Shown here: piece by piece, positions 1-64,000 of the stretch
How the letters are laid out: each line of letters opens with the position of its first letter
Position numbering within the stretch: the first letter of the stretch is position 1
Source: a virus
DNA: 64,000 nucleotides
Reading direction: 5' to 3' (one strand)
IMG/VR virus record: IMGVR_UViG_3300037337_000170
Location: 1 to 64,000 of that record
The notes under the pieces: model-generated
The model's input: only the letters and a program-made list of their open reading frames with translations
What the model was told of the DNA's origin: nothing
Database searches by the model: none
Position numbers and translations under genes: made by a program

Positions 1-564
1 TATTGTAATTATAATGAACTTGAGTTATATACGAGCGGTCTTATTCCCATTGTAAAAGAAGTTCTGGACAACACATCTACCATTCAGGAGATTGCAGCGG
101 CAGTAAAACTGTGGGATGATTCTGAGGGTGTGGTAATTACCTTTGATAGTGGCTTCCGAGTTAAAATCAAAGCGGACCAATACGTTCTATTACACCGAAG
201 TCTCGATGTAATTCAGCATGAAAAGAATGTTCTTGAGCTTATTCTGACCAATAAGCTTGATGATCTGCTACCCCTTGTATCTGAAGATCGAAAGATGCGG
301 CTTGTAAATTATGAAAAGTCAGTCCGTAATAGTATTAGCAAGCATATCCTAGAGATTGAGGGTTTATACAAATCTCAGAGTTTTCAGACTGATAAAGAGT
401 TTGCGATGTGGGCTAAGCAAAATTCACTTTACACCAGGTTCTTGCTTCTTCGACATAAAAAAGGAGCTAGTGGTTTTCTAGAATATCTAATCAAGAATTG
501 TTCTACAGGCACGACTGTAGAATACATTCGACACTTTATCGGACCTAGCTTTAGGGAATTCTAA
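1..564 (+). CDS. rnlA: RNA ligase 1 (T4 RnlA-like), C-terminal part
   Basis: The reading frame is open from the window edge and ends with TAA at 562-564, leaving 187 residues of the C-terminal part. It carries EGVV (nucleotidyltransferase motif IV) followed by FRVKIKADQY (motif V, K-x-K), then an all-helical C-terminal region, the order seen in T4 RNA ligase 1. Rnl1 enzymes seal broken RNA, classically host tRNA cut by anticodon nucleases, using ATP; the lysine nucleophile of motif I lies upstream of the window. The next gene starts inside its stop codon (TAATG), so the two are translationally coupled. A second RNA ligase of the Rnl2 type lies at 31332. Family is secure from motifs IV and V; the substrate is inferred. 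Confidence 0.85.
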   Translation, partial: YCNYNELELYTSGLIPIVKEVLDNTSTIQEIAAAVKLWDDSEGVVITFDSGFRVKIKADQYVLLHRSLDVIQHEKNVLELILTNKLDDLLPLVSEDRKMRLVNYEKSVRNSISKHILEIEGLYKSQSFQTDKEFAMWAKQNSLYTRFLLLRHKKGASGFLEYLIKNCSTGTTVEYIRHFIGPSFREF

Positions 565-818
565 TGTTTAAATTTGCAGGCTACCTTGTGTATGACAATA
601 TGGTGAGGGTAGTTAACTACTCTGCCAGAAAAACTGAGGCTGTAGCATTTTGTGTGGCCAGCGGTTTACCGGAAGCCAATATCCGTAGAATTTTTGTTAA
701 GGATACAATTAATGCGGGAAAACCGATGGTCTCGGATATTGCTAATATCGGCCCGAAAATTCTTGAGCCCAACGAATATGGGCTCTTGGTTCCGATCACG
801 AAAGAAGAAAATGTTTGA
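564..818 (+). CDS. hypothetical protein (84 aa)
   Basis: A small protein of 84 residues whose ATG overlaps the stop of the upstream RNA ligase (TAATG) and whose end overlaps the start of the next gene, so it sits inside a tight operon. It starts MFKFAGYLVYDNMVRVV and has no transmembrane segment, cysteine cluster or motif I recognise. The tight overlaps on both sides are the main reason to trust it. Function unknown. Confidence 0.75.
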   Translation: MFKFAGYLVYDNMVRVVNYSARKTEAVAFCVASGLPEANIRRIFVKDTINAGKPMVSDIANIGPKILEPNEYGLLVPITKEENV

Positions 819-1425
819 TATTAATACCTTTGGTCGAACTCCTGCCGCACATTATTTGGCGCGGCGTTTAGTTGAGCTCGATAACAAAAAATTAACACGA
901 TCATGTACAGTTCGCATTAATGCCTTTAATACAAATGTGGCTGGTATCGTGTCGGCTGTTGGTTCTGAGAGTATGGATGCAAAAGTAGCAGCAAATCTGT
1001 TACGACTCTTGCGTGAGGAAGCTACCAAACTTGAACTAACTGTTGGTGCTGTCGGTCCAGATGAATTGATGTTTGTCGATAACTTACTTCGAAATGTAAT
1101 TATCGGCCACATTAAGAGTGCAATGCGAAAAGTAGCCGTTATGCGAAAAATCGAAAATGGCTCGAAAGATCTTAATACCGTTATGAAAAAAGGTTCCCGA
1201 GTAGTTTCTGGTCTACATAATGTAGACATTGATTACTACATTATGAGTTATCATGCCGGCTATATGGACTATAGTGCATATTCATTTGGATCATTGCCAG
1301 ATGTTTTTTACCCAGTAAAACCTTCTATTTCCGAGATCGAAGATCCTACAACTCCAGAGCTACTATACAGCCGATCAATTAACCGCTGCATCCGCCAAAA
1401 CAAGGAATGGACAAATGGGCTATAA
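811..1425 (+). CDS. hypothetical protein (204 aa)
   Basis: The frame is open from 652, but the ATG at 811 (MFDINTFGRTPA) is preferred: it follows a purine-rich AAAGAAGAAA and overlaps the previous stop by 8 bases, the spacing typical of this operon. The 204-residue product is mixed charged and helical in the middle, with lysine- and arginine-rich stretches around residues 100-130, and has no transmembrane segment. I do not recognise the family. The opposite-strand frame in this region is a shadow. Confidence 0.75.
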   Translation: MFDINTFGRTPAAHYLARRLVELDNKKLTRSCTVRINAFNTNVAGIVSAVGSESMDAKVAANLLRLLREEATKLELTVGAVGPDELMFVDNLLRNVIIGHIKSAMRKVAVMRKIENGSKDLNTVMKKGSRVVSGLHNVDIDYYIMSYHAGYMDYSAYSFGSLPDVFYPVKPSISEIEDPTTPELLYSRSINRCIRQNKEWTNGL

Positions 1426-1660
1426 AATGGGCTATAGTTTTCAAGTGACAGGGTACTACACAGTTAAAAAAGATGGAAAATATCCATGGCCATGTAAAGC
1501 AGACACGAATAGATTGTTTAATTTATACACAGATGATATTTTCTGCAAAATGCCAGATGGAAATTATTCTAAACAAACTGGACTTGGAACATTCGGTCAT
1601 GTGTTAACTGATGATGAGATTATTTTTCACCCAGGCAGCCACGGTCTGCAAATTCTATAA
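1415..1660 (+). CDS. hypothetical protein (81 aa)
   Basis: Overlaps the end of the preceding gene by 11 bases. The first ATG (1415, MGYKMGYSFQ) is given; a second in-frame ATG at 1427 is possible. The protein is rich in aromatic residues (YYTVKKDGKYPWPCKAD) and looks like a small globular beta-rich domain. No motif is recognised. Kept because of operon spacing and protein-like composition. Confidence 0.65.
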   Translation: MGYKMGYSFQVTGYYTVKKDGKYPWPCKADTNRLFNLYTDDIFCKMPDGNYSKQTGLGTFGHVLTDDEIIFHPGSHGLQIL

Positions 1661-1663
1661 GAA

Positions 1664-1807
1664 ATGGACAAACTCATGAACTTTAATACCTATAAAAATA
1701 CAATCACCGACAATGTGGTATTTGCGAATAGTGCGGATTCTGATAAAGAAAAGCAATATTGCTTCAAAGAACTTTCAAAAGTTCTACCATTTAAGGATAT
1801 CAAATGA
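1664..1807 (+). CDS. small hypothetical protein (47 aa)
   Basis: A short frame starting MDKLMNFNTYKNTITDN and ending in TGA at 1805-1807, which overlaps the ATG of the next gene (1804, ATGA coupling). An internal ATG at 1676 would give 43 residues. It fills an otherwise empty stretch between two coupled genes, which is the main support. No function can be proposed. Confidence 0.55.
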   Translation: MDKLMNFNTYKNTITDNVVFANSADSDKEKQYCFKELSKVLPFKDIK

Positions 1808-2142
1808 GCGATAAAACTGATTTAGCCGTTGTTATTGCCGACTACTTTTTCATTACTGTTTATAAGCATGATAATGAGGGAATTACCACATATAATCCTG
1901 CAGTAGGATTAATTGCGAATGACACACCGGATAATGTTTTAGTTGTCACAAATATTATTAACGAGGATATTGATGAGGCGATTAAATCAGCACTTACAAT
2001 TGCCGTACTTTTAGCAGATGGCTTTAGCAATTCGATTACTATTTCTGACGATAGTGATGAAACTTTTACATATGAAAAAACAATTACTGACCTTCTGTAT
2101 CAGGGTAATGTCAGTTTTGAGCATTCAAAACTGCTACACTAA
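1804..2142 (+). CDS. hypothetical protein (112 aa)
   Basis: Starts by ATGA overlap with the small gene upstream. The 112-residue acidic protein (MSDKTDLAVVIADYFFITVY) has alternating hydrophobic strands and an acidic DDSDET patch near residue 82. No known motif or membrane segment. It is the last gene before a 96-base non-coding stretch with two predicted hairpins. Function unknown. Confidence 0.7.
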   Translation: MSDKTDLAVVIADYFFITVYKHDNEGITTYNPAVGLIANDTPDNVLVVTNIINEDIDEAIKSALTIAVLLADGFSNSITISDDSDETFTYEKTITDLLYQGNVSFEHSKLLH

Positions 2143-2238
2143 ATAATTTTGTTGCTCATATGGGCCTTTCGTGGGTTGAGTAAAGGTAGCGGAACTTGGC
2201 GGTTCGCGGCTGCCATCTAGTTGTATTAAGGAATTACT
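2143..2238 (+). other. non-coding leader with two hairpins
   Basis: No gene is seen here. The stretch can fold into two hairpins: CCTTT (2165-2169) with AAAGG (2182-2186), and GGCGG (2198-2202) with CTGCC (2210-2214) closing a 7-base TTCGCGG loop. It ends with AAGGAATTACT before the ATG at 2239, so it is probably the 5' leader of the zinc-ribbon gene. GC is locally higher than in neighbouring genes. It has no T run, so it is not a simple terminator. Confidence 0.45.
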
Positions 2239-2517
2239 ATGCCAACATGGGACAAAAAATGCAATGACTGTGATGAACTTTTTGAAGTTCGCTGTCGTAT
2301 TGCAGAAAAAGATGAACTAAAGGAATGCCCATATTGCGGCGGAACAGATTCAACATATATGTTATCTGCTCCAACTTTATCACGTCATTCAGAAAGACTA
2401 ATGACTCATAAGGCTGATACTGGCGGGTTTGGCCAAGTACTCTCCCGTATAAGCGAACGCCATGCTAGGACCAATTTGGCGACTGGGCGTAATAGTGGAG
2501 AACTCGCAATGGATTAA
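2239..2517 (+). CDS. FmdB-type zinc-ribbon protein
   Basis: A 92-residue protein with an N-terminal zinc ribbon: CNDC at residues 9-12 and CPYC about 20 residues later, the CxxC-x(n)-CxxC arrangement of FmdB-like small zinc-ribbon regulators that recur in T4-like phages. The second half is polar and helical (RISERHARTN). It could bind nucleic acid or a host protein; nothing here decides which. SD-like AAGGA precedes the ATG. The gene ends just before a bidirectional terminator that separates it from the convergent phoH gene. Confidence 0.75.
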   Translation: MPTWDKKCNDCDELFEVRCRIAEKDELKECPYCGGTDSTYMLSAPTLSRHSERLMTHKADTGGFGQVLSRISERHARTNLATGRNSGELAMD

Positions 2518-2545
2518 AAAAGGCCAGATCGATCTGGCCCCTTTA
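2515..2545. terminator. bidirectional rho-independent terminator
   Basis: A perfect 18-base palindrome GGCCAGATCGATCTGGCC (2522-2539) is flanked by AAAAAA on the left and a T-rich CCCCTTT on the right. It lies between the convergent zinc-ribbon gene (plus) and phoH (minus) and can end transcription from both sides. Confidence 0.8.
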
Positions 2546-2547
2546 GT

Positions 2548-3357
2548 TTACACCATTTTTAATGATTCTCTTCTGGCCTGAATTTCAGCAAATCGTTCCT
2601 CGGCTACTAGAAACTCGCGAACCAACCCTGATCTAACAATATCTTCAATACCGAATGTGACTCCTCTAAATGATGGAATCATTTTTAGAATTTCCAAAAA
2701 TTCTGGTAAGCCCGATATATCAGTCTTTCTGTACAATAGATCACTTTGTTTGGTATCACCACATGCAAAATATTTGCAGTTATTGCCAGCGCGTGTAATA
2801 CAGCTTGACAATTCTTGAAAATTAAAGTTTTGGATCTCATCCATTACAACAATACAATCCTTGAAGGTAAGTCCGCGAACGAATGAAGTAGAAACAAATT
2901 CGATAATACCAGATTCCTTTAGCTTTTCATATTGACCAGAGCGGGTAAAGATATCATCACATAACTGTTTATATGGCAGTTCATAAATGGCGATTTTTTC
3001 TTCCACAGTACCTGGTAGGTGACCAATTTCTCGCAACGGTGCAGTTGATCTAATAATAATTAGTTTCTTAAAAGGTGTTTCGCCGGATAGAATCTCCTGA
3101 AGTGCAAGATAGACTGCTAGGAATGTTTTACCTGTTCCAGCCGATCCAGTTAGAACCAGTGAGTTACCACCTTGTTGGTAGGCTTCAAATACTCTTTCCT
3201 GTGCGTATGTTTTAGGATGAATATTCTTCAGATCATGGGTAGTAAACTTTTTTCTGGGTGTTTCGTATGAAACTATAGCCTCTGTTTTTGTTCGGACTGT
3301 TTCCTCGAATCGGTCATATCGAGTGCGTTTACTAAATGTCTGAGATTTTCTTGCCAT
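2548..3357 (-). CDS. phoH: PhoH-like P-loop ATPase
   Basis: A 269-residue P-loop NTPase of the PhoH family, common in T4-like phages. Walker A is GSAGTGKTFLA (around residues 72-82) and Walker B is CIVVMDEIQN (around 168-177), the PhoH version in which DE is followed by IQN. A basic N-terminal tail (MARKSQTFSKRTRYDRF) precedes the ATPase core. PhoH proteins are linked to phosphate starvation in bacteria and resemble the ATPase half of helicases; the role in phages is unsettled and may be RNA processing. GAAGGAAACT gives a good ribosome site. It is downstream of the endolysin on the same strand, probably co-transcribed from the late promoter at 4030-4037. Confidence 0.93.
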   Translation of the reverse strand: MARKSQTFSKRTRYDRFEETVRTKTEAIVSYETPRKKFTTHDLKNIHPKTYAQERVFEAYQQGGNSLVLTGSAGTGKTFLAVYLALQEILSGETPFKKLIIIRSTAPLREIGHLPGTVEEKIAIYELPYKQLCDDIFTRSGQYEKLKESGIIEFVSTSFVRGLTFKDCIVVMDEIQNFNFQELSSCITRAGNNCKYFACGDTKQSDLLYRKTDISGLPEFLEILKMIPSFRGVTFGIEDIVRSGLVREFLVAEERFAEIQARRESLKMV

Positions 3358-3395
3358 AAGTTTCCTTCTGTTATTAAACCAAACTATCTACCGAC

Positions 3396-4004
3396 CTAAT
3401 CCTTTAAAATTTTTATTGCAATGTCATACCTAGCCAGTCTGTCATTCAAACCATTTTTCCCCCCATTTATTCTTCGGGTGAGAAGAATCATGTCGGTTAT
3501 GCTATTTAACTTATTTTTATTCCAGAACCATAGGGCAGCCTGTAAACCCATATCTGGTAAACGTACAAATTCTGGATTGGCAATTAGCCGTTGATCCTTA
3601 AATAGATCCTCACTACATTCGAGAAAATTACTTTTACCGGTTAACTGAAGGGGTCCAGCTCCCCTGAATTTCCATCCATCGCCGGATGCCTCACTACCAT
3701 TACTCATTCGATTAGCATATACACGATTGGCGATTCGTTGGGGTTGGCGAGCATATTGAATCGCGAGATCGTGATCGAAATACTTACCAAAAGTTTTTAA
3801 TAGACCTGGAGCCGAATAGTTAAGATTCTCAGTTAATGTATTAAGATCCGCAGATTCGTGACCAAGCTGGGCTAGAAATCTAGATATTTCTTCGGGGCTA
3901 TCTATTCCAGCCGCTGGCAAATACTTATTAAGAAGAACTGTCCATCCTATAATATCATTACATGTGGGTAAGATACTTTGTAGTTGTTCAAATTTAATTT
4001 CCAT
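3396..4004 (-). CDS. endolysin, GH19 chitinase-like
   Basis: A 202-residue protein of the glycoside hydrolase family 19 / lysozyme-like fold used by many phage endolysins. The signature FLAQLGHESADL (around residues 43-54) carries the catalytic glutamate in HES, followed by ENLNYSAPGLLKTF with the second glutamate, and by the conserved FRGAGPLQLTGKSNF near residue 115. It would cut the glycan strands of peptidoglycan at lysis. There is no signal peptide, so a holin is expected to release it; none is evident next to it. A T4-type late promoter lies 26-33 bases upstream of its start, inside the divergent nuclease gene, consistent with late expression. Confidence 0.9.
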   Translation of the reverse strand: MEIKFEQLQSILPTCNDIIGWTVLLNKYLPAAGIDSPEEISRFLAQLGHESADLNTLTENLNYSAPGLLKTFGKYFDHDLAIQYARQPQRIANRVYANRMSNGSEASGDGWKFRGAGPLQLTGKSNFLECSEDLFKDQRLIANPEFVRLPDMGLQAALWFWNKNKLNSITDMILLTRRINGGKNGLNDRLARYDIAIKILKD

Positions 4005-4016
4005 AGAAGCCTTATT

Positions 4017-4682
4017 ATGAAACCTAAACTATTTATACCTTACGATATCGCTAAGATAAAGCAGATTAATGGCCCCGAAGGACGCTTATACGAAACCCCA
4101 TCTGGTGCAAAATATCCAAGTATAACTACAATTCTTGGAATCGAATCTATTCAATACATTACTGAATGGCGGAATCGAATTGGTCATGCCGCAGCCAATG
4201 AGATTAGCAGAAAGGCCGCGAGTAGAGGAACTATAATTCATAAAGCATGTGAAAAAATGATAGTCGGCGAACAATATGAATGGGGAATGTTTGATGCGGG
4301 TAATCGTGAAATGTTTGAGTGTCTAATACCCGTCATTGAGTCTATTGAGGAAGTACATGCAATGGAAACTAAGTTATACTCTGATAGGTTAGAAACTGCT
4401 GGTACAGTCGATCTTATTGCGCGTATAGACGGCGAATTAACAATACTGGATTGGAAAACATCTACGCGATATAAAACGCGGGATGATATTCATAGTTATT
4501 TTACACAAACTGCCTATTATGCATATGCATTTTTTGAACGCACAGGAGTTCTTGTCCCGAATATTACTATTGCAATGACTGTTCAGGATATTGGGCTAGT
4601 CGTGTTCAAGGAGAAAGTAAAAACCTGGCTGCCCGCCTTCTTGGCCACGCGGGAAAGATTCCGAGCGCTCAAGGGCTTTTAG
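4017..4682 (+). CDS. PD-(D/E)XK nuclease, RecB/Cas4-like
   Basis: The frame is open from 3984, but the ATG at 4017 (MKPKLFIPYDIAK) clears the divergent endolysin start and gives 221 residues. The core TAGTVDLIARIDGELTILDWK holds the D...(D)xK pattern of the PD-(D/E)XK fold: GTVD, then LDWKTS, with a later QTAYYAYAF helix typical of the RecB/Cas4 exonuclease branch. Phage members act as exonucleases in recombination or host-DNA breakdown. The N-terminal YETPSGAKYPSITTILG matches phage-type members of this family. Exact substrate is not readable. Confidence 0.82.
   Translation: MKPKLFIPYDIAKIKQINGPEGRLYETPSGAKYPSITTILGIESIQYITEWRNRIGHAAANEISRKAASRGTIIHKACEKMIVGEQYEWGMFDAGNREMFECLIPVIESIEEVHAMETKLYSDRLETAGTVDLIARIDGELTILDWKTSTRYKTRDDIHSYFTQTAYYAYAFFERTGVLVPNITIAMTVQDIGLVVFKEKVKTWLPAFLATRERFRALKGF
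4030..4037 (-). promoter_or_regulatory. T4-type late promoter for the endolysin
   Basis: The minus strand reads TATAAATA, the exact T4 late-promoter -10 element, about 26 bases before the endolysin ATG (4004). It lies inside the first codons of the divergent nuclease gene because the intergenic gap is only 12 bases. Late promoters of this type need gp55, gp33 and the sliding clamp; a gp33 homologue is present at 32968. Confidence 0.75.
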
Positions 4683-4687
4683 TACAT

Positions 4688-4716
4688 TTTACTTTTATTC
4701 CTTGGTGTGGTATAAT
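4688..4716 (+). promoter_or_regulatory. early promoter cassette 1
   Basis: TTTACT (-35, inside TTTACTTTTATTC), 17-base spacer, extended -10 TGGTATAAT. First of 17 near-identical copies. It drives the small-gene cluster starting at 4739. Confidence 0.9.
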
Positions 4717-4738
4717 AACTTATCAACACGGAAATACC

Positions 4739-4945
4739 ATGAAATCACAACACAACAGCGCCCTTGTAAACCGTCTTCACAACAAGCTTACGGCCCTCGA
4801 GAAAGAGCTCATCATAAACCAGGATGACCTGGGTAACGCCATGGATCGTGGTGACGCGGATGCACACACCAATCTTCACGGAAGATCTCTGGAAATTCGT
4901 GAAGAATACCAAAAGATCATCCTCCGACTCAACAACATGGTATAA
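4739..4945 (+). CDS. small coiled-coil-like protein (68 aa)
   Basis: First gene after promoter cassette 1, with GGAAATACC before the ATG. The 68 residues (MKSQHNSALVNRLHNKLTA) are highly charged and predicted to be helical with heptad-like leucines (LHNKLTALEKEL, IILRLNNMV), so a small coiled coil is likely. No membrane segment or catalytic motif. Probably an early host-takeover protein by position; function unknown. Confidence 0.75.
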   Translation: MKSQHNSALVNRLHNKLTALEKELIINQDDLGNAMDRGDADAHTNLHGRSLEIREEYQKIILRLNNMV

Positions 4946-4950
4946 TCAAA

Positions 4951-5181
4951 ATGTTTACTAGCAACCTTACTCAAGAATTCCAAGAAACCGTCAACGCGCT
5001 GACTGACTCCACTCATGCAGTTTATGGCAGTCATTCCTACTCCTCGGGTTATTTTGGGTCTCAGGTTGTGCAGATGTTCGAGATGCTTTCAAAAAAGCAA
5101 AAGCAGAATCTTATCGATTCAGTTGGAAAAACCAAAGACATGTATGTGAAACGGGCCCTAGAACTGGCGGAAGCAAGGTAA
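4951..5181 (+). CDS. hypothetical early protein (76 aa)
   Basis: Follows the previous gene by 5 bases. The 76 residues (MFTSNLTQEFQETVNALTD) contain a glycine/serine/tyrosine stretch (YGSHSYSSGYFGSQ) followed by a helical basic C-terminus (KKQKQNLIDSVGK). No recognised domain. Supported by operon position behind an early promoter. Confidence 0.7.
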   Translation: MFTSNLTQEFQETVNALTDSTHAVYGSHSYSSGYFGSQVVQMFEMLSKKQKQNLIDSVGKTKDMYVKRALELAEAR

Positions 5182-5185
5182 CATC

Positions 5186-5470
5186 ATGAACAACACCACC
5201 GAATACACAGTACAAGTCGATGCACACAAAACCCAGTGGTTCCTGAATGGTAAGCGCCACCGTACCGAAGGACCAGCTATTGAGTATGCTGCTGGCTCCA
5301 AGATGTGGTACTTGCATGGCGTACTCCATCGGACCGATGGACCAGCTATTGAGTATGTCGGCGACAAGGAGTGGTACTTGAATGGTAAACTCCATCGTGC
5401 CGATGGACCAGCCGTTGAGTATACCAATGGTCACACGGAGTGGTACTTGAATGGTGTGAAAGTAACTTAA
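5186..5470 (+). CDS. WYLNGxxHRxDGPA repeat protein
   Basis: 94 residues built from about four tandem copies of a ~22-residue unit, W-(Y/F)-L-N-G-(K/V)-x-H-R-x-(D/E)-G-P-A-(I/V)-E-Y, the last one cut short at WYLNGVKVT. The units are also visible as DNA repeats (GATGGACCAGC at 5336 and 5402, with a close variant at 5267). This resembles the MORN/YwqK-like beta-hairpin repeats found in many phages and bacterial toxin-antitoxin related proteins. Copy number can change by recombination between the DNA repeats. Role unknown; a binding scaffold is a reasonable inference. Confidence 0.8.
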   Translation: MNNTTEYTVQVDAHKTQWFLNGKRHRTEGPAIEYAAGSKMWYLHGVLHRTDGPAIEYVGDKEWYLNGKLHRADGPAVEYTNGHTEWYLNGVKVT

Positions 5471-5493
5471 CAACAACTTCCTGTGGTTTAAGT

Positions 5494-5522
5494 TTTACTT
5501 TTATCCTGAGTCGTGTTATAAT
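5494..5522 (+). promoter_or_regulatory. early promoter cassette 2
   Basis: TTTACT, 17-base spacer, TATAAT at 5517-5522, preceded by GTGT. Drives two tiny membrane-protein genes and the small genes after them. Confidence 0.9.
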
Positions 5523-5555
5523 AAACTCACACCACAACAAACCCATTTAAATAAA

Positions 5556-5651
5556 ATGAACAATCTTCGAATCTTTATTAAATCCTCTATCATCAGCTGT
5601 CTTGCTACTCTGGCGATTCTTGGTGTCACCCTCCTTATCTTCATGGAGTGA
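5556..5651 (+). CDS. tiny membrane protein (31 aa)
   Basis: MNNLRIFIKSSIISCLATLA starts a 31-residue protein that is almost entirely one transmembrane helix with a positively charged N-terminus (inside) and an acidic end (FME). First gene after promoter cassette 2. GGAG near its stop serves as ribosome site for the next gene. Small early membrane proteins of this kind are common in T4-like phages; function unknown. Confidence 0.6.
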   Translation: MNNLRIFIKSSIISCLATLAILGVTLLIFME

Positions 5652-5655
5652 TCTT

Positions 5656-5733
5656 GTGAATGATTTTATGTACGCGGTAGCCACAGTTCTTATCTTTGCT
5701 TGCATCGGTGTGATGTTGGCTCTAGGAATGTAA
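5656..5733 (+). CDS. tiny membrane protein (25 aa), GTG start
   Basis: GTG at 5656 is 6 bases after GGAG and gives a 25-residue, single-helix peptide (NDFMYAVATVLIFACIGVML). Its TAA directly abuts the ATG of the next gene at 5734. An ATG at 5668 would shorten it to 21 residues. It pairs with the other tiny membrane gene just upstream. Confidence 0.5.
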   Translation: MNDFMYAVATVLIFACIGVMLALGM

Positions 5734-5934
5734 ATGAAAAACTTCTTTGAAACCCTAAATGCTGCCCTCGAGTCAGAAAACTTGCTAGACGCATGGGAAA
5801 TGCATTACTCACCCATTGCTTATAACGAGACCAGAATGTGGACATGGGATGACGGTTCAAAGAACGGACATTTTGTCAGTATCTACAGAAACGAAAATGG
5901 AAAATATGAACGCGCCGTTCATTACAAACGCTAA
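5734..5934 (+). CDS. hypothetical protein (66 aa)
   Basis: Starts immediately after the previous stop. The 66 residues (MKNFFETLNAALESENLL) are rich in aromatics and acidic residues (MWTWDDGSKNGHFVSIYRNENGKYERA) and look like a small beta-sheet domain. No family recognised. Confidence 0.7.
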   Translation: MKNFFETLNAALESENLLDAWEMHYSPIAYNETRMWTWDDGSKNGHFVSIYRNENGKYERAVHYKR

Positions 5935-5946
5935 CTTGAAATAATT

Positions 5947-6306
5947 ATGACAGAGATAAAAATTGTGTACGGAGTGTACTCTAACAGTGACCTAAACGAA
6001 GGTCGGGGTATGGAAATAAGAGTTGGTACATACCAGAATCTGGCCACCGCAGTTCGACTCGCTAAAAACCGAGGGCCACAAGGGAGTAATGCGGAAATTA
6101 GAGAAGTAAAGGTTTATCACTTCAAAAATGATCTGTATTTACTTCCAAAAGATCTTTTCGAAGTTACCAAACCTTCGCTAGAGGACAGTAAGGTCCCAGA
6201 TAAGGAAGTTAAGCAACTAGCTTATCATTTCGCCCGAAAAAGGGCCTCCGATCTTGGATTAAGTGATTATGACTTGAAAATTATTAGTCAAGGTGCTCCA
6301 GAATGA
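5947..6306 (+). CDS. hypothetical protein (119 aa)
   Basis: A 119-residue protein starting MTEIKIVYGVYSNSDLNEG, with mixed strands then a basic helical C-terminal third (HFARKRASDLGLSDYDLK). Ends by 4-base overlap (ATGA) with the next gene. No recognised motif. Part of the early operon behind promoter 2. Confidence 0.7.
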   Translation: MTEIKIVYGVYSNSDLNEGRGMEIRVGTYQNLATAVRLAKNRGPQGSNAEIREVKVYHFKNDLYLLPKDLFEVTKPSLEDSKVPDKEVKQLAYHFARKRASDLGLSDYDLKIISQGAPE

Positions 6307-6527
6307 ATTGTTGCAATGAATACGGTGACTGCGTACGCAGCCGCTATTGTCCAGTAATGCCGAACCCCAAAGCCGAGGCCGACCCCGGGCAAAAACCATT
6401 AACAGTCGATCAAGTATGGGAAAGCGATAAAATTATGGCATGTAACGCTATGACAGGAGCCGGAATATCCATGGACCTGATAATGGAAATAGTAAGAGCA
6501 GTCGAAGGCATACACAGAATTGGGTAA
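6303..6527 (+). CDS. cysteine-rich hypothetical protein (74 aa)
   Basis: Begins by ATGA overlap. The N-terminus has four cysteines (MNCCNEYGDCVRSRYCP) that could bind a metal, followed by a proline-rich linker and an amphipathic helix. No known zinc-finger spacing is matched exactly. Function unknown. Confidence 0.65.
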   Translation: MNCCNEYGDCVRSRYCPVMPNPKAEADPGQKPLTVDQVWESDKIMACNAMTGAGISMDLIMEIVRAVEGIHRIG

Positions 6528-6549
6528 ACATAAAACGTAAAGAATAGCA

Positions 6550-7089
6550 ATGATACTAACAGATGAAGCTGTTAGCCATATTCTCAACTGCACCTCAGAA
6601 CTGAATCGGAGAATTGAAATGAGCAACAAACCCTGGCCCGAATGGAATCAAGACATTGAACGAGGGAGAGTCATGAAACACGAACTGTCACCACTGCCGA
6701 CACGTCCATCAACCATGTTCAAAGACCCGACTGGTGGGATTTATCTGTATGACAGGCTGACGATGGACAAGCAAGCCTTCGCCTACGCCAAGGTGTGCAT
6801 TGAGCCGTTGCAAGCACGCATCGCAGAGCTTGAGGTGCAGCTTGCCCATCTCACCGCATCGCTTGAAACAGTCAGCGCGGCGTGCATCGTGCTCAAGCAG
6901 CAGCAGCAGCGCGAAGGATGGGCAAAGCTTGCCAGCGGGCAGGGGCCTGTAGCAGAAATTACTAACACTGACTCAACTGGTGGTTACGTTAATTGGCTAC
7001 TGCATCAAGGCGCCCCCATTAAGATGGGTGACAAGCTATTCACCCACCCAGCATCAGACAAACAGTCACTGAGCGAAATGGTGGGTTGA
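6550..7089 (+). CDS. coiled-coil protein with a phage 'GDKLFTHP' tail motif
   Basis: 179 residues. The middle (residues ~85-125, ARIAELEVQLAHLTASLETV) is a coiled coil, followed by a QQQQ stretch and a C-terminal VNWLLHQGAPIKMGDKLFTHP segment. This last motif resembles the 'W...P..G.KLYTHP' end found in Ea22-like and related hypothetical proteins of phages and prophages of enterobacteria and Burkholderiales. DNA from about 6700 to 6960 is clearly more GC-rich than its neighbours, suggesting acquisition from another phage. A later ATG at 6619 could also start it. Function unknown. Confidence 0.7.
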   Translation: MILTDEAVSHILNCTSELNRRIEMSNKPWPEWNQDIERGRVMKHELSPLPTRPSTMFKDPTGGIYLYDRLTMDKQAFAYAKVCIEPLQARIAELEVQLAHLTASLETVSAACIVLKQQQQREGWAKLASGQGPVAEITNTDSTGGYVNWLLHQGAPIKMGDKLFTHPASDKQSLSEMVG

Positions 7090-7131
7090 AATCTGCCGTA
7101 ATTGAGTGAGTGGCGCACCGGTAAGTAAAAT

Positions 7132-7160
7132 TTTACTTTTATTCTGCGGTGTGGTATAAT
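7132..7160 (+). promoter_or_regulatory. early promoter cassette 3
   Basis: TTTACTTTTATTC, 17-base spacer from TTTACT, TGGTATAAT. The leader ACATATACCAACCAAGG after it is shared with other cassettes. Drives the gene at 7186. Confidence 0.9.
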
Positions 7161-7185
7161 AAACATATACCAACCAAGGATCATC

Positions 7186-7761
7186 GTGCAAAATGTCATT
7201 CACCACCCGGCTGCATATGAAGCCGCCACCAAGCGTCGTATCATTCAAAATGCTTCCATTACATTTTTTAAAACTGTAGTCGATGCCCAGGCTTTGGTGG
7301 CATTTATGTTTGACTCGGAGTATCGCGGCGATCAGTTCATGGCGTCCCTGGTAGCTGCCTACGCCAACTTCGGTAAATTGACCGAAAAACAATGTCAGGC
7401 TATCCGCAACTCTATGGTGCGGCAGGCTGAATACAAAATTGCCCGGGATGCTGCAATTCTGAAAAAGAATGAGGGCCTTAGCTATATTGCCTCTGTTGGT
7501 GATAAAAAAGTAGCTATTAAACTCACGGTCAAAAAGATCGTCCAGATTCAGGGCGCTTCTTTCTCTTACTACGATTCAGGTGTTTCTAACCTGTATATCT
7601 GCGAAGATGCTGCCGGCAACAAGATTACCTACATCGGCAATTCTGAAATGCCCAAGGAAGGCGAAACCGCGGATATTCTTTGCACGATTAAGGCCCACAA
7701 AATCTACAATAATGCCAAGCAGACTGTAATCAACCGTCCTAAGCTTGTTTCCGCCCCCTAA
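7186..7761 (+). CDS. hypothetical early protein (191 aa), GTG start
   Basis: GTG at 7186 sits 6 bases after AAGGA in the promoter-3 leader; no ATG is better placed. The 191-residue product has a helical N-terminal two-thirds with many alanines and a C-terminal beta-rich part (IYICEDAAGNKITYIG-like) ending in a basic tail. The C-terminal portion could be an OB-like nucleic-acid-binding fold, but no family is recognised. First gene of its transcription unit, so expected to be made early. Confidence 0.75.
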   Translation: MQNVIHHPAAYEAATKRRIIQNASITFFKTVVDAQALVAFMFDSEYRGDQFMASLVAAYANFGKLTEKQCQAIRNSMVRQAEYKIARDAAILKKNEGLSYIASVGDKKVAIKLTVKKIVQIQGASFSYYDSGVSNLYICEDAAGNKITYIGNSEMPKEGETADILCTIKAHKIYNNAKQTVINRPKLVSAP

Positions 7762-7777
7762 ATTTTTGGAATATTAT

Positions 7778-7912
7778 ATGGTAGTTTTTTTCGCTTTCTT
7801 TATTTGTATAGCATTAGGAGCCCCCTGGTGGGCATTTGTTATCGGTTTTTTTTGTTTCATGATGGATGGATTTCTTTGTTTCATGATGGATGGAATATGG
7901 GATAATATATGA
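7778..7912 (+). CDS. small membrane protein with duplicated segment (44 aa)
   Basis: Starts MVVFFAFFICIALGAPWWAF and is hydrophobic nearly throughout, so a small inner-membrane protein. An in-frame 24-base duplication encodes CFMMDG twice (around residues 26-31 and 34-39). Its TGA overlaps the next ATG (ATGA at 7909-7912). Function unknown; a holin role cannot be shown. Confidence 0.55.
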   Translation: MVVFFAFFICIALGAPWWAFVIGFFCFMMDGFLCFMMDGIWDNI

Positions 7913-8250
7913 TTTTTGGAAAAACTATTTCAGAAAAGAATGAAGCAATTCAGCGAGACTTAAAAAACCGAGCTCACGGTTTCCGTAGATTTGTACTTTT
8001 TGATAAATTAGCTGACGACCGTTGGGTATTTTTTCAACATGTTTGGACTTACGAAGATATGATTTTTGAGTCCGACAAACTTAACTATAGATGTCATATC
8101 GGGAAGGGGATTTATGCACCCGATATGCGCCGCAATTATACCGAAAAAAATAATCTTCATATGAAAATTTCATATACCAAAGCAGATGAAACTTTTGAAA
8201 AATTGACGATGAACCATTTGCTTGCCAGTATACGATCTAAAAATTCATAA
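7909..8250 (+). CDS. hypothetical protein (113 aa)
   Basis: Coupled by ATGA overlap to the small membrane gene. 113 residues (MIFGKTISEKNEAIQRDLKN), basic and aromatic-rich, with no membrane helix. No recognised domain. Operon position supports it. Confidence 0.7.
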   Translation: MIFGKTISEKNEAIQRDLKNRAHGFRRFVLFDKLADDRWVFFQHVWTYEDMIFESDKLNYRCHIGKGIYAPDMRRNYTEKNNLHMKISYTKADETFEKLTMNHLLASIRSKNS

Positions 8251-8281
8251 GTATGTATGCTTAACCTATTTTGGAGCACAT

Positions 8282-8734
8282 ATGAAAAGGACAACTCTTC
8301 TCATCATCGGTTCGTTGGTGTCTGTAACAATATCGACAGCGAATGGAAACCCAAAAAAAGAACACAGTTCCGAACTATCAGCTGAGCTTAGATGTATGGA
8401 ACTTAATCTTTACCACGAGGCTCGGGGTGAGTCTAAGGCCGGCATTCTGGCCGTTGGCCATGTTACTTTAAATAGAGTATCTGATCGTAGATTTTCTAAT
8501 ACCATATGTAACGTAGTTTATCAGAAGCACCAATTTTCATGGGTACGCACCAAGAAAAAAGCAAATAAAACAAAAGTTCCCAAACGTATCAGAGAAATCA
8601 CATATAAATTAGTAGTCCTAAAAACATATAAGGATAACACAAAAGGATCATTATTTTTTCACAATCATACCGTTAACCCTGCATGGGGCAAAAAACCTAG
8701 AGTTGTGATCGGTGAACATATTTTTTATAGGTAA
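8282..8734 (+). CDS. SleB-type cell-wall hydrolase, secreted
   Basis: The frame is open from 8222 but ATG 8282 has TTGGAG upstream and yields a classical signal peptide (MKRTTLLIIGSLVSVTISTA). The mature part contains MELNLYHEARGESKAGILAV and NTICNVVYQKHQFSW, the signature of the SleB/Hydrolase_2 family (cortex-lytic or muramidase-like), whose catalytic glutamate lies in the YHEARGE motif. It ends in a FFHNHTVNPAW element also typical of the family. 150 residues. Export suggests action in the periplasm on peptidoglycan. It is distinct from the GH19 endolysin at 3396, so the phage has two unlinked wall hydrolases besides those in gp5. Confidence 0.85.
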   Translation: MKRTTLLIIGSLVSVTISTANGNPKKEHSSELSAELRCMELNLYHEARGESKAGILAVGHVTLNRVSDRRFSNTICNVVYQKHQFSWVRTKKKANKTKVPKRIREITYKLVVLKTYKDNTKGSLFFHNHTVNPAWGKKPRVVIGEHIFYR

Positions 8735-8737
8735 TAT

Positions 8738-9304
8738 ATGGCAAAATCAAAAAAAATCGAACTAGAAGAATTAGAGCCGACAGAGAAATTTGGTCCGGCT
8801 CTTTTGTTTTCAGATATTACAGCAGATTCTGCCCTAGAAGTAGTCCAATGGATTGTGGCAATGAATATGCTAGATAATCCACCTAAAGATTTATCTTTAA
8901 TGATTAACTCCGAAGGCGGTGACTTAGCAGCAGGCATGGCAATTATTGAGGCCGTCATTGCATCTAAAATTCCCATTAAGACATATGGTGTTGGTCAAAT
9001 CCAAAGTGCTGGACTATTAATTTTTATGGCCGGAGCCAAAGGTCATCGAACCATCACCCCCACGTGCATGGCAATGACTCATCATTTTAATACAGGCTCA
9101 GAAGGATCATACTCAGAATTAAAAAATCTGCAAAAGGAATACGATAGGTTAGATTTAATGATTCTTGATCATTATATTCAACACACTGGACTAGATGAAG
9201 ATACCATTCGTAGTTTCTTAGTAACTGACCATGATGTATATCTATCTCCAGAACAGGTAGTAGAATTCAACTTAGCCGACCGAATTGGTAGGCTGGAGTT
9301 CTAA
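8738..9304 (+). CDS. clpP: ClpP-like serine protease
   Basis: 188 residues with the ClpP/crotonase fold. The nucleophile is Ser90 in GQIQSAGLLIFMAGAKGHR, the histidine is His115 in MAMTHH (25 residues later, as in E. coli ClpP), and the acid is in TDHDVYLSPEQ (Asp164-166). The oxyanion segment INSEGGDLAAGMAI is also conserved. It starts 3 bases after the SleB gene and its stop overlaps the next ATG. In phages ClpP-like proteins serve as prohead proteases or as host-protein degraders; position in an early operon rather than next to capsid genes argues for the second role, but this is inference. Confidence 0.88.
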   Translation: MAKSKKIELEELEPTEKFGPALLFSDITADSALEVVQWIVAMNMLDNPPKDLSLMINSEGGDLAAGMAIIEAVIASKIPIKTYGVGQIQSAGLLIFMAGAKGHRTITPTCMAMTHHFNTGSEGSYSELKNLQKEYDRLDLMILDHYIQHTGLDEDTIRSFLVTDHDVYLSPEQVVEFNLADRIGRLEF

Positions 9305-9876
9305 TGGCAAAGATTATCTTTATTCATGGCTTGAATTCGAGCCATCTATCCTTTAACTATATGATTCAGAATTATAGTGAAAATGGATCGACGGTTAACT
9401 ATAGCTCTAGACAGCCTCTACGTCTTTCTATTGAGGAAGTTCTTAAACAGATTCCGAAAAAGGAACCGGTTATTCTTGTGGGCCATTCTCTTGGTGGGGT
9501 CATTGCAATGAATATTGCCCATCTTAGACTTCGTAATATCGAAAAAGTAGTTACAATCTCCTCCCCACTCGGGGGATCGAAGTGCGCAATTTATGCTCAG
9601 TGGGCTCTACGTTCTTTAGAGGTCTTGCGGGATCTGGTCCCTTCCTCAGTCTATATCAAGCCGCTCTCTAACCTGCCTGCTCCGTGCCCAGTTTTGTCGA
9701 TCTATAGCACGTCAGGATCGCTGCCTACTGCGTTTGAGCCAAACGACAGTGTGGTAACCGTGGCTAGCCAGAGAGCGATGCTACACGCGCGCCAAGTAGA
9801 GGTGAAAGCAAACCACTTTGAGGTTCTCATGCACCCAGACACGATCAAGTTGCTAAAAGACTTCGTGGCAGAATAA
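9304..9876 (+). CDS. alpha/beta hydrolase (lipase/esterase-like)
   Basis: 190 residues of the alpha/beta-hydrolase fold: strand plus HG oxyanion motif (IIFIHGLNSSH, residues 4-14) and nucleophile elbow VGHSLGGVIAMN (GxSxGG, around residue 62), with a C-terminal HFEVLMHPD giving the histidine. The acid is probably in EPNDSVVT. It is coupled to the ClpP gene (TAATG). Substrate unknown: lipid, ester or thioester. A second, shorter hydrolase lies at 10284. Confidence 0.85.
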   Translation: MAKIIFIHGLNSSHLSFNYMIQNYSENGSTVNYSSRQPLRLSIEEVLKQIPKKEPVILVGHSLGGVIAMNIAHLRLRNIEKVVTISSPLGGSKCAIYAQWALRSLEVLRDLVPSSVYIKPLSNLPAPCPVLSIYSTSGSLPTAFEPNDSVVTVASQRAMLHARQVEVKANHFEVLMHPDTIKLLKDFVAE

Positions 9877-9877
9877 C

Positions 9878-9906
9878 TTTACTTTTATTCTATACTGTGT
9901 TATAAT
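9878..9906 (+). promoter_or_regulatory. early promoter cassette 4
   Basis: TTTACTTTTATTC with 17-base spacer and TATAAT at 9901-9906. The -35 begins two bases after the stop of the hydrolase gene. Drives the group 9932-11386. Confidence 0.9.
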
Positions 9907-9931
9907 AAATTCTTAATAACGAAAGCTAAAC

Positions 9932-10144
9932 ATGACATCTGAATTTAAAATCCCGGGCCTTCAAATTCCATATGAAGTTGCTGATTTAATTACTCTTGAA
10001 ACTCTCAAAGCTAGTCGTGCACTTCTTAAAAAAGATATGAAGGGCCATGAGAAGGAAGCTTCCTATATGCACCCCGAGGATTATGCTAACAACAAAAAAT
10101 ATATAAAGGCAATTAATCTTCTCATTAAATATTATGGTGAATAA
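9932..10144 (+). CDS. hypothetical early protein (70 aa)
   Basis: First gene after promoter 4. 70 residues (MTSEFKIPGLQIPYEVADLI) with a lysine-rich helical middle and no membrane helix. Stop and next start overlap (TAATG). Function unknown. Confidence 0.72.
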   Translation: MTSEFKIPGLQIPYEVADLITLETLKASRALLKKDMKGHEKEASYMHPEDYANNKKYIKAINLLIKYYGE

Positions 10145-10284
10145 TGATTTATGTAATTATCTATCAGGCCCTAGTTCTAGGTGGCACTGGATATGCTGTG
10201 TTCGGATTAGGGCACAGTGGTTGGTGGTTTTTACTAGCCTATTTTCTTAGTACCGAAATGCCTAAACCACAAGGCTGGAAATAA
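10144..10284 (+). CDS. small membrane protein (46 aa)
   Basis: Coupled on both sides by TAATG overlaps. Starts MIYVIIYQALVLGGTGYAVF; two hydrophobic stretches separated by GLGHSG suggest a two-helix hairpin, ending in MPKPQGWK. The tight overlaps make it credible although it is short. Function unknown. Confidence 0.62.
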   Translation: MIYVIIYQALVLGGTGYAVFGLGHSGWWFLLAYFLSTEMPKPQGWK

Positions 10285-10796
10285 TGAACTTCTATATTCC
10301 GGGATTGGGTTCTGGTGCTGAATCATCAACATTAAAAAAATATCAAAAACATATTGATATTTCTATACTGAAATATAATGCACTTGATCCCATTGAATCA
10401 CTTACCACAATGGCAGATTATCTTATGGATAAATGCCCAAGTAGTAATCACATTAATATCTTTGCTTCAAGTCTCGGTGGGTGGTATGCTGAAAAGCTAG
10501 CAGGTTTAATTCCCTGTTCCTTATTTCTTTATAACCCAAGTACCGACCCTGCTAACTCGTTACTAAAATATGGTATCGACCCAACTATTACAGCCGAATA
10601 TGACAAACTCGAAGAACTAGCTCCGACTAATCGAACTGTTTGTGTTTGTACCGATGATACCACGGTGCACCCTGAGTTAGCCCTAAACCTTTATAAAGAC
10701 TATAATCTTATTATCAGTTCTGGCGGCCATCGTATGACTGATACCAATATAAATAAACTTATTACAGCATACCATTACGAGCAGACACAACTATGA
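10284..10796 (+). CDS. YqiA-like alpha/beta hydrolase
   Basis: 170 residues resembling the YqiA/UPF0227 esterase group: N-terminal FYIPGLGSGAESSTL, nucleophile elbow FASSLGGWYAEKLAG (GxSxGG-like with the serine in SSLGG, around residue 64), strand-end FLYNPSTDP, acid in VCTDDTT and histidine in SSGGHRMTD. All three triad positions are present. Together with the hydrolase at 9304 it gives two alpha/beta hydrolases in one early region. Likely esterase or thioesterase; target unknown. Confidence 0.82.
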   Translation: MNFYIPGLGSGAESSTLKKYQKHIDISILKYNALDPIESLTTMADYLMDKCPSSNHINIFASSLGGWYAEKLAGLIPCSLFLYNPSTDPANSLLKYGIDPTITAEYDKLEELAPTNRTVCVCTDDTTVHPELALNLYKDYNLIISSGGHRMTDTNINKLITAYHYEQTQL

Positions 10797-11386
10797 GCTT
10801 CAGAGACTTTCTTTCAGAATCTTATTATAACTATCTGCCTAATAACAAGGATAAGAAAGAAAAGGATGCTGTGGTCATTCATAAAATGATTCATGATGCA
10901 TATGTATCTCAGGGCGGTAACAAAAGTCCCGAATTAGCTACACCAGAGTCGATGGTTAATGAAATTCCATTCTGGAAAGTAAGTAAGAATGGCGGAACCA
11001 TTACGGCAGTCGCATTATATATTGATGGTGGTAAAGGCCGTAAACGAATTGCAATTGCATCGGACGGTTCTGAGCATGGCAAAAAAGCATTAGGTAAGAT
11101 CGTAAGCGATGACCTAAAACAGGAACGTGCTCATGCCGAGGTTAGTGGTAAATCCCTTTCCTTTTTGAAGAAACAGATTGATTTAAAGAATTATGTGCAC
11201 AGTTTCGAAGATGCTAAAGCATATCATGCTAGTAAGGACAAAACTGTAACCAAACCAGAAGATACTGACCCTGAGGTAGTTCGACACCCCGAACTGAAAA
11301 ACAATTTCTACGTTCGGATGATCGCCGGGCATGCTCATACCAAACTCATGCTGGGTACGCTGGGCACAAAAATAGTCGACATGTAA
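10793..11386 (+). CDS. hypothetical protein (197 aa)
   Basis: ATGA overlap with the hydrolase. Starts MSFRDFLSESYYNYLPNN. The central part (TAVALYIDGGKGRKRIAIASDGS) and the end (FYVRMIAGHAHTKLMLGT) look like a globular enzyme or a nucleotide-modifying domain with a conserved-looking GHAHTK, but I do not recognise the family. It is the last gene before promoter cassette 5. Virion location cannot be inferred. Confidence 0.72.
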   Translation: MSFRDFLSESYYNYLPNNKDKKEKDAVVIHKMIHDAYVSQGGNKSPELATPESMVNEIPFWKVSKNGGTITAVALYIDGGKGRKRIAIASDGSEHGKKALGKIVSDDLKQERAHAEVSGKSLSFLKKQIDLKNYVHSFEDAKAYHASKDKTVTKPEDTDPEVVRHPELKNNFYVRMIAGHAHTKLMLGTLGTKIVDM

Positions 11387-11389
11387 AAT

Positions 11390-11418
11390 TTTACTTTTAT
11401 TCCAGGTTGTGGTATAAT
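11390..11418 (+). promoter_or_regulatory. early promoter cassette 5
   Basis: TTTACTTTTATTC, 17-base spacer, TGGTATAAT, followed by AACACATACCA. Together with the gene after it, this is one copy of a duplicated module (other copy at 17857-18078). Confidence 0.9.
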
Positions 11419-11455
11419 AAACACATACCATCCAACACCCACTAGGAAAAATAAA

Positions 11456-11611
11456 ATGTTTTTAGTCTTCAAATGCCGGCATGATCTTTTCTTGGAGCCA
11501 AAGCAACTGATCGCAGAATTTGAAACAGAAGAAGAAGCTCGACAGTTCGCAAGCGACATGGAACAAGCCAGTCTGGATATTTTCACCTGGTTCGATTTCA
11601 TCGAAGAGTAA
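11456..11611 (+). CDS. microprotein of a duplicated family (51 aa)
   Basis: Intact 51-residue copy of a family seen again at 17923 (with a nonsense codon) and 19626 (divergent). MFLVFKCRHDLFLEPKQLIA leads into EFETEEEARQFASDMEQ and an acidic, aromatic end WFDFIEE. The layout (strand, helix with EEARQFA, strand) suggests a small alpha/beta domain. It has its own promoter and its own terminator just behind, so it is transcribed as a single gene. Function unknown; a host-protein-binding early protein is plausible. Confidence 0.75.
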   Translation: MFLVFKCRHDLFLEPKQLIAEFETEEEARQFASDMEQASLDIFTWFDFIEE

Positions 11612-11635
11612 AAAAGGAGACCTAGGTCTCCTTTT
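11612..11635 (+). terminator. rho-independent terminator
   Basis: GGAGACC and GGTCTCC arms around a TA centre (11616-11631) with AAAA before and TTTT after. It ends the promoter-5 transcript immediately after the microprotein stop. Confidence 0.82.
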
Positions 11636-11791
11636 AAGTTACAGCTAATCAAACCAAGTTACATTACGAACAACCAGCAACTGGGGTACATAGTCTATTA
11701 TATCCAGAAAAACTTTTCCCCGAAATAAACTTCACTTTTTTGTTTATTATAGTCACACGACAATAATGGTATAATAGACCATGGCCCACAA
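11636..11791 (+). promoter_or_regulatory. intergenic region with extended -10 promoter
   Basis: No gene is seen. A consensus extended -10 (TGGTATAAT, 11767-11775) lies 17 bases before the deaminase ATG, but no TTTACT stands 17 bases ahead of it; TTCACTTTTTTG at 11731 is too far upstream. It may be a decayed version of the cassette or a middle promoter that needs an activator. Confidence 0.55.
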
Positions 11792-12178
11792 ATGATCCTC
11801 TCTGCTTTTGATAACAAGATCTTGAAACAACTCATGCTTATGTGTGAGGATATCCCCAGAGTAGGCTCTGGTCGATTAGCTGCTTGTATTGTCTTGAAAA
11901 AGGGCATTGTCGCGTTTGGTATAAACTCTACCAAAACTAGTACCCTAATGCACTTCTTCAATAAACATCCTGAGGCAGTTCAAATTCATGCCGAGATTGC
12001 TGCCATCCATAATGCTAGGAAACGCCTATCGGATAAGGACCTGAGTAAGTCAACCCTCTACATTGCACGAACTAAGATCGTTGATGGAATTACAGTTTCT
12101 GGCCTTGCTGCTCCATGCTGTGGTTGTGCAAGAGCTATCAAACACTTTGGAATTAAACACGTGGTATACACTGAATAA
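11792..12178 (+). CDS. cytidine/deoxycytidylate deaminase-like protein
   Basis: 128 residues with the zinc-dependent deaminase signature: IHAEIAAIHNA (H-A-E, around residue 67) and PCCGCARAIKHF (PCxxC, around residue 109). These supply the three zinc ligands and the proton-shuttle glutamate. dCMP deaminases feed dUMP to dTTP synthesis, which fits the neighbouring ribonucleotide reductase, but at 128 residues it is shorter than T4 Cd and has no visible insert, so a cytidine or tRNA/nucleic-acid deaminase cannot be excluded. Its stop overlaps the primase start (TAATG). Confidence 0.82.
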   Translation: MILSAFDNKILKQLMLMCEDIPRVGSGRLAACIVLKKGIVAFGINSTKTSTLMHFFNKHPEAVQIHAEIAAIHNARKRLSDKDLSKSTLYIARTKIVDGITVSGLAAPCCGCARAIKHFGIKHVVYTE

Positions 12179-13200
12179 TGTCATCTCTAATTATTGATAA
12201 AAAATATGTTGGATTTATTTCCTCTAGGCTAAAAAATGTAACTTATAAAGGCGCTGGTAATGTTCTTGCCAGCTTTACTCATAGTTGCGAGCGATCTGAC
12301 TCCAGAAAAAAGCGCGGCCACTTTCTACTCTATCCAGATGGCGTTTTTATGCGCTGCTTCAATTGCAGTGAATCCCTGCCATTATCCAAGTTTATTCAAG
12401 ATATTGACCCATCATTATATCGAGGGTATTGTCTTGAAAATTTTAAGGAAGGTATCTGGGAATCAAAGAATGACTTTAAGCAACCTAACCCCGAACCTAT
12501 CAAAAAAGAGGAAACTACTCAGACTAAAAATCATTTTACAGATCTAATCTCATACGCATCCTTACCTCCCGGCAATCCGGCTCTTAAATATATTTCTAAT
12601 AGGCAGATACCAGAAGCTAGATATAAAGAACTATACCTGGTCCCAAAATTCTATAAATGGGCTTCTAGAATTGATCCTATTTTTGAAAAGTTCAAGACTG
12701 ATGTTCCGCGACTGATCATTCCCTGCTATGATTCGTCCAAAAAGTTATTAGGTTTCACATGTAGGGCATTCGGTAAGGAGCTGCCTAAATATATTCATCT
12801 TAGAATCGACAAGGAACAAGAGTTCATATATGGTCAGAATCATGTCGATATAAATAAGACCCTACTGGTTGTTGAGGGTCAACTTGATAGTTTATTTCTT
12901 GATAATTGTCTGGCAATTGGAAGAGCAGATTACAAATCAAGGTTCCTTGAAACTCACAAACATAATGTAATCATCATACCTGATAATGACTTCCGCAGAA
13001 ATCTTCACGTGTGTAACCAACTGAAAAAAGCTATTTCAAACGGTTTCACAATATGTATTCTTCCCGATTCGTGGAAAAAAGATATTAATGATATAGTGCG
13101 AAGCGGTATTACAGCGCGTGAAATTGAGCAATATGTATTTAAAAACAAAAAGAGTGGGGCAGCAGCTCTGCTAGAACTTGCACTGGAAAAAAGATGCTAA
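12178..13200 (+). CDS. 61: DNA primase (T4 gp61-like)
   Basis: 340 residues, close to T4 gp61 (342). The N-terminal zinc-binding part has HSCERSD, then RGHFLLYPDGVFMRCFNC; the Toprim catalytic core has VVEGQLDSLFL (glutamate motif, around residue 230) and IIPDNDF (DxD, around residue 263). It makes RNA primers for lagging-strand synthesis with the hexameric helicase gp41. The start overlaps the deaminase stop and the end overlaps the next ATG. High confidence from the Zn plus Toprim order and length. Confidence 0.9.
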   Translation: MSSLIIDKKYVGFISSRLKNVTYKGAGNVLASFTHSCERSDSRKKRGHFLLYPDGVFMRCFNCSESLPLSKFIQDIDPSLYRGYCLENFKEGIWESKNDFKQPNPEPIKKEETTQTKNHFTDLISYASLPPGNPALKYISNRQIPEARYKELYLVPKFYKWASRIDPIFEKFKTDVPRLIIPCYDSSKKLLGFTCRAFGKELPKYIHLRIDKEQEFIYGQNHVDINKTLLVVEGQLDSLFLDNCLAIGRADYKSRFLETHKHNVIIIPDNDFRRNLHVCNQLKKAISNGFTICILPDSWKKDINDIVRSGITAREIEQYVFKNKKSGAAALLELALEKRC

Positions 13201-13553
13201 TGGAAAGATATAAGGAAAATAATTGGATTAAAATAGGTAGTCTTGGGGATCGTCGAACAATAGACATTAACGCAGATACATATATGGACTGGATTAACAA
13301 TGATCTATTCTTTGTTAATCTCTATAGAATCGCCAAAGATCTTGGTCCTATAATTCCATTTGTTATATTAGGTGATCCAGATAATCAGGATACTGTAATG
13401 GATAAATTACTATCCATGCAGAACAAACTCATTGTCGGAGATGTTGTGGTAGAATTCATTAAATCATATCACATAAAGCCTATCGAATCCCCGATTGCGG
13501 AATACCTAACTGATGAGCCTGAACAAGTATTACCCAAAAGAAAGAAAAAATGA
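13194..13553 (+). CDS. hypothetical protein (119 aa)
   Basis: Overlaps the primase end by 7 bases and the nrdA start by 4 (ATGA), so it belongs to the replication/nucleotide operon. An ATG at 13200 is an alternative start. The product (YKENNWIKIGSLGDRRTIDI) is acidic-hydrophobic with a basic KRKKK tail. No known domain. Confidence 0.75.
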   Translation: MLMERYKENNWIKIGSLGDRRTIDINADTYMDWINNDLFFVNLYRIAKDLGPIIPFVILGDPDNQDTVMDKLLSMQNKLIVGDVVVEFIKSYHIKPIESPIAEYLTDEPEQVLPKRKKK

Positions 13554-15805
13554 TTAAAGTTATTATCAAGCGCAACGGTACAAAAGAAGATTTTAATCCG
13601 TCCAAAGTTAACATGTGGGGTGAGTGGGCCTCAAAAACCCTGGGGGGTTATGTAGATTGGTCATCAGTTGTAATTGAGGCAGTCAATATCTGTCCTGTAG
13701 AATGCACCTCTCTTGAGCTACAGAAAAAGCTAATCGAAGCATGTCTAAACAAAAAAACCTGGGAATACAATCGTATGGCCGGGCGCCTATATACCGCCCT
13801 AATCGACCGGGAACTTTACCCCGCCGGTAAGCCAACCATTAAGCAGGTCCATAAGGCCCTATTTGATGCTGACATTATGGCTGAGTTAAACTATAGCAAT
13901 GATGAATACTCTGAAGCTGAAAAGATCATTAACCATAAGCTTGATCTAAAATACCCCCATTACCAACTAAACCAGATTCGTTATAAGTATGCGCTTAGAA
14001 ATAAGATAGCAAAAAAAGAGTATGAGTCAGCACAATTTGTGTACATGCGAATGGCCATGGCTCTAGCAGAAAATGAGGCAGTCGATAAGATGATTCATGT
14101 CAAAAAATGGTATGATCACTTTTCGCAGGGTCGAATTAATGCACCTACACCTAACTATGTCAATCTAGGTACCAAGCTAAATGGCTATGCCTCTTGCTGC
14201 GTATATACAACAAATGATACAGCTGCAAGTCTTGCCGCCGGAGATCACATCGCATATATGATGACCTGTGCAAGTGCAGGTATTGGAACCCACCTAAAAA
14301 CTCGATCTTTAGGTGATGCAGTTCGTAGTGGAGTTATTCAACATCAGGGTAAGTTGCCATATATTCGGGCAATGGTAGGTGCTATTGGCGCCAATTTACA
14401 AAATGGTCGCGGTGGTGCTTCTACAATGTTTTATAGCGCATATGATCCTGAGGTAGAGGTGATTCAAAAGTTGCGCCACCCAATGTCTGTAGCTACAAAG
14501 AAAATTGATGGGTGTCATTACTCGTTTAGTTCCAATCGGACATTTGCAAGAAAGGTTGCTCGTAATGAGGAATATGCACCGTTTTCCTATGCCGGTAATG
14601 CTGAACTGTATGAAGCCCAATATGATAGCGATCAAGCCAACTTCGAAGCATTGTACTCGGTCTATGAAAAAACCGCGCCATTTAAACTAAACGCCAGGGA
14701 AATTGCTATTGGTGTATTGACTCAATCATATGAAACCGGGGTGCAGTATTTGTTTATGACTGACGCGGCAAATAAGCATACTCCATTCAAACAGAAAATT
14801 TATAGTTCCAACTTGTGTGCGGAAATTGCAATTCCTACAGCTGGTTTTGAGTCTGTGGCTGATCTATATAGTGACTATAAAGAGGGTGACGGCGAAATTG
14901 GTTTATGCTCATTGGGTGCGGTGGTGGTGTCTAATATCGAGTCAGATGAGCAATATGCTGACGCAGCATATTATGCACTAAAAATGATTGATGTTTGTAT
15001 TCATAAATCAGATTATGCATTCAAAGCATTAGCTCATACTGCAAAGGCCAGACTGTCCGCTGGTGTTGGTATGATTGGTCTTGCACATTTACTCGCTAAA
15101 GAAAATAAAAAGTATGATGATCAGGATGGCCGAGATTTTATTCATACACTATCTGAAACTCATATGTGGCATTTAATCAATGCCTCATTAAGACTAGGTA
15201 AGGAACTAGGTAATGCGCCATGGATGCATAAAACCAAATGGGTAGATGGCTGGTTACCAACTGATACATATGAAAAGCGTGTAGATGAATTAGTCACTGT
15301 TGAAAATAAGCGTGATTGGGAATTCTTACGTTCTGCCATTGTAGCAAATGGTGGAATTAGAAATTCCGTATTGAACGCGCACATGCCCGCTGAATCGTCA
15401 TCGCTCGGGTCAGGTACCACCAACGGACTCTATCCTATTCGTGAGCTTAACATTATGAAAACCACGGATTCTTCTGTTCCTAACTATTGGTGTGCTCCAG
15501 AAGGCTCAAAATTAAAGCATAAATATCAGTCTGCCTGGGGTATTTCTACCACTGATATGATTAAGGTTTATGCCATCATTCAGAAATGGACCGATCAGGG
15601 TATCTCTGCTGATTTATTTGTCAAAATTTTAGGCGAACAAAAGATTACATCTTCAGAAATGATTAAGGATTATCTTGACATTGTCAAATACGGGCTTAAG
15701 AGCAGATATTATATTAATAGTAAGACCAGTAATGGAGTCAATCTAGACACTGGCGAAAACGCGCTAAGCTCTGAATCAGAGATATGCGAATCGTGTAGTT
15801 TGTAA
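13550..15805 (+). CDS. nrdA: ribonucleotide reductase alpha subunit, class Ia
   Basis: 751 residues, the usual NrdA length. Reduces ribonucleoside diphosphates to deoxy forms. The redox cysteines are present: GYASCCVYTT (C225 type), SNLCAEIAIP (thiyl cysteine, C439 type), IGLCSLGAVVVSN (C462 type) and the C-terminal CESC pair that is re-reduced by thioredoxin or glutaredoxin. SAGIGTHLKTRS is the substrate-binding loop. The N-terminal ATP cone is shortened or weak (starts IKVIIKRNGTKEDFN, which is ATP-cone-like). It is followed by nrdB and a glutaredoxin, the complete set. Confidence 0.96.
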   Translation: MIKVIIKRNGTKEDFNPSKVNMWGEWASKTLGGYVDWSSVVIEAVNICPVECTSLELQKKLIEACLNKKTWEYNRMAGRLYTALIDRELYPAGKPTIKQVHKALFDADIMAELNYSNDEYSEAEKIINHKLDLKYPHYQLNQIRYKYALRNKIAKKEYESAQFVYMRMAMALAENEAVDKMIHVKKWYDHFSQGRINAPTPNYVNLGTKLNGYASCCVYTTNDTAASLAAGDHIAYMMTCASAGIGTHLKTRSLGDAVRSGVIQHQGKLPYIRAMVGAIGANLQNGRGGASTMFYSAYDPEVEVIQKLRHPMSVATKKIDGCHYSFSSNRTFARKVARNEEYAPFSYAGNAELYEAQYDSDQANFEALYSVYEKTAPFKLNAREIAIGVLTQSYETGVQYLFMTDAANKHTPFKQKIYSSNLCAEIAIPTAGFESVADLYSDYKEGDGEIGLCSLGAVVVSNIESDEQYADAAYYALKMIDVCIHKSDYAFKALAHTAKARLSAGVGMIGLAHLLAKENKKYDDQDGRDFIHTLSETHMWHLINASLRLGKELGNAPWMHKTKWVDGWLPTDTYEKRVDELVTVENKRDWEFLRSAIVANGGIRNSVLNAHMPAESSSLGSGTTNGLYPIRELNIMKTTDSSVPNYWCAPEGSKLKHKYQSAWGISTTDMIKVYAIIQKWTDQGISADLFVKILGEQKITSSEMIKDYLDIVKYGLKSRYYINSKTSNGVNLDTGENALSSESEICESCSL

Positions 15806-15823
15806 AAATAAATTTAAGGAATT

Positions 15824-16921
15824 ATGGAAGTTTTTAATGAAGATAAGACCATTGAGTCTTACATGGAATCTAAGTCACCATTATTTTTTGGTGCGGCACC
15901 TGGCCTTTTTAATACCGCGCATAAACCATACCCTAAGATTTGGGGACTGTATAAATTAATGAAATCTTTAGATTGGGAAGAGACCGAGTTCGACTTTACC
16001 CAATGCAATATGGATTTTAATAACTGTTCGAAGTCAGTTTATGATATGATGATCCGAACACTGGCCTGGCAATGGGAAGCAGATTCTGTTGCTTCTCGTT
16101 CAATTGCGCCTCTGCTGGCGCCATTTATTACTGATAGTTCACTATGGGCAGCATATCAGAGGGTTAGTGACAATGAGGTTATTCATTCAGCAACATATTC
16201 TGAAATTATCCGAACCTCATTCAATGACCCAGAAAAGGTTTTTGCTGATATTCTAAGTGTTCGTGAATCCATCATTAGAATGAATACAGTCAATAAGGTA
16301 TTTTCTAAGTTATATAAAACCAGTCACCAGTATGCACTAGATCGTAATTATACTGATGATGTGTATGATGACCTATTCATGGCAATTGTCGCACTTCTAT
16401 TATTAGAACGTCTTCAATTCATGGCTAGTTTTAGTATTACATTTGCTATTTGCAGTACAGGTCCATTTCAATCTATCGGTAAGGCAGTTCAAAAAATTGC
16501 CCAGGACGAATTAGAAGTTCATTCAGAATTAGATAAGGAAGTGTTAAGGGTTGAACTAGCGACAGAACGTGGTAAGGCAGCATACAAAAGACTGAAGCCA
16601 AGAATTGAGGAATTAGCCAACGAGGTGGTAGCTTCAGAATTAAAATGGGTTGAGTATCTATTCAGCGAAGGCAGAGAACTGGTTGGTGTAAATGCCAATA
16701 CAGTATCTGCTTGGGTACTTTATAATGCCAAGGAAGTATTTCAGTTTCTTGATGTAAAATCAGAACACAAGTTTCCAAAAACCAATCCTATGCCCTTCAT
16801 GGAAAACTGGATTAATATTGGTAATACACAACCTGCTCCGCAAGAGCAGAATGCAAATGCATACAAGGTAAATGTTCTTGTGCGCGATGATAGTCAGACA
16901 ACCTTTGAAACGGACTTTTAA
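15824..16921 (+). CDS. nrdB: ribonucleotide reductase beta subunit, class Ia
   Basis: 365 residues, standard for class Ia NrdB. Diiron ligands and radical tyrosine are visible: WEADS (aspartate ligand), then DNEVIHSATYSEI, in which E-x2-H-x3-Y gives the Glu, His and the radical Tyr, and later AQDELEVHSEL (E-x3-H type). It houses the stable tyrosyl radical that starts catalysis in NrdA. AAGGAATT precedes the ATG and its stop overlaps the glutaredoxin start (TAATG). Confidence 0.95.
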   Translation: MEVFNEDKTIESYMESKSPLFFGAAPGLFNTAHKPYPKIWGLYKLMKSLDWEETEFDFTQCNMDFNNCSKSVYDMMIRTLAWQWEADSVASRSIAPLLAPFITDSSLWAAYQRVSDNEVIHSATYSEIIRTSFNDPEKVFADILSVRESIIRMNTVNKVFSKLYKTSHQYALDRNYTDDVYDDLFMAIVALLLLERLQFMASFSITFAICSTGPFQSIGKAVQKIAQDELEVHSELDKEVLRVELATERGKAAYKRLKPRIEELANEVVASELKWVEYLFSEGRELVGVNANTVSAWVLYNAKEVFQFLDVKSEHKFPKTNPMPFMENWINIGNTQPAPQEQNANAYKVNVLVRDDSQTTFETDF

Positions 16922-17172
16922 TGTACACTGTTATTTCAAAACCAAATTGTGGGTTTTGCGTTAAGGCTAAAAATCTTTTGTTTCTTAAAAATATTGACTA
17001 CAAGGAACTTCACATTGAAGTTGGGCAGGACAAGGATCTTACTCAATCATATATTGCATTAAGTCACGCCAAGTTATTAGCCCCCTCGGCTAGAACTGTC
17101 CCTATTATCCTAAGAGACAATAAATATATAGGTGGTTATACTGAACTTGTTGAACTATTAACAAGCGCCTGA
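16921..17172 (+). CDS. nrdC: glutaredoxin
   Basis: 83 residues with the thioredoxin fold. The active site is CGFC in ISKPNCGFCVKAK (residues 10-13 of the motif region), followed by the cis-proline segment RTVPIILRDNKYIGGYTEL, both diagnostic of glutaredoxins. T4 NrdC has CVYC, so this is a variant site. Its location directly after nrdA and nrdB says it is the electron donor of the phage ribonucleotide reductase. A terminator follows. Confidence 0.93.
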   Translation: MYTVISKPNCGFCVKAKNLLFLKNIDYKELHIEVGQDKDLTQSYIALSHAKLLAPSARTVPIILRDNKYIGGYTELVELLTSA

Positions 17173-17174
17173 AC

Positions 17175-17198
17175 AAAGGGATCTTCGGATCCTTTTTT
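17175..17198 (+). terminator. rho-independent terminator after the nrd operon
   Basis: GGATC-TTCG-GATCC stem-loop with an extra G bulge on the left, preceded by AAA and followed by TTTTTT. Ends the deaminase-primase-nrdA-nrdB-glutaredoxin transcript. Confidence 0.82.
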
Positions 17199-17237
17199 AG
17201 TTTGTTAAATAGGTTGACTTAACAAACAAGGCTATAT

Positions 17238-17390
17238 ATGTCACAAAAAATTACTTTCGATTGCTCCAATTGTGAAACCCGAGGAACTATTAGACTCGGA
17301 GACGACTTCGATGATGCTAAAGTTACAGTGTGCCCAGTCTGTGGTGACCCATTAGATCTTGATGATGGGGATGATGATTTAGATGAGTGA
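17238..17390 (+). CDS. small zinc-ribbon protein (50 aa)
   Basis: 50 residues: MSQKITFDCSNCETRGTIRL, then CPVC, then a strongly acidic tail (DLDDGDDDLDE). The two CxxC pairs (residues 9-12 and ~32-35) form a zinc ribbon like those of transcription factors or ribosomal proteins. Its TGA lies within the start region of the next gene (8-base overlap). It may be a small regulator; no closer family is recognised. Confidence 0.68.
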   Translation: MSQKITFDCSNCETRGTIRLGDDFDDAKVTVCPVCGDPLDLDDGDDDLDE

Positions 17391-17853
17391 GCCCGGTTGG
17401 ATCTATAATGGTGTACCATTCGATGATTCACTGATACCCGAAACTGCACTTGGTTTTATCTATAAAATAAGCCGAATTTCCGACGGTAAAGCCTATATCG
17501 GAAGAAAGTTAATATACTTCAAGAAAACATCGGTTAAGACTCTCTACCGTAAACTGAAAAGGGGTGAAACCGGTAAAGGCCAGAAGTATAAGAAAAAGAC
17601 CACTAGTTTAGTTCATTCGGATTGGCGTGAATATTGGGGCAGTTCTGAACGCCTAATTGCTGATATTGAGCTATTAGGAATAGATAATTTTAAGCGTGAG
17701 ATTTTGTTCTTCTGTAAAAGCAAGGGAGAGTTGTCGTACACGGAAGCTAGGACCCAGATGGACCTGCGGGTGCTTGAGAACCTGGACCAATTCTACAATC
17801 GTCAGATTATGTGCCGGATCAACTGGATTCATGTGGCCAAACTAGGCGTGTAA
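17383..17853 (+). CDS. GIY-YIG-like endonuclease (putative)
   Basis: 156 residues. The N-terminal LGFIYKISRISDGKAYIGRK contains the GIY (FIYKI) and YIG (AYIGRK) elements with the usual spacing, followed by a basic stretch (YRKLKRGETGKG), WREYWGSSERL and ILFFCKSKGELSYTEARTQ, where the glutamate of the family could lie. Such proteins in T4-like phages are Seg-like or related stand-alone nucleases. A homing role is not established, because the gene sits in tandem with early genes and nothing is visibly interrupted. Overlaps the zinc-ribbon gene by 8 bases. Confidence 0.7.
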   Translation: MSEPGWIYNGVPFDDSLIPETALGFIYKISRISDGKAYIGRKLIYFKKTSVKTLYRKLKRGETGKGQKYKKKTTSLVHSDWREYWGSSERLIADIELLGIDNFKREILFFCKSKGELSYTEARTQMDLRVLENLDQFYNRQIMCRINWIHVAKLGV

Positions 17854-17856
17854 AAT

Positions 17857-17885
17857 TTTACTTTTATTCTGTGGTGTGGTATAAT
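17857..17885 (+). promoter_or_regulatory. early promoter cassette 6
   Basis: TTTACTTTTATTC, 17-base spacer, TGGTATAAT and AACACATACC, matching cassette 5 almost base for base. It heads the second copy of the microprotein module. Confidence 0.9.
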
Positions 17886-17922
17886 AAACACATACCCCCG
17901 ACAAGACCACCAAGGAAATAAA

Positions 17923-18078
17923 ATGTTTTTAGTCTTCAAATGCCGCAACGATCTTTTCCTAGAGCCAAAGCAGTTGATCGCAGAATTTAGTACCTAAGAA
18001 GAAGCTCGACAGTTCGCTAGCGACATGGAGCAAGCCAGTATGGATATTTTCACTTGGTTTGAGTTCGCCGAAGAGTAA
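17923..18078 (+). pseudogene. microprotein gene copy interrupted by a nonsense codon
   Basis: The same 52-codon frame as the gene at 11456, including the promoter and leader. Codon 25 is TAA (17995-17997) where the intact copy has GAA, with the preceding two codons also changed (AGT ACC for GAA ACA). After the stop the reading frame stays open and nearly identical (EEARQFASDMEQAS...) to the matching TAA at 18076. So it is a recently inactivated duplicate, or it makes a 24-residue fragment. A sequencing error is possible but three neighbouring codons differ. Confidence 0.75.
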
Positions 18079-18083
18079 ATTTT

Positions 18084-18248
18084 ATGTATAAATTATTAAA
18101 AGAAATCTATAGCAATGATAAAAATTACCGCATTGAATTTGTTATGTTTTATCTAACCCGGTCCGAAGCCCAACAAGCTGCTGATCGTTTGAATAATGGC
18201 GCAACTTGTGCAGATAATGACTTTTATTATGTGGTAGAAGTAGAATGA
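18084..18248 (+). CDS. small hypothetical protein (54 aa), microprotein-like
   Basis: 54 residues (MYKLLKEIYSNDKNYRIEFV) ending YYVVEVE. The layout of strand, helix with SEAQQAADRL, then an aromatic acidic end resembles the 51-residue microprotein family next to it, suggesting a distant paralogue. Its TGA overlaps the next ATG (ATGA at 18245-18248). No function known. Confidence 0.65.
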   Translation: MYKLLKEIYSNDKNYRIEFVMFYLTRSEAQQAADRLNNGATCADNDFYYVVEVE

Positions 18249-18607
18249 ATTTCTTTCAAGAAACTACAGTTTGGGATGGCAACGGTAAAAATCATATTTA
18301 TTTGCTTACCCAGGATAAATCCAAGATGATCGCTTTTGTTTCATCTGGCCAAACAGAAGTAAAAACTTTTAAGAAGCCAATTCCATTCTACGTTCGTGGT
18401 AGAACTTTTGTTCAAGTGCAGAATACCTTCGGCTACAAACTTCCAGATTCTGAACCGACTGCCAAGATCATGGGTAGCAAAGGAGCTGTATATCATGTTA
18501 CCAAGAAAAATGGTGTTCTCCGTTGCAGCTGCCCAGGCTTTGTTTTTCGGGCCAAGTGCAAGCACACAGAAGAAGGTGGTTTACTTTTATCCAACCTTGT
18601 GGTATAA
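18245..18607 (+). CDS. SWIM-type zinc-finger-like protein (120 aa)
   Basis: 120 residues. The C-terminal CSCPGFVFRAKCKHTEE matches the SWIM pattern C-x-C-x(n)-C-x-H, a zinc-binding module that contacts DNA or proteins. The N-terminal part (TVWDGNGKNHIYLLTQD) is beta-rich. Its last eight codons and stop (LLLSNLVV-TAA) are encoded by early promoter cassette 7, whose -35 starts at 18580; the original stop may have been lost when the promoter arose. Coupled to the gene before it. Confidence 0.72.
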   Translation: MNFFQETTVWDGNGKNHIYLLTQDKSKMIAFVSSGQTEVKTFKKPIPFYVRGRTFVQVQNTFGYKLPDSEPTAKIMGSKGAVYHVTKKNGVLRCSCPGFVFRAKCKHTEEGGLLLSNLVV

Positions 18608-18608
18608 T
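18580..18608 (+). promoter_or_regulatory. early promoter cassette 7 (inside a gene end)
   Basis: TTTACTTTTATCC, 17-base spacer, TGGTATAAT. It overlaps the 3' end of the SWIM-type gene, including its stop codon. Drives the gene at 18635. Confidence 0.9.
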
Positions 18609-18634
18609 AAACTCATACCAAACAAGGATTCAAA

Positions 18635-18808
18635 ATGACCAAGACTTCTAAAATCCCCGCCCAGAAAAATATGATGGATCAATTCCAGATCAACTATATT
18701 CCTGGCGGGATGAGCCTGAATCATAACGGATGGTGGGTGTGCCTTCGTGTTACTGATCGGGACGGAAGCACATTTGACTATCCCATCAAAATGATCCGTA
18801 AGGATTGA
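18635..18808 (+). CDS. small hypothetical early protein (57 aa)
   Basis: 57 residues starting MTKTSKIPAQKNMMDQFQIN, with NHNGWWVCLRVTDRDGSTFD in the second half, looking like a small beta domain. CAAGGATTCAAA before the ATG is the standard cassette leader and ribosome site. Single gene between cassettes 7 and 8. Function unknown. Confidence 0.7.
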   Translation: MTKTSKIPAQKNMMDQFQINYIPGGMSLNHNGWWVCLRVTDRDGSTFDYPIKMIRKD

Positions 18809-18814
18809 CACTGG

Positions 18815-18843
18815 TTTACTTTTATTCCTGGGAGTGTTATAAT
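18815..18843 (+). promoter_or_regulatory. early promoter cassette 8
   Basis: TTTACTTTTATTC, 17-base spacer, TATAAT at 18838-18843, leader ACCAACCAAGGATTCAAAA. It begins six bases after the previous stop. Confidence 0.9.
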
Positions 18844-18869
18844 AAACTCATACCAACCAAGGATTCAAA

Positions 18870-18983
18870 ATAACCCTAGTCCCCGAAATCTCCGCACCTT
18901 CTAATCAAAGCATCGAAAATAAGACCGCTGAGCAGCTTAACCAGGTCATGCGTGACTCTCTCATGACACAGCACCCGACCTAA
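18870..18983 (+). CDS. 37-codon frame with ATA in the start position (or start-less relic)
   Basis: The cassette-8 leader CAAGGATTCAAA is followed by ATA where the sister gene at 18635 has ATG. The frame then runs 37 codons (TLVPEISAPSNQSIENKTAE..., ending MTQHPT) to TAA at 18981. Either ATA is used as a rare start codon, or a G-to-A change has silenced a small gene. Internal ATGs at codons 27 and 32 are too late to give a domain. The good ribosome site and promoter suggest the loss is recent. Confidence 0.45.
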   Translation: MTLVPEISAPSNQSIENKTAEQLNQVMRDSLMTQHPT

Positions 18984-19007
18984 TCGTTGGAATAATAATG
19001 GTTTCGA

Positions 19008-19103
19008 ATGGAAAAAGCAATTAGGAATGTATTTGTTAATGGCGAACTTATAAACAAATCTACATTCGAAGAAGTCCGAGCAACCGCAGCATCTTACCTG
19101 TAA
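19008..19103 (+). CDS. tiny hypothetical protein (31 aa)
   Basis: MEKAIRNVFVNGELINKSTF begins a 31-residue charged peptide ending EEVRATAASYL. It lies between the start-less frame and the gene at 19112, whose leader (AAGGATCAAT) begins at its stop. No good ribosome site of its own. Kept at low confidence because of protein-like composition. Confidence 0.4.
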   Translation: MEKAIRNVFVNGELINKSTFEEVRATAASYL

Positions 19104-19111
19104 GGATCAAT

Positions 19112-19456
19112 ATGTCAAAATATACTATTTCCTCTATTCAAGAACAAATTGAAAAGCAATCTTCTATTATGGAGGAGTTAAAACTTCGTCTAGAAGCATT
19201 AAAAAAAGAATCCCCAGAGGAGGATTTAGCCAGAGAATTACATTCTCTGCTATGTACGGCAAATCACATAGATGGTTGTGGTTGGTTCCATGAAATTAAA
19301 AATAATAAAGATAACTCGGGTAGTTATGCCAAAGATAACTGGGATGGTTATGCCCATGGGAAGTACTTAGGTAAGGCAAAAAAGATTATTCACAGGTGTA
19401 ATGAACTTAATATCTCCACCAATGAAGCGCTATCTATGTGTGCATTAGTGAGATAA
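19112..19456 (+). CDS. hypothetical protein with N-terminal coiled coil (114 aa)
   Basis: 114 residues. The first 45 (ISSIQEQIEKQSSIMEELKL) form a likely coiled coil; the second half has GCGWFHEIKNNKDN and NWDGYAHGKYLGKAKK, a small globular domain with several conserved-looking aromatics. AAGGATCAAT precedes the ATG. Family unknown. Confidence 0.72.
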   Translation: MSKYTISSIQEQIEKQSSIMEELKLRLEALKKESPEEDLARELHSLLCTANHIDGCGWFHEIKNNKDNSGSYAKDNWDGYAHGKYLGKAKKIIHRCNELNISTNEALSMCALVR

Positions 19457-19570
19457 GTATAAAATAATAAAAAAATATGATACCTTAGTTTTTATTTGTA
19501 GATGCCAACCGGTTCATAATGCTTTGAGGATCACGCTGAAATTAAGATGTGGGCGTTAGGCCCGTAAGAT

Positions 19571-19599
19571 TTTACTTTTATTCCTAGGTGTGTTATAAT
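19571..19599 (+). promoter_or_regulatory. early promoter cassette 9
   Basis: TTTACTTTTATTC, 17-base spacer, TATAAT at 19594-19599. The 114 bases before it are non-coding and contain a short GGGC/GCCC hairpin near 19553. Confidence 0.9.
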
Positions 19600-19625
19600 A
19601 AACACATACCAACCGAAAGACCAAA

Positions 19626-19781
19626 ATGTTTAATGTTCAACGATGTGTTCAAGATTATGACGAGGTGTACAAAAACACCGTCGCCGAATTTCCTACAGAA
19701 GAGGAGGCAGATGCATTTGTAGAGCAAGAAGAAGCTTCGTCACCCTGGAGAGATGTTTGGTTCGAAGTTTTTGAAGAGTAG
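19626..19781 (+). CDS. divergent microprotein paralogue (51 aa)
   Basis: 51 residues, same length as the gene at 11456, with the same start MF and the same layout: EFPTEEEADAFVEQ in the helix and WFEVFEE at the end (compare EFETEEEARQFASD and WFDFIEE). Sequence identity is low outside these parts. It also has its own promoter cassette. It is the third member of a small early family. Confidence 0.72.
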   Translation: MFNVQRCVQDYDEVYKNTVAEFPTEEEADAFVEQEEASSPWRDVWFEVFEE

Positions 19782-19782
19782 G

Positions 19783-19811
19783 TTTACTTTTATCTAAGCT
19801 TGTGGCATAAT
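19783..19811 (+). promoter_or_regulatory. early promoter cassette 10 (CATAAT)
   Basis: TTTACTTTTATCT, 17-base spacer, -10 CATAAT, a one-base departure that may weaken it. It starts two bases after the stop of the microprotein gene. Confidence 0.82.
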
Positions 19812-19845
19812 AAATGTGTACCAACCAACTCCATTAGGAAACAGC

Positions 19846-20063
19846 ATGATTACTGACTGCTCAAAAGATCACATGTCCGGCAGGTCATGCTCGTATTTGA
19901 TAGAGAAACTCCGACCGCTACTGAGATTGATACATACTGTATGAAGAATTATGGGTTCTCCCCCAAAAGCACTATGCTGATTGAGTCAAATATTGGTTTT
20001 GGTGGATACCCTAACCCCGGCAGAATCTACTGCCATCCCCGTTGCAACTATTTTCCGGAATAA
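19846..20063 (+). pseudogene. probable frameshifted small gene
   Basis: AGGAAACAGC places a ribosome site before ATG 19846, but that frame ends after 32 codons (19944). A protein-like frame in another phase runs from about 19857 (ATG at 19887) to TAA 20061 and encodes MLVFDRETPTATEIDTYCMK, then FGGYPNPGRIYCHPRCNYFPE. A single-base frameshift in 19857-19890 would join both into about 70 residues. It could be a broken gene, a programmed frameshift or a sequencing error; alternatively only the second frame (58 residues) is real. Confidence 0.45.
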
Positions 20064-20065
20064 AC

Positions 20066-20314
20066 ATGACCACTGACCAACTCTTGGATTCGTTTGCCGA
20101 CTTTCTGGCCCGCGATGAAGCCTCCACTCGGAGCTACGCACACCTTACCCGCATCGAAGCCCTTAAGGTATTCACTGACAATCTGAGCCAGAGTGATTCT
20201 GCAAAACTCTATATTGCAGTTCTCGATGAGTTCCCAGATTTTATGACGCCAACCTTGGTGGCCCCATGCCGTCTTGTCGGCTCATATTATGCTCCAGGAA
20301 AATCTGGATTATAA
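20066..20314 (+). CDS. hypothetical protein (82 aa)
   Basis: The frame is open from 20042; ATG 20066 (MTTDQLLDSFADFLARDEAS) right after the previous stop is preferred. The product is helical and acidic, with LTRIEALKVFTDNLSQSDS in the middle. No known family. Overlaps the next small gene. Confidence 0.65.
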   Translation: MTTDQLLDSFADFLARDEASTRSYAHLTRIEALKVFTDNLSQSDSAKLYIAVLDEFPDFMTPTLVAPCRLVGSYYAPGKSGL

Positions 20315-20504
20315 AGCTTGGCTAAACAGGTCCTTCAAAAAGTGCGTGCTCCGGGTGAATCAAAAAGAGTTTGATAAAATTGCTCTTCTCCCGAGTGTTT
20401 ATCTGGGACATGAAAATACCACTTTGGGAGGAAAAAAGTCTTGTGCAGTTGTCTGCCCATCGATGGCAGTCACGCCAAATGTTCTAAAATTTGCTAAACT
20501 TTGA
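20289..20504 (+). CDS. hypothetical protein (71 aa)
   Basis: ATG 20289 (MLQENLDYKAWLNRSFKKC) lies within the end of the preceding gene; a TTG at 20274 is a possible earlier start. Neither has a strong ribosome site, so coupling is likely. The C-terminal half has LGGKKSCAVVCPS. No family recognised; moderate confidence because it fills the gap before pnuC. Confidence 0.5.
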   Translation: MLQENLDYKAWLNRSFKKCVLRVNQKEFDKIALLPSVYLGHENTTLGGKKSCAVVCPSMAVTPNVLKFAKL

Positions 20505-20518
20505 AAACCTAAAATATA

Positions 20519-21124
20519 ATGGACTACTTTACTTGGACCCCTCTTGAGACTTTTGCGATTGCCTTTACTACTGCATGTATTTTCCTGGCTGGTAAGAACT
20601 CTATTCATACCTGGTGGGTCGGTATTATCGCCTGCGTGCTTTTTGGTACTCTTTTCTACTCAGTTCAACTATACGCCGAAGTTCTACTTCAGGTATTCTT
20701 TGTCGGAACAAGTTTGATCGGTTGGTATATCTGGCGAAAATGTGGAGTAAATGTCACTCCGATTGTCAGAACAAGCCGACAAGTTCTCTTGATTTACTTT
20801 GTTGCGGCTCTATTGGCAGCTGGCGCATACGGATTGATCCTGCATGAATTCACTAACGCATGGGCGCCATTCATTGATAGCGGTGTATTAACCTTCAGTA
20901 TTCTTGCGCAGTATTTGCTAATGACGCGACGGCTGGAAACATGGTACTTTTGGATTTTCGTGAACATTCTATCTGTGCCATTGTACTTCAGTCGAGAACT
21001 TTACATGACTGCTGGTCTGTATTCAGTCTTTTTGGTACACGCTATCTGGGCAGCAGGCCACTGGAAAAAGCAAATGGAGACGCGTTCAAAGGGCGTTGGT
21101 TCGCCGAGGCACATTGAGAAATAA
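20519..21124 (+). CDS. pnuC: nicotinamide riboside transporter PnuC
   Basis: 201 residues with about seven hydrophobic helices and the PnuC hallmarks: TWWVGIIACVLFGTLFYSVQ (tryptophan-rich helix), FVGTSLIGWYIWRK (GWYxW motif) and VNILSVPLYFSRELYMTAGL (the N...PLY segment lining the substrate channel). It brings nicotinamide riboside through the inner membrane; trapping depends on phosphorylation inside. The next gene, 2 bases on, is NadR with a kinase domain, so the pair forms an NAD salvage route as described in vibriophage KVP40. A basic C-terminal tail faces the cytoplasm. Confidence 0.9.
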   Translation: MDYFTWTPLETFAIAFTTACIFLAGKNSIHTWWVGIIACVLFGTLFYSVQLYAEVLLQVFFVGTSLIGWYIWRKCGVNVTPIVRTSRQVLLIYFVAALLAAGAYGLILHEFTNAWAPFIDSGVLTFSILAQYLLMTRRLETWYFWIFVNILSVPLYFSRELYMTAGLYSVFLVHAIWAAGHWKKQMETRSKGVGSPRHIEK

Positions 21125-21126
21125 AA

Positions 21127-22107
21127 ATGTATAAACTTGGGTTAGTTGTTGGAAAATTCTGCCCGCTTCACCTTGGGCACAAGTATGTTATTGATACAGC
21201 CTTTGCTCAGAGTGAAAAAGTAGTAATTATCTCCTACACAAGCAAAAATTACTACCCTGCCGCCAATCGGCGTCTCTGGCTCGCCTCCACGTACCCAAAA
21301 GCAATCGTAATCGTGCCAGAATCTGGGTTCCCTGCCGACAATGCACATGAAGATATTCATCGTCACTATTGTGCTCAGTTATTGCTATCACTAAATCTAG
21401 AACCAGGTGCTGTATTTGGTAGTGAAGATTACATATTGGGCTTTGCAGAATATCTCTGTGGTTACTTTGAAAAAAACGGTGACAGGACCAAAGTTAAGCC
21501 CGTTCTCGTGGACGTAGATAGGCTGCGCTTTCCTATATCGGGAACAGCCATTCGACGTGGTAGTGCGTTAATCGAGGATTGGACTGATCCTATTGTTTAC
21601 ACGACACCAGCAAAGAGAATTTTGTTGATCGGCGGGGAAGCATCAGGAAAAACAACTCTGGCCCGGGCCCTTCTTCGAGCTCGGGGGGCATGGGGAATGG
21701 TAGAGGAATTTGGACGGACCTACGGGGAAGCAACCGATCAGCAATACACATTTTCCTCGATGTCACACATTGCAAAAACCCAGGTTAAGGATGAGGAAAA
21801 TCACATGCTATATTACCAACACACCGTTATTGTGTGTGATACTTCTCCTCTGGTTACCAAGTTTTACAGCCAGAAATGGTTTGGTTCGGTCGATCCTATG
21901 CTAGAGATTCTATCTCTTAGGAAATATGATTATGTATTTCTTACCCATCGAGATTTTGAATACAAACAAGAGATCGGTCGTTCTGGTGTCGAGTTCGCCG
22001 AAGAGCAAGAAACCTTTTATATGAAAAAACTTCGGCAACCATGGACTGATCTTTATGGCACCGTTGCCGAGCGGGTCGCAAAAATTCTAAAGGAAATAAA
22101 ACTATGA
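21127..22107 (+). CDS. nadR: NadR-like NMN adenylyltransferase / NR kinase
   Basis: 326 residues, two domains. The N-terminal nucleotidyltransferase has GKFCPLHLGHKYVI (HxGH at residues 15-18) and the ISGTAIR motif near residue 140 (FPISGTAIRRG); it makes NAD from NMN and ATP. The C-terminal kinase has the P-loop GGEASGKTTLARAL (around residues 165-180) and makes NMN from nicotinamide riboside. The N-terminal helix-turn-helix repressor domain of enterobacterial NadR is missing, so it is the enzymatic part only. With PnuC just upstream it completes NR-to-NAD salvage. Its stop overlaps the next start. Confidence 0.92.
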   Translation: MYKLGLVVGKFCPLHLGHKYVIDTAFAQSEKVVIISYTSKNYYPAANRRLWLASTYPKAIVIVPESGFPADNAHEDIHRHYCAQLLLSLNLEPGAVFGSEDYILGFAEYLCGYFEKNGDRTKVKPVLVDVDRLRFPISGTAIRRGSALIEDWTDPIVYTTPAKRILLIGGEASGKTTLARALLRARGAWGMVEEFGRTYGEATDQQYTFSSMSHIAKTQVKDEENHMLYYQHTVIVCDTSPLVTKFYSQKWFGSVDPMLEILSLRKYDYVFLTHRDFEYKQEIGRSGVEFAEEQETFYMKKLRQPWTDLYGTVAERVAKILKEIKL

Positions 22108-22340
22108 AATCATTGTCATTCCGTATTCTCAACTCTGTAGACCAGGCATCACCATGGGTAATCAAGGAAGTTGAAAAGATGGAAACCTTACTCAAGGAAG
22201 CACATAGCTCGCTGTCTGTATGCACCATCGATGAAAGAAACATTTCCTACGGGCCAGCGTACAGCCTTGCTGTAGAGGACCGCGCGAGAGTGCTAATAAA
22301 GATCCGTAGACAATTTTATACGACAGAGGATAAACAATGA
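22104..22340 (+). CDS. hypothetical protein (78 aa)
   Basis: ATGA overlap with nadR and with the next gene. 78 residues (MKSLSFRILNSVDQASPWVI), mostly helical and charged. Being coupled to the NAD genes it may be co-regulated with them, but no motif hints at a role in NAD metabolism. Confidence 0.68.
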   Translation: MKSLSFRILNSVDQASPWVIKEVEKMETLLKEAHSSLSVCTIDERNISYGPAYSLAVEDRARVLIKIRRQFYTTEDKQ

Positions 22341-22543
22341 ACACAAACTTACAACGCCATGCATTTAATGCAGGAATACGAATTGATGCCTTTGGTTCGC
22401 CGGTGGTGGATCGACAAGAAATGCTAGAAGAATTCGTGAAAAATATTCTGGCCGATCTCGTTGAGGATCTGCCGCGACCGGCAAGTATGCAAGTGACTAT
22501 TTCTGCCCTCAGGTTCGGAATTAAATTGAAAGAAACAAAATGA
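22337..22543 (+). CDS. hypothetical protein (68 aa)
   Basis: Coupled on both sides by ATGA overlaps. 68 residues (MNTNLQRHAFNAGIRIDAFG), helix then strand (MQVTISALRFGIKLKETK). No family recognised. Confidence 0.68.
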   Translation: MNTNLQRHAFNAGIRIDAFGSPVVDRQEMLEEFVKNILADLVEDLPRPASMQVTISALRFGIKLKETK

Positions 22544-22968
22544 AAACTACTACTATTCCCTTTGGTTACCGATTGACAATTATGTCGTGGGAAAATGATG
22601 GCGATAATCACGCAAATAAAACTATATCAGGGCTTGGCTCAGAAATGGCCCATTTCTATGTAGGATTAGCTCAATTGTGTGAAGAAGGATGGGGTAATAT
22701 GTATGACCCAAGTGAACCAGAGCGTGTCGAGTTTAATGCAGCTTGCGTTAAAATGGTTCGTGAGAAATTAGAAGCTTTTAAATTACCTGTTCATTGGAAA
22801 GATTTTGACGATGAAAAAATAAAAGATATGTGTAATGATGCTAAGGATACTTTGGGTTTGGTCAGTTGCGACTACTTCACTCGTGTGACACAGTCTATTC
22901 TAGTCGAATACTTACCAAATACAATTGTGCTTCAAAATGTCACTGATGAATTTTTAGCCGCACCGTAA
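22540..22968 (+). CDS. hypothetical protein (142 aa)
   Basis: 142 residues, ATGA-coupled. Starts MKTTTIPFGYRLTIMSWEND and has EMAHFYVGLAQLCEEGWGN, a pattern of a small soluble alpha/beta protein found as conserved unknowns in large phages. Last gene before promoter cassette 11. Function unknown. Confidence 0.72.
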   Translation: MKTTTIPFGYRLTIMSWENDGDNHANKTISGLGSEMAHFYVGLAQLCEEGWGNMYDPSEPERVEFNAACVKMVREKLEAFKLPVHWKDFDDEKIKDMCNDAKDTLGLVSCDYFTRVTQSILVEYLPNTIVLQNVTDEFLAAP

Positions 22969-22970
22969 AT

Positions 22971-22999
22971 TTTACTTTTATTCTGGTCTGTGGTATAAT
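22971..22999 (+). promoter_or_regulatory. early promoter cassette 11
   Basis: TTTACTTTTATTC, 17-base spacer, TGGTATAAT. Drives 23044 and probably the DNA ligase gene. Confidence 0.9.
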
Positions 23000-23043
23000 A
23001 AATTACGAACAAAAAACCACCCCTTTAATACTTTTAAAATATT

Positions 23044-23394
23044 ATGAAAATTGTGATCAATACCTGCTATGGCGGCTTCGGGCTTTCAATTGAAGCCCTC
23101 TATGAACTCTATTTAAAAGGGTGTCCGATTGTTGAAGATGTGCGCAAACAGGCAGTTGGAGACAATCACACAGACGAAGTGATTCCATTCAATAATTTTT
23201 TGGCATCATTTAGCAATTGCCACGAACTCCGTGGCCACCCTGATTTAATCGAAATCGTAGAGAAATTGGGTGTAAAGGCGAATGATATGCAAGCATGCTT
23301 AAAAGTCGTGGAAATTCCAGATGATGTCGAATGGATTATCACCGATTATGATGGTGTGGAAACAATTGAAGAAGCCCACCGTATTTGGAACTAA
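23044..23394 (+). CDS. conserved phage hypothetical protein (116 aa)
   Basis: 116 residues starting MKIVINTCYGGFGLSIEALY, a start seen in a widespread family of unknown phage proteins. The second half is acidic (DDVEWIITDYDGVETIEEAH). Directly behind promoter 11. The family's function is not established to my knowledge. Confidence 0.78.
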   Translation: MKIVINTCYGGFGLSIEALYELYLKGCPIVEDVRKQAVGDNHTDEVIPFNNFLASFSNCHELRGHPDLIEIVEKLGVKANDMQACLKVVEIPDDVEWIITDYDGVETIEEAHRIWN

Positions 23395-23399
23395 ATAAA

Positions 23400-23615
23400 A
23401 TGCAAAACAAAGAAAATACTCCCGGCTTCGTGCCGGGATTGGATTACTGTGCTCTTAATGTACGAGTGAATTCCTTGCTAATGGAACTGTCCGAAGTTCA
23501 GAATAAGTTTCCTCCGGGAAGCAATACATGGTACGATGCGGCAAATTGCCGATACCAACTCGGTAAAGTACAAGATCACATTCTTCGCGTTCGCGGTATT
23601 CAGGGCAACTCATGA
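23400..23615 (+). CDS. hypothetical protein (71 aa)
   Basis: ATG 23400 (MQNKENTPGFVPGLDYCALN) is preferred over an earlier in-frame TTG. 71 residues with a helical second half (LLMELSEVQNKF). Coupled to ligA by ATGA at 23612. No recognised domain. Confidence 0.62.
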   Translation: MQNKENTPGFVPGLDYCALNVRVNSLLMELSEVQNKFPPGSNTWYDAANCRYQLGKVQDHILRVRGIQGNS

Positions 23616-25474
23616 AAAAAGATCTACAGCTCTACTTCGATGCCAAAAGTGCCTATTACTCCGGCGAGCCTATTCTTTCGGATTACGAGTTTGACACGCT
23701 AGAAGTTGAGTTGGCAAAAACCAACCCCGATATTCTAAAGCGAGTTGGTTTTAATGATCGCACCGGAGCAGAAAAACTACCTGTTATGATGGGCTCTCTG
23801 GATCAACTCCACAATCAAAAAGAATGGGTAAACTGGAAAACTAAATTCCCAGGCGAGCTTGGCTTTGTTATTACCGAAAAAATTGATGGTAACTCTTGTC
23901 TGATGCAATATAAAAATGGAATTCTAGTCAACTCATGGTCACGCGGCGACGGTGTATCAGGCGCATCTAACATTCGACATACAAGCAAAATGCAATTGCC
24001 ACAGTATATAGAAAGCCGGTTCACTGGGTTTATTCGCGGTGAACTTGTAGTTCCTACTGCTGATTGGAAAAATCTACTTTCAGAAGCAGACCGTGATTAT
24101 GCCAATGCCCGCAACTTTGTAGCTGGTTTTCTTAACAAGACAGAAGGTCAAAAAGAACTTTACAAATACTTTGTTTTTGTCGCATTCGAGTTGATTAATG
24201 ACCAAAAGCTTTCAAAGACTCAACAGTTACAATTGATGAACCTCTATGGCTTCGATACACCAGAATACAGCCATATCTCAGAAACTTGTTCTTATGCCGA
24301 TCTGGAAAAGTTCATTAGCAAAATGTTGCAAGATAGTAAATATGAACTAGACGGGCTTGTGGTAGAGGTCGAATCTGCAAAATATCGTATTTTTACCCCT
24401 ACTGAAGATGACCTAAATCCACCATTTTCAGTTAAGATCAAGCTTGTCTCCGAGGGTGTAGAAACCACTATTCGAGAAATTGAGTGGTCTGCATCGAAGG
24501 ACGGTCTACTTAAGCCAGTAGTTCTAATTGAGCCTGTTCAATTAGACGGTGTCACTATTTCAAGATGTACGGCATATAATGCCAAGTTTGTAAAGGATAA
24601 CAAACTTTGTCCAGGGTCTATCATTAAAATTGTTCGCAGTGGGCAAGTAATCCCGAAAATTGTTGGGTTTATCAGTTCCGGTATCGACCTTGAGCTATAC
24701 GATGAATGGTTCTATTCTCAATTTGATGATAATGTAGAGTGGAATGAGACAAAAGTCGATCTAATTCATGCCTCTGGGGCAGGGTTAATGGCTCAGAAAG
24801 TCAAACAACTTGAATACTTTTTTCATAAACTGGAAATCGACTTCGTTGGTCCTGGCGCAGTTTCAAAGTTAATCGAAGCCGGTTACATTGAACCCACACA
24901 AATTATTACTAATCAGTCCATATTGAGAGATGTAATTGGCGAAAATGGTCGTAAGGCAGAACTGATTATGAATAAAATTCTAACCAGTGTAACTCCACAA
25001 CGACTATTCGCAGCACTAGGTGTATTCGGGCGCGGGATGGGTGAGCGAAAACTAAAGGTCCTATTCACTCGATTCTCGGTCGAAGAAGTTCTTGGTGGAA
25101 AACTAACAGAGAGTCAATTGTGCCAACTAGATGGCTTCGATGTCAAATCAGCAAAACTTATTATGCTGAATGCATTTAAAGCCCACACAGTATATTCGCA
25201 GATTAAATCATCGGTTACTTTCACGGTCGATAAACTTGAAACTAAAGGTTCGGGCGCATTCAATAATCAGATTCTGGTTGCTACCGGGGTACGGTTGTCT
25301 CCCGAGTTGATCGAGAAAATTCAGGTCCTAGGCGGTACGGTAACAGATGCATTTAACAAATCAACAACAATGTTGATCGCTAAAGACCCGAGCTCGACTT
25401 CAGGTAAAATGGGAAAGGCCAAAGCTATGGGTATCAAGGTTATTAGTTTGGCACAACTAATGGAGATGTTATGA
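23612..25474 (+). CDS. ligA: NAD-dependent DNA ligase, zinc finger degenerate
   Basis: 620 residues, slightly short for LigA (about 670). Order: Ia NMN-binding domain (YYSGEPILSDYEFDTL, residues 15-30), adenylation domain with nucleophile Lys90 in TEKIDGNSC and motif RGDGVSG, OB domain (PGSIIKIVRSGQVIPKIV), helix-hairpin-helix repeats (FVGPGAVSKLIEAG, FGRGMGERKL) and a C-terminal BRCT domain ending ISLAQLMEML. In the position of the four-cysteine zinc finger (around residues 365-395, EWFYSQFDDNVEW...ASGAGLMAQ) no cysteine remains. It seals nicks using NAD rather than the ATP used by T4 gp30. The NAD salvage genes lie about 1.5 kb upstream. Confidence 0.93.
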   Translation: MKKDLQLYFDAKSAYYSGEPILSDYEFDTLEVELAKTNPDILKRVGFNDRTGAEKLPVMMGSLDQLHNQKEWVNWKTKFPGELGFVITEKIDGNSCLMQYKNGILVNSWSRGDGVSGASNIRHTSKMQLPQYIESRFTGFIRGELVVPTADWKNLLSEADRDYANARNFVAGFLNKTEGQKELYKYFVFVAFELINDQKLSKTQQLQLMNLYGFDTPEYSHISETCSYADLEKFISKMLQDSKYELDGLVVEVESAKYRIFTPTEDDLNPPFSVKIKLVSEGVETTIREIEWSASKDGLLKPVVLIEPVQLDGVTISRCTAYNAKFVKDNKLCPGSIIKIVRSGQVIPKIVGFISSGIDLELYDEWFYSQFDDNVEWNETKVDLIHASGAGLMAQKVKQLEYFFHKLEIDFVGPGAVSKLIEAGYIEPTQIITNQSILRDVIGENGRKAELIMNKILTSVTPQRLFAALGVFGRGMGERKLKVLFTRFSVEEVLGGKLTESQLCQLDGFDVKSAKLIMLNAFKAHTVYSQIKSSVTFTVDKLETKGSGAFNNQILVATGVRLSPELIEKIQVLGGTVTDAFNKSTTMLIAKDPSSTSGKMGKAKAMGIKVISLAQLMEML

Positions 25475-25644
25475 GTCAAGAAGCAACAGAATTTCTCTGC
25501 CATGTGTGTAATGAGTGGATACCTAAAACCAGTTACAAAACCCATGTGCTGACTCATTATCGAGAATCAGACTTTATCTTTCCTGTCACTGTCGAGGATA
25601 TGAAGCGTCGCTTTGAGCCTCTTGGCTACTACACCGAGCGATAA
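25471..25644 (+). CDS. small C2H2-like zinc-finger protein (57 aa)
   Basis: ATGA overlap with ligA. MSQEATEFLCHVCNEWIPKT is followed by SYKTHVLTHYRE: C-x2-C-x(n)-H-x3-H, a classical C2H2 finger layout within 57 residues. It might bind nucleic acid. Stands in tandem with the ligase; no family name. Confidence 0.65.
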   Translation: MSQEATEFLCHVCNEWIPKTSYKTHVLTHYRESDFIFPVTVEDMKRRFEPLGYYTER

Positions 25645-25698
25645 TTTATTTTTGCTTACTAAGTACTAGGATAAAATATAGTATACAAGGAAACAAAA

Positions 25699-26664
25699 AT
25701 GACAGAACCTGTTCAGACAAAATACCCAATTTATGTAATTTCAAAATCCAGAGCCAGTACCTTATGGACTGTTCGTACACTTGAAGAATGCGGCTGCACC
25801 AACTATCGATTGGTAATTGAACCGCATCAATACGAAGATTATAAAGTAGGTATGCTTGAGCGTGGCTTTGATCCTGCTAAACTTCTTCTATTACCTTTCA
25901 GTAACCTAGGGCTTGGTAGTATTCCAGTTAGAAATTGGGTCTGGGAACACTCAATTTCCTTAGGTGCTAAAAGGCATTGGATTCTTGACGATAATATGCG
26001 ATATTTTTATCGGGTATATCGTAATACTCGAATGCGTGTTAAGTCTATGATCGCACTTAAAGTAGCAGAAGATTATAGTGACAGATTCACCAATGTTGCT
26101 ATGAGTGGACTGAACTATCACTTTTTCGTGCCTAATTTTCTAAATAAAGAGCCAGCCTACTTTAATACCAGAATTTACAGCTGTATTCTACTAGACAATA
26201 CCATTGACGAACGCTGGCGTGTACTTGAGTGGGATGGAAAGCCTGCGCCGTTCAATGAGGATACTGATCTATCTTTACAGATTCTGAAAAAAGGTTACTG
26301 TACTATTCTACTAAACTCTTTTACTGTTGGCAAGGCCGGCACACATACAATGAAAGGTGGTAATACTGAAGCAGTTTACAAAGTTGGTAACAAAGAAGAA
26401 TTTGATAATCGGTATTCATTTGTAGCATCACTACATAAAGCACATCCAGATTGTGTAACCATCGCCCAAAAATGGGGGCGTCACCATCATCATGTGGATT
26501 TCAGTCATTTTATGAAACATAATAAATTAATCCTGAAGCCAGGTCTAACTTGGCCAGAAGTCTATGAGCATAAACTAAAACTGGTTAAACTGGATGATCC
26601 AAAAAACATGATGGGATCCTATACTGACGCTACAATATCGGATGTTCGTATTGACTTGGAATAA
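25699..26664 (+). CDS. TAGT/GREB1-like glycosyltransferase
   Basis: 321 residues. PIYVISKSRASTLWTVRTLE at the start, VIEPHQYEDY, and WILDDNMRYFYR (DDN as metal/nucleotide-sugar DxD motif, about residue 97), then FNEDTDLSLQILKKGYCTIL, are the marks of the TET/JBP-associated glycosyltransferase (TAGT) family, related to the C-terminal region of GREB1. In phages this family is predicted to add sugars to modified bases in DNA. Here it is followed by two small paralogous genes and by UDP-sugar dehydrogenase and epimerase genes, which would supply the donor. GGAAACAAAA precedes the ATG. The acceptor is not known. Confidence 0.78.
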   Translation: MTEPVQTKYPIYVISKSRASTLWTVRTLEECGCTNYRLVIEPHQYEDYKVGMLERGFDPAKLLLLPFSNLGLGSIPVRNWVWEHSISLGAKRHWILDDNMRYFYRVYRNTRMRVKSMIALKVAEDYSDRFTNVAMSGLNYHFFVPNFLNKEPAYFNTRIYSCILLDNTIDERWRVLEWDGKPAPFNEDTDLSLQILKKGYCTILLNSFTVGKAGTHTMKGGNTEAVYKVGNKEEFDNRYSFVASLHKAHPDCVTIAQKWGRHHHHVDFSHFMKHNKLILKPGLTWPEVYEHKLKLVKLDDPKNMMGSYTDATISDVRIDLE

Positions 26665-26667
26665 ACT

Positions 26668-26949
26668 ATGACTAATGCCTTATCAGAATATATCGGTGTC
26701 GAGGAAAAACTTGACCCAACCAGTTATCATGCCTTTCCAGAATATGATCAGCCTAAATATGATGCGCCGTATATTTTAGAAATCCAAATGGATACTGAGG
26801 CCGATCTCAAAAAGTTTGTTGAACTGGTTGCTGTTGGCTCTGAGTCAATTCTTGATGATGGAGCTAGATCAGTAAAATGTATCTGGTACCCTAAGTTGTT
26901 TACAGGTGAACGCGGCTCTAATGCTCAGTATATTTGGGTGTTAGTCTAG
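26668..26949 (+). CDS. small 'ADLxKF' domain protein A (93 aa)
   Basis: 93 residues. The core ILEIQMDTEADLKKFVELVA followed by SVKCIWYPK is repeated in the gene at 27033 (MVRFRNKADLDKFADILEIP, then HKIKWSAD). This strand-helix-strand unit with a KxIWYP-like end recurs in phage genomes near DNA-modification genes. Directly after the glycosyltransferase (3-base gap). Function unknown; an accessory role in the modification is an inference from position. Confidence 0.7.
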   Translation: MTNALSEYIGVEEKLDPTSYHAFPEYDQPKYDAPYILEIQMDTEADLKKFVELVAVGSESILDDGARSVKCIWYPKLFTGERGSNAQYIWVLV

Positions 26950-27032
26950 GCTATCTTGCTCACATAAAAATCTAATTCTAATGTGGATTTACCTACCCAA
27001 TTTTCACCTAGAATAACCAATAAGGAAATAAT

Positions 27033-27260
27033 ATGCTATTTGATGAACCAGAAGATAATACTAAACCTTCACCCCATATCGACCGAATGCGTCGTGGCGA
27101 GGGTCGATTTGTTATGGTCCGCTTTCGAAACAAGGCAGACCTGGACAAATTTGCTGATATCCTAGAAATTCCACATATTAAAGCCTTCAAAAAAGGCTCA
27201 CATAAGATTAAATGGTCTGCTGATACTCAGAAAAATAATCCACTAGGCGACTTCATGTAA
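27033..27260 (+). CDS. small 'ADLxKF' domain protein B (75 aa)
   Basis: 75 residues, paralogue of the 26668 product (see FVMVRFRNKADLDKFADIL). Good ribosome site (AAGGAAATAAT). The C-terminus ends NNPLGDFM. The pair probably arose by duplication. Followed at once by promoter cassette 12. Confidence 0.7.
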   Translation: MLFDEPEDNTKPSPHIDRMRRGEGRFVMVRFRNKADLDKFADILEIPHIKAFKKGSHKIKWSADTQKNNPLGDFM

Positions 27261-27261
27261 G

Positions 27262-27290
27262 TTTACTTTTATTCATGAATATGTTACAAT
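27262..27290 (+). promoter_or_regulatory. early promoter cassette 12 (TACAAT)
   Basis: TTTACTTTTATTC, 17-base spacer, -10 TACAAT, without the TGTGG element. A weaker variant. Drives the UDP-sugar dehydrogenase gene at 27315. Confidence 0.82.
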
Positions 27291-27314
27291 GACCCTTTAT
27301 AAAATAGAAATAAC

Positions 27315-28157
27315 ATGAAAAAAAACAACGCAAATATCGGAATCGTGGGCTATGGCTTTGTAGGAAAGGCAATTGCACACGGCTTTATTGGCTGTGATCC
27401 GGTGATTGCCGATCCAGCTTTAGGTACCTCATGTAAAGATTTAGTCGTGGCAAACATTAAGTTTGATGCGATCTTTATCGCAGTTCCTACTCCCATGGGT
27501 GAGGATGGTAAAATTGATTCTAGCATTGTCGAAAAGGTGCTAGAAGAACTTAAGGATCTAGATACCTTATTGGTTCTAAAGTCAACAGTCACACCAGACA
27601 TCATCAAGGTATTGGCAGAAAAATACAGCAATTTTGTGTACAACCCAGAGTTTCTAACTGAAGCCAATGCACTAAAAGATTTTGTAGATCCTATCATGCA
27701 TGTAATGGGTGGTAGTTGGGAAAATTGTAAAGATCTAATGGATATCTACGATGACTATTCGGAGTGTAAAAAAGGCTGTCGAATTCTCTATATGACTGCT
27801 GTTGAGGCTTCGTTTGTAAAATATACAATGAATTCATTCCTAGCAGCCAAGGTCCTGTTCTTTAATCAGATCAACGAATTGTGTTCAAAACATTCTGCTG
27901 ATTATAATAGAGTAATTGAAGCAGTAGGAAATGATCCGCGTATTGGTAAGAGTCATACAATGGTTCCCGGGCCCGATGGGCGGCGCGGCGCCGCCGGCCC
28001 CTGTTTTTCTAAGGACAGTTCGGCATTCATTCACTTTTCAAAAAATAAGTTGAGTATCCTAAGAGAAGCTTGGAACTATAATGTAGATATTCGTAACAAT
28101 TATGGCGAGCCGCTGCCCCGTGAAGTAGAACAACATGTCTCATTCAATAAAATTTAA
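27315..28157 (+). CDS. UDP-glucose/GDP-mannose 6-dehydrogenase-like, short
   Basis: 280 residues. N-terminal Rossmann motif IGIVGYGFVGKAIAHG, VPTPMGEDGKID, VYNPEFLTEANAL, and the catalytic cysteine in GPDGRRGAAGPCFSKD (family: GPGGxCFxKD) identify a nucleotide-sugar 6-dehydrogenase, which makes UDP-glucuronate or a similar uronic acid with two NAD. Usual members are 390-450 residues; the C-terminal UDP-binding domain is largely missing, as in other phage members. A very GC-rich patch (27968-28004) encodes the RRGAAG segment. It would provide a donor for the nearby glycosyltransferase. A terminator follows. Confidence 0.85.
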   Translation: MKKNNANIGIVGYGFVGKAIAHGFIGCDPVIADPALGTSCKDLVVANIKFDAIFIAVPTPMGEDGKIDSSIVEKVLEELKDLDTLLVLKSTVTPDIIKVLAEKYSNFVYNPEFLTEANALKDFVDPIMHVMGGSWENCKDLMDIYDDYSECKKGCRILYMTAVEASFVKYTMNSFLAAKVLFFNQINELCSKHSADYNRVIEAVGNDPRIGKSHTMVPGPDGRRGAAGPCFSKDSSAFIHFSKNKLSILREAWNYNVDIRNNYGEPLPREVEQHVSFNKI

Positions 28158-28179
28158 GATGGTGTGGTAAAAAACAATT

Positions 28180-28197
28180 GCCCTTCGGGGCATTTTT
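28180..28197 (+). terminator. rho-independent terminator
   Basis: GCCC-TTCG-GGGC stem-loop followed by ATTTTT, about 20 bases after the dehydrogenase stop. Confidence 0.85.
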
Positions 28198-28329
28198 AGT
28201 TGGCTTTTGCTATTAATCTATGTACAAAGAGTTACACCGAGTAGGTCAGTGTTTATTTCCCGCCCCCGGTTTCACGATTATAATAGATTATAAAATCAAG
28301 TTGTTCGGTAAGTAAGTTCATATAGCTAA

Positions 28330-28360
28330 GTCTGTGGCTACGTCTAGGATTACCACAGAC
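28330..28360 (+). repeat. inverted repeat abutting promoter 13
   Basis: GTCTGTGG (28330-28337) and CCACAGAC (28353-28360) are perfect 8-base arms with a 15-base spacer, ending exactly where TTTACT of cassette 13 begins. It could be an operator or an attenuator-like hairpin. Nothing else is coding in 28198-28360. Confidence 0.6.
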
Positions 28361-28389
28361 TTTACTTTTATTCTGTAGTGTGTTATAAT
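28361..28389 (+). promoter_or_regulatory. early promoter cassette 13, facing a minus-strand gene
   Basis: TTTACTTTTATTC, 17-base spacer, TATAAT. It is followed by AGGAAAAAATATG and a 5-codon frame (MQLEF, stop) and then runs antisense into the endonuclease gene, whose stop codon lies at 28414. Confidence 0.88.
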
Positions 28390-28413
28390 AATTTTTTAGG
28401 AAAAAATATGCAA

Positions 28414-29451
28414 CTAGAGTTTTAAGTTAGAATACTCTTCTTTTGTTAGAGTATAAAAACCTATGTCTCTATATGTTTTATCCTTAAGTTCTTCAAAGGT
28501 ATAATTTGATAGAAGATATTCTGATCTATTATAAGTTATTTTACATATTTTTCGATCACATTTGACACACCAATATCTAAGTTGCTGTATTATCTTGCCT
28601 GGCTCGAAATTATCTGTGGTATCTGTGATACCAAATGGGGTATGAAACCAGTACTTGAAACTCGGGTTTCTATGACCAATACTTGAGCCAGTCAATTTTT
28701 TAGTTGCTGAAACTTTTGCACCAGTGCCAGCTGGTTTAGGAACCCCTTTAAGGGCTTTAGAGATTTTTAATCTAGAAGCAGGAATCTGTGATACATTTTT
28801 GACACCATATTTTAAAATTATATTTTTCTCAAATTTTAGTTGAATGACTGGTGATTTCATGGCATTGTTAACTCCATACCTTTCTAAATTAGTTTCTTCC
28901 GCTTTTGATTTGAATTCAGGTACCTGAAAAGGATTTTCAAACCCATACCTTTCTAAATTAGTTTCTTCTATTTTTTGTTTAAATTCTGGTACTTGACCCG
29001 GATTTGCAAATCCGTATCTTTTTAAATTGGTTTTCTCAATTTTTTGTTTAGTTGATTGTAATTTCATACCATCTGTAACACCATATTTTTCTAACATTAA
29101 ATCTGAAAAATATTTTGTTCCGAATGCCATATGACCAAAATTGTTGTGTCCATTCAACCAGTCATCTGATCCCGCGCAATCATTCTTCTGAAGAAATAAT
29201 GATTCGTAATCTAGAACATTTATACCACATTCCTCTTTAGTAAGTATCTGAACTACTTCGAATGATTCTAATCCACTGTGTTGTATAAGAGCTTTAACCT
29301 TTGTAGAAGATGTTTGATAGCCATCTTCTGTCATAAAAGTATCTGGATAACAACCAACGGCCCATTTAGCTCCAGCATAAAGTTTTTGAGACTGAATGTG
29401 TCTAATAACATAAAAATATGGAGTGCGCTGATAAATAATTTTGCTGGACAT
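28414..29451 (-). CDS. GIY-YIG homing-type endonuclease with tandem NUMOD-like repeats
   Basis: 345 residues, the only minus-strand gene in 4.0-36.1 kb. N-terminal nuclease: YFYVIRHIQSQKLYAGAKWA is a variant GIY-YIG element (YVI ... LYAG), with LDYESLF holding the glutamate of the family. Then about four tandem repeats of E-x-T-N-L-x-R-Y-G-(F/V)-x-N-x-x-Q-V-P-E-F-K (residues ~120-220), the DNA-binding repeats of phage homing endonucleases. C-terminal KALKGVPKPAG resembles a NUMOD3 segment. It seems to have inserted behind promoter 13, between the dehydrogenase and epimerase genes, whose product pathway it splits. Confidence 0.8.
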   Translation of the reverse strand: MSSKIIYQRTPYFYVIRHIQSQKLYAGAKWAVGCYPDTFMTEDGYQTSSTKVKALIQHSGLESFEVVQILTKEECGINVLDYESLFLQKNDCAGSDDWLNGHNNFGHMAFGTKYFSDLMLEKYGVTDGMKLQSTKQKIEKTNLKRYGFANPGQVPEFKQKIEETNLERYGFENPFQVPEFKSKAEETNLERYGVNNAMKSPVIQLKFEKNIILKYGVKNVSQIPASRLKISKALKGVPKPAGTGAKVSATKKLTGSSIGHRNPSFKYWFHTPFGITDTTDNFEPGKIIQQLRYWCVKCDRKICKITYNRSEYLLSNYTFEELKDKTYRDIGFYTLTKEEYSNLKL

Positions 29452-29509
29452 AGTAGCCTTTCTGGGTTAGTCTAGAGGTGATAGATGTTAGAGCATCGTG
29501 ATCACCATT

Positions 29510-29538
29510 TTTACTTTTATAACAAGATGTGTTATAAT
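29510..29538 (+). promoter_or_regulatory. early promoter cassette 14
   Basis: TTTACTTTTATAA, 17-base spacer, TATAAT at 29533-29538. The TTC of other copies is replaced by AAC. Drives the epimerase gene. Confidence 0.88.
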
Positions 29539-29569
29539 TTATTTATGTAAATTTTATTTTGAAAAACTT

Positions 29570-30436
29570 ATGGAACACATTAAGAATGTACTTTGTCTCG
29601 GTGGAGCCGGTTTCATTGGCTCTAATCTCTGTGCTCGTCTAATATCTGAAGGCCATAATGTTTTAAGTGTGGATAATTATTCTACAGGAACTAGATTAAA
29701 TCATGTTCCTGGTGTTGGGTATTGCAATATAAACACAAAGGATATTCATGATCTTGAGTTTAAACCAGACTTGATATTTCACCTAGCGGAATATGCCAGA
29801 GTCGAGCAATCATTCAGTGATATGCGAACTGTATGGGATTCTAATTCAACTGGCACATTTGAAGTCTTAGAATATGCCCTTAAACATAATGCCAAACTCG
29901 TGTATGCTGGATCATCAACTAAGTTTGGTGATATTGGGGCCAATTCTTCTCCATACGCATTTACAAAAGCGAAAAATACTGAATTGGTAAAAAATTACGG
30001 TTCTTGGTATGGTCTAAAATATGCTATTACCTACTTCTATAATGTGGTAGGTAAGAATGAGATTGCAGATGGTAAATATGCCACTGTGATTGCAAAGTTT
30101 GCCAAACTATACTCAGAAGGTAAATCTTTACCAGTTACATTACCAGGAACTCAAAAACGAAACTTCACCCATGTGGACGATATTGTCGATGGGTTGATTC
30201 TAGTTGGGGCCCATGGTTACGGAGATGGATATGGTATCGGTGCACCTGAAGCATATTCTATTATTGAAATCGCGGATATGTTTGGTCTCGATATTGATTA
30301 TCAGCCCGAGGTTCGTGGTAATAGAATGGCTGCAGAACTAATGACTACCCTGACCGAGGAGTTAGGTTGGAGTGCTAAACGTAGCATTAAGGATTATATT
30401 GCTCGACTAGTCGCAAAGGATTTTGATAATGTCTGA
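29570..30436 (+). CDS. NAD-dependent nucleotide-sugar epimerase/dehydratase
   Basis: The frame is open from 29498, but ATG 29570 (MEHIKNVLCLGGAGFIGSNL) lies after the promoter start and at the expected family N-terminus, giving 288 residues. GGAGFIGSNL is the GxxGxxG NAD site; SSPYAFTKAKNTEL has the Y-x3-K catalytic pair, with the serine motif in VYAGSSTKFG. This is an extended short-chain dehydrogenase of the UDP-glucose 4-epimerase type. With the 6-dehydrogenase upstream it can produce an epimerised uronic acid donor (for example galacturonate) for the TAGT glycosyltransferase. Exact reaction is inferred. Confidence 0.85.
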   Translation: MEHIKNVLCLGGAGFIGSNLCARLISEGHNVLSVDNYSTGTRLNHVPGVGYCNINTKDIHDLEFKPDLIFHLAEYARVEQSFSDMRTVWDSNSTGTFEVLEYALKHNAKLVYAGSSTKFGDIGANSSPYAFTKAKNTELVKNYGSWYGLKYAITYFYNVVGKNEIADGKYATVIAKFAKLYSEGKSLPVTLPGTQKRNFTHVDDIVDGLILVGAHGYGDGYGIGAPEAYSIIEIADMFGLDIDYQPEVRGNRMAAELMTTLTEELGWSAKRSIKDYIARLVAKDFDNV

Positions 30437-30740
30437 TGCTCTTTATTCAGTAGGTTATGGGTATCATACTTCTGTGTGTCGTATCAATAAAGCTCTAAAA
30501 AAGAAAATTTTCAAAGGATATTTTCTTTTAGTCACCGAGTTAGATGCAGATCAGAAAAAGACAATTAATGATCTGAATAATAAATTAAACTGGGAATACG
30601 GTAGATTTACTGATGCTTTACCTGACCCATTTACTGGTCAACTGATCAAACGTATTCGCTGGTTGACCTCGGCTCCGATACCAGCCCACGCTAAGGAAGC
30701 TGTATTCCGTGTCGAGTTGTGGGGACCTGGTAAGGTGTAG
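30429..30740 (+). CDS. hypothetical protein (103 aa)
   Basis: ATG 30429 overlaps the epimerase end by 8 bases. Starts MSDALYSVGYGYHTSVCRIN; the middle FLLVTELDADQKKTINDLNN is a typical globular alpha/beta mix. No known motif. Co-transcribed with the epimerase. Confidence 0.68.
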   Translation: MSDALYSVGYGYHTSVCRINKALKKKIFKGYFLLVTELDADQKKTINDLNNKLNWEYGRFTDALPDPFTGQLIKRIRWLTSAPIPAHAKEAVFRVELWGPGKV

Positions 30741-30743
30741 AAT

Positions 30744-30772
30744 TTTACTTTTATTCTGTGGTGTGGTATTAT
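30744..30772 (+). promoter_or_regulatory. early promoter cassette 15 (TATTAT, palindromic)
   Basis: TTTACTTTTATTC, 17-base spacer, TATTAT. The -10 lies in the centre of a perfect 21-base inverted repeat (30760-30780; arms GGTGTGGTA and TACCACACC around TTA). Drives the gene at 30809. Confidence 0.85.
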
Positions 30773-30808
30773 ACCACACCTACCAACCAACACCCACTTG
30801 GAAACATC

Positions 30809-31069
30809 ATGAACTTCGACTCTTACACTTACAAGCTCCGCTATCCAATGGGTTCGGCTCATGTGGTTAAGGAAACTAAAATAGCGTACCGAGCTGAGAC
30901 TACTCGCCTTCGCGAAAAATTCAAGAATGACCTCTTCGATGATCTTGGAATTTCCGATCACCCAAAGCGGGAACGTCTTTTCGAACTTGCCCAGGAACGT
31001 GGTGACGATAACGGGCTTGAATATGTGTATAACGCAGCTCTCGACCTTCTTGACCTGATAGATCTTTAA
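30809..31069 (+). CDS. hypothetical early protein (86 aa)
   Basis: ATG 30809 (MNFDSYTYKLRYPMGSAHVV) after the promoter-15 leader with TTGGAAACATC; an upstream GTG in the same frame overlaps the promoter and is rejected. Mostly helical and charged (RLREKFKNDLFDDLG). Function unknown. Confidence 0.72.
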   Translation: MNFDSYTYKLRYPMGSAHVVKETKIAYRAETTRLREKFKNDLFDDLGISDHPKRERLFELAQERGDDNGLEYVYNAALDLLDLIDL

Positions 31070-31070
31070 T

Positions 31071-31099
31071 TTTACTTTTATTCTGTGGTGTGGTATAAT
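31071..31099 (+). promoter_or_regulatory. early promoter cassette 16
   Basis: TTTACTTTTATTC, 17-base spacer, TGGTATAAT, but the first ATG follows only 5 bases after the -10, so it predicts a leaderless or nearly leaderless mRNA for the gene at 31105. Confidence 0.9.
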
Positions 31100-31104
31100 A
31101 ACTT

Positions 31105-31278
31105 ATGAAAACACAAAAACCCATCTACCAGGATTTTAAAGTCTGGATACAAGATACTGACGGCTCTGAGAGACTTGGTGGAACTATTTGGGCGAAAGGT
31201 AAAGGACATGCTATAGCCCAATATTGCCGGCGGGGAGAGAAATTGAAAATTCTCTCGGTTGAAGCAGTATCAGTATAG
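31105..31278 (+). CDS. small hypothetical protein (57 aa), leaderless candidate
   Basis: MKTQKPIYQDFKVWIQDTDG begins a 57-residue protein with ERLGGTIWAKGKGHAIAQYC, resembling small phage proteins that carry a xWxQDTDGSER element. The ATG lies at the predicted transcription start, with no ribosome site. A leader-like ACCAGGATTTTAAA is found inside the frame but is followed by GTC, not a start codon. So either leaderless translation or a lost start. Followed by promoter 17. Confidence 0.55.
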   Translation: MKTQKPIYQDFKVWIQDTDGSERLGGTIWAKGKGHAIAQYCRRGEKLKILSVEAVSV

Positions 31279-31279
31279 A

Positions 31280-31308
31280 TTTACTTTTATTTTAGTCTAT
31301 GATATAAT
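31280..31308 (+). promoter_or_regulatory. early promoter cassette 17
   Basis: TTTACTTTTATTT, 17-base spacer, TATAAT at 31303-31308 preceded by TGA. Last copy of the family in the window. Drives the Rnl2 gene. Confidence 0.88.
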
Positions 31309-31331
31309 AACCTATCAAATCGAAAAACATC

Positions 31332-32384
31332 ATGCGAAATTTCTTCTCTTACCCATCCACCGGTCAATTTGCTAATGCCATTCGCCACACAAAGGACAAG
31401 TGTCGCTTCGAAGGTCTAACGGACTCTGGTGAGCCTATCTTCAATAACAAGCCTCTTCCAAAGGTTTTGTACCGCGGGACGGTAAAATTGCATGGCACTA
31501 ATTCGGGAATTGTGCTTGATCTGTATACCGGTGATTTCACATTTCAATCTCGTGAACGTGTCCTAACCATCGAGCAGGATAATGCTGGTTTTATGCTTGC
31601 CCAGCTGGCAAATCTAGATGTTCTGAAGACCATCTTTGCTAAGCTGAATAAACATGTAAATCCTGATGCAACTAAGATTGTTCTATTTGGTGAATGGTGT
31701 GGTGGGAATATCCAAAAGGGTGTTGCCATTACCGGTCTCTCAAAAATGATGGTAATGTTTGGCGTCAAGGTAATCATGCCCAAGAAAGATGGTTCGGATG
31801 ACTACTGGCTCGATGATCTGATTCTAGGGGAAGTGGGTAATTATCCAGAGAGCGGTATTTACAGCATCCTACATTTTCCTACATATTTCTTGGAAATCGA
31901 CTTCGAGCGTCCTGACCTAGCTCAGAATGAACTTGTGAATCTGGTCACCGCCGTTGAAAATAGTTGCCCCGTAGGTGTGGCTTTTGGTGTGGATTCTACA
32001 GGTGAAGGTCTGGTCTGGAAGCCACTGTTGAACGGCGGCGACCCTGGTACCTGGTTCAAAAGCAAGGGATCAAAACATTCTGCTTCCAAGGTCAAGACAA
32101 TATCGGCTGTTGACTCAGAAACTTTCGACACAATCAACGACTATGTTGAAATGTTTGTGACTGAAAACCGTCTTGAGCAAATGTTGGATGTTATGGTTCG
32201 TGAGAAGCTCCTACCTTTCGATATGAAGTCTATGGGGACATGGATCCGAATGGTTTTTCAAGATTGTATCAAGGAATCCCAGGAAGAACTGGTAGCTAAT
32301 CAACTTGACCCTAAGAAATTAGGTGGTCCAATTGCCAACGCTGCCCGCCGTTGGTATATTAATAAAGTCAATTCTACAGTATGA
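31332..32384 (+). CDS. rnlB: RNA ligase 2 (T4 Rnl2-like)
   Basis: 350 residues. Nucleotidyltransferase motif I is VKLHGTNSGIV with nucleophile Lys52; motif III-like LFGEWCG; motif IV GEGLVWK; motif V FKSKGSKHS. A C-terminal helical domain follows (residues ~255-350), as in Rnl2 (T4: 334 residues). Rnl2 enzymes seal nicks in double-stranded RNA and repair RNA. With the Rnl1-type ligase at the window start, the phage has two RNA repair ligases. Its TGA overlaps the start of the next small gene (ATGA). Confidence 0.92.
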   Translation: MRNFFSYPSTGQFANAIRHTKDKCRFEGLTDSGEPIFNNKPLPKVLYRGTVKLHGTNSGIVLDLYTGDFTFQSRERVLTIEQDNAGFMLAQLANLDVLKTIFAKLNKHVNPDATKIVLFGEWCGGNIQKGVAITGLSKMMVMFGVKVIMPKKDGSDDYWLDDLILGEVGNYPESGIYSILHFPTYFLEIDFERPDLAQNELVNLVTAVENSCPVGVAFGVDSTGEGLVWKPLLNGGDPGTWFKSKGSKHSASKVKTISAVDSETFDTINDYVEMFVTENRLEQMLDVMVREKLLPFDMKSMGTWIRMVFQDCIKESQEELVANQLDPKKLGGPIANAARRWYINKVNSTV

Positions 32385-32524
32385 TACTTAAGGCGGTTTT
32401 GGTTGTTTACATTGCGATCATAATAGTTTTTAATGCGTCCCTAAGTACACTACTGGCATCAATCCTACCAATCTGGGGTGCATATCTAATAATTGAATAT
32501 TTTATAAAGGAAAATTTTTCATGA
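32381..32524 (+). CDS. small membrane protein (47 aa)
   Basis: ATGA-coupled to rnlB and to the next gene. MILKAVLVVYIAIIIVFNAS plus LLASILPIWGAYLIIEYF give two hydrophobic helices, ending KENFS. Probable inner-membrane protein of unknown role. Confidence 0.62.
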   Translation: MILKAVLVVYIAIIIVFNASLSTLLASILPIWGAYLIIEYFIKENFS

Positions 32525-32661
32525 TTTATTACCGAGAATGGCAAACAGAAAAACCTAGTAAAAGTTTAATCTTCGTTTCATCCGAACGTAAATTTTACTA
32601 CTATTATTCTGGTTGGTTTCTATTTTGTTTTATTCCTCTCTATATTAAACGTGTTGGTTAA
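32521..32661 (+). CDS. small hypothetical protein (46 aa)
   Basis: Coupled by ATGA at its start and TAATG at its end. MIYYREWQTEKPSKSLIFVS, then a tyrosine run and a hydrophobic GWFLFCFIPLYIKRVG end that could be membrane-associated. Function unknown. Confidence 0.58.
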   Translation: MIYYREWQTEKPSKSLIFVSSERKFYYYYSGWFLFCFIPLYIKRVG

Positions 32662-32918
32662 TGATTAATTTCTCTGAAATCGAAAAAAATATTCTGTATA
32701 AACGGTATACAGAACCTACATATGTGGATGACGTAATTGCTCAACTGATGAATTATAAAAGGCAGCTAGATTATAATTGCCATCGCTTTATTGACCAATA
32801 CGGCCCAAAAGTCGACTCAGAAACCCCAACCAAATATACCAAATTTCTAAAAAACCAAAATGAAGAATATTCATCAATTACCCGGTTACTCAGAGTCATT
32901 GCAGCGTATGAAAAATGA
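32661..32918 (+). CDS. hypothetical protein (85 aa)
   Basis: TAATG overlap with the gene before. 85 residues (MINFSEIEKNILYKRYTEPT), helical and charged, with YKRQLDYNCHRFIDQYG. Its position before gp33 and gp59 matches small unknown genes of the T4 33-59-32 region. No family recognised. Confidence 0.7.
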   Translation: MINFSEIEKNILYKRYTEPTYVDDVIAQLMNYKRQLDYNCHRFIDQYGPKVDSETPTKYTKFLKNQNEEYSSITRLLRVIAAYEK

Positions 32919-32967
32919 AACCTTTGTAGTAATGACCCCTGAGGTTTTTGCTGGTGGCGAGGTTAAA

Positions 32968-33201
32968 ATGACCGATAACATTCTTTTCAAGACGGCTTCA
33001 GATTTTAGTCAATTTGTTGAGACTGAAGCCAATAAACAAGATATGTCTTGCACCGATGTGATTCTTGCATATTGTGACTCTAAAGATATTGATCCTGATG
33101 CTATCGCAAAGCTAGTAAATAGCTCACTAAAGGGCAAACTAGAAAACGAAATGATTCAGAGCGGCTTAATGAGCGCCCACAATACACTAGACAACTTCTA
33201 A
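32968..33201 (+). CDS. 33: late transcription coactivator gp33-like
   Basis: The frame is open from 32860, but ATG 32968 has GGCGAGGTTAAA upstream and gives 77 residues. CTDVILAYCDSKDIDPDAIA, then KLVNSSLKGKLENEM, matches the phage late-coactivator family (gp33), which joins the host RNA polymerase, the late sigma gp55 and the sliding clamp. The C-terminus NTLDNF is a plausible clamp-binding tail. Gene order 33-59-32 is as in T4. T4-type late promoters are present in the window. Longer starts at 32860 or 32908 lack a ribosome site. Confidence 0.75.
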   Translation: MTDNILFKTASDFSQFVETEANKQDMSCTDVILAYCDSKDIDPDAIAKLVNSSLKGKLENEMIQSGLMSAHNTLDNF

Positions 33202-33205
33202 TAGT

Positions 33206-33778
33206 ATGAATGGATTTGCACTGTGGAAGATTCATCGGGCGGTAGGCATGCACTTCACCGATAAGAATTATGACCTATTCAAATATAACGGTCGGTTCAA
33301 TCGGGATAATGAATATGCCTTTGGAAAAGTATCTCGCCGGAATACCTATGAGTTTATGTCTTCAAAGTTTGAGCGTCCTTATGACTCGGTAGAGTACTTT
33401 GTTTCAAACTTAATCTATACCTCTTCGGACGAAGCATTTACTGCTACTGCATGGGATAATAATAAAAGGTGGATCCGGGAAAAAGAATCCTTAACCAAAC
33501 TCATCTCAGATGACCTAGAGAAGTTAGACTTTGAGGTTGACTTGCATGATGAAACTATGCCAAATCTTCTGAAGATGATTGTGTCAAACCAGATTATCCC
33601 ACAGACCGCAGTCGCTTTAAATGAGATAATTCCATTCTTGGATGAATGGAATTCTAAAGTTTATTTTGGGTTCCACCAAAATGTAGTAAAATTGTCCAAG
33701 TTGTCCCGCTTTTGTAAGTACAACAAGTCCCGTATCGAATCCATTATCCTAGAGAAAACAAGTGAAAAATCGTCCTGA
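33206..33778 (+). CDS. 59: helicase loader gp59-like
   Basis: 190 residues. ALWKIHRAVGMHFTDKNYDL followed by FKYNGRFN matches the N-terminus of gp59 of T4-like phages (family pattern: helix, then hHFTs..YDfFKYNG). The rest is helical (LTKLISDDLEKLDFEVDLHD). gp59 loads the gp41 helicase on gp32-coated forks. Its position between gp33 and gp32 is the same as in T4, which raises confidence. T4 gp59 is 217 residues. Confidence 0.82.
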   Translation: MNGFALWKIHRAVGMHFTDKNYDLFKYNGRFNRDNEYAFGKVSRRNTYEFMSSKFERPYDSVEYFVSNLIYTSSDEAFTATAWDNNKRWIREKESLTKLISDDLEKLDFEVDLHDETMPNLLKMIVSNQIIPQTAVALNEIIPFLDEWNSKVYFGFHQNVVKLSKLSRFCKYNKSRIESIILEKTSEKSS

Positions 33779-33935
33779 ATTCAAATCCGCAGAGCATCGC
33801 CGTGAAAAGATTACTGAACATAGTAATCTGGAAAGTCGAAAGTCTATCCGTGACAAACGGTTTTATGTTATTGATGATGACTATGAAATTTATCAGTTGA
33901 TGTCAGATGAAATTAAGGACGATGAAAAAGAATAA
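33762..33935 (+). CDS. small charged protein (57 aa), GTG start
   Basis: GTG at 33762 overlaps the gp59 end by 17 bases and follows AGAGAAAACAA. The 57 residues (KNRPEFKSAEHRREKITEHS ... ends IKDDEKE) are highly charged and basic first, then acidic. In T4 a small DNA-binding protein (dsbA) lies in this region, but no similarity can be claimed. Confidence 0.5.
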   Translation: MKNRPEFKSAEHRREKITEHSNLESRKSIRDKRFYVIDDDYEIYQLMSDEIKDDEKE

Positions 33936-33937
33936 AG

Positions 33938-33970
33938 TTTATTTTTATATTTTAAGAGCCATGGTATAAT
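33938..33970 (+). promoter_or_regulatory. degenerate early-type promoter before gp32
   Basis: TTTATTTTTAT resembles the cassette -35 with one change, and TGGTATAAT is a perfect extended -10, but the spacer is 21 instead of 17 bases. It may work through the extended -10 alone or with an activator, as a middle promoter would. Confidence 0.5.
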
Positions 33971-33982
33971 TGACTCAAGGTG

Positions 33983-33990
33983 TATAAATA
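33983..33990 (+). promoter_or_regulatory. T4-type late promoter before gp32
   Basis: TATAAATA, exact late consensus, 90 bases before the gp32 ATG. Transcription would start around 33996, at the first pairing arm of the leader structure. Confidence 0.7.
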
Positions 33991-33995
33991 AAACG

Positions 33996-34067
33996 ACTAC
34001 CACAACCATCCTGGTCGGTAGTTTATCCAGGTCCTTGTGGCCTACAACAATAGGTACTTAATGTACC
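33996..34067 (+). promoter_or_regulatory. gp32 leader: pseudoknot-like structure and SD hairpin
   Basis: Complementary arms: ACTACC (33996-34001) with GGTAGT (34017-34022); CCTGG (34010-34014) with CCAGG (34027-34031); CCACAA (34000-34005) with TTGTGG (34035-34040). The second and third nest in one stem, and GGTAGT in its loop can pair with the upstream ACTACC, giving a pseudoknot. GGTAC (34053-34057) and GTACC (34063-34067) form a hairpin just before the ribosome site GGAAAG. T4 gp32 represses its own translation by binding a leader pseudoknot; this leader looks equivalent. Function is inferred. Confidence 0.65.
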
Positions 34068-34079
34068 GGAAAGAAACTC

Positions 34080-34973
34080 ATGTCCTTATCAATTGCAGAC
34101 CTACGCGCTCTACGCTCTAAAGGTTTCGGTGATGTAACCGCCGCATTAAACAAAAAAAGTGAATATGCCAAGGATGACGAAGGCTACTTTAAATTAACGG
34201 CTGACAAGGCTGGTAATTCCTCTGCTGTCATTCGATTCCTACCTAAGCACGTCGATGATGAACTACCTTGGGTCACATACTACACCCATGGTATTCAGGG
34301 TGACAATGGCAAATGGCTAATCGATAATTGCCCAACCTCTATTGGTCAACCATGCCCCGTCTGTGAAGCCACCCGCAAACTATATCAGGGTTCTGAGGAT
34401 GATAAAAAAATTGGTGCAAAGCGCAAACGCCGCCAATCTTATGTAGCCAACGTGTTGGTTATTTCTGACCCAAAAAATCCAGAAAATAACGGAAAGGTTG
34501 CTCCATTCAAATTCGGCAAAAAGATCTTTGAAAAGATGATGGGTGCAATTCAACCAACCTTTGAAGATGATACCCCAGTTAATATCTTCGATCTTTGGGA
34601 AGGTGCTGCATTCAAACTACGCATGCGTAAAGTAGAAGGTTATCCTAACTACGATCAGAGCAATTTTGAGTCGCCATCTGAAATTGCTGATTCCGATGAT
34701 GCTATTCTAAAGATTATGAATCAGGTTACCTCTCTGCGTCCTATTATAGCACCTTCTAATTTCAAGTCATACGCTGAACTAGCAACTAAACTAGCCAGTA
34801 TTGATGCAGATGGCGGTGGCGGTTCGACCGCAGAAAAGATTGTTGAACAGATGCGCTCTGAGCCAACCAAACCCGCTAAGGCTATTGATACACCTGCTAA
34901 GACTGCACCTTTGTCAGCTGTTGATGAAGATGAAGATCTAAATGCATATTTTGCAAGTATGGCAAAAAGCTAA
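34080..34973 (+). CDS. 32: single-stranded DNA-binding protein gp32
   Basis: 297 residues (T4: 301). N-terminal basic LAST-like segment (DLRALRSKGFGDVTAALNKK), OB-fold core with the zinc site THG...NCPTSIGQPCPVCEA (His plus three Cys, T4 spacing), aromatic DNA-contact residues, then a linker rich in Ala, Pro and Lys and an acidic tail (SAVDEDEDLNAYFASMAKS) that recruits partner proteins such as gp59 and the polymerase. It coats ssDNA in replication, recombination and repair. The long leader with paired elements suggests autogenous control. Confidence 0.95.
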   Translation: MSLSIADLRALRSKGFGDVTAALNKKSEYAKDDEGYFKLTADKAGNSSAVIRFLPKHVDDELPWVTYYTHGIQGDNGKWLIDNCPTSIGQPCPVCEATRKLYQGSEDDKKIGAKRKRRQSYVANVLVISDPKNPENNGKVAPFKFGKKIFEKMMGAIQPTFEDDTPVNIFDLWEGAAFKLRMRKVEGYPNYDQSNFESPSEIADSDDAILKIMNQVTSLRPIIAPSNFKSYAELATKLASIDADGGGGSTAEKIVEQMRSEPTKPAKAIDTPAKTAPLSAVDEDEDLNAYFASMAKS

Positions 34974-34985
34974 GTTGTAAAAGCT

Positions 34986-35005
34986 ACTGGGTCAGGTGAC
35001 CCAGT
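34986..35005 (+). terminator. stem-loop after gp32
   Basis: ACTGGGTC-AGGT-GACCCAGT is a perfect 8-base stem with a 4-base loop, 12 bases after the gp32 stop. No T run follows, so it may act as an mRNA-stabilising hairpin or weak terminator. Confidence 0.6.
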
Positions 35006-35032
35006 AATTCAACCCCTACTTTGAACTTAACA

Positions 35033-35197
35033 ATGAATAATCAAGAACTTATTACTGAACTAGAATTGATGTACAAAAAACTAATTAGTCTAGGAAGTTA
35101 TGATAGAGCGCAGGCAGTGTTACTGAAACTTTCTGACTTAAAAACTCAGAATGAATCAAGTACTACTATTGACGGTAAAATTATCCTACTAGGATAA
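35033..35197 (+). CDS. small hypothetical protein (54 aa)
   Basis: MNNQELITELELMYKKLISL begins a 54-residue, mainly helical peptide with SYDRAQAVLLKLSDLK. It lies between the gp32 hairpin and a strong terminator. AACTTAACA before the ATG is a poor ribosome site. Function unknown. Confidence 0.6.
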   Translation: MNNQELITELELMYKKLISLGSYDRAQAVLLKLSDLKTQNESSTTIDGKIILLG

Positions 35198-35201
35198 ACC
35201 A

Positions 35202-35222
35202 GGGAGCTTCGGCTCCCTTTTT
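35202..35222 (+). terminator. strong rho-independent terminator
   Basis: GGGAGC-TTCG-GCTCCC followed by TTTTT. Separates the replication block from the structural block. Confidence 0.9.
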
Positions 35223-35256
35223 GTTATGGTAAATACAAAAATATTTTATATAAATC

Positions 35257-35799
35257 ATGCTACCATCATTCAGTTACAGTAATATCGACGGCATAGGCCC
35301 TATTGTTGATGATATGTTAGAAACTATTATTGACCCACTAGAACTAGCCTTGTATCTGCCGTCTGTACTTTATGCTGATTACTTTTCTATTGACATTACT
35401 GTAAATGTAATATACTTTGACGAAGTGTTGGGGACTAGGGTTTTACCAGCCAAGATTGTTGAGGTTAACCCAATAATCGGATTAACAGCCGTTATTAATT
35501 CTAATGTAATCACACTTAGTGGTAATCATATTTCTAGCTTTGATGATAATTATATTTTTATTGATAATCCTAAATATGTTATCAATAGAAAGGTCGACAA
35601 GGTGCGAAGCCTTATAGAATATATAATGCCACCTGATATATTACAACTTATACCGCTACCATTTACCATAACAATGCCATCTAGTCCCTTTGGGTCAGGA
35701 CCAGAAACCACCATTCATACAGAATTATATCAGTGGGTATATTGGACTGTATTAGAGGCTGAAAAAAATATTAAACTATATGTGTCGGAAGGATTATAA
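35257..35799 (+). CDS. hypothetical virion-region protein (180 aa)
   Basis: 180 residues starting MLPSFSYSNIDGIGPIVDDM, beta-rich and hydrophobic (VLPAKIVEVNPIIGLTAVIN). It is coupled (TAATG) to the PAAR gene, suggesting a tail-associated role, for example in tip assembly. No family is recognised. No promoter motif is seen directly upstream apart from an off-consensus TATAAATC touching the ATG. Confidence 0.72.
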   Translation: MLPSFSYSNIDGIGPIVDDMLETIIDPLELALYLPSVLYADYFSIDITVNVIYFDEVLGTRVLPAKIVEVNPIIGLTAVINSNVITLSGNHISSFDDNYIFIDNPKYVINRKVDKVRSLIEYIMPPDILQLIPLPFTITMPSSPFGSGPETTIHTELYQWVYWTVLEAEKNIKLYVSEGL

Positions 35800-36107
35800 T
35801 GCCTGCTATTTCCCGTCAAGGTGATTCCGTCATGAGTCCAGACGGAGCCAGAAGAAAATGTAGATCACCAATGAAAACCTCTGTGGACGAGGTGAATACG
35901 GTAAATGTATTTGCAAATGGTATTCTTATAGTCGCCGCTGGCGACCAAATAGCCGCACACCCTAAGGCAGGATGTTCACCCGATGAATCTACTCTTTCAG
36001 TAAACTCGACCACAGTCTTTATTGGAAATGACGGAGTAGGCAGAATCGGTGACAAATATGGCAATAATACAATTACACAAGGTAGTTCGAATGTTTTTGC
36101 CGGTTAG
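35799..36107 (+). CDS. 5.4: PAAR-type spike tip protein
   Basis: 102 residues. Motifs GDSVMSPDGARRK, VFANGILIVAAGDQIAAHPK and STTVFIGNDGVGRIGDKYGN give the repeated beta-hairpins and the His/Cys metal site (AHPKAGC) of PAAR proteins. PAAR proteins form the sharp tip on gp5/VgrG spikes; T4 gp5.4 is the counterpart. Convergent with the minus-strand virion block. Confidence 0.83.
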   Translation: MPAISRQGDSVMSPDGARRKCRSPMKTSVDEVNTVNVFANGILIVAAGDQIAAHPKAGCSPDESTLSVNSTTVFIGNDGVGRIGDKYGNNTITQGSSNVFAG

Positions 36108-36108
36108 A

Positions 36109-38142
36109 TTAAATCATATTGTAACGTAGACTCTGCATTATAAAAGGGTCCTGATTTCTTATCGCAGTTCTCTCTTTTATTTCAGTACTATTATTGACAT
36201 TGGACACGGGAGCATTCACTATGTTTGTGGCTGCTCCTGTATTAGTTTGCTCTCTGGCATTTTCGATAGCCATACTATCTGCGGTTATTGAATTTGCTAC
36301 AGCAGTTGGTGCAATAGATTTTTTGCCAATCAGTAGTACTTCATTTGCATTTAGGCTATCGGCTAATGTCACTGGATCAAGTTTTTTATTATCTATCTTG
36401 GCTAGATCCGCACTCCTCAAAGAAGGGACGGTACCAACAGGTTGCTCAGACCCCCGTCCAGTCAACTGGTCGAAGTTCTCATATAAACCCATCGCACCAC
36501 CGGCAAGCCCGCCTACGCCTGCGCCTACAGCGGCTCCGACTGGACCTAGCATACTTCCTAACATGGCGCCGGTGCCGGCAAAACTAACTGCCTGTGAGCC
36601 GATTCTTGCACCTGCTGCTGATTTATTATATCCAGCATCCTCAAGAGCATTCCCCCCAGCATTTAAGGCCGCGCCACCTAACATTCCCGCAATTCCGCCT
36701 GCTGCTCCCCGAAGTAGACCTGGGGCATTTGCGGCTACACCTGACTTTATTCCAGTAAATGCCCTAGAAAGTCTTGAGCTAACTGGCGCTGGTTGAGCCC
36801 CCGGTAATTGAGCGGGACCTGGTATAGATGGTGCTGATGATGGTCGTCTCGTATCAGAATTCGATGATGGCACTCCTGCCATAGGCGGTGGAGCTGGCGA
36901 TTGAATTCCAGAATTCGATGGTAGCACTCCTGGTAATTGAACAGGACCTGGTATAGACGGTGGTGCTGACTTTATTGTAGATGGCACTACTGGAGAGCGT
37001 CTGGTATTAGAATTCGACGGCATCGAATTCTCAATATCTGGTAATTGAACAGGACCTGGTATAGATGATGCTGGACCTGATGGGCTTATTCTAGGTGATG
37101 ACGGTGCACCAGGCGATCTATTTCCGCGCGATCTATTGCTTGGTTGTCTTCTTGTTCTTTGTTTTCTTTCTGGGCTACTATCTATTAAGGAGTCTACTAA
37201 CGAGCCTGAGCCAGATATATTAAACGTGTTAAAAATCTGAGATACATCTTGGTCGAATAGTGGTTCATTTTTTTTAGCCTCTAATCTTTCTTCCTCGGCA
37301 ATTAATTCGTTTGTTTTTGCAATAGAATTAATATCGGATGCTCTATTCTGTGGCGGCTGAGTGTTAATACCTGCCCCTACTATTTTTTTAAGTTCTATTA
37401 ACTGTTGTTCTAATAATGTTTTTAGTGGAAGTATGTCAATATTGCCAAGCGCGCTACTAGAATTACTTACTGGTGCTAGATTAGTGCTAGAATTGGTATT
37501 AGTTACTGGTGCTAGATTAGTGCTAGAATTGGTATTAGTTACTGGTGCTAGATTAGTTACTGGTGCTAGATTAGTGCTAGAATTACTAGAATTGGTGCTA
37601 GAATTAGTTACTGGTGCTAGATTAGTGCTAGAACTAGTTATTGTATTAGATGGTATACTAGATGGTGTTATGGCAAGTCTATCAGACTCTTGTGAGATAG
37701 CATTGGAAACAGAAAAATTATTACTTGTGTTACCTAATACGGGTCTTAAATTTGCCGGCGACTGTCCCTGTTGATTGGTCATCATTCCAGATAAACCAAC
37801 AGGGTTATAGTTATTACCAATAGTAGAACCTATGTCTGCTGCTACTCTAAGCCTAGATAACTCATTTGGACTCTTTTGTCCGAATGAAGTTTTAAGATTG
37901 CTGGAAAGTCTTTCTATTGCTGTAATTAAAAGATCTTTTTTCCTTAACTCATCTTTGGCCAGCAGTAACACCCTTTCCTCAATCGCCAATTGCCTATCCC
38001 TAAAAAACCCAGTTTGAGTATTTTCAGAAGTTTCATTGTCATTATTTGCTATCGGCTCAGATAGATCCCCCTGTGCTAAGAGTGCGGGGTTCTGTATTGC
38101 AGAAATTAAATCTGGATTTTTTGGTCTGTTATCTTGAATCAT
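36109..38142 (-). CDS. repeat-rich virion protein with glycine-zipper domain (677 aa)
   Basis: 677 residues in four parts: helical N-terminus (RQLAIEERVLLLAKDELRKK), a low-complexity array of S-S-T-N-L-A-P-V-(T/S)-N units (residues ~145-230), a Pro-Ser-rich linker with repeated SIPGPVQLPG, and an Ala/Gly-rich segment (AGGIAGMLGGAALNAGGNAL and GAMLGSMLGPVGAAVGAGVG, residues ~485-570) that could span or insert in a membrane. It ends the minus-strand hub operon. By position and the glycine-zipper segment, which many tail tape-measure proteins have, it may be the tape measure or a hub protein, but there is no long coiled coil. Confidence 0.72.
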   Translation of the reverse strand: MIQDNRPKNPDLISAIQNPALLAQGDLSEPIANNDNETSENTQTGFFRDRQLAIEERVLLLAKDELRKKDLLITAIERLSSNLKTSFGQKSPNELSRLRVAADIGSTIGNNYNPVGLSGMMTNQQGQSPANLRPVLGNTSNNFSVSNAISQESDRLAITPSSIPSNTITSSSTNLAPVTNSSTNSSNSSTNLAPVTNLAPVTNTNSSTNLAPVTNTNSSTNLAPVSNSSSALGNIDILPLKTLLEQQLIELKKIVGAGINTQPPQNRASDINSIAKTNELIAEEERLEAKKNEPLFDQDVSQIFNTFNISGSGSLVDSLIDSSPERKQRTRRQPSNRSRGNRSPGAPSSPRISPSGPASSIPGPVQLPDIENSMPSNSNTRRSPVVPSTIKSAPPSIPGPVQLPGVLPSNSGIQSPAPPPMAGVPSSNSDTRRPSSAPSIPGPAQLPGAQPAPVSSRLSRAFTGIKSGVAANAPGLLRGAAGGIAGMLGGAALNAGGNALEDAGYNKSAAGARIGSQAVSFAGTGAMLGSMLGPVGAAVGAGVGGLAGGAMGLYENFDQLTGRGSEQPVGTVPSLRSADLAKIDNKKLDPVTLADSLNANEVLLIGKKSIAPTAVANSITADSMAIENAREQTNTGAATNIVNAPVSNVNNSTEIKERTAIRNQDPFIMQSLRYNMI
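37440..37660 (-). repeat. in-frame tandem repeats, SSTNLAPVTN units
   Basis: Tandem copies of DNA units such as TTAGTTACTGGTGCTAGA and TTAGTGCTAGAATT in alternating order, encoding NLAPVTN and NSST in the minus-strand protein. Copy number is likely variable through slippage or recombination. Confidence 0.8.
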
Positions 38143-38143
38143 A

Positions 38144-38278
38144 TTAGCTCTGCAATTTTTGTTTTTTCTCTTCTAGATATTGTTTCAATAATATAACATA
38201 AACTTCCCGTTCATAAGGAATCATGCTGTTTAGATCGCCCATTGTATAACCGTGGTGTTGCATTAATGCAAAATTCAT
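38144..38278 (-). CDS. 51: baseplate hub assembly chaperone gp51-like (44 aa or longer)
   Basis: MNFALMQHHGYTMGDLNSMI, then PYEREVYVILLKQYLEEKKQ, matches the small gp51-type hub assembly protein of T4-like phages (pattern MNFALM..HGYT...L..MIPFERE.Y). ATG 38278 is the only canonical start, but the homologous frame continues upstream to an ATA at 38317, which overlaps the gp26 stop (TAATA), and could add 13 residues (ICLSSDNLINHLQ). Located between gp26 and the repeat-rich protein on the minus strand. Confidence 0.7.
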   Translation of the reverse strand: MNFALMQHHGYTMGDLNSMIPYEREVYVILLKQYLEEKKQKLQS

Positions 38279-38316
38279 CTGAAGATGATTAATAAGGTTA
38301 TCAGAACTAAGGCATA

Positions 38317-39024
38317 TTAAAAAAAATTATTAAGACCCCGTAATGTCTTTTTATGCTCAGTTTTACAACTGGGGCAGGTCCAGTCGAATGAAAGTCTGGT
38401 TTCCGGCATAGAATCAAAGAAACTTGCTAGCTTATTATATTGAGCAGTAGTGAACTTCTGTACAAACTTTATCATTGTCTCACGAGACTCTTCTTTGGCA
38501 TGATATTGATTATCACCATCGAATGCGGTTTCGATTGAAAGGGCTACCAACTGTAATTTTGTAGCGTCTGCATCGTCTCCGTCTACAACAGTTGTTGTCA
38601 TTTCTTCTAGTGATGGATATCTCATTTTTACCGCTAGAGTTGTAGTCAATTTGATAATCTTATTATGATCGGGCGCAGTATATACCTCTACTTTTTCTAG
38701 GGGAATAGAAATAGGTGTGGCCTTCTCACATGCTGGGCATGTAATTTCTATTAGAGATTCTTCTCCAATAGATTTCATTCTAATCTTAACAAAAAGATAT
38801 TCGATATCAAATGTGGTGAGATTTTCTGTAGCCGATAAAGGTTGAATACATGCCCTAACCACCGCACCAATGGTATTCACCATGGTAACAACATCTTCAG
38901 ATTCTTGGGCACCTAGCAGAGAACGCTCTTCTGAAACCAAAAACGGTCTAAAACTAACTCTTTCGTTGGTCGATGGAATGACACAACCATATATTGGTGT
39001 TGTTACAATATTTAAAATACTCAT
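38317..39024 (-). CDS. 26: baseplate hub subunit gp26-like
   Basis: 235 residues of the T4 baseplate (gp26) family: IPSTNERVSFRPFLVSEERS, LLGAQESEDV, FDIEYLFVKIRMKSIGEESL, then CPAC and, at the C-terminus, CPSCKTEHKKTLRGLNNFF. The two cysteine pairs could hold zinc. gp26 is part of the central hub assembly. The start overlaps the gp16 stop (ATGA). T4 gp26 is 208 residues. Confidence 0.85.
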   Translation of the reverse strand: MSILNIVTTPIYGCVIPSTNERVSFRPFLVSEERSLLGAQESEDVVTMVNTIGAVVRACIQPLSATENLTTFDIEYLFVKIRMKSIGEESLIEITCPACEKATPISIPLEKVEVYTAPDHNKIIKLTTTLAVKMRYPSLEEMTTTVVDGDDADATKLQLVALSIETAFDGDNQYHAKEESRETMIKFVQKFTTAQYNKLASFFDSMPETRLSFDWTCPSCKTEHKKTLRGLNNFF

Positions 39025-39425
39025 GATTTAGTTTCCTTGTTTGATAGGAGTGCAGATAATTCGGCTGTGGTACCACTGAATACAATATTGTTAGTAGTAC
39101 TGTTATTCTGAACGGCTTTTGTTATTCCAGCCAGAGAAGTCAGCTTTTGTTCCATGGCATGCATTGCCATTATTTTACTATTTAAGTCTGCCATTGTGGA
39201 CATTAATGTGGCTACTACTTCAAAAGCTTTAGGATCTTCTGCTGCAATTGCTACACTTAATGCTTCCCGAAGGGCTACTCCACCTACCTCTAGTAGATCT
39301 TTTATATTAGACCGGGATTCTGCACTATCAGTTACTACTGTGGCATTAACATCATCACGAACCGCCGGAGTAAAATTATATTTGACTGGATTGACATTAA
39401 ATGTCGAGGATAGTGTGTTTTTCAT
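39021..39425 (-). CDS. 16: small terminase subunit gp16-like
   Basis: 134 residues. SRSNIKDLLEVGGVALREAL, KAFEVVATLMSTMADLNSKI, then the end NNIVFSGTTAELSALL align well with T4 gp16 (MEVFATLMGQMTTTNREI; NATVFMGSPTEL). It binds the concatemer and regulates the large terminase gp17. It is embedded between gp26 and gp54 on the minus strand, away from gp17, which is outside the window; in T4, genes 16 and 17 are adjacent. Confidence 0.8.
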   Translation of the reverse strand: MKNTLSSTFNVNPVKYNFTPAVRDDVNATVVTDSAESRSNIKDLLEVGGVALREALSVAIAAEDPKAFEVVATLMSTMADLNSKIMAMHAMEQKLTSLAGITKAVQNNSTTNNIVFSGTTAELSALLSNKETKS

Positions 39426-40744
39426 AGACCGTCCAAATTGGATAATTCCGATGCAGTATTGTTAATATTATTACTATGAATACCAATTATGTTACCTAAT
39501 CTGGCCAGTGTATCAGAAACAGCCCGTGTAGCACCTGGTAAGGCTTCAATAGAGTTGGAAATGACTGTTAGACCTGTATCAATCCCAATCATACCAGTGC
39601 CCATACCAGTTAGACTACCAGTAACATCACCTAATTTAATTAAAGGCTTGTTCAATTGTGCACTTGCCCCTAGTAATTGACTAGAAACCTTTGATAACCC
39701 AGAATTCTTAATACCTAATGCATTGGCAAGACTATTTAATTGATTCGTAGTATTAGCAATACTGTTAATTGATCCTCGTAGAGCAGCGGCGGGAGCAGTT
39801 AATTGCTGAAGATTTTTACCTAACATGGCTAAATTTCCACCAAACTCACCGAAACCAGTACCTAGTTTTCTGGTGATAGTAGATAACTCTATAGATCCTG
39901 ATCTGGGGCCCTGACCTGGTATAACAATATTTGATTCTTTAATTGCGTTAACACATGAATTCACTTCTGATAATATATTGCCTCCAATTGTTGGTCCATT
40001 CTGTGCCATGGCGGCACCTATACCTAAAAATGGATTTGAATTAAATAGATTAGTAGCATCTGATAAGGCTGTACTTATCGAAGTAGGTAAAGATAGACCT
40101 ATGTTTGAAGCAAATGAGGCTAGACCACCAACATTTAAACCACGTGCTATTCCAGTAAAATTACTTAGTCCTTCATTAGAAAGTCCGCCTAATGATGATG
40201 ATAATTTTTTCTGTATGGAACTTTGCGGATCCTGGCTATTATTACTCCACCATTTATATTGAATGGTGACATTTAGCTTTAATGGGCTATGATCTGAGTA
40301 GGATAGAGATATATCTGAGACTGTTTTAGGGAATGCTTCATGAAGTACCACACTGTATACTTCCTTACCAGCCCTATCCTGCAAAATGATTTTAAGTGGT
40401 TTAACATAATCCCTATAAAACCCAGCAGTTCTATCAATGGGTTGATATACCTGATTCATCCAATTACGAAAGTATGCTCTGGTATCAAAATTGCCAGTCA
40501 AATAGAATGATAATGACACCGGTGGATATGTAATGCCATAGGAATATTCGGTCACCTCACCAAAAGCCCTTAACTCAGAAGTCATTATATTAATACCTGG
40601 TAATGCGGCCATTTCGCAAAGCATTGATACTTCAGTGGTGCCAGTTGAACCTACTGTAGGTAGAATGATAGAAAAGTGAGAACCACCTAAAATACCCTGG
40701 CTTTTTACTGTGCCAATAAATTCGTTATATGATGCATATGACAT
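39422..40744 (-). CDS. 54: baseplate-tail tube initiator gp54-like
   Basis: 440 residues. Residues 1-150 carry a tail-tube-like fold: SHFSIILPTVG, EMAALPGINIMTSELRAFGE, YPPVSLSFYLTGNFDTRAYF and LQDRAGKEVYSVVLHEAFPK, the pattern shared by gp19, gp48 and gp54. The remaining 290 residues are an extension of short amphipathic helices rich in Ser, Asn and Leu, making it longer than T4 gp54 (320). It would start tube polymerisation on the baseplate. gp48 lies on the other strand (41810). Confidence 0.7.
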   Translation of the reverse strand: MSYASYNEFIGTVKSQGILGGSHFSIILPTVGSTGTTEVSMLCEMAALPGINIMTSELRAFGEVTEYSYGITYPPVSLSFYLTGNFDTRAYFRNWMNQVYQPIDRTAGFYRDYVKPLKIILQDRAGKEVYSVVLHEAFPKTVSDISLSYSDHSPLKLNVTIQYKWWSNNSQDPQSSIQKKLSSSLGGLSNEGLSNFTGIARGLNVGGLASFASNIGLSLPTSISTALSDATNLFNSNPFLGIGAAMAQNGPTIGGNILSEVNSCVNAIKESNIVIPGQGPRSGSIELSTITRKLGTGFGEFGGNLAMLGKNLQQLTAPAAALRGSINSIANTTNQLNSLANALGIKNSGLSKVSSQLLGASAQLNKPLIKLGDVTGSLTGMGTGMIGIDTGLTVISNSIEALPGATRAVSDTLARLGNIIGIHSNNINNTASELSNLDGL

Positions 40745-41334
40745 TAAAATTTACCTCTTGAATCTTTCCAAACACTTTTTGCAGAAGACTTTTGAAAGCT
40801 ATGAAATGGGAGTATACTTGCGGTATACCAATCCTTGGTGGCTATTTCCATAAAAGGTGATCTAACTTGATCGATCAAATATGATTTGATACATGCCTTA
40901 GCAGGGCCTAATTTAGCCACACTTTTAATTAGACCCCAATCATATTGCATTTTAGCCCTTGGATTATTGATATTCATGCCGGTGGTTTTTATTAGCGCCT
41001 TTAACAATTCGAACCGTATAGGGTAGTCAAGATAGTGTAAATTCAAACCGATAAAGTGTGTGGCTGATTTATCGTATGGCAGTATTAAAGGAAATGTATC
41101 ATAATACGGTAAGGTTTCCTTGGTTTTTGGATCATAAAGAAATGCATACATTCTACCGGGTACTATAACATTGGTCAAACCTTTACTCTCGGAAATAAGT
41201 GTATTGGGTTTTATTTTCTGCTTATTAATACCAGCAATCTTTTCATTAAACCATGCAGAACTATTTTTTATTTCTGATGGTGTTACTCTATATAGATCAA
41301 AAGCCGTTTGTTTTTTATCTTTTTCCATCAGCAA
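40744..41334 (-). CDS. conserved T4-like virion assembly protein (196 aa)
   Basis: 196 residues. VPGRMYAFLYDPKTKETLPY followed by DTFPLILP, THFIGLNLHYLDYPIRFELL, and a basic C-terminus (SSAKSVWKDSRGK) form a pattern I associate with conserved proteins next to gene 4 in T4-like phages, possibly the DNA end protector gp2; the match is by memory of pattern only. Overlaps gp4 by 7 bases and gp54 at its stop. Probably a head or tail assembly protein. Confidence 0.6.
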   Translation of the reverse strand: MLMEKDKKQTAFDLYRVTPSEIKNSSAWFNEKIAGINKQKIKPNTLISESKGLTNVIVPGRMYAFLYDPKTKETLPYYDTFPLILPYDKSATHFIGLNLHYLDYPIRFELLKALIKTTGMNINNPRAKMQYDWGLIKSVAKLGPAKACIKSYLIDQVRSPFMEIATKDWYTASILPFHSFQKSSAKSVWKDSRGKF

Positions 41335-41765
41335 TTCAATTCTTTTTCTGTTAGAATAATAAAGACCATATTATTCTTTACACACCAAGCCTCCGCAGCC
41401 TTCCATTTGGAACTATTGACCGCGTAGGTCTTAGTAGCCTCAAGTAGATATTTGGTCTTTCGTATATTGGCGGGCGGTATGGTTTCCTTAAACGGTTTAA
41501 TCTCGGCTACATAACGAGTCACAACTCCGGCATTGTCTTTTATTTCCATAATAATATCTGGAAAATAACGATGTATCTTATTGTCGACGGGGGATAAATA
41601 CGGGATTACAAGCTCTTCACTTACCCATTTTATTACCTGTGGATTTCTATCACACCAATTAAACATCTTTACCTCCCACGAACTACGGGCTATAATTTTT
41701 TGATAATCGCCGATGTATTTTTCTGGATTGGTGGGAGACCATAGTCTTGGTTTAGGGCGTGCCAT
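41328..41765 (-). CDS. 4: head completion protein gp4-like
   Basis: 145 residues (T4: 150). The core IIARSSWEVKMFNWCDRNPQ followed by VIKWVSEELVIPYLSPVDNK and HRYFPDIIMEI, with VAEIKP, matches gp4 (50/65) of T4-like phages, whose fold is related to PD-(D/E)XK nucleases: E in SWE, D in FPDI and ExK in AEIKP. gp4 completes DNA-filled heads before tail joining. First gene of the minus-strand operon, 44 bases from the divergent gp48 gene. Confidence 0.88.
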   Translation of the reverse strand: MARPKPRLWSPTNPEKYIGDYQKIIARSSWEVKMFNWCDRNPQVIKWVSEELVIPYLSPVDNKIHRYFPDIIMEIKDNAGVVTRYVAEIKPFKETIPPANIRKTKYLLEATKTYAVNSSKWKAAEAWCVKNNMVFIILTEKELNC

Positions 41766-41774
41766 ATTGTCAGA

Positions 41775-41782
41775 TATAAATA
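41775..41782 (+). promoter_or_regulatory. T4-type late promoter for gp48 operon
   Basis: TATAAATA, 27 bases before the gp48 ATG. It overlaps an AAATAATTATTT palindrome whose other half provides GATAAATA on the minus strand. Confidence 0.8.
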
Positions 41783-41784
41783 AT

Positions 41785-41792
41785 TATTTATC
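41785..41792 (-). promoter_or_regulatory. probable late promoter for the gp4 operon
   Basis: The minus strand reads GATAAATA, one mismatch from TATAAATA, 20 bases before the gp4 ATG. With the plus-strand element it makes a compact bidirectional late promoter. Confidence 0.6.
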
Positions 41793-41809
41793 TACCTATA
41801 AAAATAAAC

Positions 41810-42883
41810 ATGGCAACCCAAGCAGACAGAAATCGTATTACATCGCTAAGTGACTTCAGCGATTCCAATGGTAAAAAATACGATATTACCAATCACTCAT
41901 ACCCAGAGGATATTGAAGGTTCTGCCCAATACGGTTCCCATAAGGTGGTGTTTTTTATTAATGTACCTGTAGGTAGTAGACAGGCTAGAGGAGCCGCCGG
42001 GGCATTCGGTGTCGGTTCGTCTCTATTTGATGTACCCTTAGAAGATCAAAGAAGACTAAGTGGGCTCAGTACAATAACTGCAGGTCTTGGTTTAGGAAGA
42101 ATAGCTGGCTCTATTGGTGGATCAGTGACGGCCGATTCTAGTACCACAACAGGTATTTTAGATGCGGATAAATCAATCGGGTCCGATTCGATGAAGCGGT
42201 TGACGACGGCGATTTGTTTACATATGCCTAACTCTCTTAGAACCAGTTGGGGTGTTCAGTATGGTGAAACAACAGCAGAAGATTTCGCCATGAATGCCGC
42301 AGAGGGTGTGGCCGGTGTTGGTGCTTTGATTGGTGGTGCTGCTACCATGGCAGGTAGCTCGCGGTTTTCCAATGCGGCGGTTGGTGTTGCTGGTATTGCA
42401 GCTGGTGTTACTGCTGGACTATCAATAGCTAAAAAAATAAGTAATAATTTATATACTCAAATCGCCACTAAAACAACCGCATCTAATGCCAAATCTGAGC
42501 AATTGTTTAAACAGGTTACGTTTAGAGAATTTGAATTTAGCTATAGCTTTTTTCCAAAAAGCGCTACAGAGGCAGAAAACGTATTAAAGATTATTAGATC
42601 ATTTAGACATCATATGCTACCAGAATTCAAAAATAATACCGAATTCATGTTTATCTATCCATCCCAGTTTAATATTAAGTACTATTTTGGTTCGATTGAA
42701 AACCAAAATATTGAAAAACAAATGACTGCAGTTCTTACACAAATGTCTGTTGACTATACCCCCAATGGTCAATTCACGACATTTGCCAACGGTGCGCCGA
42801 CACAGATTAATATGGCATTGAATTTTAGGGAAATTGGAATTACCACCAAGGAAACAAGCCCAGCAGATTCGGTTGGTATCTAA
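41810..42883 (+). CDS. 48: baseplate tail tube cap gp48-like
   Basis: 357 residues (T4: 364). YGSHKVVFFINVPVGSR near the N-terminus, a Gly/Ala-rich middle (VAGVGALIGGAATMAGSSRF) and a C-terminal part with FREFEFSYSFFPKSATEAEN, IIRSFRHHMLPEF, FMFIYPSQFNIKYYF, VDYTPNGQFTTFANGAPTQI match gp48 of T4-like phages. It caps the baseplate and binds gp54. Has its own late promoter. Confidence 0.85.
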   Translation: MATQADRNRITSLSDFSDSNGKKYDITNHSYPEDIEGSAQYGSHKVVFFINVPVGSRQARGAAGAFGVGSSLFDVPLEDQRRLSGLSTITAGLGLGRIAGSIGGSVTADSSTTTGILDADKSIGSDSMKRLTTAICLHMPNSLRTSWGVQYGETTAEDFAMNAAEGVAGVGALIGGAATMAGSSRFSNAAVGVAGIAAGVTAGLSIAKKISNNLYTQIATKTTASNAKSEQLFKQVTFREFEFSYSFFPKSATEAENVLKIIRSFRHHMLPEFKNNTEFMFIYPSQFNIKYYFGSIENQNIEKQMTAVLTQMSVDYTPNGQFTTFANGAPTQINMALNFREIGITTKETSPADSVGI

Positions 42884-42892
42884 GGTTAAATC

Positions 42893-43426
42893 ATGAGTTA
42901 TTTTCAGAACTTTCCAAAAATATTTTATCAGTTCAATGTAGGCAATAGGTCAGAACTAAAAATAATTACCGACCTAGCATTTAATACCAGAGTCCGGGAC
43001 GATATTCTTGAAAATATAGATATTTTCAATGAGTTGTTTATCAAAGAAGGTGATACACCTGAGATTATCTCTGAAAAATTATATGGGACACCGCTGTATC
43101 ATTGGGTGGTTATGCTAGCCAATAATATGTTGAGTATGGAAGATTTTCCAATAGGTGGACTAGAGTTAGAAGAGTATACATTTAAAAAATACCGACTTAC
43201 GCCTAATGATGACAAACAGACTGTTCTAACTTCAAGAAAAATGTTATTCGGTCAACCGCTGACTTGGGACTATAAAAATGATATTCGCGCCGAGGACGAA
43301 CCATTTACCAGAAGCGTTACCAATATTGAATACGAACTCTATCTAAACGAGAGTAAGAAAAAAATTCGTGTAGTAAGTCCACAGATGATAGAGCAAGTAG
43401 TTTCCCAATTTAATAAACTATTTTAA
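42893..43426 (+). CDS. 53: baseplate wedge gp53
   Basis: 177 residues (T4: 196). YFQNFPKIFYQFNVGNRSEL, then RVRDDILENIDIFNELFIKE, GDTPEIISEKLYGTPLYHWV and VMLANNMLS fit the gp53 family (PE-x-IAxxxYgxPxyHWvil). It joins wedges into the six-fold baseplate. Follows gp48 by 9 bases. Confidence 0.9.
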   Translation: MSYFQNFPKIFYQFNVGNRSELKIITDLAFNTRVRDDILENIDIFNELFIKEGDTPEIISEKLYGTPLYHWVVMLANNMLSMEDFPIGGLELEEYTFKKYRLTPNDDKQTVLTSRKMLFGQPLTWDYKNDIRAEDEPFTRSVTNIEYELYLNESKKKIRVVSPQMIEQVVSQFNKLF

Positions 43427-43442
43427 TAAAGATTGAGTTACA

Positions 43443-44720
43443 ATGGAGACCATATTATCCCAGGCTGGCCTTATCACAGTAGAAGAATGCATGATCCTAA
43501 AGCCAGGGCAAGATGGTGTGAATATCATTCAGCAATTGGCCTCAATAACTTTATATGAGGATTTGTATTCACCGTTTATTACTGGTCAGGTCATATTATC
43601 AGATACCGGCGATATCCCTAATCTTATCGGGCGTGGCGGCAAGGATATTCTTAAATTAAAATTATATACTCCTACCATTAATAAGGAGAACTATATTGAA
43701 GCCTTTTTTATGATTTATAAAATCGGTGATAGATTTAACTCCGCAGAAAGGTTTCAGCATTATACTCTTTTCATTGTGTCAGAAGAATACTTTCAAGACA
43801 CATCTAAAAGAATAAGCAAAACCTATTCTGATAATGCTAATAAGATTGTCAGCAATATATTGACAGATACCTTGAGCTCAACAAAGAAGTTTAATACTAC
43901 TGGGGATTCAAGTGTAATCAAATACACATCTAACTTTTGGAGCCCATCAAAGAATTTTAGATACATTACAGATCATGCAGTAGATGATAAAGGGTCTCCG
44001 TCTTTATTATTTTTTGAAAATAGATATGGCTTTAATCTCCACTCCCTAGATCACCTAATTGACAAGACAAATAGCCCACCGATTCAGAGTTTTATGAGCT
44101 CAGATTATTCAATAAACATGGAAAGTAATTCCGACAATCAGTTATCATATGGTCAGGCTCAACGAGATCCATCCAAGGATTTTCAAATCATACAAGATAT
44201 TAGAGTCGACAAGATTTTTAACTTTTTTGATGATTACGCCGCTGGTATGATTAAGACAAAGATGTATAGTCATGACATAAGCACCAAGAGATTGAATATT
44301 AAAAAATATGAGATGATTCAGGATACTGGTCCTAGACTTAATACCAATAGACCATACAGGGACGAAATTGTTTCTAACGTGGATCCTGTACTGATGTTTA
44401 TGACACAGCATAACAATTCACATGACAAAGGCGATTCTACGGATTTTAATATTAAACAGAAACGCATTATCAGACTAAGACAAATGTATTCTCAGACTAT
44501 TGAAATAGATGTTTTCGGCAGAACAGATTATACAGTAGGCAAAAAGGTAAATGTTTTTGTTAATCGATTAGTCCCTCTTATCAAAACCGACACTGAGGAT
44601 GACTATACAGATAAGATTTATTCCGGTGTGTATATTATTACGGCTATTACCCATAAAATAAATAGAGATCGACACCTGTGTGTGCTTGAGTTGAGTAAAA
44701 ATTCCACGGATCTAATGTAA
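43443..44720 (+). CDS. 27: baseplate hub gp27-like
   Basis: 425 residues (T4: 391). Directly before gp5 and coupled to it (TAATG). IIQQLASITLYEDLYSPFIT followed by GQVILSDTGDIPNLIGRGG, KLKLYTPTI and YTLFIVSEEYFQDTSKRISK fit a gp27/VgrG-N-like hub with tube-like barrel domains. The trimeric hub holds the gp5 spike. Assigned from fold pattern and position. Confidence 0.78.
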   Translation: METILSQAGLITVEECMILKPGQDGVNIIQQLASITLYEDLYSPFITGQVILSDTGDIPNLIGRGGKDILKLKLYTPTINKENYIEAFFMIYKIGDRFNSAERFQHYTLFIVSEEYFQDTSKRISKTYSDNANKIVSNILTDTLSSTKKFNTTGDSSVIKYTSNFWSPSKNFRYITDHAVDDKGSPSLLFFENRYGFNLHSLDHLIDKTNSPPIQSFMSSDYSINMESNSDNQLSYGQAQRDPSKDFQIIQDIRVDKIFNFFDDYAAGMIKTKMYSHDISTKRLNIKKYEMIQDTGPRLNTNRPYRDEIVSNVDPVLMFMTQHNNSHDKGDSTDFNIKQKRIIRLRQMYSQTIEIDVFGRTDYTVGKKVNVFVNRLVPLIKTDTEDDYTDKIYSGVYIITAITHKINRDRHLCVLELSKNSTDLM

Positions 44721-47251
44721 TGAAAAGTTCAAATGTATACTATGGGGTAGTAGAGGAAAGAACCGAGGACCCGCTAAAATTGGGTCGCTGTAGGGTTAGA
44801 ATTGTTGGGGTACATACAGAGGATAATACCATCCTACCGACCAAGGATCTACCGTGGGCGTATCCAATGATGCCGGTTAATTCTGCCTCCATGAATGGTA
44901 TCGGATACAGTCCCACTGGTATATTAGAGGGCACCTGGTGCATTCTGATTTTTAGAGATGCCGAACAACAGCAACCTATTATAATTGGAACTATCGGTGG
45001 CATACCTGAAGCAGATGCCCCAACAGAAACAGCTTTCGTTACTGAAGCCCAACCTGTAACAACTAGACCAGCATCTGTTACAACTGGTTCAGGTACAGTA
45101 CTTACTGACTCATCTGGTAATCCAGTTCTTCAAGGTGAGGAAAATAATCCCAGTGCATCTGAACGCCCTGCCACAGTTCCAGCACCAAACAAACCTGCGG
45201 CTGCGTCTATTGCAAAAAAAGCCGGAGCAATGAAGACTTCACAAGCTGGAATTGATATTATCATCTTTGAAGAAGGTATTAGTAGTCTAGTAAAAGGAAG
45301 AAACCGGGCAGTAAAAAAATATCCCTCTGACGATACTTTACTATATGCATATCTTGATACCAGAAATATTTGGACAATTGGTGTAGGTTCTACATTCATG
45401 CTTGATATGTCTCGCGTCAATGAGAATAGTGTGGTAACTGTATCTGTAGCAAAGCAAATGTTACAGGTACACTTATTAAATGAAGTAGAAATTCCTCTTA
45501 ACAGAAATATTAAAGCACCTGTTACTCAGGATATGTTTGATGCCATGGCATCTCTAGCCTATAATATGGGTGTATATGGTTGGATGAGGTCGGCCGCATT
45601 CAGTTCATTAAATGCAGGAAAATATGAGGAGGCTGCAGCCTTAATTCCAAGTACACGAACTGGTGGTGGGAACGGTCCAAGAAGGATACGAGAGGCCGCG
45701 CATTTTCGGGCTGGGGGTATACCCAATAAACAGAATGGTATTGATCAGGTTGCACCGACATCAGAAACTGCCGCAGTTTCTCAAGATTCTGGCGCAACGC
45801 AGAACACTGCAGTTCGACCTACTCCAGTAACAAAACCAGTTGAATCTAATCAAAACACTGTTAGCAGTCAGACCTCGGCTAACCCATCAAATGCTAGTGG
45901 AGGTACCTGGGAAGGTTTTAAAGATCCAAACAAAAAATACCCAATGGCTGAATGGTTAAATGAGCCCGATACCCATAGGCTAGCAAGAAACGAAGATATC
46001 GATAAAACAGTAGTCTATACCAAAGAGGCAGCAAGGGCCCGCGGAGTTGTATCGGCTGGGACTAGTTGGACTCAACCTCCGATTCCATATAATGCAAAAT
46101 ACCCTTATAACAATACATACGTTACTCAATCTGGTCATATTGATGAATGGGACGATACTCCAGGCAATGAAAGACTTCATAGATATCATAACTCTGGTAC
46201 CTATGAGGAAATAGATGTTAATGGAACCAGAGTTACCAGAATAATCGGTGATGATTATGAAATCTTAGAGCGACATGGTAATATATTAATTAAAGGTAAT
46301 TGTAATGTCACCATTCGCGGCAATAGTAATATTAGAGTAGATAATAATGCAAACATTGAGGTAGGTGGTAATTCGCATACATCGATTCATGGTAATTGGG
46401 ATTTAGGTGTTAGTGGTAATATTAATATTAATGCCGGTGGTGTGATTGCATTAGACGGTTCTAATATCCATCTTAATTCGGGACTTGCAAAGGTTGCCGC
46501 AAAAGGTGCTGGTGCTCAGGCCGCGCCAGAATTCTCAGAATTAAGCACTCCTAGTCGACATGAAGATGTCAAGTCTGCGTATGATTCACCCGAGGACGGC
46601 GACAATACAGAATTCCTTAATACGCAGATCGCATCGGGAAAAATTTCAGAGGAAGACGTGGCAGCAAAAACAGTAACCGTGGAAGAAACAGCGGCACCTA
46701 AACCGCCGATTCCAACAAAACCATTACCGCAGGGATGTGAGGGTCTGACCCTGCCATTTAATTCCAATACCAGGCTATCCCCAAATTATACTATGGGTGA
46801 CTTTATTAGAGAATCTACTGTAGCCAGAGGTATACCTAGCGCGCCCCAGGCCGGGTTTTCTACATTAGAGCTTGGCTGTAACATGAAGTTTATTGCCACC
46901 AACGTGGCCGAAATTGTTAAGGCTCGTTACCCTAATATGAAGATAAATAGTTGCTTTAGGTCGGCTGCAGCCAATAAAGGACTAGCTGGAGCATCATCGA
47001 CTTCTAAACATATGTCGGGTTTGGCCTTAGATATGGGCTTTATTGGTTTCGATAATAAGCAAAAATATGAAGCAGCAATTGAAATTCAGAAATTGTTACC
47101 TGACTATGACCAAATTATTCTAGAATACTCTGGCAGAAGTTGCTGGATCCATGTCGGTTTAAATAAAGGTAAGAATAGAAGAGTTATTCTTACCATGGAT
47201 GTAGGTAAGGGTGGAAGGACAATTCGGGATAAATTTGTTCTATTAGGTTAA
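44720..47251 (+). CDS. 5: baseplate spike gp5 with lysozyme and M15 peptidase domains
   Basis: 843 residues (T4: 575). OB domain 1-100 (YYGVVEERTEDPLKLGRCRV; WCILIFRDAEQQQPIIIGTI); GH24 lysozyme domain about 170-340 with FEEG (Glu184/185), YLDTRNIWTIGVGS (Asp213, Thr219) and YNMGVYGW; beta-helix about 495-590 with G-N-x-(N/H)-x-x-(I/V) repeats (NVTIRGNSNIRVDNNANIEV); and an extra C-terminal M15-type D,D-/L,D-peptidase domain about 690-843 with SKHMSGLALDMGF (His764, Asp771) and CWIHVG (His811). The first three are as in T4, where the spike digests the wall locally; the M15 part would add peptide cleavage. Confidence 0.92.
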   Translation: MKSSNVYYGVVEERTEDPLKLGRCRVRIVGVHTEDNTILPTKDLPWAYPMMPVNSASMNGIGYSPTGILEGTWCILIFRDAEQQQPIIIGTIGGIPEADAPTETAFVTEAQPVTTRPASVTTGSGTVLTDSSGNPVLQGEENNPSASERPATVPAPNKPAAASIAKKAGAMKTSQAGIDIIIFEEGISSLVKGRNRAVKKYPSDDTLLYAYLDTRNIWTIGVGSTFMLDMSRVNENSVVTVSVAKQMLQVHLLNEVEIPLNRNIKAPVTQDMFDAMASLAYNMGVYGWMRSAAFSSLNAGKYEEAAALIPSTRTGGGNGPRRIREAAHFRAGGIPNKQNGIDQVAPTSETAAVSQDSGATQNTAVRPTPVTKPVESNQNTVSSQTSANPSNASGGTWEGFKDPNKKYPMAEWLNEPDTHRLARNEDIDKTVVYTKEAARARGVVSAGTSWTQPPIPYNAKYPYNNTYVTQSGHIDEWDDTPGNERLHRYHNSGTYEEIDVNGTRVTRIIGDDYEILERHGNILIKGNCNVTIRGNSNIRVDNNANIEVGGNSHTSIHGNWDLGVSGNININAGGVIALDGSNIHLNSGLAKVAAKGAGAQAAPEFSELSTPSRHEDVKSAYDSPEDGDNTEFLNTQIASGKISEEDVAAKTVTVEETAAPKPPIPTKPLPQGCEGLTLPFNSNTRLSPNYTMGDFIRESTVARGIPSAPQAGFSTLELGCNMKFIATNVAEIVKARYPNMKINSCFRSAAANKGLAGASSTSKHMSGLALDMGFIGFDNKQKYEAAIEIQKLLPDYDQIILEYSGRSCWIHVGLNKGKNRRVILTMDVGKGGRTIRDKFVLLG

Positions 47252-47261
47252 TAAATAAACT

Positions 47262-47645
47262 ATGAAAGCAATATACTCTGATATAGATTTTAATTTTTTA
47301 CCTAATCCTTTGACTGGGGATATTGGTATTAAAACAAATGAGTCTGCTGTAAAATCTGCCATTAAGACCTTGATACTTACGAACTATTTTGAAAAACCAT
47401 TTCATAGTGAAATAGGCTCACCGATTCGTAGTCTGTTATTTGAAAATATTACTCCCCTGTTGGATATTACTATCAGAGAGGCCGTTTCCGGTCTAATAAA
47501 AGAATACGAACCCAGAGTCGATCTTAATAATGTTACTGTCGATGTATCACCAGATAACAATAGAATGTTTATCGGTATTACATTTACTATAAAAAATACA
47601 CTAGAAACAAGTAGTATGGAAGTCATTCTAACCAGGACTCGATAA
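47262..47645 (+). CDS. 25: baseplate wedge gp25
   Basis: 127 residues (T4: 132). YSDIDFNFLPNPLTGDIGIK, TNESAVKSAIKTLILTNYFE, KPFHSEIGSPIRSLLFENIT define gp25, the lysozyme-like fold of sheath-initiating wedge proteins conserved from phages to type VI secretion (TssE). Between gp5 and gp6 as in related phages. Confidence 0.94.
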   Translation: MKAIYSDIDFNFLPNPLTGDIGIKTNESAVKSAIKTLILTNYFEKPFHSEIGSPIRSLLFENITPLLDITIREAVSGLIKEYEPRVDLNNVTVDVSPDNNRMFIGITFTIKNTLETSSMEVILTRTR

Positions 47646-47648
47646 GAT

Positions 47649-49424
47649 ATGAAAGATAATAAAAAGATTCAGACCACAGAACTAGACTTTGATGCTATTG
47701 TTACCAACATTAAAACATTTCTGTCTGGTCAGGAAGTTTTTAAGGATTATAACTTCGAGGGCTCTGCTCTTAATACCCTAATCGGTGTACTAGCCTATAA
47801 TACTCACTACAACGGTCTTACCACTAACTTTGCCGTTAATGAGATGTTTATGGATTCGGTCTCAAAGTATTCCAGCGCGGTTTCACTGGCAAAAATGATG
47901 GGGTACACCGCCAAGAGTATTCTATCACCTAGGGTAATGGTAGACATATTAATAACAGACCCTGAACTAAGTCCTGCACCTATTCTAACTATTCCTACTG
48001 GAACTAGATTTAGTACATCGATTAATAATGTATTATACTATTTTAATACCAGACTTGATTCTAGTGCCGAATTATTTCAGGGTACCTATTCTTTTACTGG
48101 TATAGAATTAATAGAAGGTGAGCAGAGATCAGTAACCATTCCAGTAACCAATAATTCTTACTATGTTGTTCCATCATTGAAGGCTGATATGTCAAGCCTA
48201 TCAGTAAGGGTTCAGTCTGGGTCTACCTTTACCAGATATAACCTAGCAGATGGTGTATTATCAATTACCCCTACATCTAAAACATTTTTTCTAAAGCAAA
48301 GAGAAGATTTGTATTATGAACTATCATTTGGTGACGGCATTATTGGTGTTGCATTAAATGTAGGTGACAATGTCATAATGTCATTTACGGATAGTAATGG
48401 GCCAGAAGCCAACATGGCAAGTACCTTTACATATTCGGCAGGCTTTAGAGGAGAGCTATTCTATGATGTCACCCTCTCCACTTCTAATGATGGAGCCTCT
48501 GGTGGAGCAGTTCAGGAAACATTGGCTTCTATAAAGACAAATGCGCCTAGAACTTTTATAACACAGAACAGAGCGGTAACTGCCTCTGATTATGAGGCCT
48601 TAATTCGATCCATTAACAGTAACATTGAGACCGTAAGGGTCTGGGGTGGACAGGATAATATTCCGCCTATTTTCGGTAAGGTGTTTATTGCGGTTAAGCC
48701 TTTTAATGGTGAGATTGTTTCTGAGTCAGAAAAGGCCCTATTATTGAACAGTATCTTACAGAAACGAAAGGTAGTAACAGTCTCTCCGGTAATTGTAGAT
48801 CCCGAATATCTACGAATTGAATTTACCAGTAGCATACAGTATGACCCACTGGTTTCCAGATTCAATTCTGGTCAACTTGAAACTATTATCCGTAATAGTA
48901 TAGTAGAATATGCAAATACTCTTAATACATTTGACTCGACATTTAGATACTCTGCATTAACTTCTAGAATTGATGCCTCGGACGTAGGTATCATTAGCAA
49001 CCTGTCTACCATTAGGGTTAGAAAACCGGTGCGTGTCTTGTTTAATACCAATAACACATATACCACGCTGTTCAATAATCCTATAAGAAATAGTCCAGGA
49101 AATACCACCTTTTTAAGTACAAGATTTTTTGTCAGCAGTGTGGTCAATCGTTGTTATATCAAGGACGACGGCAGGGGCGTCTTGGAATTATATTCAGAAG
49201 ATTTTAGTGGGATCGCAACATATGTACAGGACATTGGATCCATAGACTATATAAAGGGGTCTGTTATTATACCCCAACTTAATATTGTCGGCCTCTATGA
49301 TCCTGAACTTGAGTTTGTATTTCAACCAGAAATAAATGATATTATTCCTAAGCGACAATATATTATAACTCTACCCACAGAGTTGACCTATATCCGCGTG
49401 GTGGCGAATAGCACTGAAACATGA
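47649..49424 (+). CDS. 6: baseplate wedge gp6
   Basis: 591 residues (T4: 660). KKIQTTELDFDAIVTNIKTF, then NFEGSALNTLIGVLAYNTHY and NGLTTNFAVNEMFMDSVSKY, the highly conserved gp6 start, followed by ITQNRAVTASDYEALIRSIN and FGKVFIAVKP in the middle. gp6 makes the ring joining wedges around the hub and belongs to the gpJ/TssF-related group. Stop overlaps next start (ATGA). Confidence 0.93.
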   Translation: MKDNKKIQTTELDFDAIVTNIKTFLSGQEVFKDYNFEGSALNTLIGVLAYNTHYNGLTTNFAVNEMFMDSVSKYSSAVSLAKMMGYTAKSILSPRVMVDILITDPELSPAPILTIPTGTRFSTSINNVLYYFNTRLDSSAELFQGTYSFTGIELIEGEQRSVTIPVTNNSYYVVPSLKADMSSLSVRVQSGSTFTRYNLADGVLSITPTSKTFFLKQREDLYYELSFGDGIIGVALNVGDNVIMSFTDSNGPEANMASTFTYSAGFRGELFYDVTLSTSNDGASGGAVQETLASIKTNAPRTFITQNRAVTASDYEALIRSINSNIETVRVWGGQDNIPPIFGKVFIAVKPFNGEIVSESEKALLLNSILQKRKVVTVSPVIVDPEYLRIEFTSSIQYDPLVSRFNSGQLETIIRNSIVEYANTLNTFDSTFRYSALTSRIDASDVGIISNLSTIRVRKPVRVLFNTNNTYTTLFNNPIRNSPGNTTFLSTRFFVSSVVNRCYIKDDGRGVLELYSEDFSGIATYVQDIGSIDYIKGSVIIPQLNIVGLYDPELEFVFQPEINDIIPKRQYIITLPTELTYIRVVANSTET

Positions 49425-51037
49425 CCTATCTAGCCGCTAATATTAAAAAGAATATTCCCGAGAACATTCGGGAAGAATACCCTCTATTTGTCTCTTTTAT
49501 ACAAGAATATTATAATTATCTTGAGACCATAGACATTGATCTATTTTCCATCAAGGATATTGATCTTGTTGATGACAGATTCATTGAATTCTACAGAAGG
49601 GATTTTGCAGCAGGTCTTCCCAACCTAGATTCTATTAATATTAGAGAGTTTTTACGACACGCAAAGGAGTTCTATGCGTCTAGAGGTTCACCAGAATCTT
49701 TTGCATATCTGTATAGAATAATTTTTAATGAGGAAATACAGTTTGAATATCCCGGTGATAGCATGCTACGTGCATCGGCCGGAATATGGGATCAAGAGTA
49801 TTTTATTGAAATTGAAACCCAGTACGGAACATTTGATCCTGATTTACCAATTGTTTATGAAATAAAACTAGATAACCTAAAATATACGCTGGTGCCGGTT
49901 AGGTACGAGCAGGTTGGTAATATTTTAAGATTATACATAGGCGCCAATACTCGTTATGCTGCAACAGGAGTTATCACTCAGACTGTTGATGACATTATTT
50001 TATACTCCGGCAATCATGTGCCTTGTGTTTCTGGCATTGAAATAGTTTCTGGTGGTGCTGATTGGAAAATTGGTAGTCTTATAGTAATTCCTGGTTCAGA
50101 CCGTGATACATATGCCAGAGTAACAAAGGTAAATGGTTCTGGTGCTATTACCAAACTTGAAACTATTAGTTTCGGTATGTATCACGTGCAGGGACAATTA
50201 TACACTGTTTCTCCGTACAAATATATTCCTATTGGCACTGCCGTTGAATATTCGGTTACTGGTGGCGGTCCATTTAATCACTCTCTAATAATCCAAGATG
50301 TCATCTATGATATTAATGAAACAGTAAATGCTGTAGTAGACCTTGATACATTTGCAGAAGGTGGATTCCCTTCAGTAGGCCCGCCTTATGCCATTAGAGG
50401 ATATTTTGGAGAAACATCCTTGCTAGCCGAGGATATCTCTGATAGTGATGTAATAACAGATTTTGATCAAGAAGGTGGTATCTCTCTAGGGCAATGGCTG
50501 ACCTCAAGGGTAACAGTTAGATTACTTTATGCCCTTTCATCCAAGAATAGGGGCACCTGGAAAAATGATGATGGGCAGGTTTCACATGATTCCTACAGAC
50601 TACAGGATAACTTCTATTATCAGGTATTTTCTTATATTATTGCATCCAAAGTAAATAGCCCACTTCAAGATAGAATGATCAAGCTTGCCCATCCGGCAGG
50701 TATGAAATATTTTAAGAAATTAGACCTAAGAACAGATATTGATTTTGCTGCTGAAATTACCAGGATTCTATCAAAAGAGACAATCTATCTATTTGATGAA
50801 ATTCTAGTAGAGTCCTCAATAAATAAACTTATAGCAAAAACACTTGATGATTCTATTAGTGCAGTAGATGTTATTACTGGTAAAATTGTCGATAAGCAGT
50901 TACTAGGTGATACACAGACAATAATTGATGGAACTACAAATACAATTATAAATCATTATTACGTTGAAGAAACCGACGAACCTGATTATTGGGATTTTGC
51001 GTATACCACAAATGATGTAACCTTGGAAATAACATGA
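49421..51037 (+). CDS. baseplate wedge protein, gp7-like position
   Basis: 538 residues. EEYPLFVSFIQEYYNYLETI, FLRHAKEFYASRGSPESFAY followed by LYRIIFNEEIQFEYPGD are typical of a conserved baseplate protein that follows gp6 in cyanophage-like T4 relatives and probably takes the place of T4 gp7. The C-terminal third is helical with KTLDDSISAVDVITGKIVDK. ATGA-coupled to gp6 and the next gene. The gp7 equivalence is an inference. Confidence 0.8.
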   Translation: MTYLAANIKKNIPENIREEYPLFVSFIQEYYNYLETIDIDLFSIKDIDLVDDRFIEFYRRDFAAGLPNLDSINIREFLRHAKEFYASRGSPESFAYLYRIIFNEEIQFEYPGDSMLRASAGIWDQEYFIEIETQYGTFDPDLPIVYEIKLDNLKYTLVPVRYEQVGNILRLYIGANTRYAATGVITQTVDDIILYSGNHVPCVSGIEIVSGGADWKIGSLIVIPGSDRDTYARVTKVNGSGAITKLETISFGMYHVQGQLYTVSPYKYIPIGTAVEYSVTGGGPFNHSLIIQDVIYDINETVNAVVDLDTFAEGGFPSVGPPYAIRGYFGETSLLAEDISDSDVITDFDQEGGISLGQWLTSRVTVRLLYALSSKNRGTWKNDDGQVSHDSYRLQDNFYYQVFSYIIASKVNSPLQDRMIKLAHPAGMKYFKKLDLRTDIDFAAEITRILSKETIYLFDEILVESSINKLIAKTLDDSISAVDVITGKIVDKQLLGDTQTIIDGTTNTIINHYYVEETDEPDYWDFAYTTNDVTLEIT

Positions 51038-51483
51038 TAAACGAAAACATTAAAGCAATAGGTACTCTTAGACTAACCCTAACTGATAAGGGTGAAAATG
51101 TTAAGATTGACCGTTGTGAGGATAATATTATTACTACTATAGGTAAGTCGTATATTGCTCAGAGAATTTCCCTTAATACAACTCCTTTAATGGGGTGGAT
51201 GGCTATAGGCACATCTAATACTGTAGAGTCTGCCGGTAATACCCAGCTTGGTGCAGAACTCCCAGGAAGCCGCCAGGTAGCAGTACCATCAAGTAATAAT
51301 AACGTAGCAAACTTTACAAGTGTATTCTTACCTGGTATTGGTACAGGTGCTATTGTAGAAGCTGCTGTTTTTAATGACGCCCTATTTAATTCTGGTATTA
51401 TGCTAAATCGAGTAACCTTTGCAGTAATCAATAAAGACGCAGCAGATACACTTACCATCTCATGGAATATCACAGTAGCATAA
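51034..51483 (+). CDS. virion protein (149 aa), baseplate or fibre-associated
   Basis: 149 residues, beta-rich: MINENIKAIGTLRLTLTDKG, WMAIGTSNTVESAGNTQLGA, FNDALFNSGIMLNRVTFAVI. This resembles small phage tail proteins of jelly-roll type described as fibre-associated. Between the gp7-like and gp8 genes; coupled to the former. Exact role unknown. Confidence 0.72.
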   Translation: MINENIKAIGTLRLTLTDKGENVKIDRCEDNIITTIGKSYIAQRISLNTTPLMGWMAIGTSNTVESAGNTQLGAELPGSRQVAVPSSNNNVANFTSVFLPGIGTGAIVEAAVFNDALFNSGIMLNRVTFAVINKDAADTLTISWNITVA

Positions 51484-51484
51484 T

Positions 51485-53557
51485 ATGCCAATTGTAACTC
51501 TACCTGGTGCAGCAATTGCTGCCGCAACCGATTTTGTCAATAGTATTCAATTGAATAGAGAAATTTACCATTTATATTTTGGTAAAATTGATAGTTGGGA
51601 TAATCAGCTAGATACACCTGGGTCAGAGATTTCAAATCTAGTCACAGAACGGGAGGTCAGAAATAATATGGTATACCTTCGTCGGGTAATGCCAGGCGAG
51701 ATTTCCATGTGTGCTCAAAAGAATGAATGGGCACAAGCACCTGAGTATAAAGTATATACTCAGTGGGATGATATTCTGCCAAATTCTATTAATGACTATC
51801 ATGTAGTCAATTCTAATTTTCAGGTCTATAAATGTCTGGATAATAATAACGGTGCATTATCAGAAATTGAACCTGCAGGTGGTTTCTTTGTTCCAATTAC
51901 TCTAGCCGATGGGTATATCTGGAAATATATGTACACTATTCCAGTGGCAAAACGTAAGCGGTTTAATAGTCTGGATAAAATGCCGGTACAGACCGCCTTG
52001 TCAGAAACATTCTACAGCCAAGGAACTATAGGTGCTATTAACATTTTAGACAGTGGCACAGGTTATCCTAATTTACCTATTACAACATTGAGATTAGATG
52101 GTACAACTACCGGGTCGGGACTAGATGCCGTAATTACCCAAGTCGACCAGTACGGTGGTATTACTCAGATTACTATTAACGATGGTGGTGGGAATTATAC
52201 TTCACTAAACTTAGAGACCAGTGGAATCGGAGCATCAGCCGTACTTGTGCCAACGGTTGTATCAGGAGTTATAACTGACATTACCATAACAGCAATGGGT
52301 TCTAACTACGTGATTGGAGATACTATTACCTCATCTGTAGGTGGCGCAATATTGTTACCTGTAATTGATCCTGTTTCTGGTTCGATTGTTTCAGTTAAAG
52401 TAATTAACGCCGGCAAAGGTTATGTTGGTGCACCAAATGTTATTATCGAGGTAGAGCCAGGATATAGTACAGGAACCGGCAAGTACCCTGGCAATTCCGG
52501 TGCTATTATAGTATTGAATATGCTTGATGGTGAGATTGATACTATTTCAATCAATGATCCTGGTTTGGATTATGTTAAGGATAATGCTACAAGTATTTTG
52601 GTTGTAGGTGATGGAACTGGAGCAGAATTAATTCCTATTCTTGATTCGACTGGAGCAGTTGTAGAAATCTTTATTAAATCCGGTGGTACAGGATATACCT
52701 TTGCTAATGCAAATATATCTGGCATAGGCGGTTCGGGTGCATCTATTTCCATAAACCTAAATGATTCTGACATTGTGTCGGATCAGTCTATTGTAGAGCA
52801 ATCTGCAATAGATGGTGCTATTCATAATATTGTCCTGATTACTGGTGGAGTTCTTTATACAAGCCAAACCAATATAACCATATCGGGTGATGGTATTGGA
52901 TGTATAGCAGTCCCTATTATAGACCAAGGTATTATTACCAAAATAAGTATTATTGCACCTGGCACCGGATACACCCGGGCAGTTGTTACGATTAATGACC
53001 CTACAAGAAATGATCCTAGTAATACATTACAATTTGCAACTGCTAGGGCAATTTTAGCGCCTGCAGGGGGGCATGGTAGAAATGCCGTTAGGGAATTAAG
53101 AGTAGATTCGGTTTGTATTTCAGCAGTTCTTCAGGACATACCAGAATTTAAATTAATCTCTCAGGATTTCAGACAGTACGGTCTTACTAAAAATATTAGA
53201 AAATCTAATACCAACAAAAGATTGACAGCTTTAAGTAGTTACGAAGCTATTATAACACGGTTCGAAAATACTGTAGACCTATTACCAGATATGGTAATTC
53301 AAAATAATATTAACTTTTTTAAGGTGATTTATATAGATGGAAAAACTGTACATCTAATACCACTAACCAGGAAACCGGTTTCCCCAATTGGAATATTAAG
53401 AACTGCTGATTCAGTATCCTCATGGAGTTGTTCTGCCATATTAACATACCCAACGACTGATCGTTATACAGGTGATTTACTATTTGTTAGCAACGAGGTA
53501 CCATTCATAGTGGATGAGGTGCAAGGTATAAATATCAAAACATATCTAAAATTTTGA
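51485..53557 (+). CDS. 8: baseplate wedge gp8 with beta-repeat insertion
   Basis: 690 residues against 334 in T4. The start NREIYHLYFGKIDSWDNQLD and VVNSNFQVYKCLDNN, GYIWKYMYTIPVAKRKRFNS are gp8 signatures; RAILAPAGGHGRNAVRELRV near residue 515 is a conserved element of the family's second half. Between them lies an insert (about 180-510) of repeated I-x-x-I-x-I-x-x-x-G-x-x-Y units (ITQITINDGGGNYTSLNLET, GTGYTFANANISG), likely a beta-helix or sheet extension. The same repeats occur in the protein at 57102. Confidence 0.88.
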   Translation: MPIVTLPGAAIAAATDFVNSIQLNREIYHLYFGKIDSWDNQLDTPGSEISNLVTEREVRNNMVYLRRVMPGEISMCAQKNEWAQAPEYKVYTQWDDILPNSINDYHVVNSNFQVYKCLDNNNGALSEIEPAGGFFVPITLADGYIWKYMYTIPVAKRKRFNSLDKMPVQTALSETFYSQGTIGAINILDSGTGYPNLPITTLRLDGTTTGSGLDAVITQVDQYGGITQITINDGGGNYTSLNLETSGIGASAVLVPTVVSGVITDITITAMGSNYVIGDTITSSVGGAILLPVIDPVSGSIVSVKVINAGKGYVGAPNVIIEVEPGYSTGTGKYPGNSGAIIVLNMLDGEIDTISINDPGLDYVKDNATSILVVGDGTGAELIPILDSTGAVVEIFIKSGGTGYTFANANISGIGGSGASISINLNDSDIVSDQSIVEQSAIDGAIHNIVLITGGVLYTSQTNITISGDGIGCIAVPIIDQGIITKISIIAPGTGYTRAVVTINDPTRNDPSNTLQFATARAILAPAGGHGRNAVRELRVDSVCISAVLQDIPEFKLISQDFRQYGLTKNIRKSNTNKRLTALSSYEAIITRFENTVDLLPDMVIQNNINFFKVIYIDGKTVHLIPLTRKPVSPIGILRTADSVSSWSCSAILTYPTTDRYTGDLLFVSNEVPFIVDEVQGINIKTYLKF

Positions 53558-53600
53558 TACAAAATAATATTCTTACTGTCAGAACCGCAATTAAAGTCTA

Positions 53601-56600
53601 ATGAAAACATATTCAATACCCCCATATTTCGACGACTTTTCTGAAGATAAAAACTTTCAGCAGATTCTGTTTAAACCAGGCTTTGCTGTACAGGCACGTG
53701 AGCTTACTCAACTTCAGACAATTCTTCGTGGTCAGATTGAAAAATTCGGTAATCATATTTTTCAACAGGGTTCTGTTGTAATTCCAGGAAATTCTAGGGC
53801 AGAGTTAAATATACCTTATGTAAAATTACAACCGACCTTTAACTCTGTTAATATTGATTCAAAGGCCTTTGACGGTCAAACCGTTATTGGCGCGTCTACA
53901 GGCATTGAAGCCATAGTTAAGACCACCGCTGGCGCGACATTATCTGATCCAGATACTCTGTACATTGTGTATACAAAAGGCAGCAATGGTCTTCCGTCAA
54001 ATGAGTTTGAAACTTCAGAAGAAATATTTGTAAAATCAAGGCCAAATATCAGAGCCACATTGTTAGAGACTGACTCCACTGGCTTTGGAGCTCTGGTATA
54101 TGTTAACCGTGGTGTCTATTTTGTTAATGGGTCATTCGTGTTGGTAGATCAGCAGGTTGCTATTCTTTCCAAATATACCACGACACCATCTGCTTCAATC
54201 TTACTTAAGATTGTTGAAACCTTAGTCGAATCCGATACCGATGAATCTTTGTTGGATCCTGCCAATGGGTCATTTAACTATGCAGCACCAGGTGCTGATC
54301 GAGTAAAAATATCACTAGAGCTGGTTGTTCTTCCTCTGACCGCACCAATTTCTAGTGATTTTGTACAAATTATGAAATACCAAGACGGTATTTTATTAGA
54401 GCAGAGTAGACACCCAAAGTATAATGAATTAGAAAGATCATTGGCACGGAGAACTTTTGATGAGTCGGGAAATTACATCTCATTTGGCTATAGTCCCAGA
54501 GTAACAGAAGATTTTAAGTCCCGATATAATAATGGGCATAGTCTATCTGGCTCTAAGGATAGAATTGCGACAAAAGTTACAAATGGCAAGGCATACATAC
54601 AGGGCTTTGAAGTCGAGACCTTAAATGAATCTGTAGTCATTATTGATAAGGCACGTACCTTAGATCATATAGAGTCCCTACCAACCGTTAGTATGGTTCC
54701 AAGCTTTGGGCAGTATCTATTTGTTACTGACTTGACTGGTATGCCAGACTTTCGGGGCAGAGAGAATATTGATCTTTTCAATGCTATTTCGACACTTGGT
54801 GATAAGGTAAAGATAGGATCTGCCACGGTAATTGCGATTGATTATCATGAGCCAAATACCACAACAAGTAATGCAATCTACAAGCTATTTGTTTCCGATA
54901 TCCTAATGACCGCCGGTGGGATTAGTTCGGTTGGTTCGGTTGGGTTTTCTGGTGGCAAAGCCGAGGTGCTGCATAAGGTTACAGCACGGGCTACCGGTTT
55001 GGATTTTATTCTTGGTGAAATCGTATCGTTCGGTTCTATCAGACGTGCTACCGTTGGGAAATGGGACCGTTCAACTTCGTCATTGTATCTACTTAAGCAT
55101 CTGAATACATTAGAGATCCCAATTATAAATGATGGGCTTACCGCGCCATCCGGTGCATCATCTGTTGTTCAAGATAAGACGATTGTTGGATCATATCTAT
55201 CAAGTAGCCCAATTATCAAACTTCCGACGACAAATGCTTTTGAAGTTAAAACTGGCGCAGGCACTGTTGACATATCCTATAAAGTTTATAGAGAAGTCAC
55301 AATTGCGACTAATGCATCCGGGGCCGGAACCGCTACTGTTTCTGGGTTAACTATAGACCCAATCGAGGCTGGCAACTTCATTATCTCCAGCGCCTCAGGC
55401 ATTCTTTCTAATTCTATTGCGACATTATCCAATAATGGTCTGTCCATATCGATTACCGATGGTCCGGTCTCAGGTACGTTGAGAATCGTATGTGCCGGAA
55501 CAAAACTTAACCAGAGCGCTAGAAGCAAGGTATTCGTCTCATCATTCTTTCAGACAGGACTAACCCCGGCAAATATTGTACAACTCAATAAAGCCGATGT
55601 ATATCGAGTAATATCCGTTGTCTCGACTATTGACGGTGATGTGACTTCTCGATTTACTCTTGATAATGGGCAGAGGGATTTTGCATATCTACGGGGCAGA
55701 CTAAATTTAAGGGGAACTCTTCCAGCTGGTACCTTGACTGTAACATATAGCTATTTTACACATTCGGGTTCTGGCGACTATTTCTCTGTTGATTCTTATG
55801 CATTATCGGGTCTACCTGATTACTATGACAATATCCCAATTTATATTTCGAATAGTACCTCGGAGAGTTTTGATCTCCGTAACTGTCTTGACTTTAGAGC
55901 TAGAATCGGGGATAACGGCACATACACAGCCGGTAGCGCCGCGCCTCTAGATCTGGTTCAAGTCGACTCTCGTATAACTACATCAATGAGAATATATGTC
56001 GGAAGAATAGACAGTGTTATTGTTGGAAAAAGCGGTATTGTTGAGGTCTTACGCGGTATTCCAAGTCTGAGACCAGTTGCCCCCAGTATAAATGATGATA
56101 GTATAAAAATGGCCGAGATTACCATTGGTCCATATACTAAAAGCTTAGAATCCGTTAATGTAAGAATCCTTAATAATAAGGTCTACACTATGCGGGATAT
56201 TGGGCTAATGGAGAAACGAATCAACAATGTAGAGAAGTATGCACAGATTACACATGAGGAATCTTTGCTTCTGAATACAGAGGTTATAGACGCGGCATCT
56301 GGCTTAAATAGATTCAAAAGCGGGTATTTAGTCGAAAATTTCAATAATCTAGATATAATTGCTGACTTTTTTCGCCCTGGGTTTACCGTGACCTATACTA
56401 TAGCTGGTGAGATTACTGCAGCTACAGAGCAGCATGAAACTAATCTTCAGGTGGTTTCTACTACAGGGCGGCTATATGGTGCCCTTACCAATGGATATAT
56501 TACGGCTAATTTTACAGAAGTTGAATTTTGTAAGCAACCAGTTTCGACAAAGATTACCAACATCAATCCATTCAATGTTGTATCATGGGTTGGAAAATTA

Positions 56601-56912
56601 AGTTTGGTCCCATCACTCCAAACCTTTACTGATATTATTGTCCTTCCACCTTTGTTCAACCATGTGACCAATGTTATAGTCAATACTGTGACAAATGTTA
56701 TAACGACTGAGGTGATCAATGTAATAAATCAGACGGTAGATGTGCCTCGTGCATGGGGTTGGGAAGCGCCACCGGGTGCAATAGTGTCTTTTGGCGCCTT
56801 AAGCGATGTTGAGACTACTTTTTTGGAGATAATTAATGTCCCTAGTACTCCACAGGTATTTAATCAGCTTTCAATTGCGTTCACCCGAGACGGATGGCGC
56901 CCACGGATTTGA
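53601..56912 (+). CDS. large baseplate/tail structural protein, DUF4815-like
   Basis: 1103 residues. YFDDFSEDKNFQQILFKPGF, then AVQARELTQLQTILRGQIEK, FGNHIFQQGSVVIPG is the start of the DUF4815 family found in cyanophage-like T4 relatives. A long beta-rich body follows; the end has repeated TNVIVNTVTNVITTEVINVI. It probably forms the outer baseplate to which fibres attach (functional analogue of gp10/gp9). Last codons overlap a small frame in another phase (56836-57021). Confidence 0.82.
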   Translation: MKTYSIPPYFDDFSEDKNFQQILFKPGFAVQARELTQLQTILRGQIEKFGNHIFQQGSVVIPGNSRAELNIPYVKLQPTFNSVNIDSKAFDGQTVIGASTGIEAIVKTTAGATLSDPDTLYIVYTKGSNGLPSNEFETSEEIFVKSRPNIRATLLETDSTGFGALVYVNRGVYFVNGSFVLVDQQVAILSKYTTTPSASILLKIVETLVESDTDESLLDPANGSFNYAAPGADRVKISLELVVLPLTAPISSDFVQIMKYQDGILLEQSRHPKYNELERSLARRTFDESGNYISFGYSPRVTEDFKSRYNNGHSLSGSKDRIATKVTNGKAYIQGFEVETLNESVVIIDKARTLDHIESLPTVSMVPSFGQYLFVTDLTGMPDFRGRENIDLFNAISTLGDKVKIGSATVIAIDYHEPNTTTSNAIYKLFVSDILMTAGGISSVGSVGFSGGKAEVLHKVTARATGLDFILGEIVSFGSIRRATVGKWDRSTSSLYLLKHLNTLEIPIINDGLTAPSGASSVVQDKTIVGSYLSSSPIIKLPTTNAFEVKTGAGTVDISYKVYREVTIATNASGAGTATVSGLTIDPIEAGNFIISSASGILSNSIATLSNNGLSISITDGPVSGTLRIVCAGTKLNQSARSKVFVSSFFQTGLTPANIVQLNKADVYRVISVVSTIDGDVTSRFTLDNGQRDFAYLRGRLNLRGTLPAGTLTVTYSYFTHSGSGDYFSVDSYALSGLPDYYDNIPIYISNSTSESFDLRNCLDFRARIGDNGTYTAGSAAPLDLVQVDSRITTSMRIYVGRIDSVIVGKSGIVEVLRGIPSLRPVAPSINDDSIKMAEITIGPYTKSLESVNVRILNNKVYTMRDIGLMEKRINNVEKYAQITHEESLLLNTEVIDAASGLNRFKSGYLVENFNNLDIIADFFRPGFTVTYTIAGEITAATEQHETNLQVVSTTGRLYGALTNGYITANFTEVEFCKQPVSTKITNINPFNVVSWVGKLSLVPSLQTFTDIIVLPPLFNHVTNVIVNTVTNVITTEVINVINQTVDVPRAWGWEAPPGAIVSFGALSDVETTFLEIINVPSTPQVFNQLSIAFTRDGWRPRI

Positions 56913-57021
56913 CGTATGGCCCACATTTTTTCTTGATATAGTGACAACATTAATCAAATTAACAGATTACACGCTACGAGAAAAATTAAATCTCGTAGAG
57001 CAATGCCAAAGACATCTTTAA
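56836..57021 (+). CDS. possible overlapping small gene (61 aa)
   Basis: A frame starting with ATG 56836 after TTTGGAGATAATTA, a good ribosome site, overlaps the last 77 bases of the DUF4815 gene and continues to 57021 (DVWPTFFLDIVTTLIKLTDY, then LREKLNLVEQCQRHL). The part beyond 56912 is protein-like and leucine-rich. An inverted repeat CTACGAGA/TCTCGTAG (56974-56998) lies in it, which could also mean the stretch is only a non-coding hairpin. Uncertain. Confidence 0.4.
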   Translation: MSLVLHRYLISFQLRSPETDGAHGFDVWPTFFLDIVTTLIKLTDYTLREKLNLVEQCQRHL

Positions 57022-57023
57022 TA

Positions 57024-57066
57024 AAGTGTTAGGTCAGTTTTATTTCAATAGATAAAACTAACTTAA
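57024..57066 (+). repeat. inverted repeat before the late promoter
   Basis: AGTTTTAT and ATAAAACT form a perfect 8-base stem, extended by GTT/AAC with a gap, around a TTCAATAG loop. It lies between the DUF4815 gene region and the late promoter at 57068. It may end the upstream transcript, though a T run is lacking. Confidence 0.5.
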
Positions 57067-57067
57067 T

Positions 57068-57075
57068 TATAAATA
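57068..57075 (+). promoter_or_regulatory. T4-type late promoter
   Basis: TATAAATA, 27 bases before the ATG at 57102, which has AAGGACGAAC as ribosome site. Confidence 0.8.
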
Positions 57076-57101
57076 AAATACATGAGAAAACAAGGACGAA
57101 C

Positions 57102-59624
57102 ATGGCAACTAGAACAGTAGACACTCTAAGTTTAGACGGTATAGCCGGCGGCTTTTTTATTCAGCCGGATAGTATTCGTTTTGAGGTAGCTGAAGCCAGA
57201 CCTAAGACCCGATTGTTTGCATTTTTCGATGGCGTTAGTGTGGCTGCAGCCATTACCCCAGAAGGCGGCATTAGAGGTGGGAATGTTGTTACAGATGCTC
57301 AGGGAACTGCAACTGGTATTTTTAACATTGAGGCATTCACCTACAATACGGGAAGAAAAATATTAAAATTTCAGGATAGCCCGGTATTCACCTCTGATAC
57401 AATTATCGGATCAACAGTCAGCAGCGCTGAAGCAGATTTTATGAGCACTCGTGTTCAGAGGACACTGCAGGATACTATTACTGTGGTCACGGATGTATTC
57501 CAGACCAATGTGGTTGATGTTCAAAACTTTGTTAATATCGATCAATTAAATATAATCGAAAATAACGTGATCGGCACTCTAAACATTCCTGTGGTGGCCG
57601 AACTCGCCGTTCCAGTGGTCGCTGCTCTAGGTGATCCACTTGCCCAGTCTTTTTTCACATACGGTGTTAAAGGTGGCTGTGCTATTACGAAAATTGATAT
57701 CTATTTCGCAACAAAGGATGAAGAGTTGCCGGTTATTCTTGAACTTAGAGAATTGACAAATGGATATCCGGGCCCTAAGTTGATTGATAGATTATCATGG
57801 GTTTCTCTAGAACCAAGTCAGGTGCTTCTATCTGATGATTCCTCCTTAGCTACACCCTTTGAATTTTTCCCGGCCGTGGTGTTGGAGGAAAATAAGGAGT
57901 ACTGTTTTGTTCTAAAGACGAACTGCGATACATACAACGTTTGGACAAGCGTTCTTGGCGAACTATCTGTAGAAACTGGGTTAAAGGTATTTGAACAGCC
58001 ATTCATTGGCTCTATGTATAAGTCGGAGAATAATATCACATGGGTCACTGATCCAACAGAAGATATTAAGTTCACGATGTACAAAGCTGAGTATGATACG
58101 GTCAATCCAGCAACCGTTATAATGAGAGCAAATTCTAGACCAGTCCTATTGAATGGTACTAGATTTAGAGTAACGGCAGGTTCTACACTGGTTAGATTAA
58201 ACTGTGGCTACAAGCATGGGCTTAGGAATAATGACTTTCTGAATCTTTTTTCTCCCACGGGTCTGTTTCGTGGAATTCCAAGTGCTTCATTGAATGGAGA
58301 CTTTGCCGTAACCGTAATTAATGAATATGTTGTTACTTTCATTAGCCCCACAGCGGCGACCTCTACCGGCACATTAGCAACACCAGGATTAGTGAATGCT
58401 ATTCAGGTTGACTCAGGCGGCACAAACTACATAAGTCCAGTTATCTCCTTTGCTAGCAGTACTGGTACAGGCGCGTCGGCAACCGCTGTTGTTACCGCTG
58501 GTGTAATTACCCAAATCAATATAACAAACTCAGGTACTGGGTACCTATCGGCCCCAACAATAAGTGTTACCGATAGTACAGGCATCGGCGCTTTATTATT
58601 TGTTATCAGTGAGGCACTATTTACTATATCGACAAATAGGATTACTAATGATTATAGAGTCATAAGTTCCTTTGCTGAATCACCAAATACTTCTATAACA
58701 ACCAACATTAGTACTACATCATCCGAATATAGTATATTGGATGATGTCAACTACACTCAGGGGACATTCTATAGCCCCAAGATCCCAAGTATCCTGGTGT
58801 CGGCAACAAATGCCAATACATATCTGTCCAATCAGACTCCCCTATCTGTAAATGTAAATCTATCTACATCCAACAAAAATACGTCCCCGATTTTTGCACT
58901 GACAGAAAGACCAAGATTAGCCACATCGGCATTTATCATCAACAACCAGACCCCCATAGAGACCCTGACTGCGACTGAGGGCTATGGTACTGTAACAGGT
59001 TTGGTTTCTGGAAAATTGAATATAACCAATCCAGGTGCAGGTTACCTTACCGCGACAGTTACAATATCCGCACCCGATGTATCGTTCGGGATACAGGCAA
59101 CTGCAACTGCAACTATCACGGCAGGGTCTATCACTGATATTACTATTGATAATCCTGGGATTGGGTATGTCACACTCCCAACTGTAACCATTACTGGAAC
59201 CGGAACTATAACCGTAATCGCTGCATCATCTGCCAACCTAACTCCGTTCAATACAGAAGTACTTCCTGGTCACGGTACAGCAGAAAGTCGATATTTCACC
59301 CAACAAATTAACTTAGAGACAGTATCTACTGGTGTTCAAATTATTTGCGCTGCATACTCTGAGCTTGAAAGCAATTTTGACTTCTATATTAGGACCTCGT
59401 TGTCCTCGGAGGAAACCTCTCATGCTGGATTAAACTGGATGATGTTAAAGTGTGATGTTGAAAGAAACCTATCAACCTTTGATGGCGAATATTTGGACTA
59501 TACATTTTTTGCAAATAACATCAAGCCGTTTGATGTCTATGATTTGAAGATAGTAATGCGTAGTACCAACCGGGTTAAGGTGCCTAGGATTAAGAATTAT
59601 CGTACCATTATATTAGCCACATGA
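57102..59624 (+). CDS. large baseplate/tail structural protein, 'DPLAQSF' type
   Basis: 840 residues. ARPKTRLFAFFDGVSVAAAI, DPLAQSFFTYGVKGGCAITK and IDIYFATKDEELPVILELRE are hallmarks of large virion proteins of T4-like cyanophage relatives that accompany DUF4815 proteins. Residues ~435-500 and ~650-700 hold G-(T/A)-G-Y repeats (ITQINITNSGTGYLSAPTIS; ITDITIDNPGIGYVTLPTVT) shared with gp8. The end VKVPRIKNYRTIILAT is typical. Probably outer baseplate or fibre network. Own late promoter. Confidence 0.82.
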   Translation: MATRTVDTLSLDGIAGGFFIQPDSIRFEVAEARPKTRLFAFFDGVSVAAAITPEGGIRGGNVVTDAQGTATGIFNIEAFTYNTGRKILKFQDSPVFTSDTIIGSTVSSAEADFMSTRVQRTLQDTITVVTDVFQTNVVDVQNFVNIDQLNIIENNVIGTLNIPVVAELAVPVVAALGDPLAQSFFTYGVKGGCAITKIDIYFATKDEELPVILELRELTNGYPGPKLIDRLSWVSLEPSQVLLSDDSSLATPFEFFPAVVLEENKEYCFVLKTNCDTYNVWTSVLGELSVETGLKVFEQPFIGSMYKSENNITWVTDPTEDIKFTMYKAEYDTVNPATVIMRANSRPVLLNGTRFRVTAGSTLVRLNCGYKHGLRNNDFLNLFSPTGLFRGIPSASLNGDFAVTVINEYVVTFISPTAATSTGTLATPGLVNAIQVDSGGTNYISPVISFASSTGTGASATAVVTAGVITQINITNSGTGYLSAPTISVTDSTGIGALLFVISEALFTISTNRITNDYRVISSFAESPNTSITTNISTTSSEYSILDDVNYTQGTFYSPKIPSILVSATNANTYLSNQTPLSVNVNLSTSNKNTSPIFALTERPRLATSAFIINNQTPIETLTATEGYGTVTGLVSGKLNITNPGAGYLTATVTISAPDVSFGIQATATATITAGSITDITIDNPGIGYVTLPTVTITGTGTITVIAASSANLTPFNTEVLPGHGTAESRYFTQQINLETVSTGVQIICAAYSELESNFDFYIRTSLSSEETSHAGLNWMMLKCDVERNLSTFDGEYLDYTFFANNIKPFDVYDLKIVMRSTNRVKVPRIKNYRTIILAT

Positions 59625-59842
59625 TAAAAATTAAAGATGAGCTGGGTAATGTAGTTCCTGGTATTTTAAGAGACCCAAGAACACATGCACTTACCAATAT
59701 CAATAAGTTACAATATCAGAGTTGTTTGGCGTCTCAGTTGAGAATTACCCAAGAAAAAAATGATATAAGTAATATGAAAAACGAAATTGTAGAAATAAAA
59801 TCTCTACTATTAGCACTACTGGACAAACTAAATGCCAACTAA
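59621..59842 (+). CDS. small coiled-coil virion-region protein (73 aa)
   Basis: ATGA-coupled to the large gene. IKIKDELGNVVPGILRDPRT then a helical end with heptads (DISNMKNEIVEIKSLLLALL). Small conserved protein of tail modules; may be a linker or assembly factor. Overlaps the next gene by 11 bases. Confidence 0.72.
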   Translation: MIKIKDELGNVVPGILRDPRTHALTNINKLQYQSCLASQLRITQEKNDISNMKNEIVEIKSLLLALLDKLNAN

Positions 59843-60044
59843 TATAACATATCGAACAAGTGTTAATCCAACTACACCCACCTCTATTACTGCGGCTGGT
59901 GTGCCGTTAACGCATATTCAGGTGGACGGTAATTTTAAATCATTATCAGATGCAATTGATTTAAAGGCTTCTCAAGCAGATGTAAATAATTCGGTTTCAA
60001 CAATTTCCGGAGATGCCATTGCATTTGCAATCGCGCTAGGATAA
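59832..60044 (+). CDS. small virion-region protein (70 aa)
   Basis: 70 residues: MPTNITYRTSVNPTTPTSIT, VPLTHIQVDGNFKSLSDAID, LKASQADVNNSVSTIS. The 'HIQVDGNF..L..A...K' segment is common at the start of phage tail-fibre proteins; here it is a separate short gene, perhaps a domain-sized fibre subunit or the remnant of a longer fibre. Confidence 0.68.
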   Translation: MPTNITYRTSVNPTTPTSITAAGVPLTHIQVDGNFKSLSDAIDLKASQADVNNSVSTISGDAIAFAIALG

Positions 60045-60053
60045 GGACTAAAT

Positions 60054-60380
60054 ATGGCTTCAGTTTTCAAATCAAATGCAGTAGTTACGGTTGGTGTTAC
60101 TCCTGTAACAGCCTATACTGCTCCGGCAGCAACCACGTCTACCGTAATCGGAATGAGTGTGGCTAATACATCGGGTGTTGGCATTACAGTTGATGCTACC
60201 CTAACAAAAGACTCTGTTGTAGCCTTCCTAATTAAAGGTGCTCCGATTCCGGTTGGTGGTGCTCTTGTTATTATCGGCGGCGACCAAAAGACTGTACTAG
60301 AGGCAGGTAATCTTATTAGTATTACCTCAAGTGTTGCAGCAAGTTGCGATGTGATTACTTCTGTTCTGGAGCTAACATAA
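60054..60380 (+). CDS. virion protein (108 aa), beta-sandwich-like
   Basis: 108 residues. ASVFKSNAVVTVGVTPVTAY, TVIGMSVANTSGVGITVDAT, VIIGGDQKTVLEAGNLISIT: alternating beta strands of a small tail protein often found beside fibre genes. Hydrophobic but without membrane helices. Confidence 0.72.
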   Translation: MASVFKSNAVVTVGVTPVTAYTAPAATTSTVIGMSVANTSGVGITVDATLTKDSVVAFLIKGAPIPVGGALVIIGGDQKTVLEAGNLISITSSVAASCDVITSVLELT

Positions 60381-60381
60381 T

Positions 60382-60897
60382 ATGGTCACGAGAGTTAATT
60401 CTGGTGGCATTTTAGATGGTTCTGTTAGCACAGATAAAATTATTGATAACTCTGTTACCAGTAATAAAATTGCCGATGGGTCAGTCACCTCAGCGAAATT
60501 ATCTAGTACAGCAGTAGCAGATAAACTAGGGTATACACCACAGGTGCCACTTGTTTCTGGCACTAACATTAAGACAGTTGGTGGTGTATCAATACTTGGC
60601 TCTGGTAATATAACTGCTGGTACTACCGTTGCTGTAGTTTCGGGCACTACCCAGGCAGCAGTTGCAGGAACTCATTATGTCCTCACCAATGCTGCGACTA
60701 CAACTGTGACACTCCCAAGTAGTGCTGTTTCCGGTGATGTAGTTGCTATTACCGTTAGAAATGGTCTATATACTAATTCTATTCTTAACAATGGTCTAAG
60801 AATAATGGACTTGCTTGAATCTTTAATTATCAATCAAAATAATGCTAGCTTCTCTCTTGTGTATGCTGATGCTACACGTGGCTGGGTTTTAACTTAA
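60382..60897 (+). CDS. short tail-fibre-like protein (171 aa)
   Basis: 171 residues. GGILDGSVSTDKIIDNSVTS followed by NKIADGSVTSAKLSSTAV are fibre-type repeats; VPLVSGTNIKTVGGVSILGS is the widespread phage-fibre 'SGTNIKT(I/V)xGxxxLGSGN' motif, also at 62060. Ends with a beta domain (TTVTLPSSAVSGDVVAITVR). Likely trimeric fibre segment. Confidence 0.78.
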   Translation: MVTRVNSGGILDGSVSTDKIIDNSVTSNKIADGSVTSAKLSSTAVADKLGYTPQVPLVSGTNIKTVGGVSILGSGNITAGTTVAVVSGTTQAAVAGTHYVLTNAATTTVTLPSSAVSGDVVAITVRNGLYTNSILNNGLRIMDLLESLIINQNNASFSLVYADATRGWVLT

Positions 60898-60909
60898 TAA
60901 GGAAACAAA

Positions 60910-61533
60910 ATGAGTTCATTGTCACAATTCGTTGGTCTATATGCTGGTGGTATCGGTCCTGGTGCCGCTGGTCGCCCAATTAGAACACAACGCTTTCTTA
61001 CTAGCGGTACCTTTACGCCATCTGCTGCCCTTATTGCCGCAGGTGGCAATTGTTACGCATTAGTTGTTGGGGGCGGTGGTAATGGCGGCGCCGCCGGCGG
61101 TGGCGGTGGTGCCGTTGGCGGCGGCGGCGGCGGATCTGCCGGCGGTTTTATTGAGGGACCATTGAATATTATTGTTCCTACTACAGTTACTGTGGGTGGT
61201 CCCGGTGGCACAAGTATTCTTTTATTGCTATCTGGTCTCGGCGGTACTACCGGCGGTGTGGGCAGTTTCGGCGGCGGTAATGGCGTAGGAGCTACGGGGG
61301 GTTCCGGTGGAGGTGCCAGTGCCGTTTCCTTGGGTATTGGTGGTATTGGTGGTACCGGCGGCCTTGGTGGTGCGGGAGCAGGAGTTTCCGGCGGCTTCGG
61401 AGGCGGCGCCGGCGGAGCCAGTACGTCAAGCTCCGGCGGTGGAGGTGGAGGTGGAGGTGCTAGTGCCGGCGCCCCCGGCACCCCCGGTGGCGCCGGCTCC
61501 TCCGGTTATGTACAAATTTGGTGGCAAGAATAA
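60910..61533 (+). CDS. glycine-rich adhesin (207 aa)
   Basis: 207 residues. N-terminal 45 residues (FVGLYAGGIGPGAAGRPIRT; FLTSGTFTPSAALIAAGGNC) followed by poly-glycine runs (ALVVGGGGNGGAAGGGGG) and an end SSGYVQIWWQE. Glycine-rich sandwiches of this kind form tail-fibre tips, as in T-even gp38-type adhesins that decide receptor choice. GC is locally much higher than in neighbours. A larger relative begins at 63061. Confidence 0.8.
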   Translation: MSSLSQFVGLYAGGIGPGAAGRPIRTQRFLTSGTFTPSAALIAAGGNCYALVVGGGGNGGAAGGGGGAVGGGGGGSAGGFIEGPLNIIVPTTVTVGGPGGTSILLLLSGLGGTTGGVGSFGGGNGVGATGGSGGGASAVSLGIGGIGGTGGLGGAGAGVSGGFGGGAGGASTSSSGGGGGGGGASAGAPGTPGGAGSSGYVQIWWQE

Positions 61534-61545
61534 AGAGAGCTTAAT

Positions 61546-62031
61546 ATGATTTTTGCGCTTATAAAAAATAACAAAGTCGACAATATTATTGCCGCAGATC
61601 AGATCTTTGCCGATAGCTTATTAAGTGACTATCAGGCAGTTGTTCAGTCAGATACAGCACAAGTAGGTTGGGAGTGGGACGGCACTTCAATTGTTACTCC
61701 ACCAGCACCTGAGCCGGTGATCATGCCTATGCCTGAACCGTCTAGATTAGTTACCAGACTAGCTTTCCGTAACCGCTTTACTCTCGCCGAAAAGATGGCA
61801 CTAGAATTAGCCGGACTAGATAACCCAGCCTCCACAATCGCAGAACGAACTAATGCTGCTGCACTTCGTATCAATCAGGCCGATCTTGCCGCTGCTACGT
61901 TTGTTGATCTTGCCCGCGAAGATACTCGCAATGGTGTACTCAGCCTGGAAACAGTTGGTCTACTAGACGCAGGTAGGGCACTAGAAATCTTAGATACACC
62001 TGTTACTGAACTAGAAAAGTTCGTTGGTTAA
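61546..62031 (+). CDS. tail-fibre region protein, assembly-type (161 aa)
   Basis: 161 residues. FALIKNNKVDNIIAADQIFA, VVQSDTAQVGWEWDGTSIVT, PPAPEPVIMPMPE linker, then a helical part (RFTLAEKMALELAGLDNPAS). This is the layout of phage fibre-assembly or 'DUF4376-like' proteins next to fibre genes: short beta start, Pro linker, helical end. Function inferred as fibre assembly or attachment. Confidence 0.7.
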   Translation: MIFALIKNNKVDNIIAADQIFADSLLSDYQAVVQSDTAQVGWEWDGTSIVTPPAPEPVIMPMPEPSRLVTRLAFRNRFTLAEKMALELAGLDNPASTIAERTNAAALRINQADLAAATFVDLAREDTRNGVLSLETVGLLDAGRALEILDTPVTELEKFVG

Positions 62032-62036
62032 CCGAT

Positions 62037-62044
62037 TATAAATA
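62037..62044 (+). promoter_or_regulatory. T4-type late promoter
   Basis: TATAAATA, 16 bases before the ATG at 62060, with AAAGGAACTTC between. Gives fibre genes their own late transcript. Confidence 0.75.
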
Positions 62045-62059
62045 ACCCAAAGGAACTTC

Positions 62060-62653
62060 ATGGCATATATCGGTAATCAACCATCAAGTGGTGCATTCAG
62101 AAAACTAGACACTCTGGTATTCAATGGAAGTACGGCTACATTCGGGCTTATAGCTGGTGGAGTTGCTGTATCACCAGGTACGGCAACCAATCTAATTATC
62201 AGTCTTAATGGTGTGGTACAGGAGCCTGGTACTTCATATGATGTTTCTGGTTCTAATATCACATTCAGTTCGGCGCCAGGTGCGGGGTCTACATTTTTCG
62301 GGGTTCAACTAGGTTCAGTAGGTACTGTTAACATTGTTACTGATGGTTCTATTACCGCAGATAAGCTAAGCGTAACCCCGATTCCAGTAATCAAAGGTGG
62401 TACCGGTACGGCATCATTGACAGGGCTTGTAAAAGGTAACGGTACTGGTGCATTAACAGAGGCAGTATCTGGTACTGATATCAAGACTGTTAACGATGTG
62501 CCTGTTCTTGGTTCTGGTAATATTACAGTGCAAGTACCATTGGTTTCTGGTACTAACATTAAGACAATCAATGGAGTCACATTACTTGGCTCAGGAAACT
62601 ACGAGATAATTTCAGGCTCGGATATTGCCAATTATATGGCAGGAATAATTTAA
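62060..62653 (+). CDS. tail-fibre protein (197 aa)
   Basis: 197 residues. AYIGNQPSSGAFRKLDTLVF, SLNGVVQEPGTSYDVSGSNI, TFSSAPGAGSTFFGVQLG form the domain that starts many fibre proteins of T4-like cyanophages. Then TDGSITADKLSVTPIPVIKG, GTGTASLTGLVKGNGTGAL and two copies of SGTxIKT(V/I)xxVxxLGSGN. Likely connects to the adhesin downstream. Confidence 0.82.
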   Translation: MAYIGNQPSSGAFRKLDTLVFNGSTATFGLIAGGVAVSPGTATNLIISLNGVVQEPGTSYDVSGSNITFSSAPGAGSTFFGVQLGSVGTVNIVTDGSITADKLSVTPIPVIKGGTGTASLTGLVKGNGTGALTEAVSGTDIKTVNDVPVLGSGNITVQVPLVSGTNIKTINGVTLLGSGNYEIISGSDIANYMAGII

Positions 62654-62662
62654 GGGAACAAT

Positions 62663-63061
62663 ATGGCTTCAACGGGTAATTATGCATCAACACCTAGAAC
62701 CGGTGTAGTTGTAATCGATACGGCAAATACAGCAAGGGATGGTACCGGTACTCTAGGCACTGTTCTATTAGCGCCAGCATCTGGTTCTAGAATTGATGGC
62801 CTTGATATTCAGGCAGTTGGTACAACCACTGCCGGTATGGTTCGCTTGTTTGTTCACAATGGAACTACGGCATTTCTGCTGACAGAAATTCCTGTGATCG
62901 CGGTCACACCAGGTGCTGCGATTCCAGCTTGGTCTGTGCATTTGAGTACAAATAGCAATCCTAATTTTCCGATTGTCCTAGGTTCTGGCTTTAGTCTTCG
63001 TGCATCAACAAATAATGCTGATGCCTTCAATATTATTACCACCCAGGCAGGAGACTTCTGA
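62663..63061 (+). CDS. virion protein (132 aa), fibre-associated
   Basis: 132 residues, beta-rich: MASTGNYASTPRTGVVVIDT, TVLLAPASGSRIDGLDIQAV, TTTAGMVRLFVHNGTTAFLL. Similar small proteins accompany fibre genes in large phages. Its TGA overlaps the next ATG (ATGA at 63061). Confidence 0.72.
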   Translation: MASTGNYASTPRTGVVVIDTANTARDGTGTLGTVLLAPASGSRIDGLDIQAVGTTTAGMVRLFVHNGTTAFLLTEIPVIAVTPGAAIPAWSVHLSTNSNPNFPIVLGSGFSLRASTNNADAFNIITTQAGDF

Positions 63062-64000
63062 TGAACAAAGGTACATACGGTTATTCCCTTCCACCGAATC
63101 AATCCACGCGGGTTGCACCGCCTGAGTGGCGTAGTTCTGAATTTATAACAGCAACTGTCTCCGGCAAGATTGTGCCGCAGAACGTCTTTCAGATCAAAGT
63201 TGATGTTGTTAGCGGGGCAGGTGGTGGGGCTAGGTTCGGCGGTATCGCTACAGGCGGCGGCGGCGGCGGGTATGGGTCTGCAATTATTGATGTGATACCC
63301 GGGCAACTGCTGCCTACTATTACCGTTGGGATGGGTGGTACTGCGCAACTTTCAAGTAACATAGCAGGCAATGCCGGTGGTACATCCAGCTTTGGCACGC
63401 TTATCAGCGTAACCGGTGGGGCAGGTGGATTAGTACAGGCCAATGCTGCAGCTACGCTTGCTGGTGGTGCAGGGGGTATACCAACGGTTGCCGCCGGTTT
63501 GCGGGGGGCTGTTGCTTTTGCTGGCGGTGCTGGCGGCGCGAAAAGTGGGACGTCCCCAAGCTCGAGCCTTGGTACCGGTGGCGGTGCCATGGGGTCGGCT
63601 CTTGGAGTTGGCGGTGCTGGCGGCGCAGTGGCTTTAAACGCTAATAATGGACCTCAAGTAACAGGCGGCGGTGGTTTGGCAGGTGGGAACGGTGGGGCAA
63701 TAGTATCAACCTCTGCGGGTAACAACGGAACGGGCGGCGGTGGTGTGCGGTTTAGCGGTGGTGCTATTGCAAATGGCAGCACAGCAGGCGGCTCTGGCGG
63801 CGGGGGTACAGCAGGCAATGGGCAGACTTGCCTCGGCTCATCTAGCGCCAGTGGGTCTGGAATACTTGCTACCGCTGCATTAGGCAATAATACGGGAGCG
63901 AATGGGACCAATGGGCACACTAATGCAGTCTCGATTGCACAGGTACTCACCGGCAATCTTTATTCCGGTAGCGGCGGTGGTGGCGGCGGCATGGGCAGCG
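63061..64000 (+). CDS. glycine-rich adhesin or fibre tip, N-terminal part
   Basis: The frame starts ATG 63061 (MNKGTYGYSLPPNQSTRVAP) and stays open for 313 residues to the window edge. PPEWRSSEFITATVSGKIVP is followed by repeated glycine-rich units (GGAGGLVQ, GGGGGGYGS, TGGGGLAGG) typical of phage receptor-binding tips. Longer than the glycine-rich gene at 60910. The C-terminal end and full length are outside the window. Confidence 0.82.
   Translation, partial: MNKGTYGYSLPPNQSTRVAPPEWRSSEFITATVSGKIVPQNVFQIKVDVVSGAGGGARFGGIATGGGGGGYGSAIIDVIPGQLLPTITVGMGGTAQLSSNIAGNAGGTSSFGTLISVTGGAGGLVQANAAATLAGGAGGIPTVAAGLRGAVAFAGGAGGAKSGTSPSSSLGTGGGAMGSALGVGGAGGAVALNANNGPQVTGGGGLAGGNGGAIVSTSAGNNGTGGGGVRFSGGAIANGSTAGGSGGGGTAGNGQTCLGSSSASGSGILATAALGNNTGANGTNGHTNAVSIAQVLTGNLYSGSGGGGGGMGS

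What the first reader, a model, noticed from the sequence alone, without database searches (positions are those of the whole stretch)
25699..30436. Candidate sugar hypermodification island
A TAGT/GREB1-like glycosyltransferase, two small paralogous proteins, a nucleotide-sugar 6-dehydrogenase and an epimerase lie close together under early promoters. TAGT enzymes are predicted to decorate modified bases; the other two could make a uronic-acid-type donor. No known base hydroxylase or hydroxymethylase is in the window, so the acceptor (DNA, RNA or protein) is open. This is the best candidate for an undescribed system here.
Basis: partly seen in the sequence, partly recalled or inferred. Interest (0 to 1): 0.8.

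Follow-up and report, generated by a model that had tools for sequence, protein, structure and literature searches.

The report
Phage cassette likely sugar-coating its DNA
A virus of bacteria related to phage T4 carries a compact set of genes that probably makes an unusual sugar and attaches it to the virus's own DNA as armour, yet neither it nor its relatives show any known enzyme that would prepare the DNA to receive the sugar.

Summary
In a T4-superfamily phage record (128,647 bp), 25699-30436 encodes a TAGT glycosyltransferase, two small paralogues (P2, P3), a UDP-glucose dehydrogenase (UGD) and an SDR-type nucleotide-sugar enzyme. In many relatives TAGT-P2 plus UGD/SDR lie between DNA polymerase gp43 and uvsX, where T4 keeps gp42/beta-GT and T6 keeps gp42/Ggt. 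T6 Ggt, named as a glucosyl-HMC glucosyltransferase, is itself a TAGT. P2 is a consistent partner: fused or adjacent in 57 of 64 distinct TAGT groups, and elsewhere fused to ParB_N. Three different SDRs, never two at one locus, accompany UGD: UDP-xylose synthase, a UDP-GlcA 4-epimerase-like type, and the window's type. TAGT's closest clade uses UDP-xylose synthase, so the window's lineage probably changed sugar. Best reading: DNA-base glycosylation with a UDP-glucuronate-derived sugar. No thymidylate-synthase-family enzyme or TET was found in this record or in 75 environmental records carrying the TAGT, and no C5-methyltransferase in 18 tested. The acceptor base and its synthesis are open. No biochemistry was done.

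The parts
25699..26664 (+). TAGT glycosyltransferase (PF20691), 321 aa, GT-A-type fold, motifs LDDN (96-99) and NEDTD (186-190)
   Evidence: Pfam E 1.1e-27; motif residues invariant or nearly so in 35 homologues; AlphaFold2 pLDDT 83 with distant GT-A matches such as ColGalT1 and SpsA
26668..26949 (+). P2, 93-aa TAGT-partner domain, no Pfam family
   Evidence: Fused or adjacent to TAGT in 57 of 64 distinct groups; fused to ParB_N upstream of TAGT in other phages; dN/dS 0.08
27033..27260 (+). P3, 75-aa paralogue of P2
   Evidence: Found by the iterated P2 search; a second P2-type gene is also present in the nearest relatives L089-L091
27262..27290 (+). Early-promoter-like motif (2 mismatches) before UGD
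27315..28157 (+). Short UDP-glucose 6-dehydrogenase, 280 aa: NAD and central domains with catalytic Thr/Glu/Lys/Asn/Cys/Asp motifs, no C-terminal UDP-binding domain
   Evidence: Pfam and NCBIfam, solved UGD relatives, residue conservation in 26 short and 16 long homologues
28361..28389 (+). Early promoter of the original SDR start, stranded by the insertion
28414..29451 (-). Homing-endonuclease-like gene (DUF7487 / phrog_3339), a mobile insertion not part of the pathway
   Evidence: absent from G002 and L009
29510..29538 (+). Early-promoter motif driving the re-started SDR
29570..30436 (+). Type-A extended SDR (nucleotide-sugar epimerase-like), 288 aa, motif GSSTKFG ... SPYAFTK; true start 29570
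   Evidence: PF01370 E 4e-40; 54% identical to the SDR beside UGD in Kuja; alignment of the three SDR types

Best explanation
The island is a DNA-glycosylation cassette. (1) UGD oxidises host UDP-glucose to UDP-glucuronate (inferred from family and intact catalytic residues). (2) The type-A SDR converts UDP-glucuronate into the final donor, most simply UDP-galacturonate by C4 epimerisation; it lacks the Glu that marks the decarboxylases (inferred; the product is uncertain). (3) The GT-A-type TAGT, helped by the P2/P3 domain proteins that probably position it on DNA or on the replisome (inferred), transfers that sugar to a base of replicating phage DNA. This would shield the DNA from restriction and similar defences, as glucosyl-hmC does in T4 and gentiobiosyl-hmC in T6. 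Swapping the SDR changes the sugar while TAGT and UGD stay, so related phages carry alternative sugars such as xylose. Which base is the acceptor, and what prepares it, is not known: no known acceptor-making enzyme was found.
For: TAGT membership; T6 Ggt, named as a glucosyl-HMC glucosyltransferase, is a TAGT lying between gp42 and uvsX (PMC13390438). TAGT-P2-(UGD/SDR) lies between gp43 and uvsX, or in the gp44-gp62 operon, in many T4-superfamily phages, the slot of T4 gp42/beta-GT. P2 fused or adjacent in 57 of 64 groups, and P2 also fused to ParB_N beside TAGT and terminase. One UGD and one SDR of three types per locus, never two types; type B is a strong UDP-GlcA decarboxylase (E 1e-104 to human UXS1), and the nearest TAGT relatives of the window carry type B. 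The long UGD beside type-A SDRs matches UDP-glucose 6-dehydrogenase at E 1e-153. UGD catalytic residues kept. Purifying selection on all five genes.
Against: No enzyme known to create a hydroxylated base (TS family, TET/JBP, C5-methyltransferase, ThyX, PF13640) was found in the record. The short UGD lacks the C-terminal UDP-sugar-binding domain of classical enzymes. The type-A SDR matches no characterised specificity closely. In the window the island is not in the replication module but among other early genes. Some TAGT-P2 loci carry no UGD or SDR within the DNA seen. No biochemical data.
Confidence: 0.6

Rival explanations
1. Ordinary T4/T6-type pathway: the phage does make hmC (or 5-hydroxycytosine) with a TS-family enzyme that lies in sequence missing from this record, and TAGT simply decorates it.
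For: The record is linear without end repeats, so it may lack some kilobases; a 97%-identical contig extends 12.5 kb beyond its left end and carries genes of dNTP metabolism. Eight of ten named TAGT phages have a TS-family gene or a TET.
Against: The T4-type replication genes found in the record are many (gp41, gp43, gp44, gp45, gp46/47, uvsX, primase, SSB) and none of the neighbours is a TS. The extra 12.5 kb has no TS either. No TS in 75 viral records with this TAGT, including ones of 334, 192, 121, 97, 93 and 93 kb.
Confidence: 0.18
2. TAGT glycosylates a protein or an envelope or receptor glycan (capsid, tail, terminase partner or host surface), and UGD/SDR feed that reaction.
For: UGD and SDR genes are common in capsule and LPS synthesis (general knowledge). 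In small phages TAGT lies beside terminase and portal genes, and Flavobacterium phage immuto has a related SDR in a large glycan cluster. GREB1, a eukaryotic TAGT relative, is discussed as a protein O-GlcNAc enzyme (from memory).
Against: In T4-like phages the module sits inside the early replication operon, not with virion genes; P2 is fused to ParB_N domains beside TAGT, and from memory such phage ParB_N domains are often fused to DNA methyltransferases; T6 Ggt is described as acting on DNA (PMC13390438).
Confidence: 0.12
3. UGD and SDR are auxiliary host-sugar genes unrelated to TAGT, merely neighbours.
For: Many phages carry UGD or SDR genes in other contexts, and many TAGT-P2 loci have neither within the DNA seen.
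Against: UGD plus one SDR of type A or B recurs in 24 TAGT loci (14 A/long, 7 A/short, 3 B/short; near-duplicate contigs counted) and a third SDR type beside UGD in 13 more, in different gene orders and with unrelated SDR types; an SDR also lies beside TAGT in non-T4 phages (L048, L053).
Confidence: 0.07

Closest known systems
T6 (and T2) Ggt, beta-glucosyl-HMC-alpha-glucosyltransferase, and the gentiobiosyl-hmC pathway
   Same: Same Pfam family (PF20691), same genomic slot between gp43/gp42 and uvsX
   Different: T6 has gp42 and alpha-GT, uses UDP-glucose, and has no UGD, SDR or P2 in that slot; the sequences are very distant
T4 hmC glucosylation (gp42 + beta-GT/alpha-GT)
   Same: DNA modification genes embedded between gp43 and uvsX, with a homing endonuclease (segA) nearby
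   Different: T4 beta-GT is not found by the TAGT profile; no gp42 homologue here; a phage-made donor instead of host UDP-glucose
Mosigvirus/RB69 arabinosylated 5-hydroxycytosine
   Same: T4-like phage with its own nucleotide-sugar genes (PMC6024577, PMC13390438)
   Different: Different glycosyltransferase (GT-B predicted) and different sugar route; needs a TS-family 5-hodCMP synthase, absent here
TET/JBP-TAGT cassettes such as Nonlabens phage P12024L
   Same: TAGT family member in a DNA-modification cluster
   Different: TET next to TAGT there, none here; that TAGT is only about 23-25% identical
SP-15 hypermodified uracil carrying phosphoglucuronate and glucose
   Same: Phage UGD thought to feed a uronic-acid DNA decoration (PMC5977210)
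   Different: Dihydroxypentyluracil acceptor; different transferases; the SP-15 UGD is only 29% identical
Vibrio phage Kuja (Ackermannviridae)
   Same: Two tandem TAGTs elsewhere in the genome plus adjacent UGD and a 54%-identical type-A SDR
   Different: Has a TS-family gene, the long UGD, and TAGT not beside UGD/SDR

Membership tests
TAGT glycosyltransferases (PF20691) | Profile match over the curated cut-off with catalytic acidic motifs | tested here: met
   97.7 bits against a cut-off of 27.5; W94, D97, E187, D188, T189, D190 invariant in 35 rows
TET-associated DNA glycosylation cassette | TET/JBP dioxygenase in the genome | tested here: not met
   PF12851 no match in the record or in 75 environmental records; positive controls W04 and W11 matched
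TET-associated DNA glycosylation cassette | C5-cytosine methyltransferase supplying 5mC | tested here: not met
   PF00145 no match in the record or 20 other records
T4/T6 hmC glycosylation | dCMP hydroxymethylase (gp42, TS superfamily) | tested here: not met
   PF00303 no match at E 10 in the record; T4 gp42 tblastn no hit
T4/T6 hmC glycosylation | Genes between gp43 and uvsX | tested here: inconclusive
   Met in many relatives but not in the window phage, where gp43 is followed by a Dam-type methyltransferase and uvsX
Mosigvirus arabinosyl-5hoC pathway | TS-family 5-hodCMP synthase | tested here: not met
   PF00303 no match
UDP-glucose 6-dehydrogenase | NAD-binding and central domains with catalytic Cys and Lys | tested here: met
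UDP-glucose 6-dehydrogenase | C-terminal UDP-binding domain (PF03720) | tested here: not met
   No match in the 280-aa protein; also absent from short homologue L089
UDP-xylose synthase (UXS) | STSEVYG ... YDEGKR signature and closest match to UXS | tested here: not met
   The window SDR has GSSTKFG/SPYAFTK; the signature is met in L088-L090
UDP-glucuronate 4-epimerase | Closest match to characterised 4-epimerases; product UDP-GalA | tested here: inconclusive
   The window SDR is equally distant from GalE, UXS and dehydratases at about 1e-21

The most novel reading that the evidence does not exclude
TAGT plus its P2 partner is a self-sufficient DNA-glycosylation system that does not use a TS-family, TET-made or 5mC-derived hydroxylated pyrimidine: either it glycosylates a canonical base directly (for example at an exocyclic amine) or an unrecognised enzyme makes the acceptor. 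Phages then vary the sugar (xylose, galacturonate, glucose) by swapping one SDR gene.
Probability: 0.25. Interest if true: 0.88.

Novelty: new variant of a known kind. Interest (0 to 1): 0.62.

Why it matters
Phage DNA sugars decide whether restriction and CRISPR-type defences work, and each new sugar or base chemistry has given new enzymes. This family, found in dozens of environmental lineages, links a TAGT to a previously unnamed partner domain and to exchangeable donor-sugar genes. It predicts xylosylated and uronic-acid-bearing phage DNA, and it points to an acceptor-making step that no known enzyme explains. PMC13390438 reports a similar open puzzle in Krischvirus SAP, whose DNA is glucosylated without a known hmC synthase.

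Tried and rejected
Acceptor-making enzymes: PF00303, PF12851, PF02511, PF00145 and PF13640 by profile in the record and T4 gp42, Kuja TS and C48C1 TET by tblastn: nothing. A loose HxD..H..R motif scan gave only hits in unrelated proteins. The intervening 308-aa gene c3 was considered as acceptor maker and dropped: no Pfam match, primase-like by eye, and in C48C1 a gene annotated DNA primase holds the same place. The P2 structure prediction failed (pLDDT 49), so no fold is claimed. The TAGT-to-PDB sequence search gave nothing; fold comparison gave only distant GT-A relatives (TM about 0.4). The idea that the window's UGD/SDR pair is a unique chimera was dropped: short UGD with type-A SDR recurs in L097, L108 and L120. 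The Nonlabens TAGT scan returned too few TET-associated loci for a clade test, and that row is too long-branched for the tree. A scan of bacterial genomes gave 13 metagenome-assembled loci, not pursued. The key paper on 5-hydroxycytosine biosynthesis is not held.
Full report
WHAT IS THERE. The window is part of a 128,647-bp virus record. The record carries a T4-superfamily replication set: gp43, gp44, gp45, gp46/47, gp55, uvsX, gp41, primase, SSB, CobS-type and nrdA/B genes. At 25699-30436 the + strand encodes a TAGT glycosyltransferase (PF20691, E 1e-27; phrog_842), two small proteins without Pfam families (P2, P3), a UDP-glucose dehydrogenase and an SDR of the epimerase family. All five are under purifying selection between this phage and contig L009 (dN/dS 0.05-0.18). 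Contigs G002 (97% nucleotide identity) and L009 carry TAGT-P2-P3-UGD-SDR without interruption.

THE INTERRUPTION. In this record a homing-endonuclease-like gene (28414-29451, minus) lies at the start of the SDR. The old promoter and first codons (28361-28415) are stranded before it. The SDR restarts at 29570 under another copy of the phage's early promoter, with its first residues replaced. The true SDR is therefore 288 aa. Seventeen copies of the promoter motif occur in the window against 0.01 expected. None lies directly before TAGT, so TAGT probably reads from an upstream promoter (inference).

CONTEXT IN RELATIVES. Relatives of the TAGT were fetched from viral contigs. In many T4-superfamily contigs the order is gp43 - TAGT - P2 - (methyltransferase, second TAGT or GT4) - primase-like - UGD/SDR - uvsX - gp41 (for example L012, L014, L016, L020, L022, L026, L028, L029, L031, L102, L108, L115, L165; not every contig reaches both ends). 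In L036, L039 and L041 TAGT-P2 sits between gp44 and gp62, and in L089/L090 TAGT-P2-P3-SDR-UGD sits just before gp45/gp44. In T4 the stretch between gp43 and uvsX holds gp42 and beta-GT; in T6 it holds gp42 and Ggt. T6 Ggt passes the PF20691 cut-off, and a 2026 paper describes it as the TAGT likely adding the second glucose of gentiobiosyl-hmC (PMC13390438). In the window phage the island has left this slot; gp43 is followed by a Dam-type methyltransferase and uvsX.

THE PARTNER DOMAIN. Among 124 loci in 64 distinct groups (85% identity), P2 is fused to TAGT in 6 groups and adjacent in 51. P2 is also inside the longer TAGT proteins of Aeh1, 65, POP12, AS5, PTm1, 1.076.O and 1.124.O. In a second context TAGT follows a ParB_N-P2 protein and precedes the large terminase gene (L042, L046, L053, L048). 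P2 is thus a steady physical partner of TAGT. I infer that it recruits TAGT to DNA; its structure prediction failed.

THE DONOR. Within the fetched DNA a locus has one UGD and one SDR. Three SDR types occur and never two together. Type B is a UDP-glucuronate decarboxylase (UDP-xylose synthase): signature STSEVYG...YDEGKR, E 1e-104 to human UXS1 against 1e-38 for the next family. Type C is closest to a solved SDR deposited as a dTDP-glucose dehydratase (5u4q), then to 6zl6 and MoeE5, which from memory are UDP-GlcA 4-epimerases. Type A, the window's, lacks the decarboxylase Glu and matches no specificity closely; it goes with either the long UGD (E 1e-153 to UDP-glucose 6-dehydrogenase) or the short one, which keeps all catalytic motifs but lacks the C-terminal domain. 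In the TAGT tree the window falls in a clade (SH-aLRT 100) with L088-L091, all with type B. The likely history is that the window's lineage exchanged UXS for a type-A SDR, that is, changed the sugar (inference). UDP-galacturonate is my best guess for the product.

THE MISSING ACCEPTOR STEP. PF00303 (which covers hmC, hmU and 5hoC synthases and TS) and PF12851 (TET/JBP) gave no match in the record, in the 12.5 kb added by G002, or in the other environmental records with this TAGT: 26 (G002 among them) and 49, together about 2.6 Mb by my sum. Among the large ones are 334, 192, 121, 97, 93 and 93 kb. PF00145 gave none in 21 records and PF13640 none in 14. By contrast eight of ten named phages with a TAGT have a TS-family gene or a TET, although at least Aeh1's is an ordinary-looking TS. 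Many environmental records are fragments, so absence in each is weak; absence across all is the notable part.

HOW IT MOST LIKELY WORKS. UDP-glucose to UDP-glucuronate (UGD), to a modified UDP-sugar (SDR), then transfer to phage DNA by TAGT with P2. Shown by computation: family membership, intact active-site motifs, conserved module, synteny, partner fusion, SDR exchange. Inferred: each reaction, the DNA target, protection from host nucleases. Unknown: the acceptor base.

LIMITS. No laboratory data; host unknown; the record may be incomplete; the type-A product is uncertain; contexts were sampled by similarity to this TAGT and so favour its kin; locus counts for SDR types include near-duplicate contigs.

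Noticed in passing
window 28361-29600: A homing-endonuclease-like gene inserted exactly at the SDR start, stranding the old promoter and start codon and giving the SDR a new promoter and first codons; intact versions exist in G002 and L009.
   Followed up: yes
L055 (phage C48C1) 19042-20942 and 33299-36746: C48C1 has SDR-UGD in its replication cluster plus a TET/JBP protein, an unknown 344-aa protein and a UDP-galactopyranose mutase in a row, suggesting a furanose sugar on TET-oxidised DNA.
   Followed up: partly
L042:3279-4946: A 555-aa protein that by eye joins a capsular-type GT-A glycosyltransferase region, ParB_N and the P2 domain in one chain directly before TAGT.
   Followed up: partly
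L048:2196-3953 (also L047, L049) and L014:11258-12046: TAGT fused to, or followed by, a SAM-dependent methyltransferase, possibly O-methylating the DNA sugar; other loci (L029, L031) add a GT4-type glycosyltransferase and L024/L028 a second TAGT, hinting at sugar chains on DNA.
   Followed up: partly
window 20519-25474: PnuC-like transporter, NadR-like NMN adenylyltransferase/kinase and an NAD-dependent DNA ligase lie together: an NAD salvage set next to the island, which itself uses NAD.
   Followed up: no
record G000 85323-85877 (L003:1323-1877): Protein matching the anti-CBASS family Acb1 (Pfam E 5.8e-9).
   Followed up: no
window 4688-31308, 17 sites: Strict early-promoter motif TTTACTTTTAT-N7-TGTGNTATAAT, often followed by a conserved AACACATACCAACC leader.
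   Followed up: partly
record G000 125647-126282: Protein with a DNA/RNA non-specific endonuclease domain (PF01223) and an apparent signal peptide in a phage genome.
   Followed up: no
L018, L022, L089, L090 and others, directly upstream of TAGT: A MazG/PRA-PH-like gene precedes TAGT in about 12 of 64 groups, possibly a dNTP pyrophosphatase tied to base modification; G002 carries a weak homologue elsewhere.
   Followed up: partly

What the first reader, a model, noticed from the sequence alone, without database searches (positions are those of the whole stretch)
44720..47251. gp5 spike with both lysozyme and M15 peptidase domains
Besides the OB, GH24 and beta-helix parts of T4 gp5, the last 150 residues hold an M15 peptidase with its zinc ligands (H764, D771, H811). 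One spike would cut both glycan and peptide bonds. The position after the needle beta-helix, near the PAAR tip, is unusual because the enzyme would lie at or beyond the tip.
Basis: partly seen in the sequence, partly recalled or inferred. Interest (0 to 1): 0.7.

Follow-up and report, generated by a model that had tools for sequence, protein, structure and literature searches.

The report
Phage spike with two cell-wall-cutting enzymes
The tail spike protein of this uncultivated T4-like virus carries two predicted wall-cutting enzymes, one for the sugar chains and one for the peptides; the combination is real, but it recurs in many related viruses and is a variation on a known theme.

Summary
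ORF 44720-47251 (+, 843 aa) is a T4-type gp5 lying between gp27 and gp25. Its order is OB domain, GH24 lysozyme, beta-helix needle, a roughly 95-residue tether, then an M15 zinc-peptidase domain. The zinc ligands H764, D771 and H811 are correct. R747 and E802 (the likely catalytic base) complete the site; all five are invariant in 23 of 23 homologues. The AlphaFold model of the domain best matches the Streptomyces albus zinc DD-peptidase 1LBU (Z 12.8).

The fusion is not unique. In the viral contigs fetched, about 20 distinct gp5 proteins share this order, though some have a degenerate GH24. Others keep the M15 but swap GH24 for GH19, Phage_lysozyme2 or a VgrG3-like hydrolase. Cultured phages Cr30, pf16, BUCT-ZZ01 and Melnitz carry gp5-M15 proteins. 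In other phages (PA5oct, Milchi, Vibrio 1.244.A) M15 sits on the PAAR tip protein instead, and where gp5 is visible it lacks a recognised lysozyme. A separate PAAR gene is in this window (35799-36107).

Most likely the spike carries a glycosidase above the needle and a tethered peptidase at its tip, to open peptidoglycan during entry, as in 'evolved VgrG' proteins. Enzyme activity is inferred, not shown.

The parts
44720..47251 (+). gp5-type central spike: OB, GH24, beta-helix, tether, M15 (843 aa)
44720..45040 (+). gp5 OB domain (residues 1-107)
   Evidence: PF06714 2e-23; T4 gp5 chain 1k28
45224..45724 (+). GH24 lysozyme domain (about residues 169-335); candidate triad E185, D213, T219, with about 19 extra residues between E and D compared with canonical relatives
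   Evidence: PF00959 5e-19; solved lysozymes 6e-14; residue positions; alignment of 26 homologues
46067..46483 (+). gp5 beta-helix needle (about residues 450-588)
   Evidence: T4 gp5 1k28 residues 377-548; PF22178 0.0013, below its cut-off
46484..46774 (+). tether (about residues 589-685), mostly predicted disordered, with a conserved motif P603, L608, R613, Y621, P624, G627, D628 and one short helix
46775..47248 (+). M15 zinc peptidase domain (about residues 686-843)
   Evidence: PF08291 1.2e-6; model against 1LBU Z 12.8 over 130 residues
47009..47011 (+). H764, zinc ligand
   Evidence: invariant 23/23
47030..47032 (+). D771, zinc ligand
   Evidence: invariant 23/23
47123..47125 (+). E802, probable catalytic base; aligns with the active-site-like Glu of Sonic hedgehog
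   Evidence: invariant 23/23; profile alignment
47150..47152 (+). H811, zinc ligand
   Evidence: invariant 23/23
46958..46960 (+). R747, conserved active-site arginine
   Evidence: invariant 23/23
43443..44720 (+). gp27-like hub protein, directly upstream; shares one base with gp5
   Evidence: phrog_350 3e-59
47262..47645 (+). gp25 wedge protein, directly downstream
   Evidence: PF04965 4e-10
35799..36107 (+). separate PAAR protein (102 aa), the likely gp5.4-type tip cap
   Evidence: phrog_281 2.3e-15; PF05488 0.0038, below its cut-off

Best explanation
This is the gp5 central spike of a T4-like phage carrying two peptidoglycan hydrolases at opposite ends of its needle. By analogy with T4, three copies form the needle and a separate PAAR protein caps it. 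GH24, above the needle, cuts glycan strands. The M15 domain, on a flexible tether leaving the needle's blunt end, is a zinc DD-peptidase-like enzyme that cuts peptide stems or crosslinks. On sheath contraction both reach the periplasm and open a local hole in the wall. Shown here: the architecture, the intact active-site residues, the predicted fold, purifying selection and the recurrence. Inferred: trimer, PAAR capping, both activities, the peptide bond cut and timing at entry.
For: Domains and synteny gp53-gp27-gp5-gp25-gp6. Complete M15 site R747/H764/D771/E802/H811 invariant in 23 homologues found without using that motif. Model pLDDT 87.9; best and only strong PDB match is the zinc DD-peptidase 1LBU, Z 12.8, against 7.4 or less for the next. 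Purifying selection on M15 as strong as on OB and beta-helix (dN/dS about 0.06 against L002). M15 stays at the needle end while the glycosidase is exchanged, and it appears on PAAR in other phages. PAAR gene present. Precedent: the Anabaena phage A-1(L) hub has endoglucanase and peptidase domains both shown to hydrolyse host cells (PMC10966104).
Against: No biochemistry. The Pfam M15 score is only just above cut-off. Hedgehog proteins keep a similar zinc site without known peptidase activity. GH24 has an insertion between E185 and D213, so its activity is less certain; some relatives lost that segment (L081, L088, L090, L091). The tether is predicted disordered, so the enzyme's position relative to the PAAR tip is undetermined.
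Confidence: 0.82

Rival explanations
1. The M15-like domain is a non-catalytic zinc fold used for binding peptidoglycan or for spike assembly, much as Hedgehog signalling domains keep the zinc site for other roles.
For: The profile of these domains also matches Sonic hedgehog (E 0.003), and VIA-align ranks hedgehogs second (Z about 7).
Against: The zinc ligands, E802 and R747 are all invariant, as expected of an enzyme; the closest fold is an active DD-peptidase (Z 12.8).
Confidence: 0.1
2. The M15 domain acts late, as an endolysin or in processing of virion proteins, and is carried on gp5 only for storage.
For: Free-standing M15 endolysins are common in phages and are relatives of this domain.
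Against: It is fused to the needle end of the spike or to PAAR in many lineages, a position that matters at entry.
Confidence: 0.06
3. Assembly or gene-calling artefact joining a gp5 and a neighbouring endolysin.
For: None found.
Against: The same single open frame in L001 (another sample), L002 and L003 with far more synonymous than non-synonymous change, and the same order in about 20 distinct proteins.
Confidence: 0.01

Closest known systems
Bacteriophage T4 gp5 (tail-associated lysozyme; PDB 1k28, 5iv5)
   Same: OB domain, GH24 lysozyme, beta-helix needle, gp5 role in the baseplate; E 1.7e-40
   Different: T4 gp5 ends with the beta-helix; here a tether and an M15 domain follow. The PAAR gene lies 8.6 kb upstream of gp5.
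gp5-M15 proteins of Caulobacter phage Cr30, Pseudomonas phage pf16, Synechococcus phage BUCT-ZZ01 and Methylophilales phage Melnitz; PHROG 430
   Same: OB, beta-helix and C-terminal M15 domain of the same subfamily (split over two genes in Melnitz)
   Different: Their glycosidase is Phage_lysozyme2 (Cr30), GH19 (BUCT-ZZ01), or none recognised (pf16, Melnitz); here it is GH24.
PAAR-M15 proteins (PA5oct, Milchi, Astolliot, Vibrio 1.244.A, vB_PpuM-Lauda)
   Same: The same M15 subfamily carried at the spike tip, in a gene near gp5 in most
   Different: Carried by the PAAR cap, so presumably one copy per virion instead of three.
Anabaena myophage A-1(L) hub gp15 (PMC10966104)
   Same: One baseplate protein with glycan-cutting and peptidase domains, both shown active on host cells
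   Different: The enzymes are on the hub (gp27-like position), not on the needle. The peptidase family was not compared here.
Evolved VgrG and two-domain T6SS effectors (PMC10210955, PMC12135965)
   Same: Enzymes fused behind the needle beta-helix; some T6SS effectors pair a peptidase with a glycosidase
   Different: Those act in bacterial competition; this is a phage entry spike.
HydH5 of staphylococcal phage phiIPLA88 (PMC3150257)
   Same: A virion-associated protein with peptide-side (CHAP) and glycan-side (LYZ2) domains
   Different: Unrelated families, siphovirus, Gram-positive host.

Membership tests
T4 gp5 central spike | N-terminal gp5 OB domain | tested here: met
   PF06714 2e-23
T4 gp5 central spike | Intervening GH24 lysozyme with Glu/Asp/Thr triad | tested here: met
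   PF00959 5e-19; E185, D213, T219 align with relatives; the E-D spacing is longer than usual
T4 gp5 central spike | C-terminal triple-stranded beta-helix | tested here: met
   Alignment to 1k28 377-548; PF22178 itself below its cut-off
T4 gp5 central spike | Gene beside gp27, gp25 and gp6 (as in T4-like relatives) | tested here: met
T4 gp5 central spike | Maturation cleavage between lysozyme and beta-helix, and trimer formation | not testable with these tools
Peptidase family M15 (zinc DD-peptidase type) | HxxxxxxD plus distal His zinc ligands | tested here: met
   H764, D771, H811; 23/23
Peptidase family M15 (zinc DD-peptidase type) | Acidic catalytic base and conserved Arg | tested here: met
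   E802 and R747 invariant; role assigned by alignment only
Peptidase family M15 (zinc DD-peptidase type) | M15 fold | tested here: met
   Predicted model against 1LBU: Z 12.8, rmsd 2.9 over 130 residues
Peptidase family M15 (zinc DD-peptidase type) | Hydrolysis of peptidoglycan peptides | not testable with these tools
   -
PAAR-capped spike | PAAR protein encoded by the same phage | tested here: met
   35799-36107, phrog_281 2.3e-15; Pfam PAAR below cut-off and no match at E 0.001 in the whole-genome scan
PAAR-capped spike | PAAR binds the needle end of this gp5 | not tested
   No complex was modelled

The most novel reading that the evidence does not exclude
A tip-peptidase module that is a general, exchangeable part of T4-like spikes: the same M15 enzyme rides either on the needle end of gp5 (three copies, usually with a glycosidase in the same spike) or on the PAAR cap (one copy, with gp5 lacking a recognised lysozyme). 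It has moved between the two carriers more than once.
Probability: 0.5. Interest if true: 0.5.

Novelty: new member of a known kind. Interest (0 to 1): 0.36.

Why it matters
It shows that the T4 spike, the textbook puncturing device, often carries a second, peptide-cutting enzyme in environmental phages, and that this enzyme can sit on gp5 or on the PAAR cap. That makes phage spikes directly comparable with evolved VgrG and PAAR effectors. It also gives a testable system for why entry sometimes needs both glycan and peptide cleavage, and for how C-terminal extensions leave a needle that is capped by PAAR.

Tried and rejected
Artefact joining two genes: rejected. Uniqueness: rejected. Absence of PAAR: the Pfam whole-genome scan found none, but PHROGs and an iterated local search found one at 35799-36107. 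Literature: no paper found that describes a gp5 with an M15 domain; the pf16 and Melnitz papers do not mention it. The tether gave no ordered domain. Neither GH24 nor a gp5-PAAR complex was modelled.

Full report
What is there. The ORF at 44720-47251 (+) encodes 843 residues without interruption. It lies in a T4-type baseplate cluster: tail tube cap, gp53, gp27, gp5, gp25, gp6. Pfam finds the gp5 OB domain, a GH24 lysozyme and an M15 peptidase above their curated cut-offs, and the gp5 beta-helix below its cut-off. phmmer aligns the OB and beta-helix parts with T4 gp5 chains at 1.7e-40. The GH24 part matches solved lysozymes at 6e-14.

The M15 site is complete. In 23 homologues, R747, H764, D771, E802, W809 and H811 are invariant. 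These homologues were found with peptide patterns that did not include those residues, or by tblastn. A wider set of 168 M15 ORFs shows nearly the same, but many of those were found with patterns containing E802, W809 and H811, so for these three residues the wider count is partly by construction. It is independent for R747, H764 and D771. A profile of the domains matches Sonic hedgehog at E 0.003, placing E802 on its active-site-like glutamate and H811 on its zinc histidine. The AlphaFold model (172 residues, mean pLDDT 87.9) matches the zinc DD-peptidase 1LBU with Z 12.8 over 130 residues; the next matches are hedgehogs at about 7 and L-Ala-D-Glu endopeptidases such as 5OPZ (6.8). The cleaved bond is therefore most likely a DD peptide bond, but this is an inference from fold only.

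Not an artefact. Contig L001, from another sample, carries the same gene with 99-100% identity. L002 and L003 keep the whole frame at 74% and 67% identity. Over the M15 domain, window against L002 gives pS 0.67 and pN 0.10 (dN/dS about 0.06), similar to OB (0.07) and beta-helix (0.03), while the linkers are much looser. Synonymous sites are saturated against L003, so only pS and pN are usable there.

How common it is. Among 168 M15 ORFs in 84 clusters at 90% identity, 20 clusters have OB-GH24-helix-M15, 16 have GH19 with helix and M15 (9 with the OB domain in the same ORF, 7 without), 2 have Phage_lysozyme2, 18 have helix and M15 with no glycosidase recognised by the local models (11 without and 7 with the OB domain), 10 have PAAR-M15, and 18 have M15 alone. 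A VgrG3-like hydrolase was then found by Pfam in one of the 'no glycosidase' class (L148) and in the split gene of another (L080). Some GH24-labelled rows (L081, L088, L090, L091) lack the catalytic stretch of GH24, so 20 is an upper count of functional pairs within the sample. Counts depend on the search patterns and are not a census.

Cultured phages. gp5 with C-terminal M15: Caulobacter phage Cr30 (with Phage_lysozyme2), Synechococcus phage BUCT-ZZ01 (with GH19), Pseudomonas phage pf16 (no glycosidase found), Methylophilales phage Melnitz (split over two genes). For Cr30 the M15 assignment rests on tblastn and the local alignment, not on Pfam. The search of 50,697 phage records showed no cultured phage with GH24 and M15 together in the listed rows. 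The predicted-structure library already holds such gp5-M15 proteins as 'Gp5 N-terminal OB-fold domain-containing' (pf16 is the top match), and PHROG 430 spans helix and M15.

PAAR. A whole-genome Pfam scan of the 128,647-base record found no PAAR. PHROGs finds one at 35799-36107 (102 aa, 2.3e-15), so a separate tip protein is encoded, 8.6 kb upstream of gp5. In other phages M15 is fused behind PAAR. In all 9 such loci where gp5 could be seen, gp5 had only OB and helix (293-424 aa); these 9 represent about four lineages. I tested three intervening or neighbouring genes for a lysozyme and found none recognised. The M15 tree needs at least three changes of the PAAR label on well-supported branches, which suggests movement between carriers. 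The tree has long branches and its bootstrap had not settled, so this is suggestive only.

Mechanism. In T4 the spike is driven through the outer membrane by sheath contraction, its C-terminal beta-helix foremost and capped by PAAR, and the lysozyme then opens the wall (general knowledge of T4). Here each chain continues past the needle end through a tether of about 95 residues. Most of the tether is predicted disordered (pLDDT under 50 for residues 584-627 and 649-670 of gp5), with one short helix and a conserved motif. The peptidase can thus hang at, beside or behind the tip; 'beyond the tip' is possible but not shown. The exchange of GH24 for GH19, Phage_lysozyme2 or a VgrG3-like enzyme while M15 stays indicates two separable modules, one per bond type. 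A precedent with measured activities is the hub of Anabaena phage A-1(L), whose endoglucanase and peptidase domains both hydrolyse host cells (PMC10966104). T6SS effectors pairing peptidase and glycosidase domains (PMC12135965) and C-terminally extended 'evolved' VgrG (PMC10210955) are functional parallels.

Verdict. The more interesting point is that the same tip peptidase rides on either gp5 or PAAR.

Noticed in passing
window 35799-36107 (+): The PAAR gene lies 8.6 kb upstream of gp5 and not beside it as in several relatives.
   Followed up: partly
L040, L041, L042, L045, L096, L097, L100, L108, L113: Where M15 is fused to PAAR, the visible gp5 has no recognised lysozyme domain (9 of 9 loci, about four lineages).
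   Followed up: partly
L038:3959-4999 and L038:4999-7002: Methylophilales phage Melnitz appears to have two peptidase domains in its split gp5: a VanY-like one after the OB domain (PF02557 1e-4, below cut-off) and the M15 after the beta-helix.
   Followed up: no
window 45272-45358: The GH24 of this lineage (also L002, L003, L069, L072 and, in part, L004) has about 19 extra residues between the catalytic Glu and Asp compared with marine relatives.
   Followed up: partly
window 46526-46603 (gp5 residues 603-628): The tether holds a motif (P..L..R..Y..P..GD) conserved across GH24-type gp5-M15 proteins although mostly predicted disordered; it may dock on PAAR or the needle.
   Followed up: partly
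L081, L088, L090, L091: gp5-M15 relatives in which the catalytic part of GH24 is missing, so M15 may be the only wall enzyme left in the spike.
   Followed up: no
window 53601-59624 (+): Two large baseplate-region proteins (1103 and 840 aa) match two parts of the unknown-function family phrog_358 (2e-213 and 2e-97), as if one long protein were encoded as two genes here.
   Followed up: no
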